A stretch of 64,000 nucleotides of DNA from a virus: positions 24,520 to 88,519 of IMG/VR virus record IMGVR_UViG_3300009026_000007. One strand, given 5' to 3'. Positions 1 through 64,000 of this stretch are shown one piece after another. Position 1 is the stretch's first letter. Each line of letters starts with the position of its first letter. Made by a program: the position numbers and the translations under genes. The notes beneath the pieces are model-generated. The model searched no databases. It was given only the letters and a program-made list of their open reading frames with translations, and had not been told where the DNA came from.

Positions 1-375
1 GTCTACAGGAGGTTTTTCAATTCCATAATCTTCGTGGAATGTCCCAAGACCGTGGGCTTTACGTTCTGGATTGAGATACCAACTCAAAGCCAATGTATCA
101 ATCAACATAAGCTTTGACAAATCTACACCAAACAGTTTTTCCATCAAAGATACGTCAAATGAGATACCGTTGTGCATAACAATTGGTGTTTCGTTGTCAA
201 TGTGCCACTGAAAGAATTTAACAATCCTCTGTGATTCATCAGAACCTCGGAAAGTAAGAATATCTTTCATATCCATTTGAAAGCCAAGAACATGTAGCTT
301 GGTAGCCTTATCAAGAAGGTTATCACTTTCCAAGTCAGCTACTGTTGCTTTCTTCCAATTGTAAATATTTTTCAA
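1..375 (-). CDS. DNA polymerase, T7 gp5-like (N-terminal exonuclease part, cut by window edge)
   Basis: The 125 visible codons match the start of T7-type family A DNA polymerases. ADLESDNLLDKATKLHVLGF aligns in pattern with the Exo I block (catalytic D and E of DxE), and IVMHNGISFDV matches the Exo II block (HNG..FD). This region is the 3'-5' proofreading domain; the polymerase domain lies beyond base 1. The start is a TTG at 375, placed 7 nt after AAGGAG; the nearby ATG at 380 is followed at once by a stop. It lies 11 bp downstream of the primase-helicase gene, so the replication genes form one leftward operon. Confidence 0.88.
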   Translation of the reverse strand, partial: MKNIYNWKKATVADLESDNLLDKATKLHVLGFQMDMKDILTFRGSDESQRIVKFFQWHIDNETPIVMHNGISFDVSLMEKLFGVDLSKLMLIDTLALSWYLNPERKAHGLGTFHEDYGIEKPPVD

Positions 376-386
376 ACCATATCTCC

Positions 387-2105
387 TTAAAGTGAATCTC
401 CTTCCCATTCATACTGAAGGAGCAAACCTGTACTTTGTTGATACTGAGTCTTAAACTTGTCTTCGCCGCCAAACATTCGATTCTTAATACAACTAATAAA
501 GCTGTTTGCCTTAAGATCGCCAAGGGCATGCTTGTTACGTTGAAAACCCATTAGCAACGGGAATGCACGCATAATACCACGACTACCTGTGAATTGTGAA
601 GCAAATACTTCACCACCATTTTCGTGGTCCCGTGTGTCCTTTCCTTTTGGTGGGTTCAAGTGACTGTATACACCAATGTGAATATCAAGCTCTGCTGCAA
701 GGTTGGCAATCTCAGACGACCATTTGTTGATGAACTCGTTAGCTTCTGCACTTGACAAGTGATCGACAAGACGTGTCATGTTGTCGATCTCAACAAAGCG
801 TACACCATACTCCATAGCATTATATCGAATAGCTTTTACAATCTCTTCAATATCAAAGCGGTTCTGTGCAGCTTGTCCATCGCTCTCCCAAAGAAATAGC
901 TTGCCTTCAAGGCTATAGGCTGTCTCTAGATATTGTTCTCGGTTTTCTTGATGAATGCTTGGTACATGATAAGGTACACCATCAATCTTACCAGCAATAT
1001 TGTACAAGGTTGAACGGTTAGGTTCCTCCAACAACACAGAAAACACTTTCTCTTTGTGTTCAATAATGTTGTGTGCAGACTTCATATGTGATAACAGAGT
1101 TTTACCTAGGCCAACACCAGCACCAGTACACGTAGCTTCACCCATTCGCTGAGTGCAGTTCATATCTGTCAGTGCTTGCCAAGGATAGGCAAAACCTGGA
1201 GTAGGTGGTGTGTCATCACGGGACAGTACAGTACTTACCCCAACAACGCCCTCTGAAGTTGGCTTAGCACTTTTCCAAATACAGAAGTCTGCAAACAAAT
1301 CCCCATCACCCTTCAACAAAGCTTCGTTAGCATCCTTAGCGTTTGTTGGGTATGTAGCAACTTTAATGTCTGGAATAATCTTCTGTACATCTTTTACAGC
1401 CTTTTTGCCAGCCTCATCGTTATCAAATACCAAAACTATTTCAGTAAAGAATTTGTCAATCTCTTTACGCATACGGCCAAGGGTAGTTACAGCACTGCCT
1501 ACACCATGTGGCAAACTTGTTACCGCAAACTTGTTATACTGGTTATTACGTTTCTTGGCATGCGCTTCTAGCATCATCTCAAGGGCTCGTGAGTCAAACT
1601 CTCCCTCTGTAATATACAATCTTGGCTTTGGTCCATTAGCAGATTTCTTTGCAATCTCCCAGTTAAAAAGATCAGCACCTTTAATATCACCATGTGACCA
1701 CATAGCTTTCTTATCAAGCATGATAGATTTATAGCCAAGAAGTTTTCCCTCAAGTGTGTAAGGGAAATTCAAGGTAAAAGGTGTTTTACCGTCATACTCA
1801 CTGTACGCAAGTTTTACACCAGCTTTAGCAAAGTAAGTTGGATCAATACCTCGGTGTACAAAAGTAGGAGATTTTAGGTTACGAATCTCTTGTACTTCTT
1901 CGTAAATTTCGTCTTCTGACTTACGTACTGGTGGCTTAGGTTTAGCTCCGTTGTAAGGGTCTAGGACATAAGCTTCCAATCCTTTTGAAGCACAACTGAA
2001 ACAGTAACCAGTGAATAGGTTCTTCCCGTCATCATAGAATACTTGCAAACCTTTATCAGATGTGCAGTGTGGTACATCATGTTTAATTCGTTCTACGCAG
2101 CTCAA
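387..2105 (-). CDS. Primase-helicase, T7 gp4-like
   Basis: This 572-residue protein has the T7 gp4 order and nearly its length. A Cys/His zinc-finger-like segment (PHC...GYCFSC) occupies roughly residues 13-40. A TOPRIM region follows at about 165-250, with the YITEGEFD acidic motif and LVFDNDEAGKKA. The RecA-like helicase domain starts near 310 with Walker A GAGVGLGKT, a Walker B-like VRFVEIDN and a later GVYSHLNPP segment. It would unwind DNA and make primers for the polymerase encoded next. The start is TTG at 2105 after GGGAGAG, a second TTG-start replication gene; the ATG just upstream is followed by a stop. Confidence 0.93.
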   Translation of the reverse strand: MSCVERIKHDVPHCTSDKGLQVFYDDGKNLFTGYCFSCASKGLEAYVLDPYNGAKPKPPVRKSEDEIYEEVQEIRNLKSPTFVHRGIDPTYFAKAGVKLAYSEYDGKTPFTLNFPYTLEGKLLGYKSIMLDKKAMWSHGDIKGADLFNWEIAKKSANGPKPRLYITEGEFDSRALEMMLEAHAKKRNNQYNKFAVTSLPHGVGSAVTTLGRMRKEIDKFFTEIVLVFDNDEAGKKAVKDVQKIIPDIKVATYPTNAKDANEALLKGDGDLFADFCIWKSAKPTSEGVVGVSTVLSRDDTPPTPGFAYPWQALTDMNCTQRMGEATCTGAGVGLGKTLLSHMKSAHNIIEHKEKVFSVLLEEPNRSTLYNIAGKIDGVPYHVPSIHQENREQYLETAYSLEGKLFLWESDGQAAQNRFDIEEIVKAIRYNAMEYGVRFVEIDNMTRLVDHLSSAEANEFINKWSSEIANLAAELDIHIGVYSHLNPPKGKDTRDHENGGEVFASQFTGSRGIMRAFPLLMGFQRNKHALGDLKANSFISCIKNRMFGGEDKFKTQYQQSTGLLLQYEWEGDSL

Positions 2106-2140
2106 ATCATCTCTCCCATAATCTCTAATCCCACCTTAAT

Positions 2141-2395
2141 TCAAATGCTTTCAAGAATAGCTAATGCTTCCTTAACACGCTCACGTACATTCTCAAGAGT
2201 GTCTTCTGCATCTTGCCCTTCCTCAATAGCCCTGTCTAATTCCTCTTGACTATACATACCCTCCATAATCTTACTGACAAACTCAGTCAAATCCATATTC
2301 CCACAAAACAGAATACCAGAATTAGAGAAACTTAGCAACTCATCTTTGGAATAAATGTTTAGGTTAATTTGTGAGATGTCAATCATTTTCTTCAT
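2141..2395 (-). CDS. Hypothetical protein, 84 aa
   Basis: Acidic protein of unknown function with a predicted helical, charged C-terminal half (EELDRAIEEGQDAEDTLENV). It overlaps the end of the upstream gene by 17 bp and precedes the primase-helicase gene, so it belongs to the leftward replication operon. No recognisable domain. Confidence 0.7.
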   Translation of the reverse strand: MKKMIDISQINLNIYSKDELLSFSNSGILFCGNMDLTEFVSKIMEGMYSQEELDRAIEEGQDAEDTLENVRERVKEALAILESI

Positions 2396-2777
2396 ACCAA
2401 CTCATAGCCTGTTCAAACAATTTCTCTGCATCATAGAATATAGACCCAGCTTCGTCAACACTGTCAATCGAATTGTAATAACTGTCACCATCATGATTGT
2501 AATCCCAACCAAGCTGATAGTTGCATACTTCACCAGTCTTGAAAGCGATATGAGCATTAAAATAACTCACATAGCTGTGACAATCAAAGTGTGGTTGATC
2601 CCACATTGTACCATCTCGATTGAATCGTGCAAATGCTGGATGTTTAGGATAGATGTATAGGTAGACACACCACTTGTTCTCACCAACATAGCCAATGTGT
2701 TTAGTCACAGACACTAGAAAGTTCTTACCCTCTTTCTTCCACTCTTGCTTTGGTTTCCATCCTTCTAGATTTGCCAT
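2379..2777 (-). CDS. Hypothetical protein, 132 aa
   Basis: Unknown function; rich in Tyr, Trp and His (e.g. YPKHPAFARF, WDQPHFDCHSYVSYF), suggesting a compact globular fold. The ATG at 2777 is chosen because AGGAG lies 7 nt upstream; an in-frame ATG 18 nt earlier would put that site inside the gene. The same leader AGGAGAGATGTxATG precedes the gene at 8291, so the phage reuses this ribosome site. Confidence 0.72.
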   Translation of the reverse strand: MANLEGWKPKQEWKKEGKNFLVSVTKHIGYVGENKWCVYLYIYPKHPAFARFNRDGTMWDQPHFDCHSYVSYFNAHIAFKTGEVCNYQLGWDYNHDGDSYYNSIDSVDEAGSIFYDAEKLFEQAMSWYEEND

Positions 2778-2814
2778 CACATCTCTCCTCATCAATTAAT
2801 TTCAATACGATAAA

Positions 2815-2843
2815 ATAATACTCGTAAAATTCTGTGCAGTCAA
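2815..2843 (-). promoter_or_regulatory. sigma70-type promoter, leftward
   Basis: On the minus strand TTGACT (2843-2838), 17 nt, TATTAT (2820-2815). It would drive the genes from 2777 into the primase and polymerase genes. The -35 box overlaps the end of the frameshifted gene upstream. Confidence 0.65.
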
Positions 2844-3254
2844 GGCATTTTGATTTCAAGACCGTTGTCTGTCAGGTAGTACATTGTAGGCTCATCGTCC
2901 TCTTCATAAAGTTCATAGCCAATGAATTGTTTATCTGAATTCTTCTCAGCATATGGAGCAACCCAGTCAAAGAAAGATTCAATTTCACCCTCGTAATTTT
3001 TAAGATCACTCCGGTTCAACAGAAACCATTGCTTTGTAATATCATCATACCAGAATTTACCCACACATCGGCATATGATAGAATGAGCTGCAACGTAGCA
3101 TAAAGTACCAGCGACCTTTTGTGAATAATTCATGATCCGGTAATGTTTCAGGGGCTTCTTTCTCACCCATCATTGCAGCAATTGTGTCAATTACGCTTTG
3201 TGGAGTCTCTGGTTTAAAGCTAATTTTTACATAGATTTCTGTGTACATGCCCAT
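2840..3254 (-). pseudogene. Frameshifted small phage gene (MGMYTEIYV family)
   Basis: Two overlapping frames together read as one protein. Codons from ATG 3254 give MGMYTEIYVKISFKPETPQ and run to LRCSSFYHMPMCG before a TAA. The +1 frame then continues naturally as GKFWYDDITKQWFLLN to ...ELYEEDDEP and a stop at 2840. Removing one G from the GGG run (plus-strand CCC at 3061-3063) joins them as MPMCGKFWYDD. I have seen proteins of this overall pattern in phages, but cannot compare here. It is either a mutated gene, a programmed shift or a sequencing error. Confidence 0.68.
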
Positions 3255-3288
3255 ATTGTCTCTCCCACCTATTGATTAACGTAGACCA

Positions 3289-3317
3289 AGATTACACCCC
3301 ATCCTCAGACCTGTCAA
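3289..3317 (-). promoter_or_regulatory. sigma70 promoter, leftward
   Basis: Minus strand TTGACA (3317-3312), 17 nt, TAATCT (3294-3289), 35 bp upstream of the gene starting at 3254. It is back to back with the rightward promoter at 3353, so the two early units diverge here. Confidence 0.75.
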
Positions 3318-3352
3318 GCTTCTTATGCAAAATAATTTCTCTAAATTTCCTC

Positions 3353-3381
3353 TTGACTCCTGTGGATTTGTTGGATAGGAT
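3353..3381 (+). promoter_or_regulatory. sigma70 promoter, rightward
   Basis: TTGACT, 17 nt, TAGGAT, about 36 bp before the ATG at 3417. First promoter of the long rightward cluster. Confidence 0.72.
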
Positions 3382-3416
3382 GAGGGCTGTTGGATAAATT
3401 GATGAGGAGAAAGGCC

Positions 3417-3566
3417 ATGAACATTACAACCGAGCAAGCTAAAGAAATTCTAGAGCTTTTGTCATACGTAGCTGATGAGGTTTGGGGTAAAACTCGCAAA
3501 GAGCTAGAACTACGTACAGCTAAGATTGAACATGTAATTAAAGAAGGCTTGGAGGATGAGAAATGA
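3417..3566 (+). CDS. Hypothetical protein, 49 aa
   Basis: Small, strongly helical and charged protein (TEQAKEILELLSYVADEVW...) without a known domain. It is first in the unit after the 3353 promoter, has GAGGAG upstream, and its stop overlaps the next start (ATGA). Confidence 0.7.
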   Translation: MNITTEQAKEILELLSYVADEVWGKTRKELELRTAKIEHVIKEGLEDEK

Positions 3567-3796
3567 CACCAACATTTGATTCGGAACACTATAACGAAGA
3601 CTTGACACCAAAGAAGTGTTATGAATGTGGTTGTACGACTTTCCACAAGAAAGTGATAGACACCCTAGACGGACACGTTATGGCTTTCAAGCTTTCGTGC
3701 TTGGACTGTGGTATTTTGCTACAATATTGGGATACAGGACATTACGATCCAGAAATGGCTTGGTTGTCTAATGGTAGTAAGGAGTTTGGTAGATGA
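3563..3796 (+). CDS. Zinc-ribbon-like small protein, 77 aa
   Basis: Two Cys pairs, CYECGC at about residues 19-24 and CLDCG at about 46-50, are spaced like a small zinc ribbon, so metal binding is likely; target unknown. Overlaps both neighbours by 4 bp (ATGA), indicating translational coupling. Confidence 0.72.
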   Translation: MTPTFDSEHYNEDLTPKKCYECGCTTFHKKVIDTLDGHVMAFKLSCLDCGILLQYWDTGHYDPEMAWLSNGSKEFGR

Positions 3797-3978
3797 AAAA
3801 GAAATTCAAAATCATTGACGCGGGCTCTGGCGAGAAATTCAAGCTTAAAGATGGGCAAATGCTTGTCATGAATAATCAAGGAGTGTTCTTCTTGGTTGGT
3901 AATTTTAGAGATTATGACACTTATGTGCATAGGCTGTCTGATGTGTGTCCTAAGTATGAGGTGATTTGGAATGAATAA
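3793..3978 (+). CDS. Hypothetical protein, 61 aa
   Basis: Starts with KKKFKIIDAGSGEKF, looks like a small beta-rich protein, no motif recognised. ATGA overlap with the gene before and 8 bp overlap with the gene after. Confidence 0.68.
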   Translation: MKKKFKIIDAGSGEKFKLKDGQMLVMNNQGVFFLVGNFRDYDTYVHRLSDVCPKYEVIWNE

Positions 3979-4255
3979 TCTTAAAGCATACACGGTGCAT
4001 CACTTAGTTGGTAAAGGTTCGTGGCAACGTGAGGACACATCTGTTATCATTGCTTCGTCCAAATATGAAGCCAGCACCTTTGTAGAGGGAACTGTACTGA
4101 ATGTTTATGATGGCAGAAGCTTACGTAAAGGCGAGTGCCTAAGTCATTCCAGTTGGAGCCTAGATGGATGGGCTAACAAGAAGACTCCACAAGTGAGTGA
4201 AGAGTGGAGACAATATTTGATTCGTAGGCATTTTGATGATGGGATTGAGGATTAA
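3971..4255 (+). CDS. Hypothetical protein, 94 aa
   Basis: Begins MNNLKAYTVHHLV and carries VIIASSKYEAS, a pattern seen in small phage proteins with an N-terminal strand-helix unit. C-terminus acidic (FDDGIED). Function not recognised. Confidence 0.66.
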   Translation: MNNLKAYTVHHLVGKGSWQREDTSVIIASSKYEASTFVEGTVLNVYDGRSLRKGECLSHSSWSLDGWANKKTPQVSEEWRQYLIRRHFDDGIED

Positions 4256-4273
4256 ATTGATGATGAGATTTTT

Positions 4274-4546
4274 ATGAAACTTAGTGCTTGGGTTATGCAA
4301 GATCACTGTTCTCTGCGGTATGTGTTGGGCACAGACAAGGAAGCTATTGGTAATCGAGTAGCTTTTATTGAGAAGACTCCACGTGTACGTGTTGCTGAGT
4401 TTAATGGTAATTGGGCAGAGGATCAGAATAATTGGTTACAAGGTCCAAAAGGCTGTGCTCCAGAATACGGGCAGTATCAACCTAGCAGAGATTGGTGTGA
4501 TATGCAATTGATTGAAATGGGCTACATTTTGACGGAAGAAGAATAA
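4274..4546 (+). CDS. Hypothetical protein, 90 aa
   Basis: Trp-rich (SAWVMQ, NWAED, NNWLQG, RDWCD) soluble protein with an acidic tail (LTEEE). No known domain. Next gene starts right after its stop. Confidence 0.66.
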   Translation: MKLSAWVMQDHCSLRYVLGTDKEAIGNRVAFIEKTPRVRVAEFNGNWAEDQNNWLQGPKGCAPEYGQYQPSRDWCDMQLIEMGYILTEEE

Positions 4547-4702
4547 ATGAACGTTAAAGAACTTAAAGAGTTTCTAGAAAATTTGCCAGATGATGCTGAA
4601 TGTTTGGCTTATGAAAGTCATTGCACCTATACAGGTAAAATTTACTATGAGGAATTGAGTGTTGGTTATGACAAAGAACACAAGGAGGTTAAATTTTCAT
4701 GA
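4547..4702 (+). CDS. Hypothetical protein, 51 aa
   Basis: MNVKELKEFLENLPDDAE resembles the N-terminus of many small phage proteins with a helix followed by LPDDA and then beta strands. ATGA overlap with the gene at 4699. Function unknown. Confidence 0.66.
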   Translation: MNVKELKEFLENLPDDAECLAYESHCTYTGKIYYEELSVGYDKEHKEVKFS

Positions 4703-5109
4703 TTGAAGCAATCGTAGAAGTATGGTGTTCACCTCTTCGCCAAGAAGATTATTCTGTAAAGATCATCCCGCTTTGTGCTGGAGATTTGTTCAACGTAGAG
4801 GATGACATTAGAGACTATATAAATTGGGATTTCTACCTGAATACTTTTGGTGTGGATTATCTTGAGGTTAAAGGATTGTGGAAGGTTGTCTTTAAGATTT
4901 CTGTAAGCTATTCAACTTACTACACCTATGATGGCCCTGATGATGACGTAGATATTGGGCAAGAAGTTTTGTTCAAAGGTCAGTGTCAAGAGTGGTCTGA
5001 AATGAAATACATTTGGCTTGAGTTGAACGGTAAGATTGATGAGTATTTCAAGAAGCCTTGGAAGAAACACTTAGGCTTATATCAAGATAATTTGTTAGTT
5101 AGTGATTGA
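4699..5109 (+). CDS. Hypothetical protein, 136 aa
   Basis: Aromatic-rich acidic protein (YSTYYTYDGPDDDVD) with no recognised domain. Last gene of the first rightward block; GGAGG lies upstream of its ATG, inside the previous gene. Confidence 0.68.
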   Translation: MIEAIVEVWCSPLRQEDYSVKIIPLCAGDLFNVEDDIRDYINWDFYLNTFGVDYLEVKGLWKVVFKISVSYSTYYTYDGPDDDVDIGQEVLFKGQCQEWSEMKYIWLELNGKIDEYFKKPWKKHLGLYQDNLLVSD

Positions 5110-5237
5110 CAATCTCGGAAGAGTAGTGTCCGAAAAAATTCCGAAAAGTTTTCTGCAGGCCACGATTTACAAGGGCTGTAGAGATTTGCCCTTAGGACTA
5201 GGTACTATCTAAATAACACAGAAAAAGAGAAGAAAAT
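5110..5237 (+). promoter_or_regulatory. Control region before the helicase gene
   Basis: 128 bp without a gene. It holds two TCCGAAAA copies (5149-5160 area), a hairpin AAGGGC/GCCCTT (5171-5176 with 5188-5193) and a TACTAT box (5203-5208) lacking a clear -35. The hairpin overlaps where a -35 would lie. A regulated promoter is likely but I cannot define it. Confidence 0.4.
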
Positions 5238-6479
5238 ATGGCAACTAAAATTGAAGTTTTAGATAAGATTATGGGCAGCGGTAAGACTACAGCGATCTTA
5301 AAATGGTGTGAACAAAACCCCACTACTGCGTTCCTGTATGTGACACCTTTGTTAAGTGAAAGTGAGAAACGTGTAGTTGATGCTTGTGTAGAAGCTAAGT
5401 TCATTGCACCTAATACAGAAGAATTTGAAACTAAAGGGGAACATCTTTTAGATTTGTTACAATCTGGTGTTAACATCTCTATTACTCATGCTCTTTACTC
5501 TAGTTTAAAAGAAACACATTTACAGTGGATCACACTAAATAAATATACTATCATTCTTGATGAAGAAGTTAGTTTTATTGAACCATTTACAAGCAGCTAT
5601 AAAAAACAAGATTTTGATTATCTCCGTTCTTTGAAACAAATTGAAGTTGCAGAAGATGGTAAACTTCTATGGTTGAATGATGATATTGATAATGGTGCTA
5701 AGTACTCTAAACTTGCTAATATGTGCCGCCTAGGCATGATTTATCAAGCTAAGCGCAGTGAGAATATGTTTGTAACCCAACTGCCTATGGGATTGATTCA
5801 TTCTGCTAATCGTGTAATCTTGTTAACTTATTTGTTTAAGGGAAGCATTCTTTCTTCTTTCTTGCAACTAAAAGGAATTCATGTTGTTGATTTTAAAGAT
5901 GTGGAAGTAAAAGAGGTTTCTAAGAAGTCTTTAATTCCTTTGATTGAGTATGTAGGAGAAAAGCAAGTTAAAGACTGGGCTGGTGAATCTCTATCTTCTT
6001 CATGGTATTCTAAGAAGAACCAGAAAGATTTAACACAACTTAGTAACTCAATTAGATATATTGGAGATGCAAATAAGGCTAAAAGTACAGACTTAGTTTG
6101 GTGTGTACCATCTACACTTGTTAACCCTACAAAGAAGGGAGCTAACAAAATTAGTCCTAAAGGTTATAGTGCAGGTACTGGTGAGATTGATGAAGATGGG
6201 ATTGCTCACGGTTGTTTCCTAGCCTGTACAGCTCGTGCTACTAACGCCTATCGTGATCGTTCTGTATTGGTGCATGCTTATAACCGTTTTCCTCATGTCT
6301 CTGTTTCTTCATTCCTACAAGATTATGGTGTGGATGTTGACAACAATCAATTTGCATTGTCTGAGCTAGTCCAGTTTGTGTGGCGATCACAGATTCGTGA
6401 TGGAAAACCAATTAAGATTTGCATTTTGTCAAAAAGGATGCGATCATTGTTTCAGAACTGGTTAGCTCAAGAGGACTAA
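5238..6479 (+). CDS. SF2-like DEAD-type helicase, 413 aa
   Basis: Walker A MGSGKTT lies at about residues 12-18, a Walker B-like IILDEE at about 105-110, and a motif VI-like FVWRSQIR near the C-terminus after FLACTARATN. This is the layout of a superfamily 2 NTPase. Phage proteins of this kind act in replication initiation or recombination, though the substrate cannot be told here. It is by far the largest gene of the rightward cluster and has its own leader region. Confidence 0.75.
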   Translation: MATKIEVLDKIMGSGKTTAILKWCEQNPTTAFLYVTPLLSESEKRVVDACVEAKFIAPNTEEFETKGEHLLDLLQSGVNISITHALYSSLKETHLQWITLNKYTIILDEEVSFIEPFTSSYKKQDFDYLRSLKQIEVAEDGKLLWLNDDIDNGAKYSKLANMCRLGMIYQAKRSENMFVTQLPMGLIHSANRVILLTYLFKGSILSSFLQLKGIHVVDFKDVEVKEVSKKSLIPLIEYVGEKQVKDWAGESLSSSWYSKKNQKDLTQLSNSIRYIGDANKAKSTDLVWCVPSTLVNPTKKGANKISPKGYSAGTGEIDEDGIAHGCFLACTARATNAYRDRSVLVHAYNRFPHVSVSSFLQDYGVDVDNNQFALSELVQFVWRSQIRDGKPIKICILSKRMRSLFQNWLAQED

Positions 6480-6482
6480 GAA

Positions 6483-6683
6483 ATGAACACCCAACAACTA
6501 AAACAATTTGATGAATCCTATCAATGGTGGGCTGACTTTCTAGCTGCTCGGCGGGAGGCTATACATGCTATGCATCGTCTAGGTAAATCGTTTGAGGATA
6601 TTCAATCCACTTTAGGTTTTACCTATCCAGATCACGCTAAGGCTATTTGGACTGGTACACGTTCTATTTATGAGGAAAAATAA
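6483..6683 (+). CDS. Small helical protein, HTH-like, 66 aa
   Basis: Residues 22-55 (RREAIHAMHRLGKSFEDIQS) look like a helix-turn-helix of the kind used to choose DNA sites, but no family is recognised. It follows the helicase by 3 bp. Confidence 0.62.
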   Translation: MNTQQLKQFDESYQWWADFLAARREAIHAMHRLGKSFEDIQSTLGFTYPDHAKAIWTGTRSIYEEK

Positions 6684-6938
6684 ATGAAAGTTTGGATAGT
6701 GACATACGAAGTGAATGCTTATGACCAAGAAGGTGAATACTTCCAGTGTGGTTTTGTAAATAAACCGACCTACGAACAAGCTTTAAACTTGCTTGATGGT
6801 CTTGGTGTGATTAATAAAAACTATTCTGGCTATGCCGGGGATTACATTGAGAAATGTGTTAATAAATTCCTAGATGGTGGTGGACGTATTAGTACAGAGC
6901 ATTGTTGGTACAATCTGAGAGAAGAGGATTTTAAATAG
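6684..6938 (+). CDS. Hypothetical protein, 84 aa
   Basis: Starts VWIVTYEVNAYDQEGEYF, a pattern of small phage proteins with a beta start; no catalytic motif. Start directly abuts the previous stop. Confidence 0.66.
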   Translation: MKVWIVTYEVNAYDQEGEYFQCGFVNKPTYEQALNLLDGLGVINKNYSGYAGDYIEKCVNKFLDGGGRISTEHCWYNLREEDFK

Positions 6939-6986
6939 TGCACAACCTAACAACAAACCATATTATCGTCAGAAGGAGAGGTACTG

Positions 6987-7319
6987 ATGAAAGTAGAAAA
7001 ATTCACAGATGAAGTTGTAAAGATAGGGGATGCTTTTCTAGCTTTATCTACGATCCATTCTATTAGCCCCGTGTACTTGAATGGTATACGTGGATATGGA
7101 TCTGTTTGGTATTCATTTGATGTACAAAGTGCATTAGGTGGTAGTATAGGTACAAAAATAGGTGGTGAAGCGATTGAGTATTGGGAGCTGCCATCAGAGA
7201 CTTTTAGACAGATTGATCAAGAAGAGCATGAGATGTTTATTAATAAGAAGATTGAACTACTTGTTGTCAGAGATGAGTTAGTACAGTTATGGTGTGAGTA
7301 TTTGGAGAATAATAAATGA
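6987..7319 (+). CDS. Hypothetical protein, 110 aa
   Basis: Good ribosome site (AGAAGGAGAGG) before the ATG. Beta-rich first half, helical acidic C-terminus ending in LWCEYLENNK. Function unknown. Confidence 0.66.
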   Translation: MKVEKFTDEVVKIGDAFLALSTIHSISPVYLNGIRGYGSVWYSFDVQSALGGSIGTKIGGEAIEYWELPSETFRQIDQEEHEMFINKKIELLVVRDELVQLWCEYLENNK

Positions 7320-7591
7320 AAATGAAACAAGTCTCACAAAAAGACTGTGAACACATTATGAATTTATGTGGAGCTTACAAGTATGGTAATCAATATTATC
7401 GAAATGTCAGCGACTGGAGATTAGATACTCTTGTAGGAGAATATAAACAAGGTCAGTGGGAAGTTCCAAACTACCTCTACGAAGCCTACATTAGGCCGGG
7501 TTATGCAGTAAAAAGTACCCCAGAAACCTTGCAAAGCTATTCTCTATGGGATAGACTGTGTTGGTCAATTAAACGTATTTGGGAGGTATGA
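7316..7591 (+). CDS. Hypothetical protein, 91 aa
   Basis: ATGA overlap with the gene before. Tyr/Trp-rich, basic C-terminus (LCWSIKRIWEV). Unknown. Confidence 0.64.
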   Translation: MKMKQVSQKDCEHIMNLCGAYKYGNQYYRNVSDWRLDTLVGEYKQGQWEVPNYLYEAYIRPGYAVKSTPETLQSYSLWDRLCWSIKRIWEV

Positions 7592-7592
7592 A

Positions 7593-7838
7593 ATGCTGGT
7601 ATATAAAAACATTACCCTTGTAAAATCATCTGATGGTGATTGGGAAGGGTTGTATCTTGATAACCAACTGTACACAGAAAATCACAGCCTACGTCTAGAA
7701 GATGTGTTTGAAATTATTAATGATCACCACATCTCAGAAGCTGTGTCATTTGAGATTGATTGTGATTGGTTAGTTGAGGACCAGGGCGGACTCTTACCAA
7801 ATTTTCTTAGTGATATTCCTGAAGGTGCAAGGGTGTAA
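7593..7838 (+). CDS. Hypothetical protein, 81 aa
   Basis: Acidic small protein with SSDGDWEGLYLDNQ near the N-terminus; GGAGG before the start. Its stop shares a base with the next start (TAATG). Confidence 0.64.
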   Translation: MLVYKNITLVKSSDGDWEGLYLDNQLYTENHSLRLEDVFEIINDHHISEAVSFEIDCDWLVEDQGGLLPNFLSDIPEGARV

Positions 7839-8020
7839 TGTCTCTATCAAAATGTGACGGCACATCCTGCCCTGTAAAACACAAATGTCAACGCTTCCTA
7901 CAAACCCCTCTTGTGAAATATCAGAGTTATTTATGCATGATTATAGCTTGTAAGGATATGGACGAAGATGGGTGTAAATTCTTTATAGAGAGTGAGGAGA
8001 AAGAGAATGAATTGGTATAA
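7838..8020 (+). CDS. Cys-rich small protein, 60 aa
   Basis: Six Cys (CDGTSCPVKHKC, then C..C..C) suggest a metal-bound fold. The pattern of CPVxxxC after a short N-terminus recurs in small phage zinc proteins. Function unknown. Confidence 0.64.
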   Translation: MSLSKCDGTSCPVKHKCQRFLQTPLVKYQSYLCMIIACKDMDEDGCKFFIESEEKENELV

Positions 8021-8219
8021 TGAGATTTGTGCTAATGGACTTACTGAGAAACCCCCTAAAGATATACCTAAACCTAAATGGGCAACACACTCATTTAAAA
8101 GAATGGGAAGGATTCTTTATGGCAACCTTTACGGTGAAAGTTTGATTTGGGTTAATGAAGAAAGAACCTTGTATTATACAAATGAAGATATAGACCAAGG
8201 GTCTTTGTTAAAATTCTAA
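8007..8219 (+). CDS. Hypothetical protein, 70 aa
   Basis: Begins MNWYNEICANG. The ATG at 8007 follows GAGGAG by a normal distance, so the in-frame GTG at 7992 that would include this site is not used. Overlaps the end of the previous gene by 14 bp. Confidence 0.62.
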   Translation: MNWYNEICANGLTEKPPKDIPKPKWATHSFKRMGRILYGNLYGESLIWVNEERTLYYTNEDIDQGSLLKF

Positions 8220-8228
8220 GAAAATGCC

Positions 8229-8257
8229 TTGACACACCTCTAAAAACCACCTAAGCT
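8229..8257 (+). promoter_or_regulatory. sigma70 promoter
   Basis: TTGACA, 17 nt, TAAGCT, upstream of the gene at 8291. Confidence 0.65.
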
Positions 8258-8290
8258 ATCCCTACACACAGAATATTGAGGAGAGATGTT

Positions 8291-8506
8291 ATGAAGAGTC
8301 AATTTAACCTACGTCTGAATGAGAGATGTGAATCTCACTCTTGCTCAGAAGGTGATCATGCTAACCGCTGCCCCAAAGATGGTAAGTTATATGCTGTGTG
8401 GGGAATTGGTATTGAGTACAATGATCGGCACGAGTATTATCTTTGCGAAGAGGGTGTCAGTATTGATGTAAATCATGGGTTTACAGTTCAGGAGATTACA
8501 GAATGA
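8291..8506 (+). CDS. Hypothetical protein with Cys/His cluster, 71 aa
   Basis: CESHSCSEGDHANRC near residues 11-25 may bind a metal. ATG 8291 is placed after AGGAG with the same AGGAGAGATGTxATG leader as the gene starting at 2777. First gene after the 8229 promoter. Confidence 0.66.
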   Translation: MKSQFNLRLNERCESHSCSEGDHANRCPKDGKLYAVWGIGIEYNDRHEYYLCEEGVSIDVNHGFTVQEITE

Positions 8507-8724
8507 AGCAACCAAAGAAATCAGCCACTGTATCGGTGAAAGCATCCCAACAACAAATCCTAGACGCACAGAAATGGCTACAGTTTGTAGCCCATTGCCA
8601 AATCAAGTGGGAATGTCTCTCACCAGATTGGCAAGAGTTCTATTACAATATGGGTGATACGGGCTCTTCTAGTGAACTGTTGAATGAGTCTATTAGTAAA
8701 GCTATTGAAGGAGATAAAGAATGA
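8503..8724 (+). CDS. Hypothetical protein, 73 aa
   Basis: Basic N-terminus (KQPKKSATVSVK), helical middle with QKWLQFVAHCQ, acidic end. ATGA overlaps on both sides. Unknown. Confidence 0.64.
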   Translation: MKQPKKSATVSVKASQQQILDAQKWLQFVAHCQIKWECLSPDWQEFYYNMGDTGSSSELLNESISKAIEGDKE

Positions 8725-8942
8725 GTAAAATTAAGCTGTTATACTTCAAACCAAGTGGTAAGTGGGGTTATGAAGGTGAACTTGAATGGGTTGATCATAG
8801 TTCTATGTTTTCGCTAAGGGAGCATGTAAGAAATCTAACTGCTACTAATAATCTTCCAGGCTTATCTTCTGGTTCTTGGGAAGGGCCAATTTACATTGAT
8901 GCATCTGAACACCCTCTAGGGTTTCCGCAATTAATTATTTAA
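8721..8942 (+). CDS. Hypothetical protein, 73 aa
   Basis: Small soluble protein, KLLYFKPSGKWGYEG start. Unknown function; coupled by ATGA to the gene before. Confidence 0.62.
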   Translation: MSKIKLLYFKPSGKWGYEGELEWVDHSSMFSLREHVRNLTATNNLPGLSSGSWEGPIYIDASEHPLGFPQLII

Positions 8943-8954
8943 GGTCAATTAAAC

Positions 8955-9143
8955 ATGAACATCCTACAATTACGTGACACACTCCGCCAAGCAGAACAAG
9001 CTTACACTAAAGCTAAAACTAGCTTGGACGGGAGTATTGAATTAATCCAAGCAAAGTCAGCTTTGAAAGATGCAAGGTTTAATTATGCAGAGGCTTGCCA
9101 AGATCTTGTTGAGGAAATGATAATGATGGGAGAATTGAAATGA
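8955..9143 (+). CDS. Coiled-coil-like small protein, 62 aa
   Basis: Almost all helix-forming residues in heptad-like order (LRDTLRQAEQAYTKAKTSLD), so a small coiled coil that probably pairs with itself or a partner. Function unknown. Confidence 0.64.
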   Translation: MNILQLRDTLRQAEQAYTKAKTSLDGSIELIQAKSALKDARFNYAEACQDLVEEMIMMGELK

Positions 9144-9460
9144 ATCCTAAATATTCACAAGGTGAATCTATTATTTTGCAAAGTCTCTCTTCACCAGAAA
9201 GTAATGGTGAGTATACAATTCGTCAGGTAGTAAAACAGGGTGAAATGTATAAGTGTAGACATGCTGGCTGGGATGTTATAAACGTTGAAGGATTGGGATA
9301 TATTCTTGAGGAAATTGTAACACTTTCAGAAGCTGACGACGACACACCGATTGAAGGCATGTGGGCAGAATCAGCCTTACGTAAACGTCATGAACCTTCC
9401 CAAATGTCTTTCCAATCCCTTATCCAAAGTATCAATAGTCCAGTGAAACAAGAGAGTTAG
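9140..9460 (+). CDS. Hypothetical protein, 106 aa
   Basis: N-terminal beta-rich part reads like a small SH3-type barrel (SQGESIILQSL...GEYTIRQVV...MYKCRH), followed by a helical, acidic tail. Unknown. Confidence 0.64.
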   Translation: MNPKYSQGESIILQSLSSPESNGEYTIRQVVKQGEMYKCRHAGWDVINVEGLGYILEEIVTLSEADDDTPIEGMWAESALRKRHEPSQMSFQSLIQSINSPVKQES

Positions 9461-9462
9461 CC

Positions 9463-9633
9463 ATGAAACTCCTAAAAGATATAACAACAATATTCATTAT
9501 TCTATTCACATCTATCATAGCCTTTGGAGCAATTATTGTTCTCTTCAAGGCGATCTTTGGTTCAATGGCTAATTTATTTGGGTGTATTGTCCAGCCCTTG
9601 CCAAGAATGGGTAGAGTCTGTAAAAGTACCTAA
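9463..9633 (+). CDS. Small membrane protein, 56 aa
   Basis: One clear transmembrane helix at about residues 7-30 (IFIILFTSIIAFGAIIVLF), Lys before it, a short polar tail. Inner-membrane location inferred. Last gene before the hairpin-promoter at 9662. Confidence 0.62.
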   Translation: MKLLKDITTIFIILFTSIIAFGAIIVLFKAIFGSMANLFGCIVQPLPRMGRVCKST

Positions 9634-9661
9634 GCTTGAAAATATCTGAATAATCTTACCA

Positions 9662-9698
9662 GAAACCTCTTGACGGCTTGAGAGGTTTCGATTAAGAT
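9662..9698 (+). promoter_or_regulatory. Hairpin containing a promoter -35 box
   Basis: GAAACCTCT (9662-9670) pairs perfectly with AGAGGTTTC (9681-9689). TTGACG (9670-9675) begins at the end of the 5' arm and runs into the loop; TAAGAT follows after 17 nt (9693-9698). No U run follows the hairpin, so it is a promoter with a structured overlap rather than a clean terminator. Confidence 0.68.
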
Positions 9699-9755
9699 TA
9701 TGCTTGTATCCGAGCACACATAAGAAGTAAGACAAACAGATATTGGAGAGATAAC

Positions 9756-10007
9756 ATGAAATACCCAATTGCAAATATCCCTTATGCTGGTGATGCTGGT
9801 TATCGAGTAGTGGGCTTCAAGATTCAAGAAGGTGATGAGGCTTATGGTCTTTATGGCCTATCAGAACCTGCAACATGGTTCAATAAATTTATCAAACAAG
9901 GCATCAAAAATCATGACGGACAAAAGCTTTTGGTTGAGCATATACTGAATACAGACAAGGGTATCTCTGACACAACACGTCAAATTCTTGAGGGGTTTTT
10001 GAAATGA
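9756..10007 (+). CDS. Hypothetical protein, 83 aa
   Basis: First gene after the 9662 promoter with GGAGAG ahead of the ATG. Contains GDEAYGLYGLSEPATWF. No known domain. Confidence 0.66.
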   Translation: MKYPIANIPYAGDAGYRVVGFKIQEGDEAYGLYGLSEPATWFNKFIKQGIKNHDGQKLLVEHILNTDKGISDTTRQILEGFLK

Positions 10008-10291
10008 AATATTCAATTGAACAAAAGCGTCAACTACTCGATTCCTTCGCTGGTAAATATTACAGCATTGATTGGGTAAAATCTAACGGTGAGTCCCGTC
10101 AAGCAACAGTTCAACACATGCAACACAAGATGTTTGTAGGTGGTCACGCAACCAAGGCTAATGTCAGCACTGTTGCACACAAAATCGAGATGTATACGGC
10201 AGTGGATGTGGTTAAACAGGGCTGGATTAATGTGAATTTAAACACACTGAAACGTGTAAAGTGTGGTAATTTAGAAGTGGAATTTGAGTAA
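10004..10291 (+). CDS. Hypothetical protein, 95 aa
   Basis: Basic, mixed fold, KLFVGGHATKANVS-like middle region. ATGA overlap with the previous gene. Last AT-rich gene before the GC-rich islet. Confidence 0.64.
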   Translation: MKYSIEQKRQLLDSFAGKYYSIDWVKSNGESRQATVQHMQHKMFVGGHATKANVSTVAHKIEMYTAVDVVKQGWINVNLNTLKRVKCGNLEVEFE

Positions 10292-10356
10292 AATTACTTA
10301 TGCCGGTTGCCTACAGAGGCCGTCGGTCGTGATTTCTGATTATTTGGAGTTGGGTC

Positions 10357-10920
10357 ATGAATGAAGTGAAGCGGTATGACGAATATGAGTGCGGCGTGCG
10401 TGAATGTGCAGAATATGGCGAGTACGTTAAATCAGAAGACTTCGACCGGGTAACCGCCGAGCGTGACGCGGCGCTGGGGCGCGAGGATGCGTTGACCTTT
10501 GCATGTAACTCGTGCGCCCTAGAGGTAACCCAAATCAAAGAAAGCATGGCCTATCGCGGAAGCCTGCTATGCCGAGTTCAAGCTGAGCGTGACGCCCTGC
10601 AACAGCACCTGACCGCTGCGGATGAGCGGGCGGATGTGCTGGAGGGGTTGTTGCGTGAGGTTCAGAAGTCCGCGCGCAAGCAAGACTGGGCAAGTGGCTA
10701 TCCGACACTGTTCGCAAGTGTTGATGCCGCACTCAAGCCAGCAGAGGCCAAGCTGTGCAAGACCTGCAACGGTACGGGCATTGTGAGTGAAGGCGCCATG
10801 TACTGCTCTTCTGGCGGAATCCCTTTTGAGTGCGGCCCCATTGAGTGCGTGAAGGACTGCCCGGAGTGCACAAAACCATGGCCCAACTCCCCGCCTACTG
10901 CCAGTGCCTACTGGCAGTAG
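10357..10920 (+). CDS. Ea22-like coiled-coil/zinc accessory protein, 187 aa
   Basis: Contains the TAERDAALGREDAL and QAERDALQQHL heptads typical of Ea22-like phage accessory proteins. A Cys-rich end follows (CKTCNGTG, then CPEC), like a zinc knuckle of the DnaJ type. Composition is GC-rich, unlike the neighbours. Function of such proteins is poorly known. GGAGTTGGGTC precedes the ATG. Confidence 0.68.
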   Translation: MNEVKRYDEYECGVRECAEYGEYVKSEDFDRVTAERDAALGREDALTFACNSCALEVTQIKESMAYRGSLLCRVQAERDALQQHLTAADERADVLEGLLREVQKSARKQDWASGYPTLFASVDAALKPAEAKLCKTCNGTGIVSEGAMYCSSGGIPFECGPIECVKDCPECTKPWPNSPPTASAYWQ

Positions 10921-10946
10921 GCACAACTGATTTGCTGAGGTGATTT

Positions 10947-11093
10947 ATGAATAAGCCGGTCTGGTATTACGAGAGGGGGGCGCTTCGCGTCCTAATCGGA
11001 AATCTTGAGGTTATATGCCCCGATATAGGTCTGCCTCTAGTCAGGATGGTCGCCCTGACTATCCAGCACTGCAAGGAGTCGAAACTGTTATGA
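10947..11093 (+). CDS. Hypothetical protein in GC-rich islet, 48 aa
   Basis: Starts MNKPVWYYERGALRVLIG after GAGGTG; ends with ATGA overlap to the next gene. GC-rich like the gene before. Function unknown. Confidence 0.6.
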   Translation: MNKPVWYYERGALRVLIGNLEVICPDIGLPLVRMVALTIQHCKESKLL

Positions 11094-11517
11094 CCACCAA
11101 CCAAACGATTGACGGCGTGCCGCGTGAGGCATTCAAGTGGGCGTTAGAGCAGCTTGAGGAAGACGGGAACAAAGGCTGCGGCTACTTCGACAGTCTGCGC
11201 GCCCTGCTGGATTCGCCTGCCGTGCATCCTGATTTGGGCTCTAGTCCAGCCAACCACATGGCATGGCTACTGGACAAGGTAGTTAACCCTGGCGAATACC
11301 CGGTCCATGTTCTGCATGAGCAGATACGCTCAACATTGGAAGTTCTCGGTAAGCCAGCCGCCCAGCCCCAGGGCGAGCCGGTAGAACTGGCGGTGCTGCC
11401 AGAAAGAGCTGATCACAAAAGCGACAATGCCCCAACCCGGCATTCTGCGAAGATGAAGATTTCGCACATGGCTGGAACGCCTGCCTCGACGAAGTAAAGA
11501 GGCTGAATACCAAGTAA
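11090..11517 (+). pseudogene. Frameshifted accessory gene with HGWNACLDEV end
   Basis: From ATG 11090 (AAGGAG upstream) the frame gives MTTNQTIDGVPREAFKWALE and stays sensible to about VLPERAD. It then drifts into a meaningless end and stops at 11497. In the -1 frame the end reads EDFAHGWNACLDEVKRLNTK with a stop at 11515-11517, a common C-terminus of Pseudomonas-phage accessory proteins. One extra base near 11414-11420 would explain it. Confidence 0.66.
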
Positions 11518-11520
11518 CCG

Positions 11521-11548
11521 TTGACAACACCTAAATCTATGCTAATAT
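11521..11548 (+). promoter_or_regulatory. sigma70 promoter at islet edge
   Basis: TTGACA, 16 nt, TAATAT. It restarts AT-rich phage transcription directly after the GC-rich islet. Confidence 0.7.
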
Positions 11549-11613
11549 CTACACAAAGGAGAAGGAAATAAGTCTTTCTCTGTTTGTTGATAATATAGGT
11601 TTAGGAGGTTTTT

Positions 11614-11814
11614 GTGTCACTTAAAATGTGTAAGTGCAAATCATGTGGGGTGCAGATTGGCGTTAAGTCTGGGTTGTCTGGTGGTGGGCATTGTGTTGCC
11701 TTGTTGCTTACATTGTTCACTGGGTTGCTATTTGCTCCAGTGTATTTGTTGATGATTCTGGTTAGTGGCAACACTCGTTGTTCACAATGTGGCAGTGTTG
11801 CTAAAGCTATTTAA
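11614..11814 (+). CDS. Zinc-ribbon membrane protein, 66 aa
   Basis: CKCKSCG at the start and CSQCG at the end flank one hydrophobic helix (ALLLTLFTGLLFAPVYLLMI), so the two Cys pairs could form one zinc site on the same membrane side through a helical hairpin. GTG start at 11614, 5 nt after AGGAGG. Function unknown. Confidence 0.66.
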   Translation: MSLKMCKCKSCGVQIGVKSGLSGGGHCVALLLTLFTGLLFAPVYLLMILVSGNTRCSQCGSVAKAI

Positions 11815-11825
11815 AGGAGAAATAT

Positions 11826-12269
11826 ATGGAATGGTTTTTGATTTATCTATTTGTAATGGTTGAACGCGTTGGTTCAATGCTTATGTTTGGTTGGCTGTTT
11901 TTCTGGCTAGGCATTGGTTTGATTGTATTTGCTTGTATTGTTTCAGCTTGTTTAACTGAAGGTTGGGATAATAAAACAACGTTTAAAGATCATTGGACAG
12001 AGCACGCTTTCATTAAGTTACTCAAACGAAGCGCTAAGATTCTTATTCCCTTTGGTTTTCTCATTGGAACAATTGGTTTTCTCATGCCAAGCCAGAAGGA
12101 CGCAGCTATCATTGTAGGCAGTGGAGTCACTTACAATGTTTTGACAAGTGAAACAGGTAAACGCCTTGGCGGGAAGGCTGTTGAATTGCTGGAGCAGAAG
12201 ATTGACAATGCTTTGAATGATAAACCTATAGAGCCAGAAAAACCTAAGACCAAGGGTCAATCACTATAA
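11826..12269 (+). CDS. Membrane protein, 147 aa
   Basis: Hydrophobic stretches at about residues 2-40 and 70-90 give two or three membrane helices; the C-terminus is soluble, Glu/Lys/Pro-rich. It follows the zinc-ribbon membrane gene in the same unit, so the two may work together at the membrane. It could be lysis- or exclusion-related, but nothing in the sequence shows it. Confidence 0.64.
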   Translation: MEWFLIYLFVMVERVGSMLMFGWLFFWLGIGLIVFACIVSACLTEGWDNKTTFKDHWTEHAFIKLLKRSAKILIPFGFLIGTIGFLMPSQKDAAIIVGSGVTYNVLTSETGKRLGGKAVELLEQKIDNALNDKPIEPEKPKTKGQSL

Positions 12270-12288
12270 ATAATCTGAAATTTCTTTC

Positions 12289-12313
12289 AAAGGCCCTTGA
12301 CGGGCCTTTTCTT
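12289..12313 (+). terminator. Rho-independent terminator
   Basis: AAAGGCCC / GGGCCTTT perfect 8 bp stem with loop TTGAC, followed by TTTTCTTTT. Ends the unit of the membrane genes. Confidence 0.82.
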
Positions 12314-12325
12314 TTGCCTTAGAAT
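12297..12325 (+). promoter_or_regulatory. Promoter whose -35 is the terminator loop
   Basis: TTGACG (12297-12302) is the loop of the terminator just described plus one stem base; TAGAAT follows after 17 nt. Stop and restart of transcription share the same bases. Confidence 0.72.
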
Positions 12326-12362
12326 TGACCTAACGAAACAGATAAAGCCTTTGAGGTGTATC

Positions 12363-12941
12363 ATGAGAAATTACATTGTAGCAAGCTGGAACGACGCTGA
12401 TCAATATGACTACTCTGGTCAGATGGTCGGTAATCGCCAGTCTAAATCTCAGAAGGTACACTTCAATCCTGATGGATCAGCTTGTACAGCCTCTTATGCT
12501 GATCCTACAGATAAAGTAGCCCGCAAAACATCTATCCCACTTCGTCAACGTATCCTCCCACAAGAAGTGCGTTTGAACACTCTTGACACTCAAATAGAAG
12601 AACTCAATCAAGAGTATAATTCTAATAGAATGTCTTATGGTGAATATGTACAACTCAAGACAATCCTTGACAAAAAGAGAGCAAGGGCTTGGGAGTTGTA
12701 TGTAAAAGCTGGTGGGGTTGTCCAAGAATCAATTGAAGAGGATGAATTATCGATAGAATCAGCCTATGAAATCAACGATAGTTATTCAGCTAACTCCGTG
12801 TGTGGGGTAGGGATTATCGACGATTTGAGTGATGAAAATTGCCTGAAAGTATTTTTACAAAAGGCTTGCACGATAGCTAAAAGTTTAGTAAAGTTGTCTC
12901 AACGGGCAAAAGCCTATTACCAAGAATTAAAAGAGGTGTAA
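12363..12941 (+). CDS. Hypothetical protein, 192 aa
   Basis: Begins MRNYIVASWNDADQYDYSG. The middle (about 70-115) is helical with a coiled-coil look (LDTQIEELNQEYNSNRMSY). C-terminal helices end in SQRAKAYYQELKEV. ATG 12363 follows GAGGTG; a longer in-frame reading would start inside the promoter. Function unknown. Confidence 0.7.
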   Translation: MRNYIVASWNDADQYDYSGQMVGNRQSKSQKVHFNPDGSACTASYADPTDKVARKTSIPLRQRILPQEVRLNTLDTQIEELNQEYNSNRMSYGEYVQLKTILDKKRARAWELYVKAGGVVQESIEEDELSIESAYEINDSYSANSVCGVGIIDDLSDENCLKVFLQKACTIAKSLVKLSQRAKAYYQELKEV

Positions 12942-12942
12942 G

Positions 12943-13188
12943 ATGATTACTGTAAATGAAAAACAAGCAAACGTAGAAGAGTTTGAAGTTGGTACAGTTA
13001 TTTACGATTCAAAAGCGGGAAAAGATCCTAAAGATTGTCTTATTCTGATTGTAGAGGGTTACGACACAATCAACGAAGGTTGCTTTGCTGGTATTTACTT
13101 GAAAAGTCTTCGATACAGCGATGGACTAAGTAAAACCCACGCCGACTGGAAACTTTTTACTGGTAGTATCACAATTCAAAACGATTAG
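12943..13188 (+). CDS. Hypothetical protein, 81 aa
   Basis: Small beta-rich protein (FEVGTVIYDSKAGKDPKDCL), starts 1 bp after the previous stop. Unknown. Confidence 0.66.
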   Translation: MITVNEKQANVEEFEVGTVIYDSKAGKDPKDCLILIVEGYDTINEGCFAGIYLKSLRYSDGLSKTHADWKLFTGSITIQND

Positions 13189-13196
13189 GTGATATC

Positions 13197-13388
13197 ATGA
13201 ACATCCTCCCAAATGACATTGTATACGTCTTAAATAAATCCTCTACAGCTATTGTATTGTGTACGTATGGGCGTGACATCAAGTCGTCATCACCTTACAG
13301 TAAGCATAACAAGACACAAGCTTGCCTTAAGAGTCCAATTGAAGGTAAGCGTTATTGGAGCATTAACGATTTGAATAAGGTGGTGTGA
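13197..13388 (+). CDS. Hypothetical protein, 63 aa
   Basis: Basic small protein, MNILPNDIVYVLNKSST start suggests a small beta barrel. Unknown. Confidence 0.64.
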   Translation: MNILPNDIVYVLNKSSTAIVLCTYGRDIKSSSPYSKHNKTQACLKSPIEGKRYWSINDLNKVV

Positions 13389-13389
13389 G

Positions 13390-13719
13390 ATGGACAAATA
13401 CCAAGCTTTGTTTGTACGAGCAATTAAAAGTAAATCTCCCGATTTTCGTGTTAAACGTCTTTACTCTAGGTTTTATTGTTCACAGGTAGCTGAAATCCAC
13501 ATCTGTCGAGTAGTAAGTAAAATCGTAGAACATAACAACTTAATGTCTACTAAAGATTGGATTGATGGACTTAACCCCATTAATGGTTGGATGTACGGTA
13601 TTGATGAGAATACAAGCTACTACGAACGCTGCAACAAGTTAATGTATAGCTTTATTCGATTAACCGAAATCAGCAAGTTTGATAAATTTCCTCTACCAGC
13701 ATTCTGGAGAAACAAATGA
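13390..13719 (+). CDS. Hypothetical protein, 109 aa
   Basis: Basic, Tyr/Trp-rich protein; no motif recognised. Overlaps the next ATG by 4 bp. Confidence 0.64.
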   Translation: MDKYQALFVRAIKSKSPDFRVKRLYSRFYCSQVAEIHICRVVSKIVEHNNLMSTKDWIDGLNPINGWMYGIDENTSYYERCNKLMYSFIRLTEISKFDKFPLPAFWRNK

Positions 13720-13823
13720 CAAACACACAAGCATTCACTAAAGCTTTCTCCTTGCTTGAGAAGGGGATTAAGGCTAAGCTGTATAAATCTAATGGAATGT
13801 GGGTTTGTGAGGAAGTGAAATGA
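13716..13823 (+). CDS. Hypothetical protein, 35 aa
   Basis: Tiny protein MTNTQAFTKAFSLLEKGIKA... with TGGAGAAAC as ribosome site, coupled by ATGA overlaps on both sides, which supports that it is translated. Confidence 0.58.
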   Translation: MTNTQAFTKAFSLLEKGIKAKLYKSNGMWVCEEVK

Positions 13824-13999
13824 ATAAGTATGATGACAGTGTAATAAGCCAAGCTTACTTAAATGGCTATCAAGACTTTGAGAATCATGGTTATGATGTA
13901 CCTTGTCCATATCACCCTGAGACAAAAGAATCAAGTTATTGGACTATCGGTTTTAACGATGCTGTTAAAGACCATTCTGAATATAAGAGTAGCTACTAA
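13820..13999 (+). CDS. Ribosome modulation factor-like small protein, 59 aa
   Basis: The order AYLNGYQDFENHG, then CPYHPE, then SYWTIGFNDAVKDH follows the E. coli RMF plan: helix with RGYxAG, CPY, W..GW..A...D. RMF binds the 30S platform and dimerises idle ribosomes. RMF-fold proteins also occur on phages and plasmids, where targets may differ. The charge here is more acidic than RMF, so ribosome binding is not certain. Overlaps both neighbours. Confidence 0.62.
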   Translation: MNKYDDSVISQAYLNGYQDFENHGYDVPCPYHPETKESSYWTIGFNDAVKDHSEYKSSY

Positions 14000-14160
14000 T
14001 GAAACATATCCAACAACACAATGAACAAACATCTTTCCAGAAATTCGTTAAGACATCTAAGCGAGAAGTCTTTGAGGGATTGTATCCTAAAGAAGATAAC
14101 CCTAAGAAAAGTTATAGTAAGCAACGATCATTTAAACGAGATATGTGGAGTGTTGAGTGA
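13999..14160 (+). CDS. Basic small protein, 53 aa
   Basis: Lys/Arg-rich protein (QKFVKTSKREVFEG...SYSKQRSFKRDMW) that could bind nucleic acid. Sits directly after the RMF-like gene (TAATG overlap). Function unknown. Confidence 0.6.
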   Translation: MKHIQQHNEQTSFQKFVKTSKREVFEGLYPKEDNPKKSYSKQRSFKRDMWSVE

Positions 14161-14333
14161 TGGAAAGTTTTGAGGTTCTTAAATTTCATGTCGCCAAGTT
14201 TAATTACTCGCTTGATGACTACGAACAAATGTCTAATTCCATGAACTTAACAGCTTGCAGACTCTTTATTAAAAATTGTCGAGAGAAGTACCCCAACGCA
14301 GAATATGTTATTATTGCTGTCCTTGACGAGTGA
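14160..14333 (+). CDS. Small paralogue A, 57 aa
   Basis: Its end, FIKNCREKYPNAEYVIIAVL, matches in pattern the protein at 16338 (FIKNSRECEPKVEFYIIAVL); the starts also resemble each other (FEVLKFHVAKFNYS and FEVMRYLVVEYVGD). A small paralogous family of unknown function. Confidence 0.65.
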   Translation: MESFEVLKFHVAKFNYSLDDYEQMSNSMNLTACRLFIKNCREKYPNAEYVIIAVLDE

Positions 14334-14339
14334 TTAAAT

Positions 14340-14516
14340 ATGAACCCTTTTAATGTTGGTGCAAAGGTATTGTGTGTCCAAGGTACTGCTGATCTTAAGT
14401 CTGGAGATTATTACACTGTTAAGGTTATCTATGAAAGTGTCTATAATTATACATATGAACTAGAAGAACTTCCAGATATGTATTGGAGTCATTTACGTTT
14501 CGTAGAGGTTGATTAG
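14340..14516 (+). CDS. Hypothetical protein, 58 aa
   Basis: MNPFNVGAKVLCVQGTADL reads like a small beta barrel (SH3-like); soluble, no catalytic motif. Confidence 0.62.
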   Translation: MNPFNVGAKVLCVQGTADLKSGDYYTVKVIYESVYNYTYELEELPDMYWSHLRFVEVD

Positions 14517-14518
14517 AC

Positions 14519-14830
14519 ATGAAATTCATTGAAAACAATACATACACTCTACAAACTGACTATTACAACAGTGTTAAAGTAGTGTGTACTTATATTGAGG
14601 ATAATACTGTTTGGTTAGTTCAACACTCATCATTCAGTTTTGTAGGTAATCTGTCAGAGTATAAGCTTGATAGGAAGACTGATAAGCTGTATAAATGGGA
14701 CTGTAAGTTTCCGGGTTGGGAAGCTATTGAGAACACGTTGTCTGAAGAGACAGTGGAGGATGTGTGGTCTAAAGAATGGGCAATAGCTCTGACTATTATT
14801 CTGGGGTTGGTCAGGATTGAATATGAATAA
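14519..14830 (+). CDS. Hypothetical protein, 103 aa
   Basis: Beta-rich first 60 residues, C-terminal hydrophobic helix (WAIALTIILGLV) that could touch a membrane. Unknown. Confidence 0.63.
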   Translation: MKFIENNTYTLQTDYYNSVKVVCTYIEDNTVWLVQHSSFSFVGNLSEYKLDRKTDKLYKWDCKFPGWEAIENTLSEETVEDVWSKEWAIALTIILGLVRIEYE

Positions 14831-15089
14831 TTGGATTGATGTAAACCATAAGCTACCATTTACACCTAAAGATCTAGAAGAATCAAAAACATTAGGGATG
14901 AACTGGTATAGCAGTGATCCTGTTCTTTGTGTAGTAGATTCTCCGTTTACACCTAAGCTTGTAATAGCTATCTTACAGTTTGATGGTTATGCAAAGAAGT
15001 GGGGAGATATAGACAGAGACGAATATCGAGGAACAGCGAAGGTCACTCACTGGCAACCGCTGCCAGGGCTACCAAACAAGTCAAAATAA
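14823..15089 (+). CDS. DUF551-like protein, 88 aa
   Basis: Shows the DUF551 pattern: NWIDVNHKLPFTP at the start, VLCVVDSPF and a late VTHWQPLPGLP. This small domain is common in phages of enterobacteria and relatives; its function is unknown. The ATG at 14823 is preferred to a TTG 6 nt earlier. Overlaps the previous gene by 8 bp. Confidence 0.72.
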   Translation: MNNWIDVNHKLPFTPKDLEESKTLGMNWYSSDPVLCVVDSPFTPKLVIAILQFDGYAKKWGDIDRDEYRGTAKVTHWQPLPGLPNKSK

Positions 15090-15093
15090 ACCC

Positions 15094-15122
15094 TTGACGG
15101 GATACTAACAACCCTGTAAACT
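15094..15122 (+). promoter_or_regulatory. sigma70 promoter
   Basis: TTGACG, 17 nt, TAAACT, upstream of the gene at 15160. The -35 again sits between short inverted bases (CCC TTGAC GGG). Confidence 0.68.
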
Positions 15123-15157
15123 CAATCCTAACAGAACGACATTCTCTAGGAACACAG

Positions 15158-15303
15158 CCATGAAGCAATTAAGAACACCAATGTTTACAATGCTTGATGG
15201 ATCAGAGGTTGTTTTGTTACAGCCCTATTGGAATGCTTATACACATAAGCTGTTCTTGGTGCTTGGTGACCATGGGATGTATTGTCCTGTGGTTTTTGAT
15301 TAA
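15158..15303 (+). repeat. Near-identical duplicated segment, copy 1
   Basis: Covers the 47-codon gene at 15160. The second copy is at 17145-17290. The two differ at few positions over about 146 bp, and each lies just behind a TTGAC-type promoter. Confidence 0.85.
15160..15303 (+). CDS. Duplicated small protein, copy 1, 47 aa
   Basis: MKQLRTPMFTMLDGS start and YWNAYTHKLFLVLGD middle. Only 4 of 47 residues differ from the copy at 17147, so both are probably under selection. Short hydrophobic strands, no clear membrane helix. Function unknown. Confidence 0.7.
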   Translation: MKQLRTPMFTMLDGSEVVLLQPYWNAYTHKLFLVLGDHGMYCPVVFD

Positions 15304-15313
15304 GGTGAATGTT

Positions 15314-15562
15314 ATGTCTACTTGGCAAACAAGCATAGTGAAAGCCAGAGCCTATGCCAAAGAGTTGGGTGTATCTCACATTAAAGACAGAAGTCACATA
15401 TCATTAATAAATGCGATTAATGATTGCTTGAATGATGAAGTAGATGTAGAATCAATTAAACGCAATATGCTTGATGTTGATTACACACAAAACCTTATGT
15501 CAAACATCCTCAATGAAGTTAGCCTTCAGACAGGAATTTCTGTAGATAACCTAAAAGGATAA
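15314..15562 (+). CDS. Hypothetical protein, 82 aa
   Basis: Helical protein starting MSTWQTSIVKARAYAKELG. ATG 15314 follows AAGGTG at a usual distance; a longer frame would run back through the duplicated gene. Unknown. Confidence 0.66.
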   Translation: MSTWQTSIVKARAYAKELGVSHIKDRSHISLINAINDCLNDEVDVESIKRNMLDVDYTQNLMSNILNEVSLQTGISVDNLKG

Positions 15563-15568
15563 TTAAAT

Positions 15569-15760
15569 ATGAAAGGTGAAGATCTTAAAAAGCTTCTGTG
15601 TTATGTTTATAACAATGGTTACCAGGCAGGACATTACGATACTGTTGAAGGGGGCTACACAGATGTTATGTTTGTTGACTTTACAGATTATTACGAAAAG
15701 GAAACTCAAGAGTTATTGGCTGAATTCCTTAGTGCTTACGTTTATTGCAAAGTTACATAA
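15569..15760 (+). CDS. Hypothetical protein, 63 aa
   Basis: YNNGYQAGHYDTVEGGY near residues 14-30 recalls small RMF-like or GYxxGxxxT phage proteins but the CPY motif is missing. Acidic. Unknown. Confidence 0.64.
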   Translation: MKGEDLKKLLCYVYNNGYQAGHYDTVEGGYTDVMFVDFTDYYEKETQELLAEFLSAYVYCKVT

Positions 15761-15774
15761 TTAAGGAATATTAT

Positions 15775-16314
15775 ATGCATTCTGGATTAGATAATATAAG
15801 TCTGCAAAAACAAACAGCAGAACTGTTATATAAGCAAATAACCATCATTGACCCAGAATGCATTCTGGTAGGAGGTGCCCCAAGAGATTGGTACTTTAAC
15901 CAAGAAGCCACCGATCTAGATTTTTTCTTTGTTCCTAGTGCAGAAATTTCTATCCAGTATTTAATGTCACTATTAGGAATATCCTTAGTTAGTCGTAGAG
16001 GAACAACAGCACACCATCTCTGTGAGAAAATGCCAGGACCACTAAAGATATGGGAAGCTGTGTTTAACAGTATTAAGATACAGTTGGTTGAAATATCTTC
16101 CAAAGAGATTATGAGTGTTGCTGTTGATGAACTTCATTTATCAATATCTAAGATTGTCTGGTTGCCCTCAGATAACTTCAAAATCCATAAAGATTTTAGT
16201 AAGACACTTGAAACAAGTATTATCTATGGTAAGAGTGGCTATGATTTAAATAGCCCATACGCACAGAAAATACTAGCTAAATATAGCCCTTTAGGGTATT
16301 CTCTAGACTTATAA
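15775..16314 (+). CDS. Nucleotidyltransferase-fold protein, 179 aa
   Basis: ILVGGAPRDWYFNQEATDLD has the pol-beta superfamily signature: GG, a following RD, then DxD (DLDFFF at about residues 45-50), as in CCA-adding and poly(A) polymerases. Only the catalytic head is present (about 180 residues against 400 or more in tRNA enzymes), so the substrate is open. ATG 15775 follows AAGGA; an earlier in-frame start lies inside the previous gene. Confidence 0.75.
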   Translation: MHSGLDNISLQKQTAELLYKQITIIDPECILVGGAPRDWYFNQEATDLDFFFVPSAEISIQYLMSLLGISLVSRRGTTAHHLCEKMPGPLKIWEAVFNSIKIQLVEISSKEIMSVAVDELHLSISKIVWLPSDNFKIHKDFSKTLETSIIYGKSGYDLNSPYAQKILAKYSPLGYSLDL

Positions 16315-16337
16315 ACTCTAAATTGAAAAGGTGTAAA

Positions 16338-16511
16338 ATGAATAGAGATAATTTTGAAGTTATGCGCTATCTGGTTGTTGAGTACGTGGGTGACTCCATG
16401 GTTCAGATTAGCCCGTCTTTGAGTTTGGAAAATGCACGTAATTTTATCAAAAATAGTCGTGAATGCGAACCAAAGGTAGAGTTTTACATTATCGCAGTTC
16501 TTGAGGAATAA
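16338..16511 (+). CDS. Small paralogue B, 57 aa
   Basis: Paralogue of the gene at 14160 (shared FIKNxRE...YIIAVL end). ATG 16338 is preceded by AAAGGTG. Function unknown. Confidence 0.65.
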   Translation: MNRDNFEVMRYLVVEYVGDSMVQISPSLSLENARNFIKNSRECEPKVEFYIIAVLEE

Positions 16512-16514
16512 CCT

Positions 16515-16616
16515 ATGTACTCCCTAAAAGACATTGTACGAATCAATGATATCCTTTCTGAATATCATGGTGTTAAATGTGTTGTTGTGAAGAAAGGAAG
16601 AGAAAAACTCTTCTAA
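16515..16616 (+). pseudogene. Truncated copy of the 18086 gene
   Basis: The first 28 codons match the start of the 18086 gene with a single change (G for S at residue 19). Then the sequence diverges into REKLF and a stop. GAAGAG...CTCTTC (16606-16613 area) forms a hairpin at the break. It could make a 33-residue peptide, but looks like a partial duplication. Confidence 0.7.
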
Positions 16617-16634
16617 AGACAAAGAGTAGCATAC

Positions 16635-17066
16635 ATGAACGCAAACATCGGCAAACTGAACAGCGGTAAATGCTATGTCTACCTGAACGGTTACAAAGAT
16701 GAACCCTTCTATGGTACTGAACAAGAATGTGAACAAGCAATTATTGAGTATGGTGTTGCTGATCCAATCCCTGTCTTTTGTGATGGTGTAGACCTAACTA
16801 CCAGCAAAACAGGTACAAAGCAAGCTCAAGCTGAAAAGATCAATACACCTACAAAAGCTGTCTATAAGATTGTAGAGACTTTCCGATACACCTTGACAAG
16901 TAAAGAGTGGTATGGTGGCGATCAGTATGGTGTAATCGAAGCTTACAACAAAACAGAAGCTCGTAAGTTGATTGCGGAAGCTTATCGTCAGGATACACCG
17001 CGTAATGCTAAAGCTTGTGGGTTTGTTCCTTGGAGTCAAGTTAAAATTATATGGGAAGAGGAGTAA
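16635..17066 (+). CDS. Hypothetical protein, 143 aa
   Basis: Two parts joined by a Ser/Thr/Lys/Gln-rich linker (about 58-75): an N-terminal unit (GKCYVYLNGYKDEPFYG) and a C-terminal unit with YGVIEAYNKTEARKLI, a strand-helix element common in small phage proteins. Unknown. Confidence 0.66.
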   Translation: MNANIGKLNSGKCYVYLNGYKDEPFYGTEQECEQAIIEYGVADPIPVFCDGVDLTTSKTGTKQAQAEKINTPTKAVYKIVETFRYTLTSKEWYGGDQYGVIEAYNKTEARKLIAEAYRQDTPRNAKACGFVPWSQVKIIWEEE

Positions 17067-17076
17067 TTTTACAGAA

Positions 17077-17112
17077 TCTCTTCTTGACACATTGAGGAGA
17101 CTCCAATAATAT
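17077..17112 (+). promoter_or_regulatory. Promoter with -35 in a hairpin loop
   Basis: TCTCTTC (17077-17083) pairs with GAGGAGA (17094-17100; one G-U). TTGACA (17084-17089) is in the loop; TAATAT follows 17 nt later (17107-17112). Confidence 0.68.
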
Positions 17113-17144
17113 TGTTATATAGACAAAGCAAAAGAGAACAATAA

Positions 17145-17290
17145 CCATGAAGCAATTAAGAACCCCAATGTTTACAATGCTTGATGGCTCAGTAGTTGTT
17201 CTGTTCCAACCCTATTGGAATGCTTATACACATAAGCTGTTCTTAGTGTTAGGCGATTATAGGATGTATTGTCCAGTGGTTTTTGATTAA
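17145..17290 (+). repeat. Near-identical duplicated segment, copy 2
   Basis: Second copy of 15158-15303, again right after a promoter. The genes that follow each copy differ. Confidence 0.85.
17147..17290 (+). CDS. Duplicated small protein, copy 2, 47 aa
   Basis: Same protein as at 15160 with four changes (E to V, L to F, H to Y, G to R). First gene after the 17077 promoter. Function unknown. Confidence 0.7.
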   Translation: MKQLRTPMFTMLDGSVVVLFQPYWNAYTHKLFLVLGDYRMYCPVVFD

Positions 17291-17304
17291 CTAGGAGAGA
17301 CAAA

Positions 17305-17625
17305 ATGAAAGTATCAATGTCAGCAGGCGGTACAGTTAAGTGGTTTGCAGTGACTGTAGCCTCTAGTGAAGGTGAAACCACACATCTTCCAGGTTCTAAG
17401 TTCAACCAACTTATTGAGCACCCTGATTGGGATTCTGATAACATTGAGCTTAAGATTAGTCTAAACGGTGTTGAATTTGAAAATCTTGACGATATCTTTG
17501 AACGTTTAGACAAACACATTGAAAAAGAAGCTCAGCAAATGAGTGAAGATAATACATTGATTTTGGCTAAACTTCATGCTATTCAGGATATAATCAATAA
17601 ATCCTCTATTGAAGAGTTTGAGTAA
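17305..17625 (+). CDS. Hypothetical protein, 106 aa
   Basis: Beta-rich N-terminal half (KVSMSAGGTVKWFAVTVA) and a helical, acidic C-terminal half. AGGAGAG precedes the ATG. Unknown. Confidence 0.66.
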   Translation: MKVSMSAGGTVKWFAVTVASSEGETTHLPGSKFNQLIEHPDWDSDNIELKISLNGVEFENLDDIFERLDKHIEKEAQQMSEDNTLILAKLHAIQDIINKSSIEEFE

Positions 17626-17632
17626 TAATCCA

Positions 17633-17812
17633 ATGAAAGTAGTAGACCTCCATTCAGCAGAGAAACCCTTGATGACTCTAAAGCAAATAAATGATGCTAT
17701 TGAAGGCTTTAAAGTGTTTGCACAATTGAATCATGGCTATTATACTAGTCTTATTGAGCAAGGGTTTACAGAAGCCCAAGCGTTAGAGATTGTTAAGGCT
17801 TATAAATTCTAA
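17633..17812 (+). CDS. Hypothetical protein, UBA-like helix end, 59 aa
   Basis: The C-terminus YTSLIEQGFTEAQALEIVKA has the three-helix look of small UBA-like or phage EAL-type helices (GFTEAQALE). ATG 17633 chosen; a longer reading overlaps the previous gene. Confidence 0.62.
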   Translation: MKVVDLHSAEKPLMTLKQINDAIEGFKVFAQLNHGYYTSLIEQGFTEAQALEIVKAYKF

Positions 17813-17826
17813 CTTGAGGTGTGATT

Positions 17827-18081
17827 ATGGCTTGGCAAGAGATTGAAGATAAGATACAGGCTTTAGGTTTTGCTCTTTTTAAAGATTCTAAACCAGATGT
17901 TGGTAAGACTTTTGAAGGTGTACGCATGTGGCAACCAAAGGGTTTTGGTGGGGTTATCTTGAGGACTGAATATCTATCAGTAGATGCTCTACGTGATTCT
18001 GAATTTAATTACACTGACCTTACTAATAAAGACAAAGGTTTAGCTTCTTCTGAATGGGTTGGTTGGAAATATAAGGAATAA
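17827..18081 (+). CDS. Hypothetical protein, 84 aa
   Basis: Starts MAWQEIEDKIQALGFALF after GAGGTG. Unknown soluble protein. Confidence 0.64.
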   Translation: MAWQEIEDKIQALGFALFKDSKPDVGKTFEGVRMWQPKGFGGVILRTEYLSVDALRDSEFNYTDLTNKDKGLASSEWVGWKYKE

Positions 18082-18085
18082 GCCC

Positions 18086-18280
18086 ATGTACTCCCTAAAA
18101 GACATTGTACGAATCAATGACATCCTTTCTGAATATCATAGTGTTAAATGTGTTGTTGTGAAGAAAGGGAAGAAGTATTATGATGTAGAGACATTGAACA
18201 CAAAGACTAGAATTCGAGTGGTGCAAGAACAGATTATTGGGATGGTCCGTACTAACGTACTTGGGAGTGTTAACAAATGA
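18086..18280 (+). CDS. Hypothetical protein, full-length copy, 64 aa
   Basis: Starts MYSLKDIVRINDILSEYHSV; full-length version of the truncated copy at 16515. Beta-rich rest (YYDVETLNTKTRIRVV). AAGGAAT lies before the ATG. Unknown. Confidence 0.66.
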   Translation: MYSLKDIVRINDILSEYHSVKCVVVKKGKKYYDVETLNTKTRIRVVQEQIIGMVRTNVLGSVNK

Positions 18281-18489
18281 GGTATAAGTATGAATACGCC
18301 TGTCTTCAAAGCCATCTAGGGGATAATGGCACTTGGTTCGATGCTTGGAGTTTTATTGAAACGTCTGATCCATTAAAGGCTGTTTTATTGGCACAAGAAA
18401 AGACTTACAATAAAACACTACTTGGTAAAGTCAAGAAAATTGAACTTTATTCAACACCAATTCTGGAGAACAATCATGACACACAATAG
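18277..18489 (+). CDS. Hypothetical protein, 70 aa
   Basis: Contains TWFDAWSFIETSDPLKAVLL. ATGA overlap with the gene before and 14 bp overlap with the small membrane gene after. Unknown. Confidence 0.62.
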   Translation: MRYKYEYACLQSHLGDNGTWFDAWSFIETSDPLKAVLLAQEKTYNKTLLGKVKKIELYSTPILENNHDTQ

Positions 18490-18556
18490 AGAAGACGTTA
18501 CAGATTATGGGATCTTGTTTATCATTGGCTTTATTGCTTTGTGTGTGCTGTTGTAA
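18476..18556 (+). CDS. Tiny membrane peptide, 26 aa
   Basis: MTHNREDVTDYGILFIIGFI... has ten polar residues and then one hydrophobic helix to the end. CTGGAG precedes the ATG. Small single-helix membrane peptides are common in phages; function unknown. Confidence 0.5.
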   Translation: MTHNREDVTDYGILFIIGFIALCVLL

Positions 18557-18586
18557 GCATAAACAATATCTATAAGGAAATACAAG

Positions 18587-18688
18587 ATGATAGCTTTAGT
18601 GTGCTTTACAGTCTTTATGACAAGGGATGCTAAAAGTCCTAAATTGCTAGACGTTTATGGTGTTACCAGTTACGAGAAGCTGAAATAA
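18587..18688 (+). CDS. Hypothetical protein, 33 aa
   Basis: Short hydrophobic start (MIALVCFTVFMTR) and a polar tail; AAGGAAA upstream. Could be a remnant. Confidence 0.42.
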   Translation: MIALVCFTVFMTRDAKSPKLLDVYGVTSYEKLK

Positions 18689-18702
18689 ATCAAAATAAAC
18701 AG

Positions 18703-18730
18703 TTGACACACAAAGCCATTAATGTAGAAT
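18703..18730 (+). promoter_or_regulatory. sigma70 promoter
   Basis: TTGACA, 16 nt, TAGAAT, upstream of the gene at 18776. Confidence 0.7.
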
Positions 18731-18775
18731 AGACACATAGGAAGCAGAAAGCTTCTACAGAGGGAGATTAAAACC

Positions 18776-18982
18776 ATGATTTACTTCTACCACATTCGAC
18801 TTGGTAATGCAACCTTAAACAAAATGGATTCCCAAGGTAATGATCTTGATAAAAAGCCTAAACTGATTGGTAAATTCAAGAGTGAAGAGGAAGCCAAAAA
18901 AGCTTGTCTTGAGCACTTCAATAAATCTGTCACATTAGCTCAGCGTGTTGGTCGCGAAATTCCTACAATGGTGTTTAATTGA
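18776..18982 (+). CDS. Hypothetical protein, 68 aa
   Basis: FKSEEEAKKACLEHFNK helix in the middle; strand-helix small protein. First gene after the 18703 promoter. Unknown. Confidence 0.66.
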   Translation: MIYFYHIRLGNATLNKMDSQGNDLDKKPKLIGKFKSEEEAKKACLEHFNKSVTLAQRVGREIPTMVFN

Positions 18983-19003
18983 ATTTTTAAAGGTGGGTGT
19001 CTA

Positions 19004-19267
19004 ATGAGTGTTTGGAGTAGCCTAGAGGGGACATTAGTTATTCACCCTCGTGAAAGCTTTTCAATAAAGAAATATACACATGCTATGTTTGATGAGCATA
19101 GCCTGTCAATTGTAGACAGAGTGGTATCAAAAGATAATGAGATTTTCTATAAGATCGAGCTTTCAGTTTGCCTAGATGGTGATGAGGCTTATAGGATGCT
19201 TTCTTATTGGCTTTCCGGTATCCCCGGACGTGCCGATGTTGAAATTATTGTTAGGAAGTTAAAATGA
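19004..19267 (+). CDS. Hypothetical protein, 87 aa
   Basis: Soluble mixed-fold protein (MSVWSSLEGTLVIHPRESF). AAGGTGGGTG upstream. ATGA overlap with the Lar-like gene. Confidence 0.64.
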   Translation: MSVWSSLEGTLVIHPRESFSIKKYTHAMFDEHSLSIVDRVVSKDNEIFYKIELSVCLDGDEAYRMLSYWLSGIPGRADVEIIVRKLK

Positions 19268-19470
19268 AAATTGACAATTTAATCTTGATGGATTATAAAA
19301 TTCTTAAGTGTCCTTGTTGTGATGGTGTTGCTAAACTGATAGAAAATAAATGTGATTATCATGTCGGTCCAACGTATTACTATGTAGAGTGCTCAGAATG
19401 TTGGTTGGCTACTCACACAAATCAAGACTCATCTGAATCTATAGAAAATTGGAACAGGCGGGTAAAATAG
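19264..19470 (+). CDS. Lar-like zinc-ribbon protein, 68 aa
   Basis: LKCPCCDGVAKL near residue 15, YYVECSECWLA near 40 and a WNRR end make up the pattern of the Lar (restriction alleviation) family, which has two CxxC pairs and a C-terminal WNRR. Rac prophage Lar lowers type I restriction in E. coli; many family members are untested. Zinc binding is likely, antirestriction only possible. Confidence 0.68.
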   Translation: MKIDNLILMDYKILKCPCCDGVAKLIENKCDYHVGPTYYYVECSECWLATHTNQDSSESIENWNRRVK

Positions 19471-19483
19471 TTTAAGTAAATTC

Positions 19484-19512
19484 TTGACAAAACTTTCTGA
19501 TAAATTTATACT
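19484..19512 (+). promoter_or_regulatory. sigma70 promoter
   Basis: TTGACA, 17 nt, TATACT; a near-consensus promoter. The first gene is more than 130 bp downstream, so a leader or small RNA is made first. Confidence 0.72.
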
Positions 19513-19518
19513 GAAAGA

Positions 19519-19596
19519 TTGTCTTTTATCTCAGGCACACTGCTTAACATTTACTTTCATTAATTTGAATCTAGCTGTTGTCAGTGTGCTTTTATT
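19519..19596 (+). ncRNA. Candidate small RNA or attenuated leader
   Basis: Between the 19484 promoter and the gene at 19645, GCACACTG (19535-19542) pairs with CAGTGTGC (19582-19589), followed by TTTTATTT. That would end a transcript of about 75-80 nt, or attenuate the next gene. No reading frame is seen in it. Confidence 0.5.
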
Positions 19597-19644
19597 TGTG
19601 TAAAATAAACTCATTGAAACGAACAACACACAGGAAGAAAGAAC

Positions 19645-19833
19645 ATGACTACTAACATATTGAACGATCAATTCAAAATTATCCGCCGAGAAGGTAAGAT
19701 CCTAGAACGCTTTGACTGGGAGAATGACAAAGGATCTAACAGTGGATTCTATGTTGAATGGCAAGGTTATGAGTATAGAGCCACTATGAGGAATGGTGAA
19801 GTGGTTAGTCTCAGGAAGCTTTGGGAAGTATAA
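19645..19833 (+). CDS. Hypothetical protein, 62 aa
   Basis: Charged small protein (DQFKIIRREGKILERFDW). AGGAAG upstream. Unknown. Confidence 0.62.
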   Translation: MTTNILNDQFKIIRREGKILERFDWENDKGSNSGFYVEWQGYEYRATMRNGEVVSLRKLWEV

Positions 19834-20312
19834 TCTAAGCAGGCTGCATAATGCCCATCAAATGATGGGCATAAGTGTATCAACAAGATTAATAGATTGG
19901 GAAATAAATCATCTTCTGGTTAATAGTATAATTTCCTATGGAAGCCTTATAGAATCTAGTCAAAATGACTACAGGGAGTAAACTGATTAGTGTACTTTTA
20001 GGTGATGTGAGAGTGGGTGAAGATATGTGTTATGGCTAAGCTCACACACTTTTCCCTCCAATCTTCACCCACAAACTGCCCCAACACAATCATTTAGTGC
20101 ACTAAACATTAGCTTCTTTACACTCTAGCTACAAATAATCCTGTACAACACACTGAAAGTGTGAACTCTGAACACGATAGGTTTTCTCTACTTGTAGCCA
20201 AAGGTCTGATAGAAATCTTTGTTAGGGAATGTTGGAAATAAATGGAGACAGGCGTACTGAAAGTGTTATACTAACCACACAGAACGAAACACTACTTACA
20301 GGAAGAATGATC
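19834..20312 (+). other. Noncoding region with strong inverted repeats
   Basis: No gene is seen in about 480 bp. ATGCCCATCA/TGATGGGCAT (19851-19860 with 19863-19872) is a near-loopless hairpin. GTGGGTGAAGAT (20013-20024) pairs perfectly with ATCTTCACCCAC (20061-20072). TTTAGTGCACTAAA (20093-20106) is a perfect palindrome. CACACT-GAA-AGTGTG and GCTACAA/TTGTAGC follow. Such a set fits a replication origin, a control region or a structured RNA. Confidence 0.55.
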
Positions 20313-20531
20313 ATGGCTAACATGAAGACAGTAAACCAGTACATCAAGACTAACTTCCCACAATGGGATATCAAAGCTTATCGTGGTGACTGCTACGTCT
20401 ACTTTGAGTTTGGTGCTCATGAGATTGATATCCTATATGTACACCCTGTCAGCACAGACACCAACACACTGACTGACCTTGTGTTGGAACAGATTCAAGA
20501 CTACTTAATCTCTAATGATATGGTTGTCTAA
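20313..20531 (+). CDS. Hypothetical protein, 72 aa
   Basis: MANMKTVNQYIKTNFPQWDI is like small phage proteins with a helix then strands. ATG 20313 is 9 nt after AGGA; the ATG two codons earlier is too close to it. Last gene of the rightward cluster. Confidence 0.66.
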   Translation: MANMKTVNQYIKTNFPQWDIKAYRGDCYVYFEFGAHEIDILYVHPVSTDTNTLTDLVLEQIQDYLISNDMVV

Positions 20532-21100
20532 GATAGGCTAGTATCAGACCATCTGAGCAACGTTAGCTGTCTACCCATACACGCTGTTAGCTTGACCAAT
20601 AGAGCCCCTTAAGTGGGGCTTTTCTGTGCCTGTTGTTTATCTAATCTTATTACCATTGACATATACTCCATCTTATGAGTTAGCCTATAAACTACATTAC
20701 GCATAATAGCCATTATGTTAAATGGCTGATCTAGATAGTGTTTAGATGGTGTTGTCAAGTGCATTATTTGATGAGGGTGTGGGCTAGACCATTGGTCAGA
20801 GTATTGTCAGATATTTTGATATTATAGTTGACATATTAGGGTGGGTATCTTAGAGTGTTAAACCCCTCAGATACCGAGACAGTATTATTTGAAACTAGCT
20901 TTTAGCCTACACCCCTCACAAATAAAGGCTTTCACATATTTCCAGACATAAAAATAGACACCTACTAATACAAGCTAAGTGTCTTTCTAGAGGGTTGGGG
21001 AATTATTATACCCAGAACTCACTCTTATATTATATATGTCTATTTGCTCTGTCACAGAATACGTGGCTTACAGACACTTTAGGGGATTTTCAAAATCCCT
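20532..21100. other. Noncoding convergent region
   Basis: About 570 bp between the ends of the two convergent clusters with no gene seen. It holds a terminator (20603-20626), a promoter-like TTGACA-17-TAGAGT (about 20849) leading into a GGTATCT/AGATACC hairpin, an AGACAC/GTGTCT hairpin usable in both directions (about 20960-20990), and GGGATTTT/AAAATCCC right behind the stop of the 21101 gene. Confidence 0.5.
20603..20626 (+). terminator. Rho-independent terminator
   Basis: AGCCCC / GGGGCT stem with loop TTAAGT, then TTTTCTGT. Ends the rightward early cluster. Confidence 0.78.
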
Positions 21101-21742
21101 TTAGCTCATTTCTATATCCTCCCCATATTCGTAACTGAGACCAATAGCCACAGCCCATGCACTGTATCTACCTTTCCAGTAAAGCTTTGGGTGTACTTTA
21201 ATCAAAGACTTCCATGCGCCGCCTAAGTCAAACCTGTCATGGAGCAATTTGACAAGTCCTTTTTCTTCAAGGGATTTAAATACTCTACCTGCATGTTTCT
21301 TACTCTTAAGCTTTAGTGCATCTTTGAAGGATTCTTGGTCCACCACAGAGTAGTTCCAAACAATAACATTCTCACACAGATATTTGAACAGCTTAGTTTC
21401 AGTTAGAGTGCAGTCTTCATTCCACAAGAAGTCCAGAAGGAATCCATCATCACCTTTACGATGTCTAGTCTTATCCGAACACAGCTTGTGTAACTCAGGT
21501 AAATCTTTAGCTGTATCCGGATGATTCTTTGGGATTGAATACCCTTGCGTATAAAAGTCTCTAAACGTTGTATTATTGTTCCACTCATAATCCCATATTT
21601 CTATGTATTCATCTAGGGTAACTTTCTTATATATTTCACCTGTGTGTTTATCAGTTACGAATAGAAAATCCCCATCTCTGATATAGAGTATGGGGTAATT
21701 TGGTATATCGTCTGTTATAAATTCTATCTTGTATCTGGTCAC
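21101..21742 (-). CDS. Winged-helix, RepL-like protein, 213 aa
   Basis: The C-terminal 80 residues look like a winged helix: KLKSKKHAGRVFKSLEEKGL, then HPKLYWKGRYSAW. The last part recalls the end of RepL-type replication initiators (...VNPxLxxKG). The N-terminal part is beta-rich and unknown. Last gene of the leftward cluster and next to the repeat-rich noncoding region, so a DNA-binding or replication role is conceivable, but this is inference. Confidence 0.5.
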   Translation of the reverse strand: MTRYKIEFITDDIPNYPILYIRDGDFLFVTDKHTGEIYKKVTLDEYIEIWDYEWNNNTTFRDFYTQGYSIPKNHPDTAKDLPELHKLCSDKTRHRKGDDGFLLDFLWNEDCTLTETKLFKYLCENVIVWNYSVVDQESFKDALKLKSKKHAGRVFKSLEEKGLVKLLHDRFDLGGAWKSLIKVHPKLYWKGRYSAWAVAIGLSYEYGEDIEMS

Positions 21743-21876
21743 TCATAGTCCTCTTCACTGTACATCATTGATATTTTAATCTCCCAGTCAAGTATAGTTT
21801 CTTTAGAAGGGTAGCGGTTGTACATATCCATGAAATCATCAATCCACTGTTGCATTAATTCTTGTGGTCCGCTCAT
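21739..21876 (-). CDS. Hypothetical protein, 45 aa
   Basis: Helical, Met-rich and acidic (MSGPQELMQQWIDDFMDMYN). ATGA-type overlaps on both sides support translation. Confidence 0.6.
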   Translation of the reverse strand: MSGPQELMQQWIDDFMDMYNRYPSKETILDWEIKISMMYSEEDYE

Positions 21877-22046
21877 TCAGACCACTCCACAGTAGTGAAT
21901 AAGAACCCATCTTCAATGTAAAGAGACTGTTCATCTTCATATGCAATAGCATCTTCAACTTTATCAAAGCTTGCCAAAACATCCCAACGTTCATCATCGT
22001 AATCTTTTCGATAGCAGTGTGTCACCACATATCTAATGTCCATCAT
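21873..22046 (-). CDS. Hypothetical protein, 57 aa
   Basis: MMDIRYVVTHCYRKDYDDER; strand-helix-strand small protein with SFDKVEDAIAYEDE. GGAGAG upstream. Unknown. Confidence 0.62.
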   Translation of the reverse strand: MMDIRYVVTHCYRKDYDDERWDVLASFDKVEDAIAYEDEQSLYIEDGFLFTTVEWSE

Positions 22047-22144
22047 TCTTCTCTCCTAGAAAACCTAACATTATATTTCATACCAAAAGATTCTACTTGT
22101 AGAACAGTATTCCCAACCATGAACATAGTGTAGGCAATAGGCAT
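22043..22144 (-). CDS. Hypothetical peptide, 33 aa
   Basis: MPIAYTMFMVGNTVLQVESF..., ends by overlapping the next start. No good ribosome site is seen, so the start could also be a TTG seven codons upstream. Confidence 0.4.
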   Translation of the reverse strand: MPIAYTMFMVGNTVLQVESFGMKYNVRFSRREE

Positions 22145-22176
22145 CTTGAGGATGTTCTTTCTCAATGTCAATTCAC

Positions 22177-22401
22177 TTAACTTGTCTCATGCTCATATCT
22201 ACCCCCCCATAAAGCCTTTCTTTCTAAATATTTAGAAAAGTCTTTCTCAACAAAAACCTTATACCAATTACCGGAACAATAACCTTCAGTAAACGCATCA
22301 TTATTTTTTAACCAAAACTCAACCCCTTCAAGATCATTAAAATATAGAATGTTTTCATAGTTATCACCACTACCACTAAGTAGAAGTATAGTTTTATTCA
22401 T
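22177..22401 (-). CDS. Hypothetical protein, 74 aa
   Basis: MNKTILLLSGSGDNYENILY; ATG 22401 follows GAGGAG by 7 nt. Small mixed fold, unknown. Confidence 0.64.
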   Translation of the reverse strand: MNKTILLLSGSGDNYENILYFNDLEGVEFWLKNNDAFTEGYCSGNWYKVFVEKDFSKYLERKALWGGRYEHETS

Positions 22402-22579
22402 ATTTATACTCCTCTTCTTCATTTTCTATGCCTAAGGCATCAAGTAGTTCTGGCACATCACTTAGGAAATTAAAATCCCAGTAATTACCCTCTGCCCAAC
22501 ATTTACCGTTGATCCAAATTTCTAACATTTCACAAGATTCATCATTTTTGAACACCACTTTATTCTTTTTAGCACTCAT
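22394..22579 (-). CDS. Hypothetical protein, 61 aa
   Basis: MSAKKNKVVFKNDESCEML start, very acidic end (IENEEEEYKYE). Overlaps both neighbours. Unknown. Confidence 0.62.
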   Translation of the reverse strand: MSAKKNKVVFKNDESCEMLEIWINGKCWAEGNYWDFNFLSDVPELLDALGIENEEEEYKYE

Positions 22580-22767
22580 CACTTAACTCCTATGTTTTCA
22601 ATCATATTCCACACTTTTTCGTAAATAGGCCAATCAGACTCTACTACAACACATTCTCTTTGTTCAATACTTCTACTTTCTATGTAGCTATCAATATAAT
22701 CATACTCGTCATCAGATAGATCAGATAATTTTAATACGATGTAACGTTCTTCTCTCTTAAAATTCAT
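22579..22767 (-). CDS. Hypothetical protein, 62 aa
   Basis: Acidic middle (LSDLSDDEYDYIDSYIE). GAGGAAAG upstream. Unknown. Confidence 0.62.
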   Translation of the reverse strand: MNFKREERYIVLKLSDLSDDEYDYIDSYIESRSIEQRECVVVESDWPIYEKVWNMIENIGVK

Positions 22768-22810
22768 AGTCTTTCCTCAACAATAAGCCGAACACTTGTT
22801 ATTTTATAGG

Positions 22811-23536
22811 TCACATACTTTTTGTAACGTCAAATAACCTAAACTTTTCAATTACTCGGTACTCCATATTTTCATGGTACCTTTCAATTAGGACTTTGAC
22901 ACATTCAATTTTCCAATCTCGGTAGATGGTAAAAGCTTCTTCTGGCGTTTCACAAGCTTTCGCTCTAACCTTATCCGTCAATTTGTAATTAATCCTAGGA
23001 ATATATTTATTACAATGTTCGTATATTCCTAGAAAATTCATTCCACGTTGCTTTGTATTTACATTTAGAAAAGTGTTGATATCTTTGTGGACAAAGCAAC
23101 AAGTACTGGGCGAATAAGATTTAATATCTAATGAAAGAATGTCTTTGTCTAGGTGGTAATCTTTTTCTTTGAACCCTTTCTGCCACTGACACCATTCAGC
23201 AAATTCCTGAAAATTGTGCCATTGTTCATCTACTGAACATCCAATGTAGGTTGGGAATTTTCCCTGGTATGCTGCTGAATAACACCTTTCCAGCATACCA
23301 GTCCACAGCCTATATTCTTTAGTATGTTTTTGATTATCGGATACTTTGTGTGGGCCTGCGCCTACAAAACCAACACCATACACAGATGGATTGAACAAAT
23401 CCTTAACTGAACCTGTTTTTATATTACCGTTTGAGGCAATACATTCATAACCTGTCTCAATAAAACGAATATAAGACCTTTTACCCTTTTCTTTCGAAAT
23501 TATTACAAATTCCTGACCTGCATTATTATAAGGCAT
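22811..23536 (-). CDS. HNH-type homing endonuclease-like protein, 241 aa
   Basis: The middle shows the pattern YRLWTGMLERCYS, YIGCSVDEQWHNFQEFAEW, YHLDKDIL, YSPSTCCFVHKDIN, which I associate with a variant HNH family of phage homing endonucleases (LDKDI with N near the end). The gene at 32077 has the same pattern. ATG 23536 follows GGAGGTG at 9 nt. It is inserted between small genes and overlaps the end of the one before by 11 bp. Catalytic residues cannot be proved by eye. Confidence 0.68.
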   Translation of the reverse strand: MPYNNAGQEFVIISKEKGKRSYIRFIETGYECIASNGNIKTGSVKDLFNPSVYGVGFVGAGPHKVSDNQKHTKEYRLWTGMLERCYSAAYQGKFPTYIGCSVDEQWHNFQEFAEWCQWQKGFKEKDYHLDKDILSLDIKSYSPSTCCFVHKDINTFLNVNTKQRGMNFLGIYEHCNKYIPRINYKLTDKVRAKACETPEEAFTIYRDWKIECVKVLIERYHENMEYRVIEKFRLFDVTKSM

Positions 23537-23774
23537 ATGGTGTACACCTCCGACATCCACACGATAAACCCATAGGCTTCATACGGTCTTCTGGAGATAG
23601 ATTCTCCATGCTCTCCCACAGACACTTAGTTTCACGAGTAATATCATACTTAGGTTGTTCTTGACTCAACCACCCAAATCTTTTATACCGTGCAATACTT
23701 TCTTCCGTCTCTTTGCGAAGTTGTTTTAGTTCATCTTCTACGTTCTGCATACGATCTTCTAGTGTAATGTTCAT
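23526..23774 (-). CDS. Coiled-coil small protein, 82 aa
   Basis: N-terminal helix LEDRMQNVEDELKQLRKETE, then CLWESMENLSPEDRMKPMG and CGCRRC. The first part is paralogous to the protein at 24259 (IEDRMSNVDKELKKLREEL). Confidence 0.64.
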   Translation of the reverse strand: MNITLEDRMQNVEDELKQLRKETEESIARYKRFGWLSQEQPKYDITRETKCLWESMENLSPEDRMKPMGLSCGCRRCTPYAL

Positions 23775-24262
23775 TTCAATTCCTTCGGTAATCCATCATA
23801 AACCTCTTTAAAGTGTCCGCGTATCACCATCCTACGTAGAGCACTATACATATAATCACATTCACCCTGTTTGTCACCTGTAAAGGGCTTACCACTTATC
23901 CAATCTGTGTTTGTAGGCCATCCTACCATTTTCTTAACACGTTTGCCATCAGTTTCAAGTAACCCCCAACCATTAGGCAATTCATATGGTGTAATTAGTC
24001 CGCTGGGTGTAAGAAAAAACCTCCAATCGCCTAGTCCTATACTTGGATCAAGCCTAAACTTCTTTCTACGATCTACAAGGAAATCACTTCTAGATGTTTT
24101 ACACTCGATCAGACACGACACCCTGTTACGAAAACCTAAACAGTCTGGTTGTTCTCCAGACGTAGTAGATGCTTTGAATTTATCATGGAAGACAACACCA
24201 AATCCATTTTTAAATAAGAATTTTTCTGCAATTAGGCAAAGCTCTGAGTGTGTGATAGTCAT
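23771..24262 (-). CDS. PD-(D/E)XK nuclease-like protein, 163 aa
   Basis: GEQPDCLGFRNRVSCLIECK gives the core PD-x(n)-ExK: D in QPD, E and K in IECK. It lies at about residues 37-56, followed by TSRSDFL. This fits a small VRR-NUC or Vsr-like nuclease acting on DNA; the partner or substrate is unknown. ATGA overlap with the coiled-coil genes on each side, which are paralogues of each other. Confidence 0.72.
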   Translation of the reverse strand: MTITHSELCLIAEKFLFKNGFGVVFHDKFKASTTSGEQPDCLGFRNRVSCLIECKTSRSDFLVDRRKKFRLDPSIGLGDWRFFLTPSGLITPYELPNGWGLLETDGKRVKKMVGWPTNTDWISGKPFTGDKQGECDYMYSALRRMVIRGHFKEVYDGLPKELK

Positions 24263-24417
24263 TCTTCATCCTTTAAGTCTTCCACGTAAGCTTTCAGAAC
24301 CCTTTGCTGCTGTTCTGGTGTCAAGTATTTAGGTAAAAGTTCTACACGTAACTCTTCTCGTAGTTTCTTAAGTTCTTTGTCAACATTAGACATGCGATCT
24401 TCAATTGATTGTTTCAT
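24259..24417 (-). CDS. Coiled-coil small protein, 52 aa
   Basis: MKQSIEDRMSNVDKELKKLR is paralogous to the start of the protein at 23526. The two bracket the nuclease gene with 4 bp overlaps, so they may form a complex with it (inference only). Confidence 0.62.
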   Translation of the reverse strand: MKQSIEDRMSNVDKELKKLREELRVELLPKYLTPEQQQRVLKAYVEDLKDEE

Positions 24418-24608
24418 TTTTCACTAAGCTCCTTTAAAGCATGTTGGTATCTACCAAACATAATATCAAAAGTATCTTCAACAATCAAGTTGTTCGGTTT
24501 AGGTTCTCCACGAAGGCACATTTTCCCACTCCCATGCTCATTCTCCTCATAGCATTTATGTTTAGGTCTTTTACCACATGTGCATAAGTAGGCATGTCCA
24601 TTATCCAT
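24414..24608 (-). CDS. Cys-containing small protein, 64 aa
   Basis: YLCTCGKRPKHKC and later KMCLRG suggest a metal site; C-terminal helix FGRYQHALKELSEK. Unknown. Confidence 0.6.
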   Translation of the reverse strand: MDNGHAYLCTCGKRPKHKCYEENEHGSGKMCLRGEPKPNNLIVEDTFDIMFGRYQHALKELSEK

Positions 24609-24807
24609 TGATTATCTTCTCCATCCAACAAAAGAGTTGATAAATCAGGTAGCAAGTTAAGCCTAAAGGCCAAATTAAGGAACCAAAAGTTATGAAAAAT
24701 AAATCCTCTTTATTAACATAACCCCAATCCTTCTTACCTTTCTTTACGAGAAACAGAAAAGAGCCTAGACAAGACACCAGATATAAGATAATTGCTAATG
24801 TAATCAT
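24601..24807 (-). CDS. Membrane protein with two helices, 68 aa
   Basis: Hydrophobic segments at about residues 3-20 (LAIILYLVSCLGSFLFL) and 38-60 (FITFGSLIWPLGLTCYLI) with a Lys-rich link: two membrane helices. Unknown role. Confidence 0.62.
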   Translation of the reverse strand: MITLAIILYLVSCLGSFLFLVKKGKKDWGYVNKEDLFFITFGSLIWPLGLTCYLIYQLFCWMEKIING

Positions 24808-25010
24808 TTATTCCTCCAATAATTCTCACACTCAGATTGATAACAACCTTTTGATTTAAAGAATAGCCAATTGTGCTTCATCCCACTACCACATAGCGGA
24901 CATGGATCACCATTGCAGCCTACACGCATTAGTGGTGGCTTAGGCGGTGCAGATGGAGCTTTAGGTCTAATAATACCCTCTGGCATGGGTGTAACTGCTT
25001 TAGCTGTCAT
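24804..25010 (-). CDS. Pro-rich zinc-ribbon protein, 68 aa
   Basis: Pro/Ala-rich N-terminal third (RPKAPSAPPKPP), then CNGDPCPLCGSGM and a late C...C pair, so a zinc ribbon is likely. ATGA overlaps on both sides. Confidence 0.62.
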   Translation of the reverse strand: MTAKAVTPMPEGIIRPKAPSAPPKPPLMRVGCNGDPCPLCGSGMKHNWLFFKSKGCYQSECENYWRNK

Positions 25011-25177
25011 TTTATAACACTCCTTTTGTCAATACAAATTTCTTGCTCACCTCGTGCATGGTATAAAACACCACCTTTCTTTTCACAATCCGTATGTTCC
25101 TTCTCTACTTGTCTAATATTCCAAGGCAACCAAATACAAAATAAGATTATAGCGCAAATAATAGCAAATGTTTTCAT
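25007..25177 (-). CDS. Exported or membrane-anchored small protein, 56 aa
   Basis: Hydrophobic N-terminus MKTFAIICAIILFCIWLPW like a signal anchor, then a polar domain with two Cys (TDCEKKGGVLYH and EICIDK) that could pair outside the cytoplasm. Confidence 0.58.
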   Translation of the reverse strand: MKTFAIICAIILFCIWLPWNIRQVEKEHTDCEKKGGVLYHARGEQEICIDKRSVIK

Positions 25178-25186
25178 AAATCCGTC

Positions 25187-25390
25187 CTATTTAAATTTCT
25201 TTCCACGATTATAACTAGCCTTCTTCCACTTGTACAGTAATCTTTCCTCTTCTTTCTGATAATCGTCAGCATATTTTAAATATTGACTTGCTAGAAGGGT
25301 CGTATCTGGAGATTCTGGGTTAAGGGAGGCTGCTAGCTTTCTGTAGTAGGCTGGAACACTTGGTTGTGGTAGGTCTCTTTTACCGCTCAA
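25187..25390 (-). CDS. Hypothetical basic protein, 67 aa
   Basis: Helical and Lys-rich end (LLYKWKKASYNRGKKFK), may bind nucleic acid. Overlaps the next gene by 11 bp. Confidence 0.6.
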   Translation of the reverse strand: MSGKRDLPQPSVPAYYRKLAASLNPESPDTTLLASQYLKYADDYQKEEERLLYKWKKASYNRGKKFK

Positions 25391-25571
25391 TGTCCAAAAC
25401 CTCCAACACCCAACATGGATTAATTAATCCTCGTGTTTCTTTCATAACAAGGCTCATAGCTTCTTCTTTGGATGTGTATGTTTGAGACTGTAGGTACTTA
25501 CCAATCCAATCTTTCCAGTTCTGTGCATACTCTTTATCATGCAAAGCGGTAGTAGGCTTTTCAAGATCCAT
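25380..25571 (-). CDS. Hypothetical protein, 63 aa
   Basis: MDLEKPTTALHDKEYAQNW; helical, contains KEEAMSLVMKETRG. Unknown. Confidence 0.6.
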   Translation of the reverse strand: MDLEKPTTALHDKEYAQNWKDWIGKYLQSQTYTSKEEAMSLVMKETRGLINPCWVLEVLDIER

Positions 25572-25572
25572 A

Positions 25573-25809
25573 TCAACTCACCTTGTAAATCAAGTAACCC
25601 TTCTCGATAGCCTCAGCAAGCTTTACAAGCTGCATATTTCGCTGTGGAAGGTATGTGTAATACTCACCATCTTTCTTAACGATACTAAATACAGCATTCT
25701 CAACATCTGCAAAGCGAATAGATGAGATTGATTTCAATACAACTCCATCTTGTGCTGTGTAGAACGATGTTACTCCGTTAATTGTACGTACTTTGATGTG
25801 ATTACTCAT
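25573..25809 (-). CDS. Hypothetical protein, 78 aa
   Basis: Beta-rich; ends in a helix VKLAEAIEKGYLIYKV. Unknown. Confidence 0.62.
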   Translation of the reverse strand: MSNHIKVRTINGVTSFYTAQDGVVLKSISSIRFADVENAVFSIVKKDGEYYTYLPQRNMQLVKLAEAIEKGYLIYKVS

Positions 25810-26363
25810 TTGTATAACTCCATTAGTCGATCACGCTCTCTTTGTTTAGTTAATTGTGCAAATTTGTTTTGCTGATTAAGTTGACGATCTTTACGGTACT
25901 CAATAAGTTCAACATATCTCTCACAGCGTTTTTTATAGTAAGGTAAGATGTTATTTTCTAGGTATTCAACTTCAGCATCAGTCATCCAAGATGGAGTTGA
26001 CTTCAAAATATATCCCAAGCATACATAAAGCCCATGGTCCCCAAACTTAGGTTTGAATAGAAGCGATGAATAATCCTTTACAGCGGTATGTTGTATATGA
26101 ACACCAAACTCAAAAGTCTCTCCTGAAACAACATCATAAAACTCTGATTGTACCAGACTTTGGTTTGGTCTGTTAACATTAACATAAATACTTTCAAAAT
26201 TATGTTCTTCTGAAAATATAAACCTCTTTGGATCTTCTTTCCAAGCTTTCAAGATTGCGTATACTGGTTCAGAGATATTAGGAAGTTTCACAACTAAATG
26301 CTCTGGGTGGTACTCTTCTGATGATCTATCACCAAACAAACTCTCTTTAATCCATTTAAACAT
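25806..26363 (-). CDS. Hypothetical protein, 185 aa
   Basis: MFKWIKESLFGDRSSEEYHP at the start; C-terminal helix rich in Gln/Arg/Lys (RKDRQLNQQNKFAQLTKQR) looks like a coiled coil. ATG 26363 follows AAGGGG; a 12-codon longer reading would overlap the upstream gene by 44 bp. Function unknown. Confidence 0.64.
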   Translation of the reverse strand: MFKWIKESLFGDRSSEEYHPEHLVVKLPNISEPVYAILKAWKEDPKRFIFSEEHNFESIYVNVNRPNQSLVQSEFYDVVSGETFEFGVHIQHTAVKDYSSLLFKPKFGDHGLYVCLGYILKSTPSWMTDAEVEYLENNILPYYKKRCERYVELIEYRKDRQLNQQNKFAQLTKQRERDRLMELYK

Positions 26364-26577
26364 AATAAATCCCCTTCTCTCGTCGTTCAGTGTCAGCATC
26401 TATAACACCCTTCCAATAAGCATTGGTGAACATCATCCAGCTTGTTTGGGTATTCAAGTCTTGGAAATATTTATCCAGTGTAGGGTGTAGCTTCACATTC
26501 ATCAATGTGGTATCCATTCCCCAAGACTGCGCAAGAGATACGAATGTCTGGAATTGATCTTCGTGTGATTTAACCAT
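26356..26577 (-). CDS. Hypothetical protein, 73 aa
   Basis: Soluble protein with TSWMMFTNAYWKGVIDADTE. Overlaps the gene after by 8 bp. Unknown. Confidence 0.6.
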   Translation of the reverse strand: MVKSHEDQFQTFVSLAQSWGMDTTLMNVKLHPTLDKYFQDLNTQTSWMMFTNAYWKGVIDADTERREKGIYYV

Positions 26578-26753
26578 TATGGCTTGTCCTGCATCTTGTA
26601 CACTGAAAGAATTGTAAGAGGAACACTGACAGGAAAGAACAAAGCTGCAATAAAGCTACCTTTTAGACTAAATTTATGCTTGGCTGCATAGCAACACAAA
26701 GCATCATTGTGAATTGTTAACAGAACACCTACAACATAGATTATAAATAACAT
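26577..26753 (-). CDS. Small membrane protein, 58 aa
   Basis: Hydrophobic helices at residues 1-13 (MLFIIYVVGVLLT) and 33-52 (SFIAALFFPVSVPLTILSV). AGGAGAGG upstream. Unknown. Confidence 0.56.
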   Translation of the reverse strand: MLFIIYVVGVLLTIHNDALCCYAAKHKFSLKGSFIAALFFPVSVPLTILSVYKMQDKP

Positions 26754-26871
26754 ATTCCTCTCCTAAAACAATCGGTAAAATTCATATAACAAACATAGCT
26801 TATCATATGAACCTATGCAATGCAACCCCTTTACTAATAAAACGTCTCCAGCATGCTAAAACACCGCATAA

Positions 26872-27216
26872 CTATTCACTTTTCTGCGAGAATTCAAGTA
26901 CAAGCCCCACCATAGCTACAGCAGTCCATGTACAATTAGCATTTACAAGCTGATTTAGGTTACTAAAACCCGTTGACTCAATAAATGCCTCCATGTCTAC
27001 TCCAGTCTTCTTGCAAGCTCGACGGATGTACTTTGTAGCTGATGCTGGAATGTACCAATGTGGCATAGTTAGCTTGTACTTTGAGGCAATTTCACGCCAA
27101 TATGGTTCATCTGCATAATCTGTTTTGAGGTTAGCTTTAGCATATTCTTGAGCTTCCAGTCGTTTCTGTTTAGCTTGCTCTCGTTGTTCTTCAGTCATCG
27201 GAACTAGATGTGTCAT
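26872..27216 (-). CDS. Hypothetical protein, 114 aa
   Basis: Charged helical start (TEEQREQAKQKRLEAQEYAK), then a mixed domain with HWYIPASATKYIRRACKK, possibly a DNA-binding helical unit. AAGGAGAC upstream. A 118 bp gap without a gene follows it. Confidence 0.62.
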   Translation of the reverse strand: MTHLVPMTEEQREQAKQKRLEAQEYAKANLKTDYADEPYWREIASKYKLTMPHWYIPASATKYIRRACKKTGVDMEAFIESTGFSNLNQLVNANCTWTAVAMVGLVLEFSQKSE

Positions 27217-27284
27217 TTTGTCTCCTTACGCATTCTTTTGCAGACCTTAGACGATTTTAGCCGAAGATCTGCACTATATTTCAC

Positions 27285-27572
27285 TTATATGGTGATACCG
27301 CTGTTCATAGAACATTTCTTAACCAAATAACTATGAATATCTTTAATGGTTTCTTCTGTAAAGCTATACCCTTCCTTAGATTTCTCAATCACAAGCTCTC
27401 GTGTAACATCCCAAGCTTTAGATTGACATTCCTTGAACACAGCATCATGCCAATTGTTATACATTGTACCACTTCCCACAATAACGTTCTGCTTTGGTGG
27501 GCTAATTGTACAGCCTGTTATCACAACAGTCAATGATATTGTCAGGATAAGCTTTACAGAAGAAATATTCAT
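27285..27572 (-). CDS. Small lipoprotein, 95 aa
   Basis: Signal peptide with lipobox: VKLILTISLTVVITGC, Cys at residue 21, so the mature protein would be lipid-anchored. The rest is helical, two Cys at the end. Short phage lipoproteins include o-spanins and superinfection-exclusion proteins; it is not paired with an i-spanin-like gene here. Confidence 0.68.
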   Translation of the reverse strand: MNISSVKLILTISLTVVITGCTISPPKQNVIVGSGTMYNNWHDAVFKECQSKAWDVTRELVIEKSKEGYSFTEETIKDIHSYLVKKCSMNSGITI

Positions 27573-27608
27573 TTTGGTTTGTCCTTGAGGGGCTTCCTCA
27601 GTGAGACT

Positions 27609-28031
27609 TTATGGAAACATATATTCAAATTCCTGAATTATAATTTTCTTACGTTTTACAAATTGATCAAAGATAGTGTCTTCTAGTTTTGGTGTACCCC
27701 AATCAAATTCATCTGGAACATTCAAAACAGAAATGATTTTATCTAAATCTGAAATCAAGACTTTCTCCTCTCCGTCTAATTCAATAAGATTATCAGCATT
27801 CACAAACACAATCTCATCTGCCCATGTGATAAGGGCTTCACTGATAGGGATGAGTGCAAAATCCTTACAGCTACCACACGCACGAGTGTTTAGACCAAGG
27901 CGTTTATGGATTACATTGGCAGCAGTAGGTGAACGAAGAAGTCCCGCACTACAAACACACAGAATCTTCTTGGTGGTCCCTTGGAACTGGTTTCCAACGT
28001 TTACTAGCTGGTTTCTGTTAGCCTTGATCAT
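27609..28031 (-). CDS. LMW protein-tyrosine-phosphatase-like protein, 140 aa
   Basis: KKILCVCSAGLLRSPTAANV contains C-x5-R-S-P (CSAGLLRSP) at about residues 28-36, the phosphate loop of low-molecular-weight phosphatases, right after the first strand. The late D-P acid motif is not obvious; DEFDWGTP may replace it. It would remove phosphate from protein or small molecules of the host, or bind it only. Confidence 0.7.
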   Translation of the reverse strand: MIKANRNQLVNVGNQFQGTTKKILCVCSAGLLRSPTAANVIHKRLGLNTRACGSCKDFALIPISEALITWADEIVFVNADNLIELDGEEKVLISDLDKIISVLNVPDEFDWGTPKLEDTIFDQFVKRKKIIIQEFEYMFP

Positions 28032-28212
28032 TTTCTTTCTCCTTTATTGATTCAATGTACTCTAATACATCTTGAGTCTGTTGTACGGCATAGGAAATAA
28101 GTTCATTTGGCTCAACACCACAAGCTTTAGATATGCGCTTGCAACGACGATCACATTTATCAAGATCACGTTTAAGGAATTCAAGTTCTTTTACCAACTT
28201 ATCTTTAGTCAT
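28018..28212 (-). CDS. Coiled-coil-like small protein, 64 aa
   Basis: Helical KLVKELEFLKRDLDKCDRRC start and a second helix; two Cys pairs. Overlaps the phosphatase-like gene by 14 bp. Confidence 0.6.
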   Translation of the reverse strand: MTKDKLVKELEFLKRDLDKCDRRCKRISKACGVEPNELISYAVQQTQDVLEYIESIKEKENDQG

Positions 28213-28360
28213 TAATCACCTTTATTTTCTTACGTTCATATTTTTTAGCTTTCCATTCTTTACAAACGTAATCACTAGAACATCTTAACTCTTTAGCTTC
28301 ACAGAGGCCATCTTCAGGCCACTTAAACCAGAATTTACAACCGCCACAAGATTTATTCAC
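28205..28360 (-). CDS. Cys-rich small protein, 51 aa
   Basis: SCGGCKFW, DGLCEA, LRCSS and YVCKEW give five Cys near a usual zinc spacing. Start is GTG at 28360 after GGAGG. Overlaps the next gene by 8 bp. Confidence 0.58.
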   Translation of the reverse strand: MNKSCGGCKFWFKWPEDGLCEAKELRCSSDYVCKEWKAKKYERKKIKVIND

Positions 28361-28395
28361 TGAAGATCCTCCTAATTAATTTATAAATCCATAAT

Positions 28396-28433
28396 AACAA
28401 AAAGAGCAACCAATCACAAGGACTGGCTGCTCT
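28396..28433 (-). terminator. Rho-independent terminator, leftward
   Basis: On the minus strand AGAGCAGCCAGTC pairs with GATTGGTTGCTCT (two G-U pairs), followed by TTTTGTT. The plus strand would have A-C mismatches instead, so it is directional. It splits the leftward cluster into two transcription units. Confidence 0.78.
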
Positions 28434-28444
28434 ATAAATATCTA

Positions 28445-28633
28445 TCAACTCTTATCTTGAAATAGGGTCTCGCTATTTTCCTCATAGTACTCTCTGATCA
28501 TCTGATTAATATCTCTGTCAGACCAGTTCGTTCCTACAATAATCTTGACTGCATTTGTAGGGCTTCCAGATTGCCAATCAAACATGTCAACCCAGCACCA
28601 ATTGCCATTTGGGAATAAGAATACTCTGTCCAT
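28445..28633 (-). CDS. Hypothetical protein, 62 aa
   Basis: Trp-rich (NGNWCWVDMFDW); acidic C-terminal helix. Last gene before the leftward terminator. Unknown. Confidence 0.62.
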   Translation of the reverse strand: MDRVFLFPNGNWCWVDMFDWQSGSPTNAVKIIVGTNWSDRDINQMIREYYEENSETLFQDKS

Positions 28634-28642
28634 AAATACTCC

Positions 28643-29053
28643 TCACAGATATTTAGAGTAAAGCATGTATTCATAAGCCTTGTCTACAAAGTTTACAAGA
28701 TTACTTGTAGTGCGAATATGTCCAGTTTTCTTGTTTAGTTGGATATTGACAATGTTTACAATCTTAGCAGCTTTAGCTTTACGGATTTTGTAGTGGGTGA
28801 AGTCAAAGGGAGCTTTGAAGTCTTTACCATGCCAATCTGTGTAAGCACCATTGTGCAGAAGACAAGCAGTGTGCACAGAAATACTCTTACGAGCTTTGTT
28901 CTCGTAGTCGTAGCTTACGAAATGTGGTGAACCGAACAGACGCCCTTCGTATTCATAATTAAGTCCACGCATGAATTCTATCAAAGATTTGAACTGAAGC
29001 TTATATGTGTCAATGATTTCTTCTGGTAGAAGGATATTTTCTGTAGCTGTCAT
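28643..29053 (-). CDS. Hypothetical protein, 136 aa
   Basis: Basic protein with HYKIRKAKAAKIVNIV in the middle. No motif recognised. AGGAGAAAC upstream. Confidence 0.64.
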   Translation of the reverse strand: MTATENILLPEEIIDTYKLQFKSLIEFMRGLNYEYEGRLFGSPHFVSYDYENKARKSISVHTACLLHNGAYTDWHGKDFKAPFDFTHYKIRKAKAAKIVNIVNIQLNKKTGHIRTTSNLVNFVDKAYEYMLYSKYL

Positions 29054-29065
29054 TTAGTTTCTCCT

Positions 29066-29470
29066 TTAAATTTTAATTACTTCAACATTATTCGCACGAA
29101 GGTAGTCAAGACCCTCTGTGCTACGATATTCGTTACGATAGTAAACTTTGGTGATCCCTGCGTCAATAATATCAATTGAACAAAACTTGCAACATCCATG
29201 CGTGCAGAATAGCACGCTTCCAATAGAACTTTCATTGCTTTTTACTAAGGCAAGTAGCGCATTCTTTTCACTGTGACGTGTCTCAGGTTTAGTATTACCA
29301 CTCTCATCCTCAAGAGGACCACTAAGGAAAGCTGGCAGAGCATTATACCCTGTAGCAATAATGTTGTTATTCTTTACAATAACACTACCAACCTTAAGCC
29401 TTTGTGCAGAAGAGGTTTCAGCAACAGCTTCTGCAATCCTCATATACATAAGCTGATGTTTTAGTTTCAT
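29066..29470 (-). CDS. dCMP/cytidine deaminase family protein, 134 aa
   Basis: RHSEKNAL gives the zinc-site H-x-E and THGCCKFC the P/S-C-x2-C half of deoxycytidylate deaminases. KVGSVIVKNNNIIATGYN is the usual preceding strand. It would convert dCMP to dUMP for thymidylate supply. The normal PCxxC is changed to GCCKFC. Length fits small phage enzymes. Confidence 0.88.
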   Translation of the reverse strand: MKLKHQLMYMRIAEAVAETSSAQRLKVGSVIVKNNNIIATGYNALPAFLSGPLEDESGNTKPETRHSEKNALLALVKSNESSIGSVLFCTHGCCKFCSIDIIDAGITKVYYRNEYRSTEGLDYLRANNVEVIKI

Positions 29471-29877
29471 TAAATCTCCCCTTCCAAATAAACCCTTGCT
29501 GCAAATGTCACAAATCTTCTAGGTCCATCTTTGTAATCATACACCACCCCATCTTTAACACAAAGTGCATGACCCCTGACTAGGATGTAATATCTCCCTT
29601 TATTATGCTTCTCACAGAAGGCTTTAAGATTTATCCTCTCAGTAGTACCATATGGACCAACCTTAATCTTAGCTTTCTTGCAACTGTCTAAAGCCTTTTC
29701 AATATCTTTAAGCAGCATACCTCTACGGTTTATTCTACCATGTTTCTTCAACCAAGCATGCGCAGCTTCATAAGAACAATCGAAAGTATTAACCCAAGCT
29801 TTCACGGTACAGTCATTATGCTCTTTAAGAGATTTACTTTTACTTATAAGTTCCTCCGAGTATTTTATATGTTCCAT
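29470..29877 (-). CDS. Papain-like cysteine peptidase-like protein, 135 aa
   Basis: HNDCTVKAWVNTF (about residues 18-30) and ILVRGHALCVKDGVVYD (about 103-119) match the Cys and His blocks of small papain/C39-type peptidases; the D after the His block may complete a triad. Gene order next to a deaminase gives no substrate. ATG 29877 follows AGGAGAG; a longer frame overlaps the upstream gene. A protease-fold call by pattern only. Confidence 0.55.
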   Translation of the reverse strand: MEHIKYSEELISKSKSLKEHNDCTVKAWVNTFDCSYEAAHAWLKKHGRINRRGMLLKDIEKALDSCKKAKIKVGPYGTTERINLKAFCEKHNKGRYYILVRGHALCVKDGVVYDYKDGPRRFVTFAARVYLEGEI

Positions 29878-29887
29878 TAAGTCTCTC

Positions 29888-30181
29888 CTAATTTGGTGCC
29901 TTTTGACCTTTTCGACAAGAAGTTCCCGTAGCTGATAGGCCGCCAGACTCAAGCTTCGACTTGCTTACAATATTCTTAGATGTCTTCACAACATACCTAC
30001 CAACACCAAATAGCTCATCACACTTATCTTGCGCTAACTTCCTATCACTTGTCTTATAGAAATAATAGTCTTGCATAGCACTCATTGAAAAGAAACTTCC
30101 AGGCTCAACGAAGTCATATGACGTGTAGTCGGTGAATGAGACGATAACCACTTCGATATCTTTAGGTTTCTTTTCAGTCAC
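29888..30181 (-). CDS. Hypothetical protein, 97 aa
   Basis: Ends with a low-complexity, Gly/Ser/Lys-rich tail (SKLESGGLSATGTSCRKGQK). N-terminus beta-rich. Unknown. Confidence 0.62.
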   Translation of the reverse strand: MTEKKPKDIEVVIVSFTDYTSYDFVEPGSFFSMSAMQDYYFYKTSDRKLAQDKCDELFGVGRYVVKTSKNIVSKSKLESGGLSATGTSCRKGQKAPN

Positions 30182-30336
30182 TCTACTTCCCTCTTGCTAA
30201 CTGAAATAAATGCAAAACCTTCTGTTAAATAACAATCTGAATCTTTAAACTCCTCAGCTTTTTCTTCTGTATTAAATACACCTAGGATATCTGTACCACC
30301 TGAATCAAAACCTTGCACAATCCATACATAACTCAT
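30178..30336 (-). CDS. Hypothetical protein, 52 aa
   Basis: MSYVWIVQGFDSGGTDILGV with NTEEKAEEFKDS; strand-helix-strand unit as in several other small proteins here. Overlaps both neighbours by 4 bp. Confidence 0.6.
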   Translation of the reverse strand: MSYVWIVQGFDSGGTDILGVFNTEEKAEEFKDSDCYLTEGFAFISVSKREVE

Positions 30337-30470
30337 TGCCAATCCCCTTGAGCGTATTCCAAGTCTACTTCTTGATTCCAGAAAGGATCTACATCAAAAT
30401 TGTGCTCATGTATACACAAAAAATCTTCGTAGTCATCACCAAGCTCATAAACCAAATCATTCAAATTCAT
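30333..30470 (-). CDS. Hypothetical acidic protein, 45 aa
   Basis: Very acidic (NDLVYELGDDYEDFL; DVDPFWNQEVDLEYA), may mimic nucleic acid charge, but that is a guess. First gene after the 30500 promoter with GGAGAC upstream. Confidence 0.58.
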   Translation of the reverse strand: MNLNDLVYELGDDYEDFLCIHEHNFDVDPFWNQEVDLEYAQGDWQ

Positions 30471-30499
30471 TTTAGTCTCCTTTGTGTTAATCTGTCGCT

Positions 30500-30528
30500 A
30501 TTGTAAGCCGACAGATTGTTTAAGTCAA
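30500..30528 (-). promoter_or_regulatory. sigma70 promoter, leftward
   Basis: Minus strand TTGACT (30528-30523), 17 nt, TACAAT (30505-30500). Starts the unit that ends at the 28396 terminator. Confidence 0.72.
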
Positions 30529-30531
30529 CAA

Positions 30532-31323
30532 CTATTTTACAATTACTTCGTCAGCATCGTCTACTTTGACTGGTTTTGGTTTAGATTTCCGGGCTAACTT
30601 CTTAGCAGCTTCGTCTTTTTGTTTGTCGTATGCAATTAGAGCTTTTGTCACAGCTTGTTCAACGATTTCATCAATTGTAGGCATGTCGTCAAAGCTTTCT
30701 TCTTCCTCAAGAGCAGCTAGGCGTTGATTCTGGGGGCAGTCAGATGATCCGCAATCACAAGGTTGTGACTTTTGGTACTCATAGAAGTTTTCCATTCGCC
30801 GCTCAAGTTCTTTAGCGCCAAACCAGAACTCCTTGCCTTCATTACAGAGTTCTAACTCACGATCATCCAGTAGGCCACTATAGGTTGAGATAATTTCCTC
30901 TTCCATTTGTTTCAAACCAAACTCAGTCTGACTCTTGATATCAGGATTTTTACCAATTGCACCCCACCATGCGCAATGTGCCATAAACTGAATGTGTGGT
31001 GCCCAACCATGCTGTTTACAAGCCAAAAAGATACCTGTTGCAGCGCTCATGCAGTCATACTCAATGAAACCTACAACATTCGCTTCTGATTCTTGAACTG
31101 CGTTTACGATCATCCGTTCCGATGCAACAGATCCACCTCTTGAATTTATACGGATCAAAATTTCGTCTTGTGAACCTGAGCTACGAAGGATATTGCACAA
31201 GTCTACATAGTTTTCTGGTTCGGTAATTGGACCTGTCAAATAGTAAGTATGCTGTGAGCCTCGAACCTCTGTTGTAAAGATGTTCTTAGGTGAGAACATT
31301 GGGATAAAACTTTCTTCACTCAT
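30532..31323 (-). CDS. ClpP-like protease, 263 aa
   Basis: INSRGGSVAS (oxyanion strand), DCMSAATG with the nucleophile Ser at about residue 98, and FMAHCAWWG with the His at about 125 show the ClpP fold and order. It is longer than ClpP, with an acidic Glu-rich segment and a Lys-rich C-terminus. Phage ClpP-like proteins serve in head maturation or as stand-alone proteases; here a separate S49 maturation protease exists at 46816, so another role is likely. Start ATG 31323 follows GGGAG. Confidence 0.8.
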   Translation of the reverse strand: MSEESFIPMFSPKNIFTTEVRGSQHTYYLTGPITEPENYVDLCNILRSSGSQDEILIRINSRGGSVASERMIVNAVQESEANVVGFIEYDCMSAATGIFLACKQHGWAPHIQFMAHCAWWGAIGKNPDIKSQTEFGLKQMEEEIISTYSGLLDDRELELCNEGKEFWFGAKELERRMENFYEYQKSQPCDCGSSDCPQNQRLAALEEEESFDDMPTIDEIVEQAVTKALIAYDKQKDEAAKKLARKSKPKPVKVDDADEVIVK

Positions 31324-31324
31324 A

Positions 31325-32065
31325 TTATTTATTCTCCCGTTCTTTAGCTTTAACCATGGCTTTACAAAGGCCCGACCTAACAATATCGTTACTGTCTGCT
31401 TTGATCACTTTAATATGTTTGGTGAGTTCAGGGTTATTTTCAACAAACCCCTCTAGCCAATCAATTGCATTCAATCCACGAATATCGCTCTGGTTGGGGT
31501 CTCCGATGACTATGAGTTTTGAGCCAGTCTCCATTCGAGTAAGTAGTGTGTAAAGCTCATCTGGATGCAAGCTTTGTCCTTCATCGATAATCATCACCCC
31601 TTCAACACTACGACCACGGCTATATTCCGGGGCCAGAAGCTCAATTGAACCATTTGCAAGGCAGTTCTCGTAGTAACTTTTACCGTAACGCTTCCACAGC
31701 ACCTCCAGAAGAGGCATTAAGTACGGTTCAAACTTTTGCTGAAGTGTAGAAGGAAGCATACCAAGGCTACGACCCATAGGAATTACAGCCCGAGTTAATG
31801 TAATCTTGTCATAAACACCTTTCTTCAACCAATCAGCAGCTTCACTCATGGTCAGATAGCTTTTACCTACGCCTGCGGGAGCTGAGAAGACAACAACATC
31901 AAACTCCTTAAGCGCGTTTAAGAACAACTTCTGTACATCTGTCTTTGCAGTTACTGGAACAGCAAGATAACTTTCATCTTGAAACTTACTCTTAATAACA
32001 CGACCAACTTCTGATTTCTTTTCCCAGCGTTGTTGTACAGTTTGTTCCAAGCTGCGCTTAGCCAT
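31325..32065 (-). CDS. phoH: PhoH-like ATPase, 246 aa
   Basis: VFSAPAGVGKSYLTMSEAAD carries the Walker A (APAGVGKS), GVMIIDEGQS the Walker B, and LIVIGDPNQSDIRG the typical PhoH motif. A predicted RNA helicase-like NTPase widespread in phages; its exact role in infection is unknown. Directly upstream of the ClpP-like gene with the stop and next start 1 bp apart. Confidence 0.88.
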   Translation of the reverse strand: MAKRSLEQTVQQRWEKKSEVGRVIKSKFQDESYLAVPVTAKTDVQKLFLNALKEFDVVVFSAPAGVGKSYLTMSEAADWLKKGVYDKITLTRAVIPMGRSLGMLPSTLQQKFEPYLMPLLEVLWKRYGKSYYENCLANGSIELLAPEYSRGRSVEGVMIIDEGQSLHPDELYTLLTRMETGSKLIVIGDPNQSDIRGLNAIDWLEGFVENNPELTKHIKVIKADSNDIVRSGLCKAMVKAKERENK

Positions 32066-32076
32066 AATTTAATTCC

Positions 32077-32751
32077 TTACAGTGATTTAGTTTCTACGCC
32101 GTTTGCATTTTCCAGCCTCAAATTCCAAACTCTTTTCATTAAAGCCTCAGCAACATCTGTACGAAAACACTCCTCCTGTGCGTATTTTGAGATATATTTT
32201 TCTAGCTCTCTAGTCCTTGCAAGCTGCCAAACAGCGTGTGCTTCTTTTTCAGTATGAAACTGACCTAAGAATTCTCTTTTACCATTTAACAAATTAACAT
32301 CAGAACGAAACTTTTTAGATTTTTCTTTCTTGACACGTTTGTCTATTTGTACACCAAAAGCAAGACCATTGTTGTTTCCATTGTTCACAGAAAGACAAGT
32401 GTTTAACCATGCTGGCACAAATGCACAAGTGTTAGGTCCATACTGTTTGTTACCCTTCACCAATATATCCTTGTCTAAATGTAGACCTTTCCAGTTCTGT
32501 GTTTCCATCCAACCTTTGAAATTGGAAGCATATAGCCAAGACTCGTGAACACTAGAACCTAAATAGTTATTACCAGATTTTCGTGTGTAGTCTGGGTGGG
32601 TTCTTGTTAAAACATCTTTCCATCTATTGTAAAATGGACATAGCTTTTGCTTATTTTTGCCATTAACTTGTTCATAAATTCCTACTGGGTAAGGTAAATC
32701 ATTTACTCCTACACCAGCAACCAATTTATTTGAACTTTTCTTCCCTCCCAA
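32077..32751 (-). CDS. HNH-type homing endonuclease-like protein, 224 aa
   Basis: YNRWKDVLTRT, YLGSSVHESWLYASNFKGWM, LHLDKDILVKGN and YGPNTCAFVPAWLN follow the same pattern as the protein at 22811. A later SDVNLLNGKREFLGQFHTEKEAHAVW part resembles an AP2-type DNA-binding unit split from its usual form. It sits immediately upstream of phoH, a typical conserved target neighbourhood. Confidence 0.7.
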   Translation of the reverse strand: MGGKKSSNKLVAGVGVNDLPYPVGIYEQVNGKNKQKLCPFYNRWKDVLTRTHPDYTRKSGNNYLGSSVHESWLYASNFKGWMETQNWKGLHLDKDILVKGNKQYGPNTCAFVPAWLNTCLSVNNGNNNGLAFGVQIDKRVKKEKSKKFRSDVNLLNGKREFLGQFHTEKEAHAVWQLARTRELEKYISKYAQEECFRTDVAEALMKRVWNLRLENANGVETKSL

Positions 32752-32791
32752 GATACCACCTCACTACGTTAATTAATATTACCAACCACTC

Positions 32792-33049
32792 CTACCCTAC
32801 CACAAACACAATCTCACCACTTTCCTCTACACTATCCCACCAACTCTGCCTTTCCTTGTGTTTCTCAGTACACCTCATCTCGGTCTCAATCGTCGCAATA
32901 GCCTTCTCAAAAGAGACATCACCTTCCACTAGTATAGCAACAGTTGCAATTATATTCAAGAGATATTCTTTACCACCGCCAACATAATACACTAAACCAG
33001 ATTCTGATGTGTATACTCCGTTTGATAGGGTTCCTCGTACTGTGTCCAT
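32792..33049 (-). CDS. Hypothetical protein, 85 aa
   Basis: Starts MDTVRGTLSNGVYTSESGLV; a helix in the middle (LLNIIATVAILVEG) is mildly hydrophobic. TAATG-type overlap with the gene upstream. Unknown. Confidence 0.62.
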   Translation of the reverse strand: MDTVRGTLSNGVYTSESGLVYYVGGGKEYLLNIIATVAILVEGDVSFEKAIATIETEMRCTEKHKERQSWWDSVEESGEIVFVVG

Positions 33050-33345
33050 TATTTGTTCTCCTTGATCAACTCAAGAGACTTCTTAGCAGCTTTAAGAGAT
33101 TCTTCAGCTTTCTTTACAGCTTCAGTAGCAGCAAGCTCTTCTTTGGTTGGGATTTTAACAACATCAAGCTTCACTAATCTGGTTTCCCAGTATACTCCCT
33201 CATAACCTTGAAAATATGTTTCACCTATAATATAATATTTACAGATTTTATCTGATGCTATCATTCCTTCATATACACCATTACGACTAGGTAAACGTTC
33301 TTCTGTTTGTATCACATTGGTCAGTTGCTTTTGTGGCCTAAACAT
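33049..33345 (-). CDS. Hypothetical protein with Ala/Lys helix, 98 aa
   Basis: C-terminal 30 residues (EAVKKAEESLKAAKKSLEL) form a charged single helix or coiled coil; N-terminal part is beta-rich. Unknown. Confidence 0.62.
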   Translation of the reverse strand: MFRPQKQLTNVIQTEERLPSRNGVYEGMIASDKICKYYIIGETYFQGYEGVYWETRLVKLDVVKIPTKEELAATEAVKKAEESLKAAKKSLELIKENK

Positions 33346-33355
33346 TTATCTCTCC

Positions 33356-33691
33356 TTAAAAGTCTTCAACAATCTGCTGATAACTAGCAGCACTCTTCAA
33401 CACAGATTCTAGCACTTTCCCTTGATAAGTCAAGCCATTGTGAATAATCACTAAGAATTCTTTTTCAAAAGGTACTTGCAAGCAATTACCTGTGTACTTA
33501 AGCTTCTTCAAAGGAAGCCCTTCAATATTCCCATACTTTGCATCAAAGGCTATGACACCCGATACGCTGCGGATATTACCTTCGTAGAAATAGAGAAATC
33601 CAGAGGTCGTTCTGAAGACAAGTGATGTACGCTCATCGTTGATGATGAGGCTGTCTAGTGTTTCTCGTTTAAGTTCTTTGAAATCTGTCAC
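33356..33691 (-). CDS. Hypothetical protein, 111 aa
   Basis: Beta-rich (SLVFRTTSGFLYFYEGNIRS) with a helical end. ATGA overlap with the upstream gene. Unknown. Confidence 0.63.
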   Translation of the reverse strand: MTDFKELKRETLDSLIINDERTSLVFRTTSGFLYFYEGNIRSVSGVIAFDAKYGNIEGLPLKKLKYTGNCLQVPFEKEFLVIIHNGLTYQGKVLESVLKSAASYQQIVEDF

Positions 33692-33930
33692 TCTTGTTCT
33701 CCGTGAAGTTCTGCATAATACTCATCTGCAAGAGAACAAACAACCTCTACATGAGTAAGTGGTTTAGTGCAAGCACCACCAGTCACATGTTCAAAGATAC
33801 GTGGGACATTTTGAATGAGACGATGGAAGTCATGAAGCTCTTTCTTTATTTGGTCAAAGTCAATTATCCCATCCACCTCAACTAAATCTTTCCAAAAGTC
33901 TTCATACGTTTGTTCGTAATCTTTAAGCAT
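33688..33930 (-). CDS. Hypothetical protein, 80 aa
   Basis: MLKDYEQTYEDFWKDLVEVD; helical acidic protein. ATG 33930 is preceded by GAGGAG. Unknown. Confidence 0.62.
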   Translation of the reverse strand: MLKDYEQTYEDFWKDLVEVDGIIDFDQIKKELHDFHRLIQNVPRIFEHVTGGACTKPLTHVEVVCSLADEYYAELHGEQE

Positions 33931-33931
33931 C

Positions 33932-34180
33932 TTACTTCTCCTCATGATTTGGTAGGACATTATCTCTATGGTATAAATTATTCGCTTTCAAGACTGAGGA
34001 TAGCACACGATTCTCTTCTGTCAAAGCTTTCTTTTCCTCTAATGTCTGTTTGACCAAATACTCCAATGCTTTGTGGTAAGGCATATTCAGGATATTTGGG
34101 CGCATAAGTAGTTCCTGAATCGTTCCCGAGAGGCGATCTGGATCAAGACCAACAAGGAAGCGTATCTCGTTTTCTTTCAT
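33932..34180 (-). CDS. Hypothetical helical protein, 82 aa
   Basis: Helical, with coiled-coil-like LVKQTLEEKKALTEENRVLS. Unknown. Confidence 0.62.
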   Translation of the reverse strand: MKENEIRFLVGLDPDRLSGTIQELLMRPNILNMPYHKALEYLVKQTLEEKKALTEENRVLSSVLKANNLYHRDNVLPNHEEK

Positions 34181-34208
34181 GTGTTTTCCTCGGTAACTCT
34201 GGATTTAT

Positions 34209-34517
34209 TCATACTTCCCTGCCATGTACACGAATGCACCCATCAATGAAACTCTGATACTCAGCCTGATCTACTGAAACAAGCTCTGCTTGAGAAACAG
34301 CATATTCAACATCACCACGAATATAGTCATTAAACCATTGAGTAAGGTGATGTTCATCATTAATGATTTTATGCTTAAGTTGTTCATGAGTTTGAGGCTC
34401 AGCGATGTCATCTTCATCCTGCCACTGAATAGCTGTATCTGCATAATCCTCAGCAATCCGTTCAGGAGACCACCGATAGGTGTGTCCGAAATTAGTCTTA
34501 ACAATAAATTCTTTCAT
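34209..34517 (-). CDS. Hypothetical protein, 102 aa
   Basis: Acidic protein (IQWQDEDDIAEPQTHEQ). ATG 34517 overlaps the previous stop. Unknown. Confidence 0.62.
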   Translation of the reverse strand: MKEFIVKTNFGHTYRWSPERIAEDYADTAIQWQDEDDIAEPQTHEQLKHKIINDEHHLTQWFNDYIRGDVEYAVSQAELVSVDQAEYQSFIDGCIRVHGREV

Positions 34518-34681
34518 CAAACCCTCCAGCAGCTATTCATATTGTACGGTGGTACAAGGTAAATTTCAGCAAATGCGTTAGCAGACTCTCTTGTAGAGAA
34601 CTCGGCTAGCTTCTCACGTTTATAGAATATTGCAAAGCGTTTCTTGCCATAGGGTTTTTCTATTAGCTTTAGTTTGGTCAT
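34517..34681 (-). CDS. Hypothetical protein, 54 aa
   Basis: MTKLKLIEKPYGKKRFAIFY, basic, then STRESANAFAE helix. ATG 34681 overlaps the upstream stop by 4 bp. Unknown. Confidence 0.6.
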   Translation of the reverse strand: MTKLKLIEKPYGKKRFAIFYKREKLAEFSTRESANAFAEIYLVPPYNMNSCWRV

Positions 34682-35034
34682 TTTGATACTTCCAGAAGAT
34701 CTGTCAACCAAGATAGTTTAGATTCTTCTGTCTCTCCACACAAATCCATCCAAACGTTGACAATTTCTTCTGTTGTCATGTCACAGAAATCTTTTGGTGG
34801 GGAAATGATCAGAGTCTTGTCAGTCCAGTTAAGAATTCCACCCTCATAACAGTCTGGCCAATAAAACATCTTACCTTCACTATAATCCGCGATACCGTGG
34901 CAGTGATAACCATCCATACTCAGATAAGTAAGTTTAGGATATTTCTGGTTTAGAATAAGGTATGCCATCCACTGTGGTTTGTCTTGATCAGGAAATAATG
35001 TTTGTTGTATAAGGTGCGTTGCCAGATTACTCAT
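34678..35034 (-). CDS. Hypothetical protein, 118 aa
   Basis: MSNLATHLIQQTLFPDQDKP; WPDCYEGGILNWTDKTL. Mixed fold, no motif. First gene of the leftward cluster, AAGGAG upstream. Confidence 0.64.
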   Translation of the reverse strand: MSNLATHLIQQTLFPDQDKPQWMAYLILNQKYPKLTYLSMDGYHCHGIADYSEGKMFYWPDCYEGGILNWTDKTLIISPPKDFCDMTTEEIVNVWMDLCGETEESKLSWLTDLLEVSK

Positions 35035-35066
35035 TTTCTATATCTCCTTCTGTATTTGATATAAGA

Positions 35067-35095
35067 ATCATAGCATAGTGATCGATAGATTGCAA
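35067..35095 (-). promoter_or_regulatory. sigma70 promoter, leftward
   Basis: Minus strand TTGCAA (35095-35090), 17 nt, TATGAT (35072-35067), 33 bp before the gene at 35034. Confidence 0.65.
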
Positions 35096-35145
35096 GGGTA
35101 TTTTTGAGTAATTTATGTGTGGTTAGATTTTATTGGAATAGGTGG

Positions 35146-35174
35146 TTGACATGGGGATATTTTAGGAGTAGTCT
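35146..35174 (+). promoter_or_regulatory. Possible sigma70 promoter, rightward
   Basis: TTGACA, 17 nt, TAGTCT. The -10 is weak. It lies upstream of the repeated element at 35201. Confidence 0.4.
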
Positions 35175-35324
35175 TGTTGGTGTGGATTAAAGCTACTTAA
35201 TTTGTCCTATAGTATGGGACATTTGAGGTCATATGTATAGGACAAAAGGTCTCTTTATATAGAATGATTGAGATAGAAAGAAAATATAGATTTTAAAAGC
35301 TTTATAGGTCTTAACATCCTATAC

Positions 35325-35353
35325 TTGACAAACAGAGAAGCGAAGCGTAAGAT
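35325..35353 (+). promoter_or_regulatory. sigma70 promoter, rightward
   Basis: TTGACA, 17 nt, TAAGAT. The TCCTATACT half-element directly touches the -35, so a bound repressor would block the polymerase. Confidence 0.62.
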
Positions 35354-35499
35354 TGTAGTATTCAGCAAGCTTTTGATTTGAGAGTGCAGGGCTTTTGTTC
35401 TTTTATCATGCTTGGTGCAAGAACGAAGTGATAGAGAAAGAAACGAGTATGGGATCTTTTGTCCTATACTAATGAGATAAATAACGTAGGAGATACAAA

Positions 35500-35625
35500 A
35501 TGAGTCTGATTATCCCTCGACCACTGCTTTCTTGGATTGATGAGAATCGTGGCGAGATGAGCCGACAATCCTTTATTCTGAAATGTATGTTCAAACTAAA
35601 GGAGATTCAAGACATGAATAAGTAA
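35500..35625 (+). CDS. Ribbon-helix-helix repressor-like protein, 41 aa
   Basis: SLIIPRPLLSWIDENRGEMS followed by RQSFILKCMFKLKE has the CopG/Arc plan: a first strand (SLIIP), helix A with WIDEN, the turn GEMSRQS and helix B. Such dimers read DNA with their paired strands and often control their own gene. The element CTTTTGTCCTATACT ends 29 bp before its start. AGGAGAT is the ribosome site. Confidence 0.68.
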   Translation: MSLIIPRPLLSWIDENRGEMSRQSFILKCMFKLKEIQDMNK

Positions 35626-35684
35626 AAGCAAAGCTTCATAAAAACTATAGATTTACAAGACTAAATAACTAAAGGTGTACAAAT

Positions 35685-36167
35685 GTGAACACAGATGAAT
35701 TCTACAAGCTACCCAAGAGCCTAGCATTGGCAGATGGGTATATCAGCAAGAAGACAGGAGAAGCTGTAAAGCTGTCCGCAAGCAGTAAGATTATCTATGC
35801 TTACATGCTAAGTAAAAATGAGTTCTTTACTGAAACTCTGAAAGGTCAGCACTACGAAGCACAATCTACTATTGCTAAATGTTGTGGTGTGGAATACAAA
35901 GCAGCAGGAAAAATCCTAAGATCCTTTCTTGATCATAATATTATGGAAGGTAGAAAGTTGAGACCCGATTCTGGTCAATGGCGATGGTTTTATTACAAGG
36001 TGCATTCTGATTTAGTGTTGTGGGAAGGTAGTGTTGCAGACTTCAATATACTTGAGGAAGAAAAGCCTAAGTATTCGGAGAAAGTAGTGCCTAAAGCTAC
36101 GCAAACAAATAAACCATATCACCATCAACCCATTGATGATTGGGATGATTCACAACTACCTTTTTAG
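35685..36167 (+). CDS. Winged-helix replication-type protein with SSB-like tail, 160 aa
   Basis: YKLPKSLALADGYISKKTGE, KIIYAYMLSKNEFF and QSTIAKCCGVEYKAAGKILR make a winged helix of a kind found in phage and plasmid replication proteins. The last residues, DDWDDSQLPF, look like the acidic tip of single-strand binding protein that recruits replication partners. Start is GTG at 35685 (the ATG two bases earlier is followed by a stop) after AAAGGTG. Exact role not shown. Confidence 0.6.
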   Translation: MNTDEFYKLPKSLALADGYISKKTGEAVKLSASSKIIYAYMLSKNEFFTETLKGQHYEAQSTIAKCCGVEYKAAGKILRSFLDHNIMEGRKLRPDSGQWRWFYYKVHSDLVLWEGSVADFNILEEEKPKYSEKVVPKATQTNKPYHHQPIDDWDDSQLPF

Positions 36168-36175
36168 GATAAAAT

Positions 36176-36706
36176 ATGAAATTTGTAGAGTATATGAAAA
36201 TCAGAAATACCAACCCCAAGAAAAAGAATAGTCTTAGTACAGCCGAGGCAAACATTTTGGGAGTTGATATGAGTATCAGAGGCTGGATGACCAAAGATAC
36301 CAATCTAACAGACGATCAGGTAGAGAGGGCAGTTGACTTCGCACTTAAGTCTAAATTTATGAGGCAAGGTGTTAAAGATAACCTGCGTCCACTGTATATG
36401 AAACAACTTGACGGTATGGACTCACAGTGCGTGTATCTCATGGAAAATGAACTAGGTATGTTGAAAATTGGCATTAGTAATAATCCAATAAAACGTGCAA
36501 GGTCACTAAGCACAGGCAGTGGATTATCTGTAAATCTGCTTTGTTATTGGCAGATAGCTAATCCGGCAAGAAGTACAGAGGCAAAACTTCATAGACTATT
36601 CAATCAATTCAAAGTAAGTGGTGAATGGTTTAAGAGGGATAGTTTCGACAAAGAAGACATTGAATCAAACTTTAATTTTTCTTTTATTAGAAAAGATTTT
36701 GATTGA
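36176..36706 (+). CDS. GIY-YIG-like (T5orf172-type) protein, 176 aa
   Basis: C-terminal half CVYLMENELGMLKIGISNNP, RARSLSTGSG and STEAKLHRLFNQFKVSGEWF fits the T5orf172/Mug113 branch of GIY-YIG nucleases (VYL..., KIGis, R.R, E.LH..F...GEWF). N-terminal 90 residues are different and may bind DNA. It may be a homing endonuclease or a DNA-repair-like nuclease. Confidence 0.72.
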   Translation: MKFVEYMKIRNTNPKKKNSLSTAEANILGVDMSIRGWMTKDTNLTDDQVERAVDFALKSKFMRQGVKDNLRPLYMKQLDGMDSQCVYLMENELGMLKIGISNNPIKRARSLSTGSGLSVNLLCYWQIANPARSTEAKLHRLFNQFKVSGEWFKRDSFDKEDIESNFNFSFIRKDFD

Positions 36707-36709
36707 TGC

Positions 36710-36739
36710 TTGACAAATAGCATTTGAGTATGTTTTACT
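36710..36739 (+). promoter_or_regulatory. sigma70 promoter (weak -10)
   Basis: TTGACA, then TTTACT at 18 nt. ATGCT/AGCAT around it forms a small hairpin with the -35 mostly in the loop. Confidence 0.5.
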
Positions 36740-36772
36740 AACAACTTGAACTTAAACAACGGAGTCCACATT

Positions 36773-36949
36773 ATGGGCGAGATTTGCTTTTGCTCACAAT
36801 GTGGGCGTATTAATAACTATTGTGTATGTGATATCATTGTTGAGTATTTGGAAGATAATGACCCCGACTTCAAATTTGAGTGGGCTCATGAGTCAACGAC
36901 AGAATTGAAGTCAACATCATTTAGAATTATTTTACCAATCTATGAATAA
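36773..36949 (+). CDS. Cys-rich small protein, 58 aa
   Basis: ICFCSQCGRINNYCVCD gives five Cys near residues 4-17, likely a zinc site; the remainder is a strand-rich acidic domain. ATG 36773 follows CGGAG. Function unknown. Confidence 0.62.
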   Translation: MGEICFCSQCGRINNYCVCDIIVEYLEDNDPDFKFEWAHESTTELKSTSFRIILPIYE

Positions 36950-36953
36950 ATAC

Positions 36954-36982
36954 TTGACAAATAACTATTATTCATATAAACT
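36954..36982 (+). promoter_or_regulatory. Strong sigma70 promoter of the RNA region
   Basis: TTGACA, 17 nt, TAAACT (same -10 as at 15117). The first downstream start codon is about 400 bp away, so the transcript begins as RNA without a gene. Confidence 0.72.
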
Positions 36983-36989
36983 AAAAGAA

Positions 36990-37386
36990 CTGAATCAGAA
37001 AAGATTTATGAGAAGTCAGATAGCCTTCCCCTCTTAGACATACGAGCTTTGAGATTCGTGAGGTTATCGAAAGGTCAGAACACCACTGACGGAAGCCACC
37101 GGTGTAGATGTATTTATACATACTATCTGGTCTGTCGCTGACACAGCCTCTCACTTAACACATTCAATCTTGACGAAGATTGTCTAATTCCCTTAAAGGG
37201 GCTTGAAGAATTCTGACGAGAGTTTAAAGTCTTCCCTTTGTGTGACGGGGAGCAATGAATTATGGGCTGCGCAACAGCCATTAAAAACAAGTAACGGTAA
37301 GACCTTTTCAGCAAGTCTCCCTTTGTGGGGTTTGTTACATTGTCCCTGTTGCGACATCCGGCGACTTGACTAAAGAGGTCTTATTT
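36990..37386 (+). ncRNA. Structured noncoding RNA region, 5' part
   Basis: No gene. CAATCTT-GACG-AAGATTG (37165-37182) is a 7 bp hairpin. GTCAG/CTGAC (37074-37078 with 37086-37090), CCCTT-A-AAGGG near 37190 and GTAAC/GTTAC around 37291-37337 are further stems. Together with 37954-38583 and 38992-39472 this makes one long transcript dense in stems. It could be one large RNA with an inserted HNH gene, or a group I intron 5' part. Confidence 0.5.
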
Positions 37387-37953
37387 ATGAAAATTGAGCT
37401 AAAAGAGCCTTATTCTTCTGATTGGAAACTTGGTTATTTGAGAATTTCTAGTTTAGATGGAAGAAAAAGATTAGATTTATTTAATTCAAGTACAGAAAGA
37501 ACGACTACAGCTTTTGCTAGATATTTAATGTCAGTTAAAATTGGAAGGTATTTGACAGAAGATGAAGAAGCTGATCACATAGATAATGATGCAACAAATG
37601 ATTCAATAGAAAATCTACAAGTACTTAGTGTAGAGGAACATAAAGCTAAGACTAAAAGATTCGTTGAGGGTCGAATATTTAAAACCTGTGTTTGTAGTTA
37701 TTGTGGTATAGAATTTGAAAGGGAAGTCAGACAAATTAAGTCTGATAAAACCTTGTGTTCAAGGTCTTGTAATGCAAAATACAACAGGGAGTTTGGGTCT
37801 TGGACCGGAAAGCTCAAAAAGCACACCCAAGAAGAAGTAGATAAAATAGTGGAGCTAAGAGCTTCGGGTTTATCAGACTATAAAATATCCGATATAATTG
37901 GTATTCATAGGTCTAAAATACAAAGACTTCGTATTGAGCTTGGTATTAAATAG
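37387..37953 (+). CDS. HNH homing endonuclease in a structured RNA region, 188 aa
   Basis: ARYLMSVKIGRYLTEDEEAD, then HIDNDATNDSIENL and LSVEEHKAK, is the usual HNH homing motif (H, D, N). A zinc unit (CVCSYCG...CSRSC) and a C-terminal helix-turn-helix (GLSDYKISDIIGIHRSKIQ) give DNA recognition. ATG 37387 follows GAGGT at 7 nt. Its TAG stop is inside the arm of a 9 bp stem (37951-37959 with 38028-38036), so gene and RNA fold are interlocked. Confidence 0.85.
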   Translation: MKIELKEPYSSDWKLGYLRISSLDGRKRLDLFNSSTERTTTAFARYLMSVKIGRYLTEDEEADHIDNDATNDSIENLQVLSVEEHKAKTKRFVEGRIFKTCVCSYCGIEFEREVRQIKSDKTLCSRSCNAKYNREFGSWTGKLKKHTQEEVDKIVELRASGLSDYKISDIIGIHRSKIQRLRIELGIK

Positions 37954-38583
37954 TCTCTGTCCCTCACGAGGTCTTCTAAGCCTTTGACATTAAACTAGAG
38001 GATGGATGTCACGGAGTTCGATACTTCCAGAGACTACCAGTTTCACCCACAATCACTAAGATTAACTCTAAAAAGATTGTGGTATTCACGCTGTCATTTT
38101 CCTCTCCTAAGACAGCACTTAAGATATTCTCTGTTCCTCCTCTCTCTCCTCGCAGAGAATATCTTCTGGCCTTGGATAGATTATACTAGTACTCTCCTTC
38201 TAGTGTAATCTTCGCTAACAGGGCCATTTCTAAATAATCTTGTTGTTCTTTAACGATAATGTCAGTGGTCTGATCAGGATTATTTAGAAATTAATAGTAA
38301 GTAATATTTCTCATGTGTTTTAAAACCTAGAGCTAACTAGGAAGTTCGAATACTTATCTCCGCAAGCGGCTTCTGATGACTAAAGTAGGATTAATTACCC
38401 GAAAAGGTTGGTAGGAAGCTCTATTCATTAGAATTGAAGACAATAGCCAGAGTTAATCACTGTGCCGTACTGGAGTTGTGAAGCTAATGTAGGTTGGGGA
38501 CGGTTGATTACCTAAAAGAGATAGAGTTGGAGATGAGCACCAACTAAAACACAGCAGAAATATTATTTATAGGAATATATGAC
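37954..38583 (+). ncRNA. Structured noncoding RNA region, middle part
   Basis: Perfect stems follow each other. TAGTCTCTG/CAGAGACTA (37951-37959, 38028-38036), CCACAATC/GATTGTGG (38047-38054, 38075-38082), GCTGTC/GACAGC (38090-38095, 38111-38116). AAGATATTCTCTG/CAGAGAATATCTT (38121-38133, 38153-38165), ATTTCTAAATAATC/GATTATTTAGAAAT (38226-38239, 38278-38291). CCTAG/CTAGG (38326-38341) and AGTTGG/CCAACT (38525-38545). A 68-codon open frame over 38002-38208 has no protein-like features and cuts across these stems. Confidence 0.6.
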
Positions 38584-38991
38584 ATGGCTAATAAGCAGCC
38601 CCATACAGATAAACAAAAAGCAACACGCTTTGATGGTGAAAAAAGTAATAGAAATAACAAAGGCAATTCTTCTACTCGTATCAAGAAAAGTAAGTTGCGT
38701 GAACTGGCTGACAAACTTATTGAACGTCAGGATATTGCCTTGCAATTGATTGACAAGAGTTTAAAGAGCGAAGAAGTTAACCCGGACGCTGTAGCAAGTG
38801 CTAAGTGGATCATTACTTCAATCAATTCCGTTGTCAAGAGTGCTTCAGCAGAAGAGCTTGGTAGCTTCAATGCTCGCTTGAAAGGTAAGCGGGATGATGA
38901 AGAAGCTGAACAAACTCCTACTGAAATCAGTAAAGAATTGAAACCCCGTTTGAGTTTGGTTTATGTTGACCCCGGCGAAGACGATGATTAA
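38584..38991 (+). CDS. Possible small terminase subunit, 135 aa
   Basis: Basic N-terminus with Lys/Asn/Ser, a helical core (LRELADKLIERQDIALQLID; ASAKWIITSINSVVKSASAE) and an acidic C-terminus. This is a usual small terminase layout, and the large subunit lies about 4.8 kb downstream. The identification is by layout and place only. A ribosome site (AGGAA) lies upstream. Flanked on both sides by structured RNA regions. Confidence 0.45.
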   Translation: MANKQPHTDKQKATRFDGEKSNRNNKGNSSTRIKKSKLRELADKLIERQDIALQLIDKSLKSEEVNPDAVASAKWIITSINSVVKSASAEELGSFNARLKGKRDDEEAEQTPTEISKELKPRLSLVYVDPGEDDD

Positions 38992-39472
38992 GATTTAAAG
39001 AACGTCCTACAGAGCGAGTGAATATCGAAACTGGACCTTAGAGGTCGTTCTCTGTAAGAAATAGGTAAATACCTTTGGTTTGTGAGGAGCCACCACTAAA
39101 GTACAGAAAGCCCTAGACGTGAGTTTAGGCGAGCTACTGATACATACTTAAATGGGTAACTTTTCACGCTAAGCCCTAGGCTGAAGCCACTTTATGTGGG
39201 GGTGGTTTAGAGTTGTTTACCGACCTTATTAATTCCTTGTGTGTGCAGACGTACCCCAGCAATTTCTGCATGTTTGTTGCTGTAGGGTGAGAGCAAGGAA
39301 ACCTAACTAGATCGCAAGGTCTGGTATCTCAGCTAGTTCCTGAGACCCCGGCATTCTGGCGGATGCCTGTTGTAAGACACTACGGACAGACGTGTAGGGT
39401 TGTGAATCCCGTCATGAATCTGAGTAGGGCACTCATACTAATTTCACCTCAGAAAATGCCCACCTATTCCAA
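38992..39472 (+). ncRNA. Large structured noncoding RNA, 3' part next to tRNA
   Basis: No gene. Stems: ACAGAG/CTCTGT (39009-39014, 39050-39055) around GACCT-TAG-AGGTC. TTCCTTG/CAAGGAA (39233-39239, 39294-39300) closing ACCC-AGCAA/TTGCT-GGGT (39253-39262, 39277-39288). AACTAG/CTAGTT (39305-39310, 39333-39338) holding GATC-GCAA-GGTC with a GNRA loop. GGCAT/ATGCC (39350-39354, 39363-39367). AGCC-CTA-GGCT and CCAC/GTGG near 39172-39199. Closeness to a tRNA and the ornate folding recall GOLLD/ROOL phage RNAs. Confidence 0.6.
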
Positions 39473-39546
39473 GGGTCTATAGTTCAGCCGGTTAGAACAG
39501 AGAACTCATAATTCTTTGGTCGTAAGTTCAAATCTTACTGGACCCA
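39473..39546 (+). tRNA. tRNA, anticodon CAT (Met, or Ile if lysidine-modified)
   Basis: Full cloverleaf by eye: acceptor GGGTCTA/TGGACCC, D arm GTTC/GAAC, anticodon stem GAGAA/TTCTT (one G-T) with loop CTCATAA, T arm GTAAG-TTCAAAT-CTTAC, discriminator A at 39546. CCA is not encoded (CCC follows). The first pair is G-C, so it is an elongator Met or a modified Ile tRNA and not an initiator. Confidence 0.9.
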
Positions 39547-39559
39547 CCCTACATTATAG

Positions 39560-39585
39560 TCAATTATATTCTTTGGTATAATTGA
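39560..39585 (+). terminator. Hairpin behind the tRNA
   Basis: TCAATTATA/TATAATTGA, 9 bp stem with loop TTCTTTGG; followed by TTCATTT, so a weak terminator or processing stem. Another hairpin AGCCTGT/ACAGGCT is at 39620-39644. Confidence 0.5.
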
Positions 39586-39697
39586 TTCATTTGAAAGCAG
39601 ATGAGGCTGTCCCACAAAAAGCCTGTGTTGTCTGTCTACAGGCTATAATCCCTCAGAACAAGAGACCTAAAATAAATATAATATAAGGTGTTAGTTA

Positions 39698-39967
39698 ATG
39701 ACCACAACAATCCCCGATTTAATCCTCAATGGTGTTGCATACCAAGATGTGTATGCACTTGCTGGCCTCGCACCCGGAACACCCCTTATTATTCAGAATA
39801 AATGTTCTGGTCAAGTAACCTTACAAATATCGGCAATAGCACCACCAGCATCAGATAAGGATGGTTATATTCTCTACCCTTATAAAAATGCTTATATTAA
39901 TGATGCTACGGAGGGCTTGTTTGCATTTGGTAAAGGCCGCATCCATGTTGCAGAGGATGTTTCCTGA
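39698..39967 (+). CDS. Small structural protein before the tail fibre, 89 aa
   Basis: TIPDLILNGVAYQDVYALAG start, IIQNKCSGQVTLQISAIAPP: reads like a beta-sandwich virion accessory protein. Directly followed by the tail fibre gene (overlap of one base), so a fibre-associated role is likely. Not recognised further. Confidence 0.66.
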   Translation: MTTTIPDLILNGVAYQDVYALAGLAPGTPLIIQNKCSGQVTLQISAIAPPASDKDGYILYPYKNAYINDATEGLFAFGKGRIHVAEDVS

Positions 39968-42120
39968 TGCCTATTACAGAATTTAAGAGTGGTAATTCCC
40001 CAAGACTTGGCCCACCTACAAACCTTTTTGATGGTGTAGATCAAGCAGCTTCTGTAGCCTTAAGGGATTCTTACTTCGCTGCCAACCCAGCTAAATTAGC
40101 AGTGTATAACAGTAATCCGGCCTATTTAATTCGTATGACATATAATGATTCTGGTAATCCAGTTGTCAAGTATATGTCTAGGGTTGCGGGAACTTGGGTA
40201 GACTACACTCCTGTTGTTCAAGGACTTCCCGGAGAAGTTGCTTCACTCCTTGGTGTACAAGTTGGTGAGATACCATTTAAGAAACTTGATGGTACGTTCT
40301 CCGGCTCAAACATGCGTGTCCTAGATGATGGTAGTATTCTAGCACCTCCCGGCTTCACTGTTGAAAGTGGGTCTGTCACCTTTGGTCAAGTGCTTACACT
40401 CTCTGAGATTAGTGGGTTCCTCGGGATAACTAACCATTTAAATGGTAATCAGTATACCCTGGTAGATTTTAGAACACCTACAGATTCAGCCTCGTCTGTA
40501 CCTCAAATATTCCATCTTATTGGCCCGGAATCTGAGTTTATTGCTCAGGGAACAGACAGTACAAATATCCCAGACAATCCACTGATCTTTCAGTATACGG
40601 TTCAAAATACAGCAAAAACAAATAAGCTTAAGTTTCGTACTTATTCAACGATGACTAATGTACGTATTAGGATTAGGCAGTTAAGTAATGGAGTGGTTGC
40701 TAAATACATACCATCCCAACAAGCTTGGGAAGAAGAGTTTGGTGGCGTTAATTGGGTATTAGGAGATAATATTTACGACCTAGGAGACACTCCACTTATC
40801 TTTAACGCTGGCACAATCATTGAGATTGAAATCAGAGCAGATATTGTCTCTTTAAAAGGTAATGCAAGTGAGATTCCTTATTTTACTGGAATTTTACAAG
40901 CCGGGGAATTTAGACAAGTAATCACTAATGCTGCCTATACTGCATCAGACATCAAGACAAAGCTTGAAACACTTTCTAGCCCTAATAAGCTCGCTAAAAC
41001 AGCCATTCAAGATGCTGTATTGAGTGTCAACGCAGGTACAGGTGATGTAGTCATTGGCAAATCTGATATTGGTTTAGGTAATGCTGATAATACGTCTGAT
41101 ATTAACAAACCCGTAAGTACAGCCCAGCAGACAGCTATCAACCTGTCTATGTCTAACCATTTGGTTGCTGGTGACCCACACCCTCAGTACACAACTCCTG
41201 CTGAAGCATCCGCCGCCGCGCCTGTTCAGACAGTCCAGGGTTTGACAGGTGCTGTTGTCTTAACAACTGCTAATATCACTGAGAGTGGGAATTTATACTA
41301 TTCAGACAGCAGAGTTACAAACTACCTTGTAACTAACGGCTACGTTACAAAATCTGCAAGCTCTGTTGGCTCTGGAAGTTCTATCTATAAACAAAATAAC
41401 TTAAATAATCTTGAGTTTAGAAGCCTTATAGGGACAGGTATTGCTTCTGTAACACAGAATGCAAATGACATCACTATCAACGTACCAGCAAATTCTATTA
41501 CAAGTGTGAATGGTCAAACGGGTGTTGTAGTTCTTAGTACAACAAATATTGCCGAAGGTACAAACCTCTACTATACAGATTCTCGTGTAGGGACTTACCT
41601 CACGTCTAATGGATACACTGTTAAGTCAATTAATAATGTAGGCACGGGTAGTAATATATACGCGGGTAATACAGCGGGATCGGTTACACTAAGAAGTATT
41701 ATTGGTACAGGTGGTGTGACAGCTACACAGAACGCCAACGATATTACACTGAGTACCCCAACGATCACAGGGGGCACTTACACCCCAACACTCACTAACG
41801 TTTCTGGCGTAACAACTTCTTCTGTTTCTTCTGCTCAATGGCAGCAAGTTGATGGTACAGTCACTGTAAGTGGGCAAATAACTATTGACCCAACTGGAGC
41901 AGGGGGAGGCACCTCTGTAAGTATTGGATTAAAACTTCCTGTAGCCTCTAACTTCGCTAACGCTAATGAATGCGCGGGTACTGCTGTTTCTCCAGGAATC
42001 GGGGGGCAATGTGGTGCAATCTTAGCTGATGCTGCAAACAACAGAGCAAACCTTCAATTCGTCTCTGTGTCTGGTTCAAGTCAAACTTGGTATTATCAAT
42101 ATACTTACAGAGTTATCTAA
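39967..42120 (+). CDS. Tail fibre protein, 717 aa
   Basis: Repeated fibre units: VQGLTGAVVLTTANITESGN with LYYSDSRV, and again VNGQTGVVVLSTTNIAEGTN with LYYTDSRV (about residues 420-540), a signature of trimeric tail fibres. The last 120 residues are a Gly/Ser/Thr-rich tip domain, GGTYTPTLTNVSGVTTSS to YYQYTYRVI, likely receptor-binding. The N-terminal 300 residues would attach to the tail. Confidence 0.82.
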   Translation: MPITEFKSGNSPRLGPPTNLFDGVDQAASVALRDSYFAANPAKLAVYNSNPAYLIRMTYNDSGNPVVKYMSRVAGTWVDYTPVVQGLPGEVASLLGVQVGEIPFKKLDGTFSGSNMRVLDDGSILAPPGFTVESGSVTFGQVLTLSEISGFLGITNHLNGNQYTLVDFRTPTDSASSVPQIFHLIGPESEFIAQGTDSTNIPDNPLIFQYTVQNTAKTNKLKFRTYSTMTNVRIRIRQLSNGVVAKYIPSQQAWEEEFGGVNWVLGDNIYDLGDTPLIFNAGTIIEIEIRADIVSLKGNASEIPYFTGILQAGEFRQVITNAAYTASDIKTKLETLSSPNKLAKTAIQDAVLSVNAGTGDVVIGKSDIGLGNADNTSDINKPVSTAQQTAINLSMSNHLVAGDPHPQYTTPAEASAAAPVQTVQGLTGAVVLTTANITESGNLYYSDSRVTNYLVTNGYVTKSASSVGSGSSIYKQNNLNNLEFRSLIGTGIASVTQNANDITINVPANSITSVNGQTGVVVLSTTNIAEGTNLYYTDSRVGTYLTSNGYTVKSINNVGTGSNIYAGNTAGSVTLRSIIGTGGVTATQNANDITLSTPTITGGTYTPTLTNVSGVTTSSVSSAQWQQVDGTVTVSGQITIDPTGAGGGTSVSIGLKLPVASNFANANECAGTAVSPGIGGQCGAILADAANNRANLQFVSVSGSSQTWYYQYTYRVI

Positions 42121-42159
42121 TACAAATACCTAAAACAATAAAAATAAGGTAGAAAGTGT

Positions 42160-42501
42160 ATGGCAGAGCACCTCAGTCCTTTTGTATGGAATACGGCGGG
42201 ACAGATGTTGGCCCCAATTATTTGGGTCGGAACTACCACTACAACAGGTGGAGTATGGAGTATTGACTACACGTCAGCAGGATTTATATCTGCCCCTTAT
42301 GTAGTCGCTACTACTCAACTGTCTTCTGCAAACGTTTATGATCGAAGTGCGGCAAGTCTAAGTACTGCACCTTCAACAACTACCGCCGCTGGGTATGGAG
42401 TTCGTTGGGCTAACTTGCTTGTACTAGGAGCAACTGCACGAAATGTACCAGATGGAACTGCCGTACAAGTAATTGCAATAGGTGAAACCTTCTCAGGTTA
42501 A
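42160..42501 (+). CDS. Virion/fibre tip protein, 113 aa
   Basis: Gly/Ser/Thr/Ala-rich beta protein (APIIWVGTTTTTGGVWSIDY). Place after the tail fibre suggests a second adhesin or a fibre accessory. Not recognised further. Confidence 0.6.
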   Translation: MAEHLSPFVWNTAGQMLAPIIWVGTTTTTGGVWSIDYTSAGFISAPYVVATTQLSSANVYDRSAASLSTAPSTTTAAGYGVRWANLLVLGATARNVPDGTAVQVIAIGETFSG

Positions 42502-42512
42502 GTTGTTTTACA

Positions 42513-42538
42513 AAGCTACTTTGAAATATAAGTAGCTT
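42513..42538 (+). terminator. Hairpin at the end of the fibre unit
   Basis: AAGCTACTT/AAGTAGCTT perfect 9 bp stem, 8 nt loop, followed by CAATAAAAT; no strong U run. A new promoter follows at 42572. Confidence 0.6.
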
Positions 42539-42571
42539 CAATAAAATAATTGAAATAAATATTCAAAAAGC

Positions 42572-42601
42572 TTGACAAACGACTCTTATGTAGCGTAATA
42601 T
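42572..42601 (+). promoter_or_regulatory. sigma70 promoter of the packaging/head unit
   Basis: TTGACA, 18 nt, TAATAT, before the GTG at 42636. Confidence 0.62.
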
Positions 42602-42635
42602 CTCTTTTATGAATTGAACATTAACGGAGAGAACT

Positions 42636-42998
42636 GTGAACGAGTATAAAGTATTAGTTACAGGTAATGATGGTATTGGCTACACATTCATGAAAAATGT
42701 GATTGAGCTGGCTAACATGGGCGCCACCCTTGAAGAAGGTAAAGTGCCAACAATGCGCTTCCCTTATTCAGCATGGATGTATTTGAAGACTGATAAGCTT
42801 ATGGAAAGTAAGCCAGGGTTTCAGTTTCAGATTATGCAGGAAAATTTCACTAAAGAACAGCTTGACGAGCTAGAGTGGTCAGAGTTCAAAGCTGTAGTTA
42901 AGAAGAAGCATGGTATTGGAGGTCGCGACCGTCAGGTTATGACTCAGCAGTATTTGAAAGCAAGTGGTCAAGTAGAATCTTCCAAGGAAGAAAAATAA
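42636..42998 (+). CDS. Hypothetical protein upstream of terminase, 120 aa
   Basis: MNEYKVLVTGNDGIGYTFMK start, helical basic end (GIGGRDRQVMTQQYLKASGQ). GTG start at 42636 after ACGGAGAG. It is the first gene of the packaging unit, where a small terminase may also stand, so it competes with the 38584 gene for that role. Not recognised. Confidence 0.62.
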   Translation: MNEYKVLVTGNDGIGYTFMKNVIELANMGATLEEGKVPTMRFPYSAWMYLKTDKLMESKPGFQFQIMQENFTKEQLDELEWSEFKAVVKKKHGIGGRDRQVMTQQYLKASGQVESSKEEK

Positions 42999-43110
42999 CA
43001 AGTTGTGTAAACGGCCTCTGCTATAAAGAATTCGGTGAACTATAATACCAAACATGAGGCTGTCTTGACGGCTGGCGAGGTGAGGCACCGTTTTACTTTG
43101 AGAATTAAAG

Positions 43111-43788
43111 ATGTTACTAGAAAGACCAAGAAAAGACTTAACTTCAAATCAATATACCAGACTTACTGTTATAGATTTCTCACACTTCCATATTCAACCT
43201 AGCGGACAAAGAAAAGCAGTTTGGAATTGTCTGTGTGAGTGCGGAAATCAGGTGAAAGTTAGTCACTCTAACCTTGTTTCTGATCACACTCAAAGTTGTG
43301 GATGTCTTAAGCAAGAAAGAATAACAAAGCATGGTATGTCAGATACTACAGAGTACAGATCGTACCGTGAAATGAAAAACCGGTGCACTAACGAAAATGA
43401 TACAGCTTATAGTTATTACGGAGAACGTGGAATTAAAATCTGTGATCGTTGGTTAGAAGATATGCCTGCTGGATTTAATAACTTTTATCAAGATTTAGGA
43501 CCATGCCCTCAAGGTATGTCTCTAGAACGTATAGAAGTTGAAGGAGATTATACTCCTGAGAATTGTAAGTGGGAAACTGACAGTATGCAGTCCTACAACA
43601 CAAGAATTAAGTCTCATAATACTTCGGGTCGAACTGGAGTTGGTTGGGATAACGCTAAGAATAAGTGGCTTGCTCAGATCGGTTATTTGGGTAAAGTTAT
43701 CTTTCTTGGTAGATATTTTTCTTTTGATGAAGCGGTTTCAGCTAGAGAAAAGGCTGAGATAAAGTATTTTGGACGAACCAAAGAGTGA
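43111..43788 (+). CDS. HNH-AP2 homing endonuclease, 225 aa
   Basis: N-terminal zinc part (CLCECG...SCGCLKQE), an HNH core (YYGERGIKICDRWLEDMP... SLERIEVEGDYTPENCKW) and a C-terminal AP2 unit (GRTGVGWDNAKNKWLAQIG). This three-part plan is common in phage homing endonucleases. It stands free between the 42636 gene and the large terminase gene and has a leader with small hairpins. The next gene starts 41 bp after its end. Confidence 0.88.
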   Translation: MLLERPRKDLTSNQYTRLTVIDFSHFHIQPSGQRKAVWNCLCECGNQVKVSHSNLVSDHTQSCGCLKQERITKHGMSDTTEYRSYREMKNRCTNENDTAYSYYGERGIKICDRWLEDMPAGFNNFYQDLGPCPQGMSLERIEVEGDYTPENCKWETDSMQSYNTRIKSHNTSGRTGVGWDNAKNKWLAQIGYLGKVIFLGRYFSFDEAVSAREKAEIKYFGRTKE

Positions 43789-43792
43789 TGTT

Positions 43793-43825
43793 ATTCCCTC
43801 TAGGTTATAATTATTTAGAGGGAAT
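43793..43825 (+). promoter_or_regulatory. Hairpin covering the large terminase ribosome site
   Basis: ATTCCCTCTA (43793-43802) pairs perfectly with TAGAGGGAAT (43816-43825). The 3' arm holds the GAGGG ribosome site of the GTG at 43830. The loop contains TATAAT (43806-43811) without a clear -35. Terminase translation could be held down in read-through RNA. Confidence 0.55.
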
Positions 43826-43829
43826 TTAA

Positions 43830-45305
43830 GTGGCAGATAATGTAATTGCCCCAGCGAGCCGCCCTCAAGCCATGTTTCTGTCAACTCCTGATTGGGTTGA
43901 TATTTGTTTCTACGGTGGTCAAGCTGGGGGCGGCAAGACTTGGGCAGGACTTGCTCATCACGCTAAGTACATGCACGATCCTCTTTATAGGGGATTGACG
44001 CTTCGAAGAACAACCCCAATGTTACTTAAACCCGGCGCTGTTTGGGATGAAGCAAAACAGTTATACAAGTTACTAGACCCCGATTGTCGTGTAAGAATTA
44101 AAGATTTGAAAATCATTGCTAGTTCAGATGCCGAGATATTCTTTTCGCACTTTGAGCGTGTTGATGATACTGACAACTTTCAAGGTGCACAAATCTCCAG
44201 CTGTGTAATGGAGGAATTGTGTCAGTTCGAAGAATCTCAGTTTAACTATATACTATCTCGTTTGCGTACTAAGGCTAATATGAAGCCTAACATGCGAGCA
44301 ACGATGAACCCAGATCCAGATTCTTGGGTAAGGAAGTATGTTGATTGGTATCTTTATCCAGAAGGTCATGAATTATTTGGAAGACCTGACCCAGCCAAAC
44401 AAGGTGTCATTAGGTGGTTTGTTCGACTTGATAATGAATTGTACTGGGGAGAAAGTAAAGAAGATTTAGAACAACGTCATCCAGATCTTGTTCCGCTATC
44501 TTTCAGGTTTATTTCTGCTTCGGTCTACGATAACCCGCACATTGAAAAGAGTTACATTGCATTCTTGCAAGGTCTTCCCCGTGTAGAAAAAGAAATTCTT
44601 TTGCACGGCAATTGGGAGGCAAGGCCAGAAGGTCAAGGTCTTATAAAACGTGAGTGGTTCAAAGAAGAAGATCAGGAACCAGCATGGTGTGATATTGTTA
44701 AAACAGTACGGGCCTATGACGTAGCGGGTACGCTTAAGTCTTCTGACAGTGCTTACGATCCAGATTACACAGCCTGTATTAAGATTTCAAAGATGAAAGA
44801 TGGCACTTACTTCATTCACGATATTCAAAGAACACGTATTCGTTTTGGTGATTGGAAAGCCTTCATCCTAGAAAATGCACAAAGGGATGGTAATAAAGTA
44901 GATATTGTTTTACCACTAGATCCTAATCCCGCGTCAAAAGCAGCCACGACAATGTTAGCAAGAGAAATCTCAGCGGAAGGGTTCTTTGTGAGAACTATGC
45001 GTGCGAATTCTAGCAAAGTAGACAGGTTCCGCCCATTCGCGTCTATGTGTATGAATGGTGGTATCCGCATTCTAAGGAACTGCGGGACAGACTTTGAAAA
45101 CAAAGTATTCAGTGAGCTTGGCTTCTTTTACAAGGAGTTGGAGACATTCACAGGAGAAAGGAAGTCTGGAAAAAATGGTCATGATGATCTTGTCGATGTT
45201 TGCAGTGATGGCTTTATGATATTAGCACAGAAACAGATTATTCCAAACTTTACCGCAGCGCTTAAAGCTGCAAACCTAACTAAACCAAATCTATTTACCC
45301 AATAG
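43830..45305 (+). CDS. Terminase large subunit, 491 aa
   Basis: Walker A GGQAGGGKTWAG at about residues 31-42, Walker B-like SSCVMEEL at about 123-130, and the nuclease part with DVAGTLKSSDSAYDPDY (about 300) and GHDDLVDVCSDG near the end. This is the ATP-driven packaging motor and head-filling nuclease. GTG start at 43830. Downstream portal gene starts 8 bp after the stop. Confidence 0.93.
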   Translation: MADNVIAPASRPQAMFLSTPDWVDICFYGGQAGGGKTWAGLAHHAKYMHDPLYRGLTLRRTTPMLLKPGAVWDEAKQLYKLLDPDCRVRIKDLKIIASSDAEIFFSHFERVDDTDNFQGAQISSCVMEELCQFEESQFNYILSRLRTKANMKPNMRATMNPDPDSWVRKYVDWYLYPEGHELFGRPDPAKQGVIRWFVRLDNELYWGESKEDLEQRHPDLVPLSFRFISASVYDNPHIEKSYIAFLQGLPRVEKEILLHGNWEARPEGQGLIKREWFKEEDQEPAWCDIVKTVRAYDVAGTLKSSDSAYDPDYTACIKISKMKDGTYFIHDIQRTRIRFGDWKAFILENAQRDGNKVDIVLPLDPNPASKAATTMLAREISAEGFFVRTMRANSSKVDRFRPFASMCMNGGIRILRNCGTDFENKVFSELGFFYKELETFTGERKSGKNGHDDLVDVCSDGFMILAQKQIIPNFTAALKAANLTKPNLFTQ

Positions 45306-45313
45306 GAGATTAC

Positions 45314-46807
45314 ATGGCTGTAGACACAGAAGTCTCCTTGGAAAGTGGAGATAATGAAACTCCAACGCTGACTATGGGCGAGACTGGTTTTACTGGTTTG
45401 CTAACGCTTTCAGGCCAAGTGATGGAAGAATGTTCTCACGAGCTTCGTTGGCCTGAAGCAATCAATACCTATAAGCGTATGGCAAAAGATGGGGCTATTG
45501 CTCCAGCCCTAGAACTTGTAGAGATGATGATTGCACGGGTGCCCTGGACTGTAAAGATTCCTGAAGGTTACGAAGAACAACTTAAAGATAAAGCAAACTT
45601 TGTTCGTCAATGTATTAATGACATGGACCAAGATTTCCAAAGCTTTATTAAACAAGTGGTGTCTTACAATCGTTACGGTTTTTCAGTGCACGAAAAGGTA
45701 TTTAGATATCGACTGAAAGAAAAGGGTAGTAAGTATAACGATGGTTTGATTGGCATTAAGAAGCTTCCAATCCGTTCTCAGGATAGTATTGAACGTTGGT
45801 ACTGGAAGAACAATGGTCGTGAGCTTGCTGGTTGCATTCAAAATGTGATGTTGCCTGGTACAGAAAGCTCTAATGGATGGGATTTCGTATCAACATCCAG
45901 CAACCAGACAATGGAGAAGAAGATTCCTCGTAAGAAGTTCCTCCTTTTCAGAAATAATCCGCTGAAGGACTCACCCTGCGGAACTTCACCACTTAATGGT
46001 GCATGGCAGGCTTGGAAATATAAGCAAGCCTATCAAGAAAGTGAAGCTATCGCCGTAGCTCAGGATTCGAACGGCTTCAAAGTATTATACATCCCACCGG
46101 AGTATATGACTACTGATGCTTCTGAAGATAAGAAAGAGGCTTTCGAAGAGTACAAGAAAATCTTGTCCAACATGCACCAAGCGAAACAATCCGGTGTGAT
46201 TCTTCCGCTTCTTATTGACCAAGACGGTAATAAGATGTTCGAACTTAAATTCGAATCCATCACTGGTCAGAAGTCTTACGATACTAATGCTATTATCAAT
46301 CGATACACTTCTGAGATTCTGACAGCATTATTCGCTGATTTCTTGTCTCTTGGTAGTAACGGCAGTGGTAGCTTCTCTCTTGCAGAGTCTAAGATTAGTG
46401 TTGTAGAGATGGCAATCCAATCTAAGTTGGATGAAATCAAGTCCCAATTGAACCATGACCTCATTAAGCAATTGTTTGAGTTGAATGGTTGGGACACTGA
46501 TGTTCTTCCTTATCTAGATTATGGTTCCGTAGGTACTGAGTCTCTTGATGAGCTCGGTAAGTTTATCCAACGTGTGTCTGCAACCGGCAACCTTCCGAAA
46601 GTTCCTGAAGTTATCAACTGGATCATGAAAGCTGCTGATATCCCTTATCGTGTGGATCTTGGTTTGTCTACAGAGGATCTTACAAAGATTCTTTCTCCAG
46701 ACACATCGGCATCAGGTTCTGGTATGGTCGAGGGCCTGAACAATGGTACTGGATCTTCAGATGGTAGCTCAGGCGACTCTTCCACATCAAATAACGAAAA
46801 CGTTTAG
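45314..46807 (+). CDS. Portal protein, DUF935/Mu gp29-like, 497 aa
   Basis: ALELVEMMIARVPWTVKIPE, FIKQVVSYNRYGFSVHEKVF and GTSPLNGAWQAWKYKQAYQE follow the Mu gp29 (DUF935) portal pattern. Gly/Ser-rich C-terminus (SGSGMVEGLNNGTGSSDGSS). It forms the ring at one head vertex through which DNA enters. Position between terminase and protease agrees. Confidence 0.86.
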   Translation: MAVDTEVSLESGDNETPTLTMGETGFTGLLTLSGQVMEECSHELRWPEAINTYKRMAKDGAIAPALELVEMMIARVPWTVKIPEGYEEQLKDKANFVRQCINDMDQDFQSFIKQVVSYNRYGFSVHEKVFRYRLKEKGSKYNDGLIGIKKLPIRSQDSIERWYWKNNGRELAGCIQNVMLPGTESSNGWDFVSTSSNQTMEKKIPRKKFLLFRNNPLKDSPCGTSPLNGAWQAWKYKQAYQESEAIAVAQDSNGFKVLYIPPEYMTTDASEDKKEAFEEYKKILSNMHQAKQSGVILPLLIDQDGNKMFELKFESITGQKSYDTNAIINRYTSEILTALFADFLSLGSNGSGSFSLAESKISVVEMAIQSKLDEIKSQLNHDLIKQLFELNGWDTDVLPYLDYGSVGTESLDELGKFIQRVSATGNLPKVPEVINWIMKAADIPYRVDLGLSTEDLTKILSPDTSASGSGMVEGLNNGTGSSDGSSGDSSTSNNENV

Positions 46808-46815
46808 GAGGCTGT

Positions 46816-48180
46816 ATGGCCCACAGTCTTCTCAGACTGAAAGAAAAGATTTGTAATACTCCTCACTTGATGCATCCTGCATCCTTTGAAATTGTTATTC
46901 AATATCTTAACGAACGAAATAGCGAAGACTTTAAACTGGATACAGCAGTTGAAGATAATCGTGAAAGCAATTCCCGATATTCTTTTAACAAAGATATTGG
47001 GGTTGCTGTTATGAACATTGATGGACCACTTAGTTATAAGCCAGTCACTATGATGGGTTTTGATTGTGGTGGTGCATCTTATCAGCAGATTAAAGAAGAC
47101 TTTACCTACCTTGTAGACAGTGGTGCAAAGACTATTGCATTTAGTGTCTCTAGTGGTGGTGGCGAAGCCTTCCAGATGATGCCAACTGCTAATTACATGC
47201 GTAAATTAGCTACTGAAAACGACGTTCGTATCATTACCTATGTAGATGGTCTATCCGCTTCAGCAGCCTATGGTTTGTCTGTAATTGCTGATGAATTGAT
47301 CATGGCTCCAAGCTCAGAAGTTGGTAGTGTTGGTGTTCTGGTTCGTTTAATGAACGATTCCAAAGCACTTGAGAAAGAGGGTTATGAACGCACCTTTATT
47401 TCTGCTGGTGACGATAAGATTCCATTTGACGCTGACGGTAGTTTCCGTAAAGAATTCTTGGAAGATATTCAAGGTAAAGTTGACACACTTTACGAAGAGT
47501 TTACTGGGTTTGTTGCAGAACATCGCAACTTATCAGTAGAAGCAGTGAAGTCCACACAGGCGCGTACCTTCTTACCAAAAGAAGCTATTGAGCTTGGACT
47601 AGCTGACCGTGTTATGACTCTTGAAGAGTTTTACACACATTTGGCTGATACAGCTCAAAAACAAGAAGGTGGTATGTTAAAAACCAAACTGTTTACCCAA
47701 TTTAATAAAACCGAGGAAACTCTAGAAATGACTCAACTTGCCGAACTGCAAGGCGAGCTTACCCAAGCTCATGAACAACTTCAGGCCGCTCAATTGAGTG
47801 TTTCTGATGTTACTTCTAAATTCGAAGCTGCTGCTTTGCTTCTTGCTGAAAAAGAAACCCTGCTCACTCAAGCACAAGAGCAAGTTGCTCAATTGGTTGC
47901 GGATAAAGAAGGTATGAAACTCACCAGTCGCAAGACTGCTCTTGCCGCTGTTATGTCCGCTGACAAAGTAGAGGCTGTGTCCAGTTCCCTCTCTAGCCTC
48001 GACGACAGCGCATTTGAAACCGTTCTGAGTGGTTTTGCTGCACAGAAACAAGCTCTTGAAGCATCCGATATGTTTACAGAACTTGGCGACCAAGGTACAG
48101 AAGTAGTTCCTGAAGCTAAAGCTTCTAAGTCTAAAGATGTTACCGAAGACCTTATCAAACAAAAACTAGGTTTGAAATAA
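46816..48180 (+). CDS. S49 head maturation protease with scaffold-like C-terminus, 454 aa
   Basis: VSSGGGEAFQMMP and GLSASAAYGLSVIAD (catalytic Ser at about residue 155) with APSSEVGSVGVL fit SppA/S49-type phage proteases. From about residue 300 the sequence becomes a long Gln/Glu/Ala-rich helix (LAELQGELTQAHEQLQAAQL), a scaffold-type coiled coil. An internal ATG at 47728 with GAGGA upstream could make the scaffold alone, as in lambda C/Nu3. Confidence 0.9.
   Translation: MAHSLLRLKEKICNTPHLMHPASFEIVIQYLNERNSEDFKLDTAVEDNRESNSRYSFNKDIGVAVMNIDGPLSYKPVTMMGFDCGGASYQQIKEDFTYLVDSGAKTIAFSVSSGGGEAFQMMPTANYMRKLATENDVRIITYVDGLSASAAYGLSVIADELIMAPSSEVGSVGVLVRLMNDSKALEKEGYERTFISAGDDKIPFDADGSFRKEFLEDIQGKVDTLYEEFTGFVAEHRNLSVEAVKSTQARTFLPKEAIELGLADRVMTLEEFYTHLADTAQKQEGGMLKTKLFTQFNKTEETLEMTQLAELQGELTQAHEQLQAAQLSVSDVTSKFEAAALLLAEKETLLTQAQEQVAQLVADKEGMKLTSRKTALAAVMSADKVEAVSSSLSSLDDSAFETVLSGFAAQKQALEASDMFTELGDQGTEVVPEAKASKSKDVTEDLIKQKLGLK
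47728..48180 (+). CDS. Possible internal scaffold protein, 150 aa
   Basis: In-frame restart MTQLAELQGELTQAHEQLQ inside the protease gene, 10 nt after GAGGA, covering just the coiled-coil part. Nested scaffolds are known in lambda-like heads; use of this start is inferred. Confidence 0.42.
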   Translation: MTQLAELQGELTQAHEQLQAAQLSVSDVTSKFEAAALLLAEKETLLTQAQEQVAQLVADKEGMKLTSRKTALAAVMSADKVEAVSSSLSSLDDSAFETVLSGFAAQKQALEASDMFTELGDQGTEVVPEAKASKSKDVTEDLIKQKLGLK

Positions 48181-48219
48181 TTAACCTTAGCTAATCTCTC
48201 TATTTTAAAGGAATCAAAT

Positions 48220-48684
48220 ATGCCTTTCGTTGCTGAAACTTTCACCCAACGCTTCTCTGATCTTGTTGTGCATGAGCTTGACCCATCTGTTGGTTATAGC
48301 CGTCGTGACCTCAACGTCACCCCAATCACTCCAGCTATTCGTATGGGTACTGTAGTTTATCGCGCTAAGTCTGCTGACCTGACTGCTGCTTGGACCGTAC
48401 TGGCCTCGGATACTCCTCTGGTTCTGACCAATGAATTCGCCGTTGTTTATGGCGATCATTTCTCATTCAATCCTTCGTTCGTTCCCCGTGCAATTGCCGC
48501 TAACCGTTATAACGCTGTTGGTTTTGTTGGTACTTCGGGTGCTCTGCAACTGAAAGAATACTACATCAAACAAGTTGCTAAGTCTACCGCTGCCACTGGT
48601 GGTGCTGATTTGACTGATGCTCAAGTTGAAACCCTCAAAGGTTTGCTTGAACAGCAAGGCATCCAAGTACTTAAAACAGTTTAA
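48220..48684 (+). CDS. Head decoration-type protein, 154 aa
   Basis: Small beta-rich protein between protease and capsid genes, the place of head decoration proteins in lambda-like heads. FTQRFSDLVVHELDPSVGYS start; short C-terminal helix DAQVETLKGLLEQQG. Codons are more GC-rich than average here, as in the capsid gene, suggesting high expression. Confidence 0.7.
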   Translation: MPFVAETFTQRFSDLVVHELDPSVGYSRRDLNVTPITPAIRMGTVVYRAKSADLTAAWTVLASDTPLVLTNEFAVVYGDHFSFNPSFVPRAIAANRYNAVGFVGTSGALQLKEYYIKQVAKSTAATGGADLTDAQVETLKGLLEQQGIQVLKTV

Positions 48685-48728
48685 GCGACTGTTTAACAAA
48701 CTCTCTAAGCTAAGGAAACATAAATAAT

Positions 48729-49796
48729 ATGGCTATTGTACTAGATCGTCAGAACCTCGGTAAAGTTGTTGACCGTACCGATTCCCTGATTGTAATCCCC
48801 AACACCGTAGGCATTACCAATGCTCTGGGCCTGTTTGAGGATGTATACTCCACCCAAAAGACTATTGAGATTACTCGTAGTACTCGCAAATCCCATCTGC
48901 TTGAAGATCGTAACTGGGATGAACGTAACCAAACTATCGCTGGTCGTGAACAAGACAGCCTGTTGCTGAAAATCCCTCACTTCCCACTGGATGATGCAAT
49001 CACTCCAAACGATGTTGACGGTATTGTACAGGCTGGTTCTCTGGCTGAGTTTGCTGAACTGGAAACTGTTGCGTCTGTTCGTGCTGACAAAATGATTGAC
49101 GTTCGTGAAGCTCATGCACTGACCAAAGAAGCTGCTCGTATGCAGCTGATCACCACTGGTACTGTGTACGCACCTCGTTCCACTGTAATTACCAACTTCT
49201 ACACTGAGTTTGGTGTTACTCGTATCGAGATTGTTACCGATCTGTCTTCGGCTACCGACCCTCGTGCAGACTTCAACGATGCCAAGAAAGCTACCCGTAA
49301 CGCATTGCGTGATGGTCAAGCTGGTACTGTCCGTTCTTTCGTTGTCCTGTGCTCTGATTCCTACTACAACGCTGTTCAACAGAACGCTTACGTCACTGAC
49401 GCATTCAAGTATGTAGACCAAGCTCAAGCTGCTCGTATCCTGTTGGGTCAAGGTGGTATGGATGTTCCTGGCTTGGATGCTCGTTTTGAAATGATGAGTG
49501 TCTTTGGTATGACCTTTATCAATGCCGGTGCCGCTGGCTACGAGAATGCTGCTGGTACTTTCGTACCGTTCATTCCTGAAGGTGATGCTTACATGATGCC
49601 TGTTGGTATCCGTAACTTCCTCAAAACCTACTACGCTCCGGCTAACCGTTTTGGTAGCATCAACCGTCGTGCTCAAGGCAGCTACTTCTTCGAATACCTG
49701 AACGAGAAAGATGATCAGATCGAAATCATGACTGAACAGAACTTCTTGAACGCTTGCTTGAATCCAGAAGCCATCGTGCGTCTGTCCTTGACCTAA
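48729..49796 (+). CDS. Major capsid protein, lambda gpE-like, 355 aa
   Basis: Follows the gpE family plan: TQKTIEITRSTRKSHLLED near the start, LPLKIPHFPLDD-type segment (LLLKIPHFPLDDAITPNDV), RADKMIDVREAHALTKEAA and the end GSYFFEYLNEKDDQIEIMTE. Length fits. It forms the HK97-fold shell. GC-richer codons mark strong expression. Confidence 0.92.
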   Translation: MAIVLDRQNLGKVVDRTDSLIVIPNTVGITNALGLFEDVYSTQKTIEITRSTRKSHLLEDRNWDERNQTIAGREQDSLLLKIPHFPLDDAITPNDVDGIVQAGSLAEFAELETVASVRADKMIDVREAHALTKEAARMQLITTGTVYAPRSTVITNFYTEFGVTRIEIVTDLSSATDPRADFNDAKKATRNALRDGQAGTVRSFVVLCSDSYYNAVQQNAYVTDAFKYVDQAQAARILLGQGGMDVPGLDARFEMMSVFGMTFINAGAAGYENAAGTFVPFIPEGDAYMMPVGIRNFLKTYYAPANRFGSINRRAQGSYFFEYLNEKDDQIEIMTEQNFLNACLNPEAIVRLSLT

Positions 49797-49824
49797 GTAT
49801 TAAGTTAAGAACTAAACAAAGAAA

Positions 49825-49844
49825 GGGGTTTGAAATATAACCCC
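49825..49844 (+). terminator. Hairpin after the capsid gene
   Basis: GGGGTT/AACCCC stem with an 8 nt loop, then AAATTCTT. Likely a partial terminator or RNA-end stabiliser that sets capsid mRNA level apart. Confidence 0.55.
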
Positions 49845-49865
49845 AAATTCTTAGGAGTATGAAAG

Positions 49866-50093
49866 ATGGCTGTAGAAACTAAAAATGGTTGGATCTTCGC
49901 TGTGCGTCAACTTGACGGTGCAATCGTAGGTGCAACTGTTCCCGCTGCAAGCACTACTGTTGCTGGTAAAGTAAAACAAATTACTTTCACTGCTCAACAA
50001 GGTACAACCTTTGCTGATTTGGCTGCTGTAACTGCTGCCTACAATGCATTGCTCACTAAATTGATTGCTGCTGGTATTATGCCTGCTGCATAA
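49866..50093 (+). CDS. Head fibre-type protein, 75 aa
   Basis: GATVPAASTTVAGKVKQITF and LAAVTAAYNALLTKLIAAGI match the end of the head fibre protein family (VAGxVKQ ... FNALLxxLRAAGLM). Only the attachment part is present; a long fibre is absent. Confidence 0.68.
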   Translation: MAVETKNGWIFAVRQLDGAIVGATVPAASTTVAGKVKQITFTAQQGTTFADLAAVTAAYNALLTKLIAAGIMPAA

Positions 50094-50099
50094 GAAACT

Positions 50100-50124
50100 G
50101 GGCAGCTTGTCTGCCCTCCTTTAA
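50100..50124 (+). terminator. Rho-independent terminator-like hairpin
   Basis: GGGCAG/CTGCCC with loop CTTGT, then TCCTTT. It closes the highly expressed head genes; the CCTTT run is short so read-through into the neck genes is likely. Confidence 0.65.
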
Positions 50125-50133
50125 GGAGAGGCT

Positions 50134-50571
50134 ATGGCTCTTACCCCAGTACAACAGGTAAATCTTTTGATAGGCAATGTCCCATCAAATCCATTTTACC
50201 CTATTTTTACAGATGAAGAGATTCAACAGTTTCTTGATCTTACTAACCAAAATGTTTATGCAGCAGCAAGGATGGCAGCAATTTCAGCTTCGTTCACTAT
50301 TGCTGGTTATTCGTCTCGTGAACGAACTGGCGACATAGAAGTCTGGAACGACTACGCAAAGAACTATCTAGCAGCACTTGGTAATTTCATCAACAACCCT
50401 ACGTTTATTATCCCTCCAGGTTTGTTCCCTTGGTCTGCTAATAAGTGTCCAAGCAAGCTTATGAATATTGAAGTATGCGATGGAGATAATTGTAGGGAAG
50501 CAACTTGCTGTGAAACTAGTTGTGGGTGTAATGATTGTCACGCTGCTGGTGAGACATTTGTCTACCCTTAA
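50134..50571 (+). CDS. Head-tail connector protein with Cys-rich tail, 145 aa
   Basis: NPFYPIFTDEEIQQFLDLTN and helices (AARMAAISASFTIAGYSSRE) fit gp6-like connector proteins. The C-terminus is unusual: CDGDNCREATCCETSCGCND has eight Cys in about 20 residues, followed by C-rich CHAAG, which might bind metal or form disulphides. Confidence 0.68.
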   Translation: MALTPVQQVNLLIGNVPSNPFYPIFTDEEIQQFLDLTNQNVYAAARMAAISASFTIAGYSSRERTGDIEVWNDYAKNYLAALGNFINNPTFIIPPGLFPWSANKCPSKLMNIEVCDGDNCREATCCETSCGCNDCHAAGETFVYP

Positions 50572-50580
50572 GGAGTTGAA

Positions 50581-50967
50581 ATGTTAAAACCTCAATTCCT
50601 ATTAACTCACAAAATTCCACTAACAATCTTTCGTAAATCTGAAGGTTCTTATGTTAATGGTAGGTGGGTAGAAGGATCTACTTCTGAAATAGTTTTGCAA
50701 GTTAACATCCAGCCACTAAAGCCTTACGAAATTCTAATGCTTCCAGAAGCTGACAGAACAAGAGCTTGGGTTAAATTCTATTCTGCTGATTATGCTCGTA
50801 CTCTTAAGGAAGGGACTGGTGGTTGGTCCGCTGACGAATTCATTTGGAAGAATGACCGTTATAAAATCATGAAGGGTGATGATTGGACAAACGGAATGGG
50901 GATATTGGAGCATGTGAAAATTCAAGCCGCAAGAATCGAGCTTACCCCAGATGCACCATCGACATAA
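50581..50967 (+). CDS. Head closure-type neck protein, 128 aa
   Basis: Beta-rich, with GSYVNGRWVEGSTSEIVLQV and VNIQPLKPYEILMLPEADRT, as in small head-tail joining proteins. Place and size agree; no family name certain. Confidence 0.66.
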   Translation: MLKPQFLLTHKIPLTIFRKSEGSYVNGRWVEGSTSEIVLQVNIQPLKPYEILMLPEADRTRAWVKFYSADYARTLKEGTGGWSADEFIWKNDRYKIMKGDDWTNGMGILEHVKIQAARIELTPDAPST

Positions 50968-50976
50968 GGAGTATCT

Positions 50977-51444
50977 ATGGCGTTTACATTAAAAGTAGAT
51001 ACTTCTGTGTGGGATAAGATAAAGAGGAATATCTTGGTTGGTAACAACCTTGAGGTTTCTACTGGATTCTTTGAAGATGCTATTTATGGTGAAGAGAATA
51101 ACAACGCTCAAGTTGCTCAGATTGCTAGGGACAACGAAGAAGGAACTGTAAAGAACCCAACACGTCCTTTTATGCGTGTAGGATTTGGTGGCAAGGTAGC
51201 CAAGCAGCTTCCAGACTTATTCAAAGCTAACATGAAACGCATTGCCGAAGGTAAGTCTACCTTTGTTCAAGAATACACAAAGTTAGGCTCAATTCTTACT
51301 GCTGAAATGAAGCAATCTATTATCGAATGGTCCACACCACCTAACAGTCCCAGAACAATTGCAGATAAGGGTTTTAACGATCCTTTGATCAAGACAGGGA
51401 AGATGTTGGAATCTGTAGAATCAAAAGTTGAGGCTAAACAATGA
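50977..51444 (+). CDS. Neck/tail completion protein, HK97 gp10-like region, 155 aa
   Basis: NAQVAQIARDNEEGTVKNPT followed by RPFMRVGFG is a typical small tail completion motif (REGT...PxRPF). DKGFNDPLIKTGKMLESVES at the end is also typical (DPLxxTG.M). ATGA overlap with the next gene. Confidence 0.72.
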   Translation: MAFTLKVDTSVWDKIKRNILVGNNLEVSTGFFEDAIYGEENNNAQVAQIARDNEEGTVKNPTRPFMRVGFGGKVAKQLPDLFKANMKRIAEGKSTFVQEYTKLGSILTAEMKQSIIEWSTPPNSPRTIADKGFNDPLIKTGKMLESVESKVEAKQ

Positions 51445-51974
51445 GTATTTATTCTCAACTAGAAGATGGGCTTCGTAATGTTGCTTTGATAGCTCTTTCA
51501 GAGTTCACTAATCCACAGGTTATTTTCAGCCACCTCAATGGTACAGAACCTGCTGAAAGCTTTGTGATAATCAATATCCTAAGCAACACACAGCAAGGTC
51601 ATCACACCACTTCAACACTTACAGATACTCAAGAAATATTGGCTACTCAAGCGTCTTATGAAGTTTTTGTACAGTTTAGTTTCTGTGGTAGTAAGTCTGG
51701 AGAAATGTCCTCAAGCTTTAACCAAAGAATTAATAACAATCACAAGGTGTTTGAAGAATTAGCTAGAAATAAAATGGGTGTTATGCGTAAAAGTCCTATG
51801 CGTAGAGCACCACAGAAAAGAGATACTAAGTGGGTTGAATACCATAACTTAGATGTTACCTTTTCCTATACAGTCGTTACACAAGAGCTTGTAGATGTTA
51901 TTGAGGTTGTAATTCTTCAAGATGTTATTACAGGCGATGTATTCACTGTTCCCCCAGATATCGTTACACCATAA
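51441..51974 (+). CDS. Tail terminator-type protein, 177 aa
   Basis: EPAESFVIINILSNTQQGHH and ASYEVFVQFSFCGSKSGEMS are typical strands of tail terminator proteins; place just before the sheath fits. C-terminal extension VIEVVILQDVITGDVFTVPP. Confidence 0.68.
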   Translation: MSIYSQLEDGLRNVALIALSEFTNPQVIFSHLNGTEPAESFVIINILSNTQQGHHTTSTLTDTQEILATQASYEVFVQFSFCGSKSGEMSSSFNQRINNNHKVFEELARNKMGVMRKSPMRRAPQKRDTKWVEYHNLDVTFSYTVVTQELVDVIEVVILQDVITGDVFTVPPDIVTP

Positions 51975-51985
51975 AGGATAATCAC

Positions 51986-52786
51986 TTGGATAGAATTCAT
52001 TATTTATATAAGATAATAAACTTAGTGAATAATAAAATTTATATAGGTGTAACTTTCGATCCTGAAGCAAGAAAGAAACAGCACTTCAATATGAAAAATA
52101 AATCAAGCTTAGTTTCTAAAGCTATTCGAAAACATGGAGTAGATAATTTTTCGTTTGAGGTTATTTGTGTTGGTGATCGGAACTTTATCTTTGATCTAGA
52201 AGAAAAAGCAATAGACTTGTATAAATCTAAAGTATCAGGACATGGTTATAATATTGCAGACGGTGGGGCCGGTGGAAGTAAGCCTAGACGTGGAAAAGTG
52301 GGGTTTAGGAAGGATGACAAGCCTGAATATGTAGCTGGCTTTTGGTTTCCGAATAAAAGACTAGCCATGAATTCCTTGAATCTTACTGGAAGTAAGTACA
52401 GGTACAGGAAAGATACCGGAATACTAGGCAATATAACTGTTGCTAGGATGATTAATTACAACAACAAAATCTTAGATGAGCCTTGTTACTACCGTGGTTT
52501 TTGGTTTAATAGTATTTCTAAAGCTTGCCAAATATACTCTATGAATATAGAGAACCTAAGAAAAGAAATTAAGATTGGTCGTTACGAAGAAAGCTCGTCA
52601 ATACAAGATTTTCTTATTGTAAAGAAGTATGTGGTTTTTGGCGTAGAGTACAATTCTATCAAAGAAGCTGCCGCTGCAAATAATATATCAACTGTTGCTT
52701 TAACAGCTCGTTACTATAGAAATAAAAACCCAGAAAATTACACATACTCATACATAAAAGAGGTTATAAACCATGGCCGAGCTTGA
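51986..52786 (+). CDS. GIY-YIG homing endonuclease, 266 aa
   Basis: LYKIINLVNNKIYIGVTFDP is the GIY-YIG start (LYK...KIYIG), R at about 29 and E in LEEKAIDLYKSK. C-terminal parts have helix-turn-helix-like repeats (NSIKEAAAANNISTVALTAR), as NUMOD elements. TTG start at 51986 after AAAGGAT. Inserted between the tail terminator and sheath genes; overlaps the sheath start by 14 bp. Confidence 0.88.
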   Translation: MDRIHYLYKIINLVNNKIYIGVTFDPEARKKQHFNMKNKSSLVSKAIRKHGVDNFSFEVICVGDRNFIFDLEEKAIDLYKSKVSGHGYNIADGGAGGSKPRRGKVGFRKDDKPEYVAGFWFPNKRLAMNSLNLTGSKYRYRKDTGILGNITVARMINYNNKILDEPCYYRGFWFNSISKACQIYSMNIENLRKEIKIGRYEESSSIQDFLIVKKYVVFGVEYNSIKEAAAANNISTVALTARYYRNKNPENYTYSYIKEVINHGRA

Positions 52787-54065
52787 CTCAATAGTCCAAC
52801 TACAGCTTACAAGAGGCTCTACCCCCGTGGAGAGCGCCAGTTTTCAAATCCCCGGTATCTTAGCCACATTTACTAATTTCTCGGAACGTACCCGCACCTA
52901 CACTGATATGGAGGGTGTTGGTGAAGACTTCCGTACAACTGACCCAGTTTACATTATTGCAAGTAAATTGTTTGGTCAATCTACTGTTGGTGCTGTTCCT
53001 CCAAGTATTGTAGTAGGTCGTCGTCAAGTTAACACTGTAAACGGCTCTGTAACTGTACAGAACTCTACTCCTTACACTGTAACTATTAACGGTACTACTT
53101 ATAGCTTCACCAGTGACGCTTCAGCCACTGCAATTGAAATCATTGCAGGTTTGGACACAGCAGTAGGCACAAGCCCGGTAGGTGTAACTTTTACCGATAA
53201 CTTGGATGGTACTTTCACTGTAGGTCCAACTGTCGCTGGTACTCCATGGTCTTTCCGTGCATCCCCTAATATCACTCTTGCAAACGCTACTCCTACTGAG
53301 AGCTATGCAGATGCTGAAGTAGCCATGAATCAAGACAATGGTACTTGGTATGCTCTGTTTACCGACACCCATGTTCAAGCTGATGTAGTTGCTCTAAGTA
53401 ATGTCATTGTAGCACAACGTAAGATCTTCGGTACTTCCTCACAAGATGCTGCTGTAATCACTACTGGTACTACTGACGTAGCTGCTGTGCTGAGTGCTGC
53501 AAGTACAGGCCGTACTTATGGTGTATATCTTCCTACTGCTGATACCGAGTACCCAGAAGCAGCTTGGGCAGGTAGTCAACTAGCTTATACCCCAGGTTCT
53601 AATGATTGGGACTTCAAGCGCGCTGTAGGTGTTACTGTCAGCAAACTTAGTGATACTGCTCGTGTTAACCTTCGCAACAAGAACATGAACATGTACACTC
53701 GTGTTGGTGGCGTTAACATCTTCCAAGACGGTAATATGTTTGATGCTTCTCCGATTGATGAAGTTATCGGCATTGATTGGCTGTATGCTCGTTTGCAAGA
53801 AGGTATCTATTTCCGTTTGATCAACTCCCTAAAAATTCCTATGACCAACCCAGGTTTAGTTATTATCGAGAATGAAATCCGTTCTGTACTCTCACAAGCA
53901 GAGGCTAATGGTTTGATTGATCGCGGATGGAACGTAACCACGCCCGATGTACTCGACATTCCAGAGAACATGCGGGCAGCTCGTACAGCCGCTGTATTCA
54001 AGTTTAATGCACGTCTTGCAGGGTCCATACGTCGCGTCCAGATCACCGGGTTCCTTAGCGTGTAG
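52773..54065 (+). CDS. Tail sheath protein, DUF3383-like, 430 aa
   Basis: The start DSIVQLQLTRGSTPVESASF followed by QIPGILATF, and the end TAAVFKFNARLAGSIRRVQI followed by TGFLSV, fit DUF3383. The middle (about 85-160) holds an inserted beta domain with NGTTYSFTSDASATAIEIIA, a unit also present in the baseplate J-like protein at 62208 (INYTSGASATASEIVSGLNA). The sheath contracts on infection; its presence defines a myovirus. Confidence 0.88.
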   Translation: MAELDSIVQLQLTRGSTPVESASFQIPGILATFTNFSERTRTYTDMEGVGEDFRTTDPVYIIASKLFGQSTVGAVPPSIVVGRRQVNTVNGSVTVQNSTPYTVTINGTTYSFTSDASATAIEIIAGLDTAVGTSPVGVTFTDNLDGTFTVGPTVAGTPWSFRASPNITLANATPTESYADAEVAMNQDNGTWYALFTDTHVQADVVALSNVIVAQRKIFGTSSQDAAVITTGTTDVAAVLSAASTGRTYGVYLPTADTEYPEAAWAGSQLAYTPGSNDWDFKRAVGVTVSKLSDTARVNLRNKNMNMYTRVGGVNIFQDGNMFDASPIDEVIGIDWLYARLQEGIYFRLINSLKIPMTNPGLVIIENEIRSVLSQAEANGLIDRGWNVTTPDVLDIPENMRAARTAAVFKFNARLAGSIRRVQITGFLSV

Positions 54066-54088
54066 ATATTAACGGATCTTTACCAGTA

Positions 54089-54140
54089 TTGACTTCTACA
54101 ATAAATCGTGTATAATCTAAGCTCCATAAATAAAGGAGCT
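54089..54140 (+). promoter_or_regulatory. Promoter and ribosome-site hairpin of a homing endonuclease
   Basis: TTGACT (54089-54094), 16 nt, TATAAT (54111-54116), a near-perfect promoter. AGCTCC (54120-54125) pairs with GGAGCT (54135-54140), hiding the AAAGGAG site of the ATG at 54146. Transcripts from this promoter should start near 54123 and so lack half of the left arm, whereas read-through late transcripts keep the full hairpin. Confidence 0.72.
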
Positions 54141-54145
54141 TTAAA

Positions 54146-55042
54146 ATGCGAAAAGAAACAGAAGTTAATATTGGTGATATTTACAACAGATGGACAATCA
54201 CCTCACAGGTTTATTATAAAACCTTCCCAAACGGCTCAAAGGCAAAGTTTGTGGACTGTACTTGTGAGTGTGGGACTCAGAAATCTCTAAGACTTGGGGC
54301 CTTGACTGACACTAAAACACCAAGTCTCTCTTGTGGGTGTCTTAGAAAAGAAGCTATGGCTAAACTCAGGAAACCTGTAGACATAGGATCAGTTTTTGGC
54401 AGGCTAACCGTTGTAGGGGAAATGGTAAGGGTTAATAAAAAGTCAATCGTAGAAGTGGTTTGTCAGTGCAACCCCATAAGTTTTTATGTAAGGTTAGATG
54501 GTTTAAAGTCCGGCACTACAAAATCTTGCGGGTGTTTCCACAAAGATCTAGTAAAAGATTTATTTACAACCCACGGAATGACAGGAACTACGGCTTACTC
54601 TTCTTGGCAAGGGATGAAAGACAGATGTACTAATCCAAACAACTCAAGAGCAGATCGCTACCTGTTCAGGGGTATTTCTTTCCCTGAGAGCTGGGAGTCC
54701 TTTGAAAACTTCTGGGAAGATATGTCAGAAGGATGGTATGAGGGAGCCGACATAGACCGAATTGATTTTGACGCAAACTACTCAAAAGAGAATTGCCGCT
54801 GGGTTGATAGGGATGTTGGTAACCATAATAAATCTAAACCAGAAGACTGCACATCATCTTATAAGGGTGTTTACTACGATAAACAAAGGGACAAGTGGAC
54901 AGCCCGATTAAACCGTAACGGAATCATACACCTTCAAAAGAGGTTTGATACTGAATACGAAGCAGCTTTAGCTTACGACGATGCATCAGAAGAACATTAT
55001 GGTGATCGACCGAACAAAACTCAAAAGGGAGCGATCCCATAA
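54146..55042 (+). CDS. HNH-AP2 homing endonuclease with doubled zinc part, 298 aa
   Basis: Two N-terminal zinc units (CTCECG...SCGCLRKE, then CQCN...SCGCFHKD), an HNH-like core (FRGISFPESWESFENFWED, DIDRIDFDANYSKENCRWVD) and a C-terminal AP2 unit (SYKGVYYDKQRDKWTARLNR). Free-standing between the sheath and tube genes, with its own promoter. Longer than the 43111 protein by the extra zinc unit. Confidence 0.88.
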   Translation: MRKETEVNIGDIYNRWTITSQVYYKTFPNGSKAKFVDCTCECGTQKSLRLGALTDTKTPSLSCGCLRKEAMAKLRKPVDIGSVFGRLTVVGEMVRVNKKSIVEVVCQCNPISFYVRLDGLKSGTTKSCGCFHKDLVKDLFTTHGMTGTTAYSSWQGMKDRCTNPNNSRADRYLFRGISFPESWESFENFWEDMSEGWYEGADIDRIDFDANYSKENCRWVDRDVGNHNKSKPEDCTSSYKGVYYDKQRDKWTARLNRNGIIHLQKRFDTEYEAALAYDDASEEHYGDRPNKTQKGAIP

Positions 55043-55059
55043 TTAAAAGGTATATTTAA

Positions 55060-55581
55060 ATGGCCGATGGCGTATTGGGCTCATACAGCCCCGAAGCAAT
55101 GGTTGTAATCATCAGTAAGGGTGACTTTGTTCACCGTATTGGTGGTTATGCCGATGGTACTTTTCTAAATATTTCACGTATCACTCCAGCATCAGAACTC
55201 TATGTAGCCTCTGATCTACAAGCTGGGCGTGTTAAACGTCGCAATAAAGCAAGTACTATTTCTTTGACACTGTTTCAACAAAGTTCAAGTAATGCTATTT
55301 TGCAAGAACTGCAACGTGCTGACGAAGAAGACGATAGGAATTCTTGGGTTTTTTCTATCACAATTAAGGATACCTCTGGTACTAGCGTATTCTCATCTAA
55401 CCAAGCATTCATTGCAACGGTTCCAGATGTTGGGTATTCAAATACCACTGAAACTCGTGATTGGATGATCAGTGCCGTAAGTATGGATTCTCACGTTGGT
55501 AGCAACATGGAGTTTGATGCTGCTGAGGTTGCAGCAATGGCAGCAGTCGGTGCTCAAGTTCCAGCTCGGTGGCAGCTCTAA
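55060..55581 (+). CDS. Tail tube-type protein 1 (DUF3277-like), 173 aa
   Basis: SYSPEAMVVIISKGDFVHRI start, RVKRRNKASTISLTLFQQSS and DTSGTSVFSSNQAFIATVPD fit the tube fold of DUF3277. First of three related genes (with 55598 and 56099). Place right after the sheath makes it the best tube candidate. Confidence 0.8.
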   Translation: MADGVLGSYSPEAMVVIISKGDFVHRIGGYADGTFLNISRITPASELYVASDLQAGRVKRRNKASTISLTLFQQSSSNAILQELQRADEEDDRNSWVFSITIKDTSGTSVFSSNQAFIATVPDVGYSNTTETRDWMISAVSMDSHVGSNMEFDAAEVAAMAAVGAQVPARWQL

Positions 55582-55597
55582 TAGGTAAGGAAGTATA

Positions 55598-56098
55598 ATG
55601 GCCCAGTTAGCTACTTATATGCCAGAGGAAGTAACGATCCTTCTTGCTGGCATTCCAGTCTCAGGCTTTATCCAAGGGTCATTTATTTCTGTTGACAAGG
55701 ATGTCAAGCCTTTTACATCTAAACGCACTGCTGATGGAACAGTTAGTCGAATGTATAATAATGACCAAACCTATACAATTACGTTGACTCTTTACAGCGG
55801 TAGTGATTCTAACCAACTTCTAACAAGACTTTGGCAATTAGATGAAATTACCCAAAGAGGTAAGTTTCCTTTGATGATCAAAGATGGTAGTGGATCAGAC
55901 TTGTTCTTCTCTACTACAACTTGGATTGAGGGTATCCCTTCTTTAGTTAAGAGTAATCAATACGAACCTCGTGCATGGACATTACGTTCAAGCTCAGCAA
56001 TCATAAATATTGGTGGTAATGGTGATGCTGAATCTATCTTAAATGATATTGTTAGTATTGCTGCTTCTGCTCTTCCAGCATTGAATGGGTTAATTTAA
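55598..56098 (+). CDS. Tail tube-type paralogue 2, 166 aa
   Basis: Same plan as tube protein 1: EVTILLAGIPVSGFIQGSFI, RMYNNDQTYTITLTLYSGSD, KDGSGSDLFFSTTTWIEGIP. It diverges strongly, so not a recent copy. May form the end of the tube, a tube-baseplate adaptor or a mixed tube. Confidence 0.74.
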   Translation: MAQLATYMPEEVTILLAGIPVSGFIQGSFISVDKDVKPFTSKRTADGTVSRMYNNDQTYTITLTLYSGSDSNQLLTRLWQLDEITQRGKFPLMIKDGSGSDLFFSTTTWIEGIPSLVKSNQYEPRAWTLRSSSAIINIGGNGDAESILNDIVSIAASALPALNGLI

Positions 56099-56596
56099 AT
56101 GACTAATTCTTTTAGTGTTGAGACATATTCAGCTTCAGATGTTAAGTTGTCTATTGGTGGTTATATAATCACAGGATGGGATAACTTAAGTATTAATAGA
56201 CGTGTAAAAGCATTCACCCCTGTCTATGGTATTCGTGGTAAGAACACACGAGTCAAGAACGTAGACAGTTCGGCTACTATTACTGTCACTCTTATTCAGA
56301 CAGCACAGAGTAATGATGTGCTGTCTGCAATACATGACTTGGACATTGATGAGGGCACAGCAAGGATTACCTTGACCCTTAAAGATAGCTCTGGAAGAAG
56401 TGTATTTTCAAGCAATGAAGCATACATTACATCCTACCCTGCAAAATCTTTCTCCGGTGATTTTACTTACAACACTTGGGAAATTATTTTACAGTCTACA
56501 CAATCATACACTGTTGGCGGGAATGGCAGACCAAGCACTGGCCTTCTAGATAATATCATCAGTGATGCAACTGACTTTGTTAGTGATTTATTTTAA
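56099..56596 (+). CDS. Tail tube-type paralogue 3, 165 aa
   Basis: DVKLSIGGYIITGWDNLSIN, RVKNVDSSATITVTLIQTAQ and KDSSGRSVFSSNEAYITSYP repeat the tube pattern. Its ATG follows the previous stop directly. Three tube paralogues in a row are unusual. Confidence 0.74.
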   Translation: MTNSFSVETYSASDVKLSIGGYIITGWDNLSINRRVKAFTPVYGIRGKNTRVKNVDSSATITVTLIQTAQSNDVLSAIHDLDIDEGTARITLTLKDSSGRSVFSSNEAYITSYPAKSFSGDFTYNTWEIILQSTQSYTVGGNGRPSTGLLDNIISDATDFVSDLF

Positions 56597-56623
56597 AGCT
56601 AACTATAATCTGAGATAAAATAA

Positions 56624-56950
56624 ATGGCAGCTCCACAATTTATAGACTTCCTTCCTCAAGAAACTCTTGAAGTTGGTGAGGAAGAATACGTAGTAACAGC
56701 TATGTCAGCCACCGATGGTTTGCTCTTTATGGAGAAATATCAAGCTGATATGGATAGCGGTAAGAGTGACCTCAAGGTTATGAAAGGTGTAATCATGGGT
56801 TATGTTACCAAAGATAATAAAATTATTGATGCTAAACGATTCGATATCTTGTTTGCTCGCAAGTACATGCACCTTCAACAACTTTATGCAGAAGTCATTA
56901 AATATAACTTCGCTGATGTTTTTCAGGCGCCCGGTACAGAAGAACAGTAA
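56624..56950 (+). CDS. Tail assembly chaperone, short form (gpG-like), 108 aa
   Basis: Located between tube and tape measure, where gpG/gpGT genes lie. DFLPQETLEVGEEEYVVTAM start, helical end. Its last 11 codons overlap a second frame that continues to 57186. Confidence 0.75.
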   Translation: MAAPQFIDFLPQETLEVGEEEYVVTAMSATDGLLFMEKYQADMDSGKSDLKVMKGVIMGYVTKDNKIIDAKRFDILFARKYMHLQQLYAEVIKYNFADVFQAPGTEEQ

Positions 56951-57186
56951 ATAACCCATCTGTATCCGGGCCAGTAGAAACAGAGATACAAAGTAAATAC
57001 TCTCAGAGATGGGAGATTTACAGAATTGCAACTCACGAAAAAGGTGGGCTGGATATAGCTGCTGACATGAGTACGAAGTATAGTACAAAGCAATTATACC
57101 AGATGCTAGAAACATTAGATGTATATGACACACTTAAGAAGCTGGCTCATGATAAAGCCCTAGCAGAATCTAAGACTAAGAAATAA
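56624..57186 (+). CDS. Tail assembly chaperone, -1 frameshift product (gpGT-like)
   Basis: The -1 frame is open from just after a TGA at 56914-56916 through the short form stop, and on to TAA at 57184-57186. It adds a helical, basic domain (SQRWEIYRIATHEKGGLDIA, LYQMLETLDVYDTLKKLAHD) with no good start of its own. The shift must occur between 56917 and 56950; GTTTTTC at 56918-56924 is the best slippery run. It is the tape measure chaperone by place. Confidence 0.7.
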
Positions 57187-57197
57187 GGAGCTTCCTG

Positions 57198-59033
57198 TTG
57201 GAGATTGCAAAGTATACGATAGGAACTTCGATTGTCTTTCCTAAGTCTGAGATGACAAGGTTTGATTCTCAACTTAAGATTTTAGAAAATAAAATGAAAG
57301 CATCTGGTGAAAGGATGCGACAATTATTCAATCTTAATTTAACTAGATTTAGTGTTAATCAAACTGCAATGAATAGGGTCATTGGTGGAGCATTAGATGT
57401 TGCTAGCCAATCAACAGTATTTAGAATTGAAAGGTTTGTTGTAGACCAATCTCGTTTGAATGCGGCCCTTGGTTCTGCAATGGCGAGAACCAACACTGTA
57501 GCTAATATACGCCAGAATGGTGCTCCAGTTGGCACTAGAAGAGCTGCTGCTGTAGGTGGGTTGATTGGTGGGGGGTTATCCAGGTTCTATGGTCCAGCAC
57601 TTGCGTTAGGTCTGGGTGGTTATGGACTTGGTGCACTAAACAAACGTAACCAAGAAGTAGTATCAGCACAGCTTCAATCTTCTGCTGTAGTTCAACAAGC
57701 TGGTGGAACAGCTGCACAGGGCTCAGAATCTTTCCAATACCTTCGAAGTGAAGGACAGAGAATTGGTTTTAACTACCTAGATGCATCTGGTGACTATAAT
57801 AAACTAATTTCTGGATTGACTGGTTCTGGTATCGGTCTTAAAGAGAGTCAAAAAGTATTCAGTGGATTTGCTGAATTAGCTCGTGTTAATAAATTAGATA
57901 AAACAACTCAGAACAGACTTTTCCGAGCACTTTCACAAGTTGCCGGCAAGGGTAAATTGATGAGCGAAGAGCTTACTGGGCAAATTGCAGAGGCATTGCC
58001 GGGAGGTACAGCACTGTTCGCTCAAGCTTACCAATCTAAGCTAGGCGGCAACAAAACTGGTGCAGATGCAATCCAACAGCTTCTTGCTGATATGAAGAAG
58101 GGTATAGTTACAAGTGACATTCTCACTTTCGCTGGTGCAGCGGCATCACAAAGAGCAAACCAAGGCGGTGCTTTAGGTACGGCTTCACAAGCCTCCCAGG
58201 CTGAGCAGGCTAGATATCAAAACTCTGTGAATGACATGGCAGTATTGGCCTCAAACTCAGGCGTAGAGGAGGGTTTTGCGCGTATTTTCCGCACCCTTAA
58301 CGCTGGCTTGAGTGAGAGTGGTGGCCTAGTCAGGAATCTGTCAGAAGGATTCAATGAAGCTACAAAATGGGCGGACGACTTACTACTTTTTCCACAGTCT
58401 TTTGTAAGGGCTTTGGAGGGCAAAGATAGCATGGTTGCTGATTGGTTGGGTATTGGTCAAACCTCACAGTTGGTTAAGGATTGGCAAGACATTAAAACCC
58501 TCTGGGATCAGATGTCAGCTCTTAATCCTAGCAATCTATTTGGTCAATTCTTGCCAACTATTGAAGCTACCACTCGTGAATTGGCTATGATTTTGAATCA
58601 ATTAGCTGAGTTCCAAAGGTGGAAAAATAACTTAGTTGCATCTCCTAGTCAGGAACAAGATGTAAGTTTTTGGCAACGTCCTATTACTGCTACCTACCAA
58701 ACTCTTGGTAAGTTCTTTAGTGGTGCTGATGAGGCCATAGATAGATCTAAGGAAAGAGGGCGAGCTGTATATGATGACCCCAATTCTTTCTACTATCAAA
58801 ATCCAGAGATGTACGACCAAAACCAAAAAAGTATGGCAATGGATCAAGCCACAACTGCTAATGACTATCAACTTAATGCAGCAGGCTCAGTGACAAACCA
58901 GTTCGATATTAGTATTAATGTAGACGCTGAAACTCTTGGTAATATTGATATTAAATCTCAAGCACAAGAGTTAGCTGATATGTTCAGAATAGAACTATCT
59001 AATGCCTCTGTCAACTTCCCAGTTAAAGAGTAA
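57198..59033 (+). CDS. Tape measure protein, 611 aa
   Basis: Long helical protein with Gly/Ala-rich hydrophobic part (AAVGGLIGGGLSRFYGPALA at about 115-135) and the tape measure domain KGKLMSEELTGQIAEALPGG at about 250-270. Length predicts a fairly short tail of about 90 nm (0.15 nm per residue). TTG start at 57198, 7 nt after TAAGGAG that overlaps the chaperone stop. Confidence 0.85.
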   Translation: MEIAKYTIGTSIVFPKSEMTRFDSQLKILENKMKASGERMRQLFNLNLTRFSVNQTAMNRVIGGALDVASQSTVFRIERFVVDQSRLNAALGSAMARTNTVANIRQNGAPVGTRRAAAVGGLIGGGLSRFYGPALALGLGGYGLGALNKRNQEVVSAQLQSSAVVQQAGGTAAQGSESFQYLRSEGQRIGFNYLDASGDYNKLISGLTGSGIGLKESQKVFSGFAELARVNKLDKTTQNRLFRALSQVAGKGKLMSEELTGQIAEALPGGTALFAQAYQSKLGGNKTGADAIQQLLADMKKGIVTSDILTFAGAAASQRANQGGALGTASQASQAEQARYQNSVNDMAVLASNSGVEEGFARIFRTLNAGLSESGGLVRNLSEGFNEATKWADDLLLFPQSFVRALEGKDSMVADWLGIGQTSQLVKDWQDIKTLWDQMSALNPSNLFGQFLPTIEATTRELAMILNQLAEFQRWKNNLVASPSQEQDVSFWQRPITATYQTLGKFFSGADEAIDRSKERGRAVYDDPNSFYYQNPEMYDQNQKSMAMDQATTANDYQLNAAGSVTNQFDISINVDAETLGNIDIKSQAQELADMFRIELSNASVNFPVKE

Positions 59034-59045
59034 GGAGCTACACTT

Positions 59046-59837
59046 ATGACGCTAGCCGTTAGATGGGGTGAAGACCTTACAGATGATTTAGGCGGTTTCA
59101 TCTACTTTGATGCTGTTACTGCGTATACACAAAACTTCAAAGGTCAAGTCACAAAACATCCTATTGCTAATGGTGGGAATGTCTCTGACCACTTCATTAG
59201 AGATAATCCAGTAATCACATTATCTGGTGTGATTACTGGGGTTGACATTTCTACTGGTGTATATCTAATACAAGATGGTAATGGTATAGAGCCTTCCAAT
59301 ACCTTTCCAGCTCCATCGGCTGTGTCAGTAAATTCTACTGATCAAAGTGTTTTACAGAAATTTATCCCAGATAGTATTGGGCAGTTTCTAGGCGATGCAA
59401 CTCCTAATGTAACAGTAGACGCAAGACGTGCTGATCTTATTGAACAGATTAGACAAGCTTTAATGAATCTTGCAACAGGTGATGTCTATAATTCAGATAC
59501 AGGACAATTCAAACCTCAAATTCAGCTTGTACGTTTGTTTGAATTTGAAAAATCTCTTGTTAGAAGAATTATTAACAGACTTGTAATCACCAATGTCACT
59601 TTCAAGGAAGACGCTAACTCTGGGTATGCTCTTTATTGCGATATCACTTTTGAACAAGTAACCTTTGCAAATCTTAAGAAAACCACTATCCCAAAAGATG
59701 TAACAACATCTCTTAAGAAAAAGGGTGCTGTTAAGGCTGATAAGGGTAAACAAGATAGCACACCCCAAACCATCGGCAGTGGAAGTGCTGATGAACCTAA
59801 AGATACAGATCCTTTAAGACAAGCTAGGGAGAACTAA
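59046..59837 (+). CDS. Baseplate protein after tape measure, 263 aa
   Basis: YFDAVTAYTQNFKGQVTKHP and SDHFIRDNPVITLSGVITGV form a beta domain typical of the first baseplate hub/adaptor protein (Dit/XkdM-like region). The C-terminus is Lys/Ser/Asp-rich and flexible (KADKGKQDSTPQTIGSGS). Function by place and pattern. Confidence 0.68.
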   Translation: MTLAVRWGEDLTDDLGGFIYFDAVTAYTQNFKGQVTKHPIANGGNVSDHFIRDNPVITLSGVITGVDISTGVYLIQDGNGIEPSNTFPAPSAVSVNSTDQSVLQKFIPDSIGQFLGDATPNVTVDARRADLIEQIRQALMNLATGDVYNSDTGQFKPQIQLVRLFEFEKSLVRRIINRLVITNVTFKEDANSGYALYCDITFEQVTFANLKKTTIPKDVTTSLKKKGAVKADKGKQDSTPQTIGSGSADEPKDTDPLRQAREN

Positions 59838-60169
59838 TGGCTACTAATTACATTGCACTCCCTTTGTCTTCTGATCCTTACTACACCTATGCCGTAGCAC
59901 TTGAAAACGTATCCTATAATCTTGAATTTATCTATAGCGAACGTACTCAATTATACTCAATATCTTTGTATGATCAAGACAATGATCCTATCGTTCTAGG
60001 TGAAGCTTTAATTCCAAATTATCCAATATTTAAAGACTACGCAATATTCCCTCTAACTGGATTCTTTTGGATGGAGGAGAAAGCAGATATTATTTCCGAA
60101 CCTTACAAAGTTTACCCTGATTCTGTTGATCAATATTATAATCTCTTTTATATCTACGAAGGTGATTAA
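59837..60169 (+). CDS. Small baseplate protein, DUF6983-like, 110 aa
   Basis: YIALPLSSDPYYTYAVALEN and YSERTQLYSISLYDQDNDPI, then LGEALIPNYPIFKDY: a beta protein found in the baseplate cluster of many myophages. Overlaps the previous stop (TAATG). Confidence 0.72.
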   Translation: MATNYIALPLSSDPYYTYAVALENVSYNLEFIYSERTQLYSISLYDQDNDPIVLGEALIPNYPIFKDYAIFPLTGFFWMEEKADIISEPYKVYPDSVDQYYNLFYIYEGD

Positions 60170-60171
60170 TA

Positions 60172-61059
60172 ATGGACTTGGTTCAGAAGAATCGTGAGTA
60201 TAAGTTAATAATTGGTGATTCAAAAACCGCTGCTGCATTAGAGATTGATGCTCTTCAAGTTACATTTGATATTTCAAAGTCAATGAACAACAAGAAGAAA
60301 ACAAATTCTGCATCTATTGAAGTGTATAATCTTACTGATGATCAGCTTAAGATGTTGGACACAGATTATCCAGCTGCTGTGTTTTCAGTTGGATATGCAG
60401 ATACAGGTGGTGTTAAAAGGTTGTTTGCAGGACAAGTTAACAATGTAACCACAAGAAAATCTGGTGCTGATAGAGTGACTCAGATACAAATGGGGAGTGG
60501 TTACACTGAATTAAACCACGAAGTCTTGAGTCAAGTTGTCCCAGCTGGTAAGAACGTAGAAGCTGCTATTGAAGAGCTACGTAAGGCCATTGGTGCTGAT
60601 CGTGGAGTCTACAATGGTACTAACCTAAACAACCAAATCATCTACGGTTATCCCCTGTCCGGCACACCCAAAGAGATGCTAGATGAGTTAGCTGAAAAGT
60701 ATAACCTAAACTGGCAACTTGATGGTGAAGTTCTTTATGTAAACAATAATGATAGGGCTAATACTGAGAACTTTAATCAGGCTTATGTGATATCTGAGTT
60801 CACAGGTATGGTTGAGATTCCTTATCGCACTACTTTGAACAAAGACAGATCAAAGAAAGATAAGGTTAAGAAGCCAGGAATTCAATTCAAGATTCTGCTT
60901 AATCCAGCTATTACAGCTGGGGATATCATTAGACTTGAAGATACTCTTATCACAGGCTGGTATAAAGTAGAGGATATTAGGCACACTGGTAGTTGGCGCT
61001 CGAATCCATGGTACACAGAAATCAAGGCAACAACACTAGAGAAAGTAGACAGGAAGTAA
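60172..61059 (+). CDS. Baseplate hub protein, 295 aa
   Basis: YKLIIGDSKTAAALEIDALQ, SIEVYNLTDDQLKML, FAGQVNNVTTRKSGADRVTQ and GTPKEMLDELAEKYNLNWQL (LysM-like or hub domain) fit the gpD/gp27-type hub that carries the spike. Gene order with the spike next agrees. Confidence 0.82.
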   Translation: MDLVQKNREYKLIIGDSKTAAALEIDALQVTFDISKSMNNKKKTNSASIEVYNLTDDQLKMLDTDYPAAVFSVGYADTGGVKRLFAGQVNNVTTRKSGADRVTQIQMGSGYTELNHEVLSQVVPAGKNVEAAIEELRKAIGADRGVYNGTNLNNQIIYGYPLSGTPKEMLDELAEKYNLNWQLDGEVLYVNNNDRANTENFNQAYVISEFTGMVEIPYRTTLNKDRSKKDKVKKPGIQFKILLNPAITAGDIIRLEDTLITGWYKVEDIRHTGSWRSNPWYTEIKATTLEKVDRK

Positions 61060-61062
61060 ATC

Positions 61063-61821
61063 ATGGTTCCAGAATTACAAGAATTTGTTATGAGTGCAAT
61101 CGAGTCAGAGAACAATAACAAATACACTTGTATCCCTTGTATTGTTGTTGCTATCCGAGATGATTTAAACACTCAGATGGTAGATATTCAACCAAGTGTG
61201 AACCAGATGTTCAAGGACGGTACTGTTAAAGAACGTCCTGTAATTCAAGGTGTTCCTGTCTCTTTTCAAGTATCCAAAACTGCTGGATTCACCTTTCCAA
61301 TTAATGTAGGTGATACTGGCACAGCTATTTTCTCTATGCGAAGTATTGAAGCATGGAAAGGTGGTAACGGAAGACCAGCCGCGCCTACTAACTTCTCTAA
61401 GATGGATAAAAGTGATGCCATCTTCATTCCCGGTATTCAACCTCCGGGTAATGCTGTAAACAATCCAGCAAAGCATGTACTTACTCATAACAGTAAAGAT
61501 ACCGTGATTTTTGGCAACATTGGTGGTGCTGAGGCTGAAGTTCGTATTCGTGCTGATGGTAGTATTGGTATTACGACTAGTAATATGCCCATCATTGTTG
61601 AAGGTAGTGATGTCACAATTAATGCAGCCTCAAGTATTAATCTTAACTCACCAACAATGGTTGTCGATGTTCCGTCCACAACTTGGATTGGTAATATAAC
61701 GCATCAAGGCGACTACGCTCAAACTGGTAACTATACTCTGGTTGGTGGTCAAGCTACGTTCAACGGCGTAATTTTCAACACCCATAGACATGCACCATCC
61801 ACAGTGCCACCAAGTAATTAA
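61063..61821 (+). CDS. Tail spike (puncturing) protein, gp138-type, 252 aa
   Basis: CIPCIVVAIRDDLNTQMVDI, GVPVSFQVSKTAGFTFPINV and a repeated beta part (SSINLNSPTMVVDVPSTTWI) fit the gp138 N-terminal/gpV class. The end NTHRHAP contains the HxH motif that binds iron at the tip of such spikes. Hits the outer membrane first on contraction. Confidence 0.86.
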   Translation: MVPELQEFVMSAIESENNNKYTCIPCIVVAIRDDLNTQMVDIQPSVNQMFKDGTVKERPVIQGVPVSFQVSKTAGFTFPINVGDTGTAIFSMRSIEAWKGGNGRPAAPTNFSKMDKSDAIFIPGIQPPGNAVNNPAKHVLTHNSKDTVIFGNIGGAEAEVRIRADGSIGITTSNMPIIVEGSDVTINAASSINLNSPTMVVDVPSTTWIGNITHQGDYAQTGNYTLVGGQATFNGVIFNTHRHAPSTVPPSN

Positions 61822-61832
61822 GGAGGTGTATC

Positions 61833-62189
61833 ATAGATTTTCTACTCAATGAACAACACGATATTGTTTGGCATAACGGGCCACTTTTGAGGTCTGATAC
61901 TACCCAGCCTCTTATTGATACAGTTAGACAGAGATTGCTTATCCTCTTGAAAACGTTTCAAGGTGAATGGTTCCTTGATACAACTTATGGTATTCCCTAC
62001 TATCAAAGCATCCTTGGACGTAAGACCACAAAAGATGGTGTAGACCTAATCTTTCAGACAGCTATCTTATCAGAAAATGGAGTCAAGGAAATTACATCCT
62101 TCTCATCCACATTCGTTAAAAGACAATATTCCATGACTTTCTCTGTGAGAGTCAATGATGGTCAGATTACACCTCCCATCACTATTTAA
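61833..62189 (+). CDS. Baseplate wedge protein, gp25/gpW-like, 118 aa, ATA start
   Basis: LLNEQHDIVWHNGPL, then RLLILLKTFQGEWFLDTTYG with IPYYQSILGR, fits the gp25-like lysozyme-related wedge family. The conserved N-terminal part is only reached if translation begins upstream of any ATG, GTG or TTG. The frame opens with ATA at 61833, 6 nt after AAGGAGG. The first usual start is TTG at 61887, which would cut the conserved N-terminus and has no ribosome site. Confidence 0.8.
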   Translation: MDFLLNEQHDIVWHNGPLLRSDTTQPLIDTVRQRLLILLKTFQGEWFLDTTYGIPYYQSILGRKTTKDGVDLIFQTAILSENGVKEITSFSSTFVKRQYSMTFSVRVNDGQITPPITI

Positions 62190-62207
62190 TTAAATTAAGG
62201 AAATAAA

Positions 62208-63650
62208 ATGGCGGGTATTTCTGACCAAGGCTTTACAATTAAAAGAATGACAGAGATACTTTCAGACCTACGCGCTGAAGCTACATCTTTGTTTCAAGAT
62301 TTAGTTGAACCCGGTGATCAGGTCGACACATCCAATAGCTCAGCTCTGGGTAGGCTTGTAGCGCTTGTGAGTCCAAGCTTAGCAGATTTGTGGGAAGTAG
62401 CACAAGCTGATTATCAAGCCTTTGATCCTAACTCTGCAACAGGTATTGCTTTAGATAACCTTGTAGCCCTTGGTGGTATCACTAGACAAGAGCAGACCTA
62501 TTCAACAGCACAAGTGATCATCTCAGGGGATAATGGTACTCTGGTGTCATCAGGTCTGACTGTAGGCAGCTCAATTGACAGTAGTCAGTGGACTATTCTG
62601 TCTCCTGTAGCACTTTCTCCTTCTCAAGCTGTCGGTATTACGGTTACTCCCATAACGGTCTCTAACACCACAGTTTATAGCATAACTTATACATCTATCA
62701 CTACTGCTAACACAATCAACTACACTAGTGGTGCATCTGCTACAGCTTCTGAAATTGTTTCTGGACTGAATGCTGTAATAATTGCAAGCCACCCTAGTCT
62801 TGTTAGCAGCATTGAGGGTACGTCTCTTAAAATTAGTCGTGTTGATGAATTCTCTGCTGTAACTTTCACTGTTACCCCTAATATTGGAATCACTAAAGTA
62901 CAAAAGCTTGGTGAAGTTCAGAGCAGTGTAGTGGGCGAAGTTAACGCCGAAGCTAATACATTGAATGTTATTCTTACCCCCCAGCTTGGTTGGGACAGTG
63001 TTACAAACCCCCAGGCTGCAAGCCCCGGACGTAATCTTGAAACAGACGAGGAACTTCGTCTACGGTTTAGAGAGACTAAATTTGAGCGGGCCTCTAATAT
63101 TCTTGAAGCTTTGTACTCAGCATTGATTAATCTTGAAGGTGTTGAGGAAGTAAGAATCTACGAGAATGATACAGATGTTGTAGATGCCTTTGGTGTTCCT
63201 GCACACAGCTTTATGCCCATTGTTCTTGGTGGTGTTAGTATTGATATTGCAAATACCATTTGGGAGAATAAACCAATGGGTATCAGAAGTTACGGTGATA
63301 CAGTTGTAGTTATCTTCGATACCCAAGGCTTTTCTCATAATATTGGTTTTGAACGACCTGATCCACTGCCTGTTTATATTACGATCAACCTCACCACTGA
63401 TAGTGAATTCCCTGGTACTGGTGTTGACGACATCAAATCAGCATTAATTGCATACTTTGATAGTAATCTTGGTATTGGTGATGATGTTATTTGGAGTAGA
63501 TTATTTACCCCAATCAATACCGTAAAAGGTCATGAAATTGATAGCTTGTTTATTGGTACATCCGCCAGCCCTACAAGTACTGACAGTATTCCGGTAGCTT
63601 TCGATATGATTGCTTCACTGTCTTCAGACAACATTATTATCAATACATAA
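62208..63650 (+). CDS. Baseplate J-like protein, 480 aa
   Basis: IDNLVALGG-type segment (GIALDNLVALGGITRQEQTY), SPGRNLETDEELRLRFRETK and VEEVRIYENDTDVVDAFGVP are the core motifs of gpJ/gp6-like baseplate wedge proteins. An extra beta unit with INYTSGASATASEIVSGLNA (about residues 165-185) is shared in pattern with the sheath protein. Confidence 0.9.
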   Translation: MAGISDQGFTIKRMTEILSDLRAEATSLFQDLVEPGDQVDTSNSSALGRLVALVSPSLADLWEVAQADYQAFDPNSATGIALDNLVALGGITRQEQTYSTAQVIISGDNGTLVSSGLTVGSSIDSSQWTILSPVALSPSQAVGITVTPITVSNTTVYSITYTSITTANTINYTSGASATASEIVSGLNAVIIASHPSLVSSIEGTSLKISRVDEFSAVTFTVTPNIGITKVQKLGEVQSSVVGEVNAEANTLNVILTPQLGWDSVTNPQAASPGRNLETDEELRLRFRETKFERASNILEALYSALINLEGVEEVRIYENDTDVVDAFGVPAHSFMPIVLGGVSIDIANTIWENKPMGIRSYGDTVVVIFDTQGFSHNIGFERPDPLPVYITINLTTDSEFPGTGVDDIKSALIAYFDSNLGIGDDVIWSRLFTPINTVKGHEIDSLFIGTSASPTSTDSIPVAFDMIASLSSDNIIINT

Positions 63651-63660
63651 GGAGTGATAT

Positions 63661-64000
63661 ATGGCTATCACGCCTTTTGAAGAAATCGATTATCTTTCTG
63701 AAGCTCGTGAACGAGTGACTGAGCAGTTCGTAGGGAAGGAAGTTTTTGATAAATATCTTCAACTCCTTATCAACGCTCAAGTAGAAATACAAAAAGTATT
63801 CAAAGATTTGATGCAGCTTAGAAGCCTTGATACTGCTACTGGTGCTCAACTTGACGTAATTGGTAGAATTGTAGGTCAAGAGAGAATCTTACTGAATGCT
63901 GATTTCTACGACTTCTTTGGGTTCCAAGGTGCAATCAAAGCATCAAGTTTTGGTGAAGTTGGCAACCCATCTGTAGGTGGTATGTTTTACGATTTTGGTA
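63661..64000 (+). CDS. Baseplate protein, DUF2612-like (cut by window end)
   Basis: Starts AITPFEEIDYLSEARERVTE and continues LRSLDTATGAQLDVIGRIVG, the usual sequence of DUF2612 and related baseplate proteins (TAxGxQLDxIGxIVGxxR). GGAGTG precedes the ATG. The 113 visible codons run off the end. Confidence 0.82.
   Translation, partial: MAITPFEEIDYLSEARERVTEQFVGKEVFDKYLQLLINAQVEIQKVFKDLMQLRSLDTATGAQLDVIGRIVGQERILLNADFYDFFGFQGAIKASSFGEVGNPSVGGMFYDFG

Follow-up and report, generated by a model that had tools for sequence, protein, structure and literature searches.

A probable RNA-gene island in a phage tRNA array, made up largely of separate structured RNA modules, with a conserved RNA leader ahead of its homing-endonuclease gene

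Introduction

The small RNAs of phage tRNA clusters have stood unexplained since T4, whose tRNA region encodes RNAC and RNAD, small RNAs of unexplained role (PMC3014915). Phage PAK_P3 produces two abundant late small RNAs, one of which, sRNA2, is intergenic between phage tRNAs and is reported to have an 11-nt stretch in common with tRNA T-loops (PMC4933390). GOLLD and ROOL are structured phage RNAs that also occur near tRNAs (PMC12286853). Outside phages, RNAs of the alpha-r14 family consist of three hairpins whose stems change fast and whose loops have a common pyrimidine motif complementary to the Shine-Dalgarno (SD) sequence, and NfeR1 uses three such anti-SD hairpin loops to act on translation starts (PMC10746234). 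RNA structures are also found over the ribosome-binding sites of homing genes, namely I-TevI, Aeh1 mobE and T4 segB, of which mobE and segB are stand-alone genes (PMC3014915).

Here we describe a phage locus that can be compared with each of these systems. Like GOLLD and ROOL it has a phage location near tRNAs, a feature that is present here and is not specific; unlike them, it is composed of small, separable and reordered modules with no covariance-model match, while GOLLD often exceeds 800 nt. It is like T4 RNAC and RNAD by its location in a tRNA cluster, not by sequence. PAK_P3 sRNA1 and sRNA2 provide a parallel in a distant relative, likened by tRNA location and again not by sequence, and none of our modules was found in the stretch of phage PAK_P5 that was checked. 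It belongs to an uncultured phage group, and most of it appears to consist of distinct, previously undescribed genes for structured small RNAs, interspersed with tRNA genes, together with a homing-endonuclease gene that has a conserved RNA leader.

Results

The window, 64,000 nucleotides in length, comes from a virus record of 88.5 kb in IMG/VR with myovirus genes (terminase, portal, sheath and baseplate). The closest cultured terminases are those of Pseudomonas phage vB_PsaM_M1 (47%), phiPMW (43%) and the PAK_P3 group (39%; PAK_P5 39% identical), and from these distant relatives Pseudomonas may be guessed as the host. All of the evidence presented here is comparative and comes from relatives within a single phage group, mainly metagenomic: about 45 related IMG/VR phage contigs formed the comparison set, modules were mapped over 44 loci, and profiles of sub-stretches were used as queries. 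The comparison of gene-free DNA was made possible by a conserved phage gene at 38584-38991 (ORF 38584), which has 43 homologous loci in IMG/VR. The initial annotation had suspected this gene of being an insertion in an RNA; it is instead a real and ordinary conserved phage gene, for which no homologue was found in annotated cultured phages or in GTDB bacterial genomes. Its profile is related to that of phiPMW gp123 (hhalign, E 7.6e-7, probability 92%), which itself has a tRNA cluster on one side and the terminase on the other, and from this kinship and position ORF 38584 may possibly encode a small terminase subunit.

All of the features of the island described below lie on the plus strand. 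The initial annotation had pointed to a strong promoter, gene-free stretches of about 400, 630 and 480 bp, an HNH gene and a tRNA at the end, and all of these are present: the sigma70-type promoter of the RNA array at 36954-36982 (TTGACA-17-TAAACT, 10/12), the gene-free stretches at those lengths, an HNH homing-type endonuclease gene at 37387-37953 (phrog_14913, 7e-56; slightly under the Pfam cut-off for HNH_3) and, after the gene-free stretches, tRNA-Met(CAT) at 39473-39548 (ARAGORN, Rfam). In 12 of the 13 loci inspected, a TTGAC box, mostly with a TATAAT-like second box, lies no more than 260 nt 5′ of the first RNA module, and this holds although that module differs among them. The proposal of new structured RNA adjoining a tRNA behind this promoter is likewise supported, and conserved RNA structure is encoded by much of the gene-free DNA. 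Folding z-scores were −6.6 for module B, −3.3 for H2, −3.0 for H, −2.9 for A, −2.0 for 1up, −1.9 for 1, −1.8 for C1 and −0.4 for C, compared with −0.2 for ORF 38584 and 0.0 and −1.0 for two coding controls. The many stems listed earlier therefore exceed chance in part of the stretch; that they all belong to a single RNA is not supported.

The idea that a single giant ornate RNA, resembling GOLLD or ROOL or forming a new class, fills 36990-39472, with the HNH gene and ORF 38584 as interruptions, draws on the length of the region, its dense structure, the adjoining tRNA and the single promoter, and the block 38980-39554 is indeed intact at 91% in one relative (L048). It is, however, very improbable. 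In 36500-40000, GOLLD, ROOL and group I and II introns gave no Rfam match up to E=5, tRNA was the sole family in the region to reach its curated threshold, and 25 other loci gave neither GOLLD nor ROOL at the gathering threshold. Over the 44-locus map the modules differ in order, in spacing and in whether they occur at all, with tRNAs between them; they are found alone, reordered and on both sides of ORF 38584, itself a gene with many homologous loci as described above.

Nor does the HNH gene appear to have split an RNA. The place of this gene and its leader (module A, below) is held by tRNA genes in two relatives, L048 and L040, which argues against such a split: in both, a tRNA-Gly begins 4 nt after module 1, and in L048 a tRNA-Gly and a tRNA-Arg stand between modules 1 and B. 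In relatives lacking the HNH gene the flanks are separate units, and the gene brings a leader of its own. From these alignments the HNH gene appears to have been inserted, or to have replaced tRNAs, between RNA genes. Of the suggestion that a mobile gene lives inside a noncoding RNA, what stands is a mobile-type gene embedded in an RNA region; interruption of an RNA gene is not supported. Cassettes of this kind take other positions in other phages: upstream of B, in the interval from B to the ORF, or downstream of the ORF or of module C. The region is rich in homing-type genes. A MUG113/T5orf172-type (GIY-YIG-like) gene lies upstream of the island (36176-36706), and a second HNH gene lies directly ahead of the terminase (43111-43788). 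Two relatives (L006 1589-2582 and L044 6533-7526) have an HNH gene behind a tRNA-Met, and the DNA beyond that gene matches window positions 39516-39692, which begin with the 3′ half of the window's tRNA-Met. It looks as if a homing gene had invaded the tRNA gene, with a tRNA left behind or rebuilt.

The array opens with module 1up (36990-37156), which has a closing stem of the GAGAAG/CTTCTC type and homologues in L044, L049 and L021, as well as in the cultured phage vB_PsaM_M1 (1.6e-5). By eye, this stem is altered on both sides in L049. Module 1 (37157-37262) was recognized by nucleotide conservation with a sharp 3′ homology edge near 37262, and its nucleotide identity is 93-98% among phages whose ORF 38584 proteins are just ~50% identical. 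It follows 1up in the window, L044 and L049 and precedes it in L021. A further element, common to L044 (5500-5610) and L049 (5207-5335), lies beside module 1 and contains two T-arm-like hairpins (GTTCAATTC and GTTCGATTC). The modules were no more complementary to 16S or 23S rRNA than shuffled sequences were, with the exception of an 11-nt match of module 1 to 23S rRNA that is self-complementary and marginal. In gene-free DNA between the tRNAs of Pseudomonas phage PAK_P5 (L304 10010-10022) we observed a 13-mer, AGGAGGTGATCCA, that is an exact complement of the 3′ end of 16S rRNA (from E. coli position 1528 on).

Module A (37263-37386) is a pseudoknotted leader of homing-nuclease genes, defined by comparison and carried by 16 contigs including the window, each counted once. 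It consists of helix P1, whose loop pairs with a downstream strand (PK1), helix P2, and helix P3, which crosses P2. Pairing reaches 94%, with double changes in 15 of 39 pairs as against at most 2 in slid controls. When a covariance model of A was run against 60 loci, strong matches occurred once per contig and only in the known carriers; the restriction of A to nuclease genes is based on two pattern scans and the loci examined. Four pattern matches in GTDB genomes were judged to be chance, since their likeness was confined to the searched pattern. In every copy for which the downstream gene was in hand, A ends 0-4 nt 5′ of the nuclease start codon, and the alignment places a GAGG-, AGGG- or AAGG-type SD sequence within the 3′ arm of P3. 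A thus has the arrangement of a leader that occludes a ribosome-binding site, with the SD in a helix just ahead of the start. The structures described for I-TevI, mobE and segB are helices or hairpins of single genes, whereas A is a pseudoknotted fold of ~120 nt found ahead of seven unrelated nuclease clusters; a limited literature search found no pseudoknotted homing-gene leader common to several genes.

Fourteen of the nucleases behind A were compared and fell into seven clusters with no BLASTP link at 1e-3, among them HNH_3, NUMOD4-HNH and a T5orf172-type protein. In L023 and L065 the leaders are 98% identical and the nuclease proteins are unrelated. The presence of the same leader ahead of unrelated nucleases marks A as an exchangeable control module, swapped between nuclease genes. 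The pseudoknotted fold of A, its association with homing nucleases and the frequency of group I introns in these phages might suggest that A and the HNH gene make up a self-splicing or self-cleaving element of a new kind, with A as a ribozyme or its 5′ half. We consider this improbable, given that no group I or II intron match was found by Rfam in 36950-39590, that the sequence 3′ of the nuclease stop codons holds no conserved counterpart to A, and that the fixed distance from the end of A to the start codon is leader-like. Group I introns (RF00028) do occur downstream in seven relatives (L006, L021, L022, L026, L040, L044 and L047).

Behind the HNH gene lies a tRNA-like sequence (37953-38039), read from the sequence itself, with a CCA end, a 7-bp acceptor-like stem and a T-arm-like part (GTTCGATAC). 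ARAGORN does not call it and its folding z-score is about 0; in L048 its place is taken by the tRNA-Arg. In L044 (~5620-5712) and L049 (~5630-5714), a tRNA-like piece with a CCA or near-CCA end likewise lies directly 5′ of B. All three pieces have acceptor-like stems, T-arm-like parts and unusual bodies, and all three go without an ARAGORN call.

Module B (38040-38225) comprises a first hairpin followed by three hairpins with CUCUCC loops (38096-38110, 38135-38151 and 38190-38199). A profile search found homologues at 37 loci, often directly 3′ of a tRNA CCA end, and in ten of these B abuts the preceding tRNA with zero gap or a one-base overlap. Among 95 large hairpin loops from 31 sequences, 87 contain CUCC, the usual core being CCUCUCC. 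Hairpins 2 and 3 have many double-sided changes in a sequence-based (MAFFT) alignment, in which 22% of cells are unpaired and the variable arms of B, as of C, are poorly aligned. Among the listed matches to a triple-CUCUCC pattern in viral contigs, the additional true B matches fitted the B profile and were of the same kind.

The strand of B was decided by a z-score test. The mean was −5.9 for the plus strand and −2.2 for the minus strand, and the plus strand was lower in 29 of 29 sequences; a plain minimum-free-energy test was weak (20/32) and wobble counts were uninformative. The minus strand has GGA loops, as would an RsmZ-like sponge for CsrA/RsmA: the reverse complement of B places AGGAGAG in the same hairpin loops, and the closest cultured relatives infect Pseudomonas. 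This reading is very improbable in view of the uniform z-score result and of the promoter, the tRNAs and the CCA junctions, all of which indicate the plus strand.

From the architecture of its plus strand we infer that B is most likely a trans-acting anti-SD RNA. It resembles alpha-r14/NfeR1 of alphaproteobacteria (RF02344) in that its cmscan alignment spans the whole model and in having three hairpins, each with a pyrimidine anti-SD loop motif. Its score of 23.6 bits (E 0.15) falls short of the Rfam threshold of 58.8 bits, and it differs in its loops, which have CUCUCC where alpha-r14 has CCUCCUCCC, the exact CCUCCUCCC not being kept, and in being phage-borne, located after tRNAs and provided with an extra 5′ hairpin. 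The likeness would then be a convergence of design and not membership. The phage's own ribosome-binding sites contain AGGAG in 17 of 81 ORFs and GGAGA in 17 of 81, which means that B could hit the phage too.

B might instead be a cis-acting part of the transcript, with C-rich loops for Rho or S1 or a processing signal. Nearly all copies lie upstream of ORF 38584, many of them with hairpin H behind, and CUCUCC is a loose fit to C-rich protein-binding sites. We nevertheless regard a cis role as unlikely: in nine loci B lies 2.5-3.2 kb from the ORF or the next module, and three structured loops with a fixed motif are better suited to pairing with ribosome-binding sites. The nine loci with 2.5-3.2 kb between B/H and the ORF or leader A are L014, L028, L031, L032, L033, L038, L042, L043 and L051.

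Two further elements separate B from ORF 38584. Hairpin H (38226-38290; 17 loci) has a 13-bp stem (38227-38239 with 38278-38290), and at its position other phages have differing yet still complementary stems. Module H2 (38303-38564), in the 5′ untranslated region of ORF 38584, has a platform stem (AATATTTCT with AGAAATATT) around a variable insert; the same stem encloses another insert in L006, and in L005 (5790-5870) the enclosed sequence is tRNA-like.

Downstream of the ORF, module C1 (38992-39240) is gene-free and uncertain in structure, its sole relative being L048, where it lies inside a 575-nt block at 91% identity. Module C2 (39235-39300), with closing stem CCTTG/CAAGG, occurs in 12 loci, 8 times upstream near the promoter and 4 times downstream of the ORF as in the window. 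Module C (39300-39470) is an RNA of ~170-200 nt with homologues at 30 loci by profile search, situated soon after the ORF in most; a wide-pattern search in viral contigs covered the matches listed. It contains P1 (39307-39324, GCAA loop), P2 (39327-39345), P3 (39350-39367, CUGGCG loop), P4 and a 3′ domain. P3 is 98% paired over 25 distinct sequences; 5 of its 6 pairs have changed on both sides, and its covariation of 0.97 compares with at most 0.18 in slid controls; P4 to P6 have double-sided changes as well, on an imperfect alignment. The case for C is this covariation, not energy, the window's copy having no unusual folding energy. A variant of C lies unannotated in cultured phage vB_PsaM_M1 (L058 9796-9990), upstream of its tRNAs, tRNA-Pro among them; it has P1, P2 and the 3′ domain in common with the others and is without P3.

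Discussion

Taken together, the comparisons suggest that the stretch is probably an RNA-gene island within a tRNA array, in which a one-promoter transcript carries independent structured RNAs and a homing cassette with an exchangeable leader, and in which B and A control translation. Transcription from the promoter at 36954 would yield one transcript holding several small structured RNAs, tRNA and tRNA-like pieces and one protein gene. The RNAs would be released by processing where tRNAs end, with hairpin H as a possible further site. The CUCUCC loops of B may then pair with GGAGAG-type ribosome-binding sites, so that translation would be blocked or sorted during infection, while C is a second structured RNA. 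The HNH gene is a homing-type cassette set between RNA modules. In A, for which comparison indicates two pseudoknots and an SD buried by P3, this burial would keep translation off on read-through transcripts until the fold opens. Homing and recombination in the region may account both for the shuffling of modules and for the near-identity of some of them in otherwise distant phages. The two abundant late small RNAs of PAK_P3, one of them encoded between tRNAs, support this picture indirectly (PMC4933390).

A more far-reaching proposal is that A is a true RNA switch, sensing a ligand, a protein or the ribosome and exchangeable among unrelated homing nucleases, and that B is a phage-made anti-SD RNA that redirects translation. 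We put this forward tentatively, as possible and somewhat doubtful; if true, the A switch and B together would form a previously undescribed layer of RNA-based control in phages.

Covariation defines three RNA families (A, B and C), and Rfam has no match for any of them. The form of B points to a testable mechanism, that of NfeR1-like anti-SD loops, and the common leader A indicates that a regulatory RNA, not the nuclease alone, is traded between homing genes. The C variant in cultured vB_PsaM_M1 leaves part of this open to laboratory checking now. The findings suggest that, in phages of this kind, RNA takes a larger part in the control of translation than previously described.

Follow-up and report, generated by a model that had tools for sequence, protein, structure and literature searches.

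A probable promoter-in-hairpin leader insulating a mobile homing endonuclease gene from a phage tail operon

Our analyses indicate that the short leader of a homing endonuclease gene (HEG) lodged among phage tail genes is probably a switch, a promoter embedded in a hairpin, that insulates this mobile gene from the tail operon it entered. Messages reading through from the upstream tail sheath gene would carry the full leader and fold it into three nested stems, burying the Shine-Dalgarno sequence, the AUG and codons 5-11, so that the nuclease would be barely translated. RNA initiated at the sigma70-type promoter located in the 5' arm would be missing the 5' arms of the outer and middle stems and, with an expected start at 54122-54126, most or all of the inner 5' arm as well, leaving the ribosome site open. 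Activity of the promoter, the position of its start, a difference in translation between the two messages and a mainly early short message are inferences from the sequence. The mechanism, as predicted, is well supported by comparison.

The nuclease gene and its genomic context

The window, a stretch of 64 kb analysed here, was taken from a virus record of 88.5 kb, and its tail genes are nearest to those of Pseudomonas myoviruses of about 90-100 kb. The free-standing HEG (54146-55042, plus strand, 298 aa) separates the tail sheath gene (52773-54065, plus strand; phrog_205, E 1.5e-93; stop codon at 54063-54065), the source of the read-through RNA, from a tail-tube-like gene (55060-55581, plus strand; phrog_280) with a homologue annotated as tail tube in phage vB_PsaM_M1. 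The initial annotation had taken the product for a homing endonuclease, and the profile matches point the same way: phrog_374 (HNH endonuclease) matches this reading frame with an E value of 4.6e-65, and several further HNH families match too. Its C-terminal domain appears to be AP2-like, the Pfam AP2 score (E 3.4e-7, 30.9 bits) narrowly missing the curated threshold of 33.3, and we designate the protein as HNH/AP2 homing-endonuclease-like.

A host-type promoter inside the leader

The consensus scan located a -35 box TTGACT (54089-54094, plus strand) and, 16 nt after it, a -10 box TATAAT (54111-54116, plus strand), the latter exactly where the initial annotation had noticed it. Together they match 11 of the 12 sigma70 consensus bases and constitute the top site within 52500-56500; in a weighted scan the pair ranks second among the sigma70-like sites of the whole 64 kb and is the only strong plus-strand site of the structural module (39-64 kb). 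The remaining strong sigma70-like sites of this module (43575, 46415 and 59014) are on the minus strand and recall the early antisense RNAs observed over the structural genes of phage PAK_P3 (PMC4933390).

Predicted fold of the read-through leader

The HEG start codon begins at 54146 and its leader is 66 nt long. In read-through RNA this leader is predicted to form three nested stems, namely an inner hairpin, a stem over the AUG, and an outer stem of 18 bp, all with both arms on the plus strand. The 5' arm of the outer stem (54080-54097) contains the -35 box, and its 3' arm (54160-54177) is in codons 5-11. The middle stem, of 6 bp, pairs 54106-54111 with the AUG and codon 2 (54146-54151). In the inner hairpin, AAGCUCC (54119-54125) pairs with GGAGCUU (54135-54141), the arm that holds the Shine-Dalgarno sequence AAGGAG (54133-54138). 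This hairpin had already been proposed; it is present, with 7 bp instead of the 6 bp first given to it, and in the predicted structure it forms the core of a larger fold that had been missed. The predicted folding energy of the RNA from 54060 to 54190 is -39.6 kcal/mol; dinucleotide shuffles average -17.5 +/- 3.1 (z -7.15), and none of 200 was as stable, these and the energies below being ViennaRNA estimates that ignore co-transcriptional folding. Taken by itself, the inner hairpin stands out less (z -1.9 to -3.6).

Transcript start and opening of the ribosome site

We expressed masking as the energy needed to free positions 54130-54148, scanned over successive 5' ends of the RNA. The predicted cost is 14.9 kcal/mol for every 5' end up to 54090, then falls to about 9.6 at 54117, 7.7 at 54121 and 4.0 at 54122, and is 2.4-3.2 for 5' ends from 54123 on, so that the sharp drop lies between 54121 and 54122. 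The promoter's -10 position sets the expected start 6-10 nt downstream, at 54122-54126 (plus strand), in or beyond the inner 5' arm, and the resulting short RNA would lack most or all of this arm. Both halves of the earlier proposal are thus reproduced by the model, with read-through RNA masked (14.9 kcal/mol to open) and promoter-specific RNA open (2.4-4.0 kcal/mol for starts at 54122-54126), and its suggested start near 54123 is a reasonable estimate given the position of the -10 box. It is also a critical one, because one or two bases settle the opening: an RNA starting at G54121 would retain a 5-bp hairpin and 7.7 kcal/mol of structure, and neither C54122 nor T54123 provides the purine favoured at +1. 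The inner left arm is the main contributor to the masking, since its removal leaves just 4.2 kcal/mol to open the ribosome site; removal of the outer stem leaves 12.9 kcal/mol. One consideration against the switch is that ribosomes terminating on the sheath gene could melt part of the fold, although the 18-bp stem starts only about 15 nt past the sheath stop and thus beyond it.

Occupied and empty alleles of the sheath-tube junction

We compared 70 IMG/VR loci that encode a related sheath: 34 show a sheath-tube gap of 6-41 bp and about 30 contain a single HEG-sized insert at this position, of HNH or GIY-YIG type. As judged from these loci, the junction is an insertion hot spot for two unrelated HEG families, and close relatives of the window include both occupied and empty alleles of the site. 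Locus L036 (97% sheath protein identity with the window) has a clean 26-bp junction representing the empty allele, and L037 (7291-7407) keeps the first part of the leader and the last part of the HEG, the middle being deleted; this remnant is a relic that speaks for HEG loss after gain. The leader is missing from empty junctions. The occupied locus L005 has a 66-nt leader without a single difference from the window's (100% identity), at 90% identity for sheath DNA and 81% for HEG DNA (HEG dN 0.11, dS 0.84). The GIY-YIG nucleases found at the junction in L053, L039, L058 and L066 possess a C-terminal region (at about 8034-8252) 51-59% identical to that of the window HNH/AP2 protein, which suggests that nuclease domains have been swapped over a shared DNA-binding domain.

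Comparative tests of the leader design

We compared the leaders of 30 junction HEGs (12 HNH and 18 GIY-YIG). The -10 box of the best promoter is 32-43 nt ahead of the start codon in 29 of them, with spacers of 16-18 nt in nearly all. The promoter score is equalled by at most 5% of shuffles in 24 of the 30 leaders and is no better than chance against shuffles in the other six; L103 is without the promoter-in-hairpin arrangement. Opening the ribosome site takes a median of about 15 kcal/mol in the read-through RNAs of the set and of 3.5-3.8 in RNAs beginning at the predicted start. When all leaders are cut at the same position, -24, and relief of at least 8 kcal/mol is required, 26/30 junction HEGs respond, versus 2/267 other genes in the same tail modules.

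This contrast with the control genes bears on an alternative function of the stem-loop, which might serve mainly to separate the sheath and tube messages as an RNase III site or a weak terminator, its overlap with the ribosome site being incidental. We consider this unlikely. The 18-bp outer stem would in principle be long enough for RNase III, and some annotators label such hairpins terminators, as in Enterococcus phage 113. However, the hairpin is not trailed by a U-run and is missing from the output of the terminator scan, which led us to reject termination; the pairing is centred on the Shine-Dalgarno sequence and AUG of the HEG, empty junctions are devoid of the leader, the ribosome-site measure singles out HEGs, and the promoter in the 5' arm would be left unexplained.

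The switch also has to be distinguished from a mere coincidence of promoter and hairpin, as a strong Shine-Dalgarno sequence will often find a pairing partner in an A+T-rich promoter lying ahead of it; leaders are short, and a GGAGG motif easily meets a CCUCC-like partner. Exchanging promoter halves between leader groups addresses this directly. In a set of 30 leaders (without L049 and L103, and with PAK_P4 and L113 added), such chimeras, which have like promoters and Shine-Dalgarno sequences, reach a median of 7.4 kcal/mol, against 15.8 for the native leaders, and in 27 of the 30 no chimera attains the native value. In alignment A1, which comprises eight leaders, 97.5% of cells are paired and 11 are altered on both sides, with a covariation score of 0.395 versus at most 0.22 for slid versions, the tool's own shuffle control being one that leaves relatedness in place. 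The compensatory changes of A1 (columns 26, 27 and 29) fall outside the Shine-Dalgarno core. Coincidence is thus highly improbable, and pairing from composition alone is ruled out by the shuffles and the chimeric leaders. Many leaders may share ancestry, but their recurrence is not that of a single sequence counted repeatedly, because they form 23 groups at 80% identity. The pattern that we interpret as a switch thus returns, with compensatory changes, in HEGs that are not related to one another.

Related leaders in other phages

A GIY-YIG gene has been reported between tail sheath and tube in the Pakpunavirus phages PAK_P4, JG004, Adele and others, in an account whose passages on this gene note the insertion and describe no leader (PMC12846349). 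These phages share the insertion site with the window and differ from it in the nuclease, GIY-YIG instead of HNH, the PAK_P4 leader being of related design. That leader carries TTGACA-16-TATCAT, and its promoter arm is predicted to pair with codons 2-7 and to bury the AUG; the relief predicted upon truncation is smaller, from 12.9 to about 7 kcal/mol. In ZCPS13, with a leader of 83% identity, the stem is kept through compensating changes, and the fixed-window measure gives no relief (5.8 and 6.7).

The same arrangement was found in homologous HNH genes of other structural modules, namely in L014-L016, L123, Enterococcus phage 113 and Rhizobium phage RHph_I1_23, the -35 box often being weak in all these cases. 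The L015 gene follows a capsid-like gene, and L014-L016 have TTTACG-17-TATACT inside a very stable hairpin. In Enterococcus phage 113 (L171, 766-808), a 'terminator' hairpin with TATAAT overlaps the annotated ribosome site of the HNH gene and is probably a mis-annotated leader of the same kind. The design is not a property of all HEGs of the family, as it was detected in only 8 of 57 homologue loci elsewhere, a count that takes in near-duplicates and two junction GIY-YIG relatives.

The leader of the L043 HNH gene resembles GIY-YIG leaders, sharing 44 of 58 positions with that of L038 (equalled by 0/1000 shuffles), and the coding sequences of the two genes show no similarity above shuffles. 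This suggests that leaders move between unrelated nuclease genes, although shared function could account for part of the likeness.

Comparison with T4 and timing of expression

Reviewed cases of the same logic are I-TevI, I-TevII, I-TevIII and segB of T4 and mobE of Aeromonas phage Aeh1: longer transcripts fold a hairpin over the ribosome site, and those initiated at a promoter within its 5' arm leave the site free. All genes under this control are late ones situated on messages for early and middle products; in T4 it is the early and middle RNAs that are silenced and a late promoter that opens the gene (PMC2988022). The window shares with this set the promoter in the 5' arm and, by prediction, the masked ribosome site, and the set includes both GIY-YIG and HNH homing endonucleases, as does the junction. 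It differs in phage group, in the long outer stem reaching into codons 5-11, in its promoter (sigma70-like with a -35 box instead of a T4 late or middle promoter) and in the blocked transcripts, which would come from the structural operon instead of being early or middle. T4 genes e and soc likewise have their ribosome sites sequestered on long transcripts, and late transcripts of e start just upstream without the 5' part of the structure (PMC3014915); unlike the window HEG, these are ordinary phage genes with late promoters.

The analogy with I-TevI drawn in the initial annotation was therefore right in its logic and apparently the other way round in its polarity (PMC2988022): the window does not follow the T4 pattern of a middle or late promoter with early and middle transcripts blocked, its promoter being sigma70-like and its gene placed in the tail operon. 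In RNA-seq of PAK_P3, a distant relative, genes fall into distinct early, middle and late classes, most structural genes belonging to the last (PMC4933390). A sigma70-like promoter in a structural operon, together with these mostly late genes, makes it likely that the polarity is reversed with respect to T4. The early-expressed structural-region ORFs of PAK_P3 (PMC4933390) were considered as counterparts and rejected, as they are not nuclease genes at this junction.

The two grounds for expecting the nuclease to be on early and off late are accordingly the promoter type and the PAK_P3 RNA-seq, and a host-type promoter may act throughout infection. A variant of the switch reading, which denies that expression is confined to one phase, is that the hairpin sets amount and not timing, the promoter being active throughout and the nuclease kept low while tail mRNA is abundant. 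We regard this variant as a serious contender, somewhat short of an even chance. Should the phage lack a replacement sigma factor, its host-type promoters might remain active into the late phase, and the logic of insulation requires no phase restriction; on the other side, the temporal classes of PAK_P3, with structural genes mostly late, make some temporal separation likely (PMC4933390).

Leaders of homing endonucleases in late operons

Promoter-in-hairpin leaders might, with a chance that we place close to even, be a general and portable solution for homing endonucleases invading late structural operons, HNH and GIY-YIG nucleases of several phage groups having come by leaders of one kind through acquisition or exchange. 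Such leaders would confine the nuclease to messages from host-type promoters, in a reversal of the late-only logic of T4. Hairpin control of homing endonucleases was already known in T4-like phages (PMC2988022). What is new here is the collection of about 30 leaders from two nuclease families at one shared insertion site, plus the examples from other phages, and the prediction that in these leaders the embedded promoter is of host type and the surrounding operon structural. Two questions become testable: whether selfish nucleases must be silenced on abundant late messages, and whether they exchange leaders. An RNA-seq-based annotation exists for PAK_P4, and both PAK_P4 and JG004, being laboratory phages, suit testing of the design.

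Other start regions in the structural modules

Promoter hairpins are lacking at GIY-YIG genes upstream of the sheath gene (window 51986, L039:5209, L050:5231 and L080:4703). In some of the relatives the Shine-Dalgarno sequence pairs with the first codons, as in L039, where UAGAGGUAG pairs with CUAUCUCUA, a predicted pairing that would amount to a different way of masking the start. The KIL phages, which have a GIY-YIG gene near the sheath gene, were not counted, their leader being some 290 nt long and the fold absent.

A further structure concerns the large terminase gene of the window (43830-45305), which is directly downstream of another HNH gene (43111-43788). A strong hairpin, AUUCCCUCUAGGUUAUAAUUAUUUAGAGGGAAU, encloses its ribosome site and includes TATAAT (window 43793-43825); this hairpin is missing in other relatives (e.g., L175, L177, L182 and L184) and is also found in L176.
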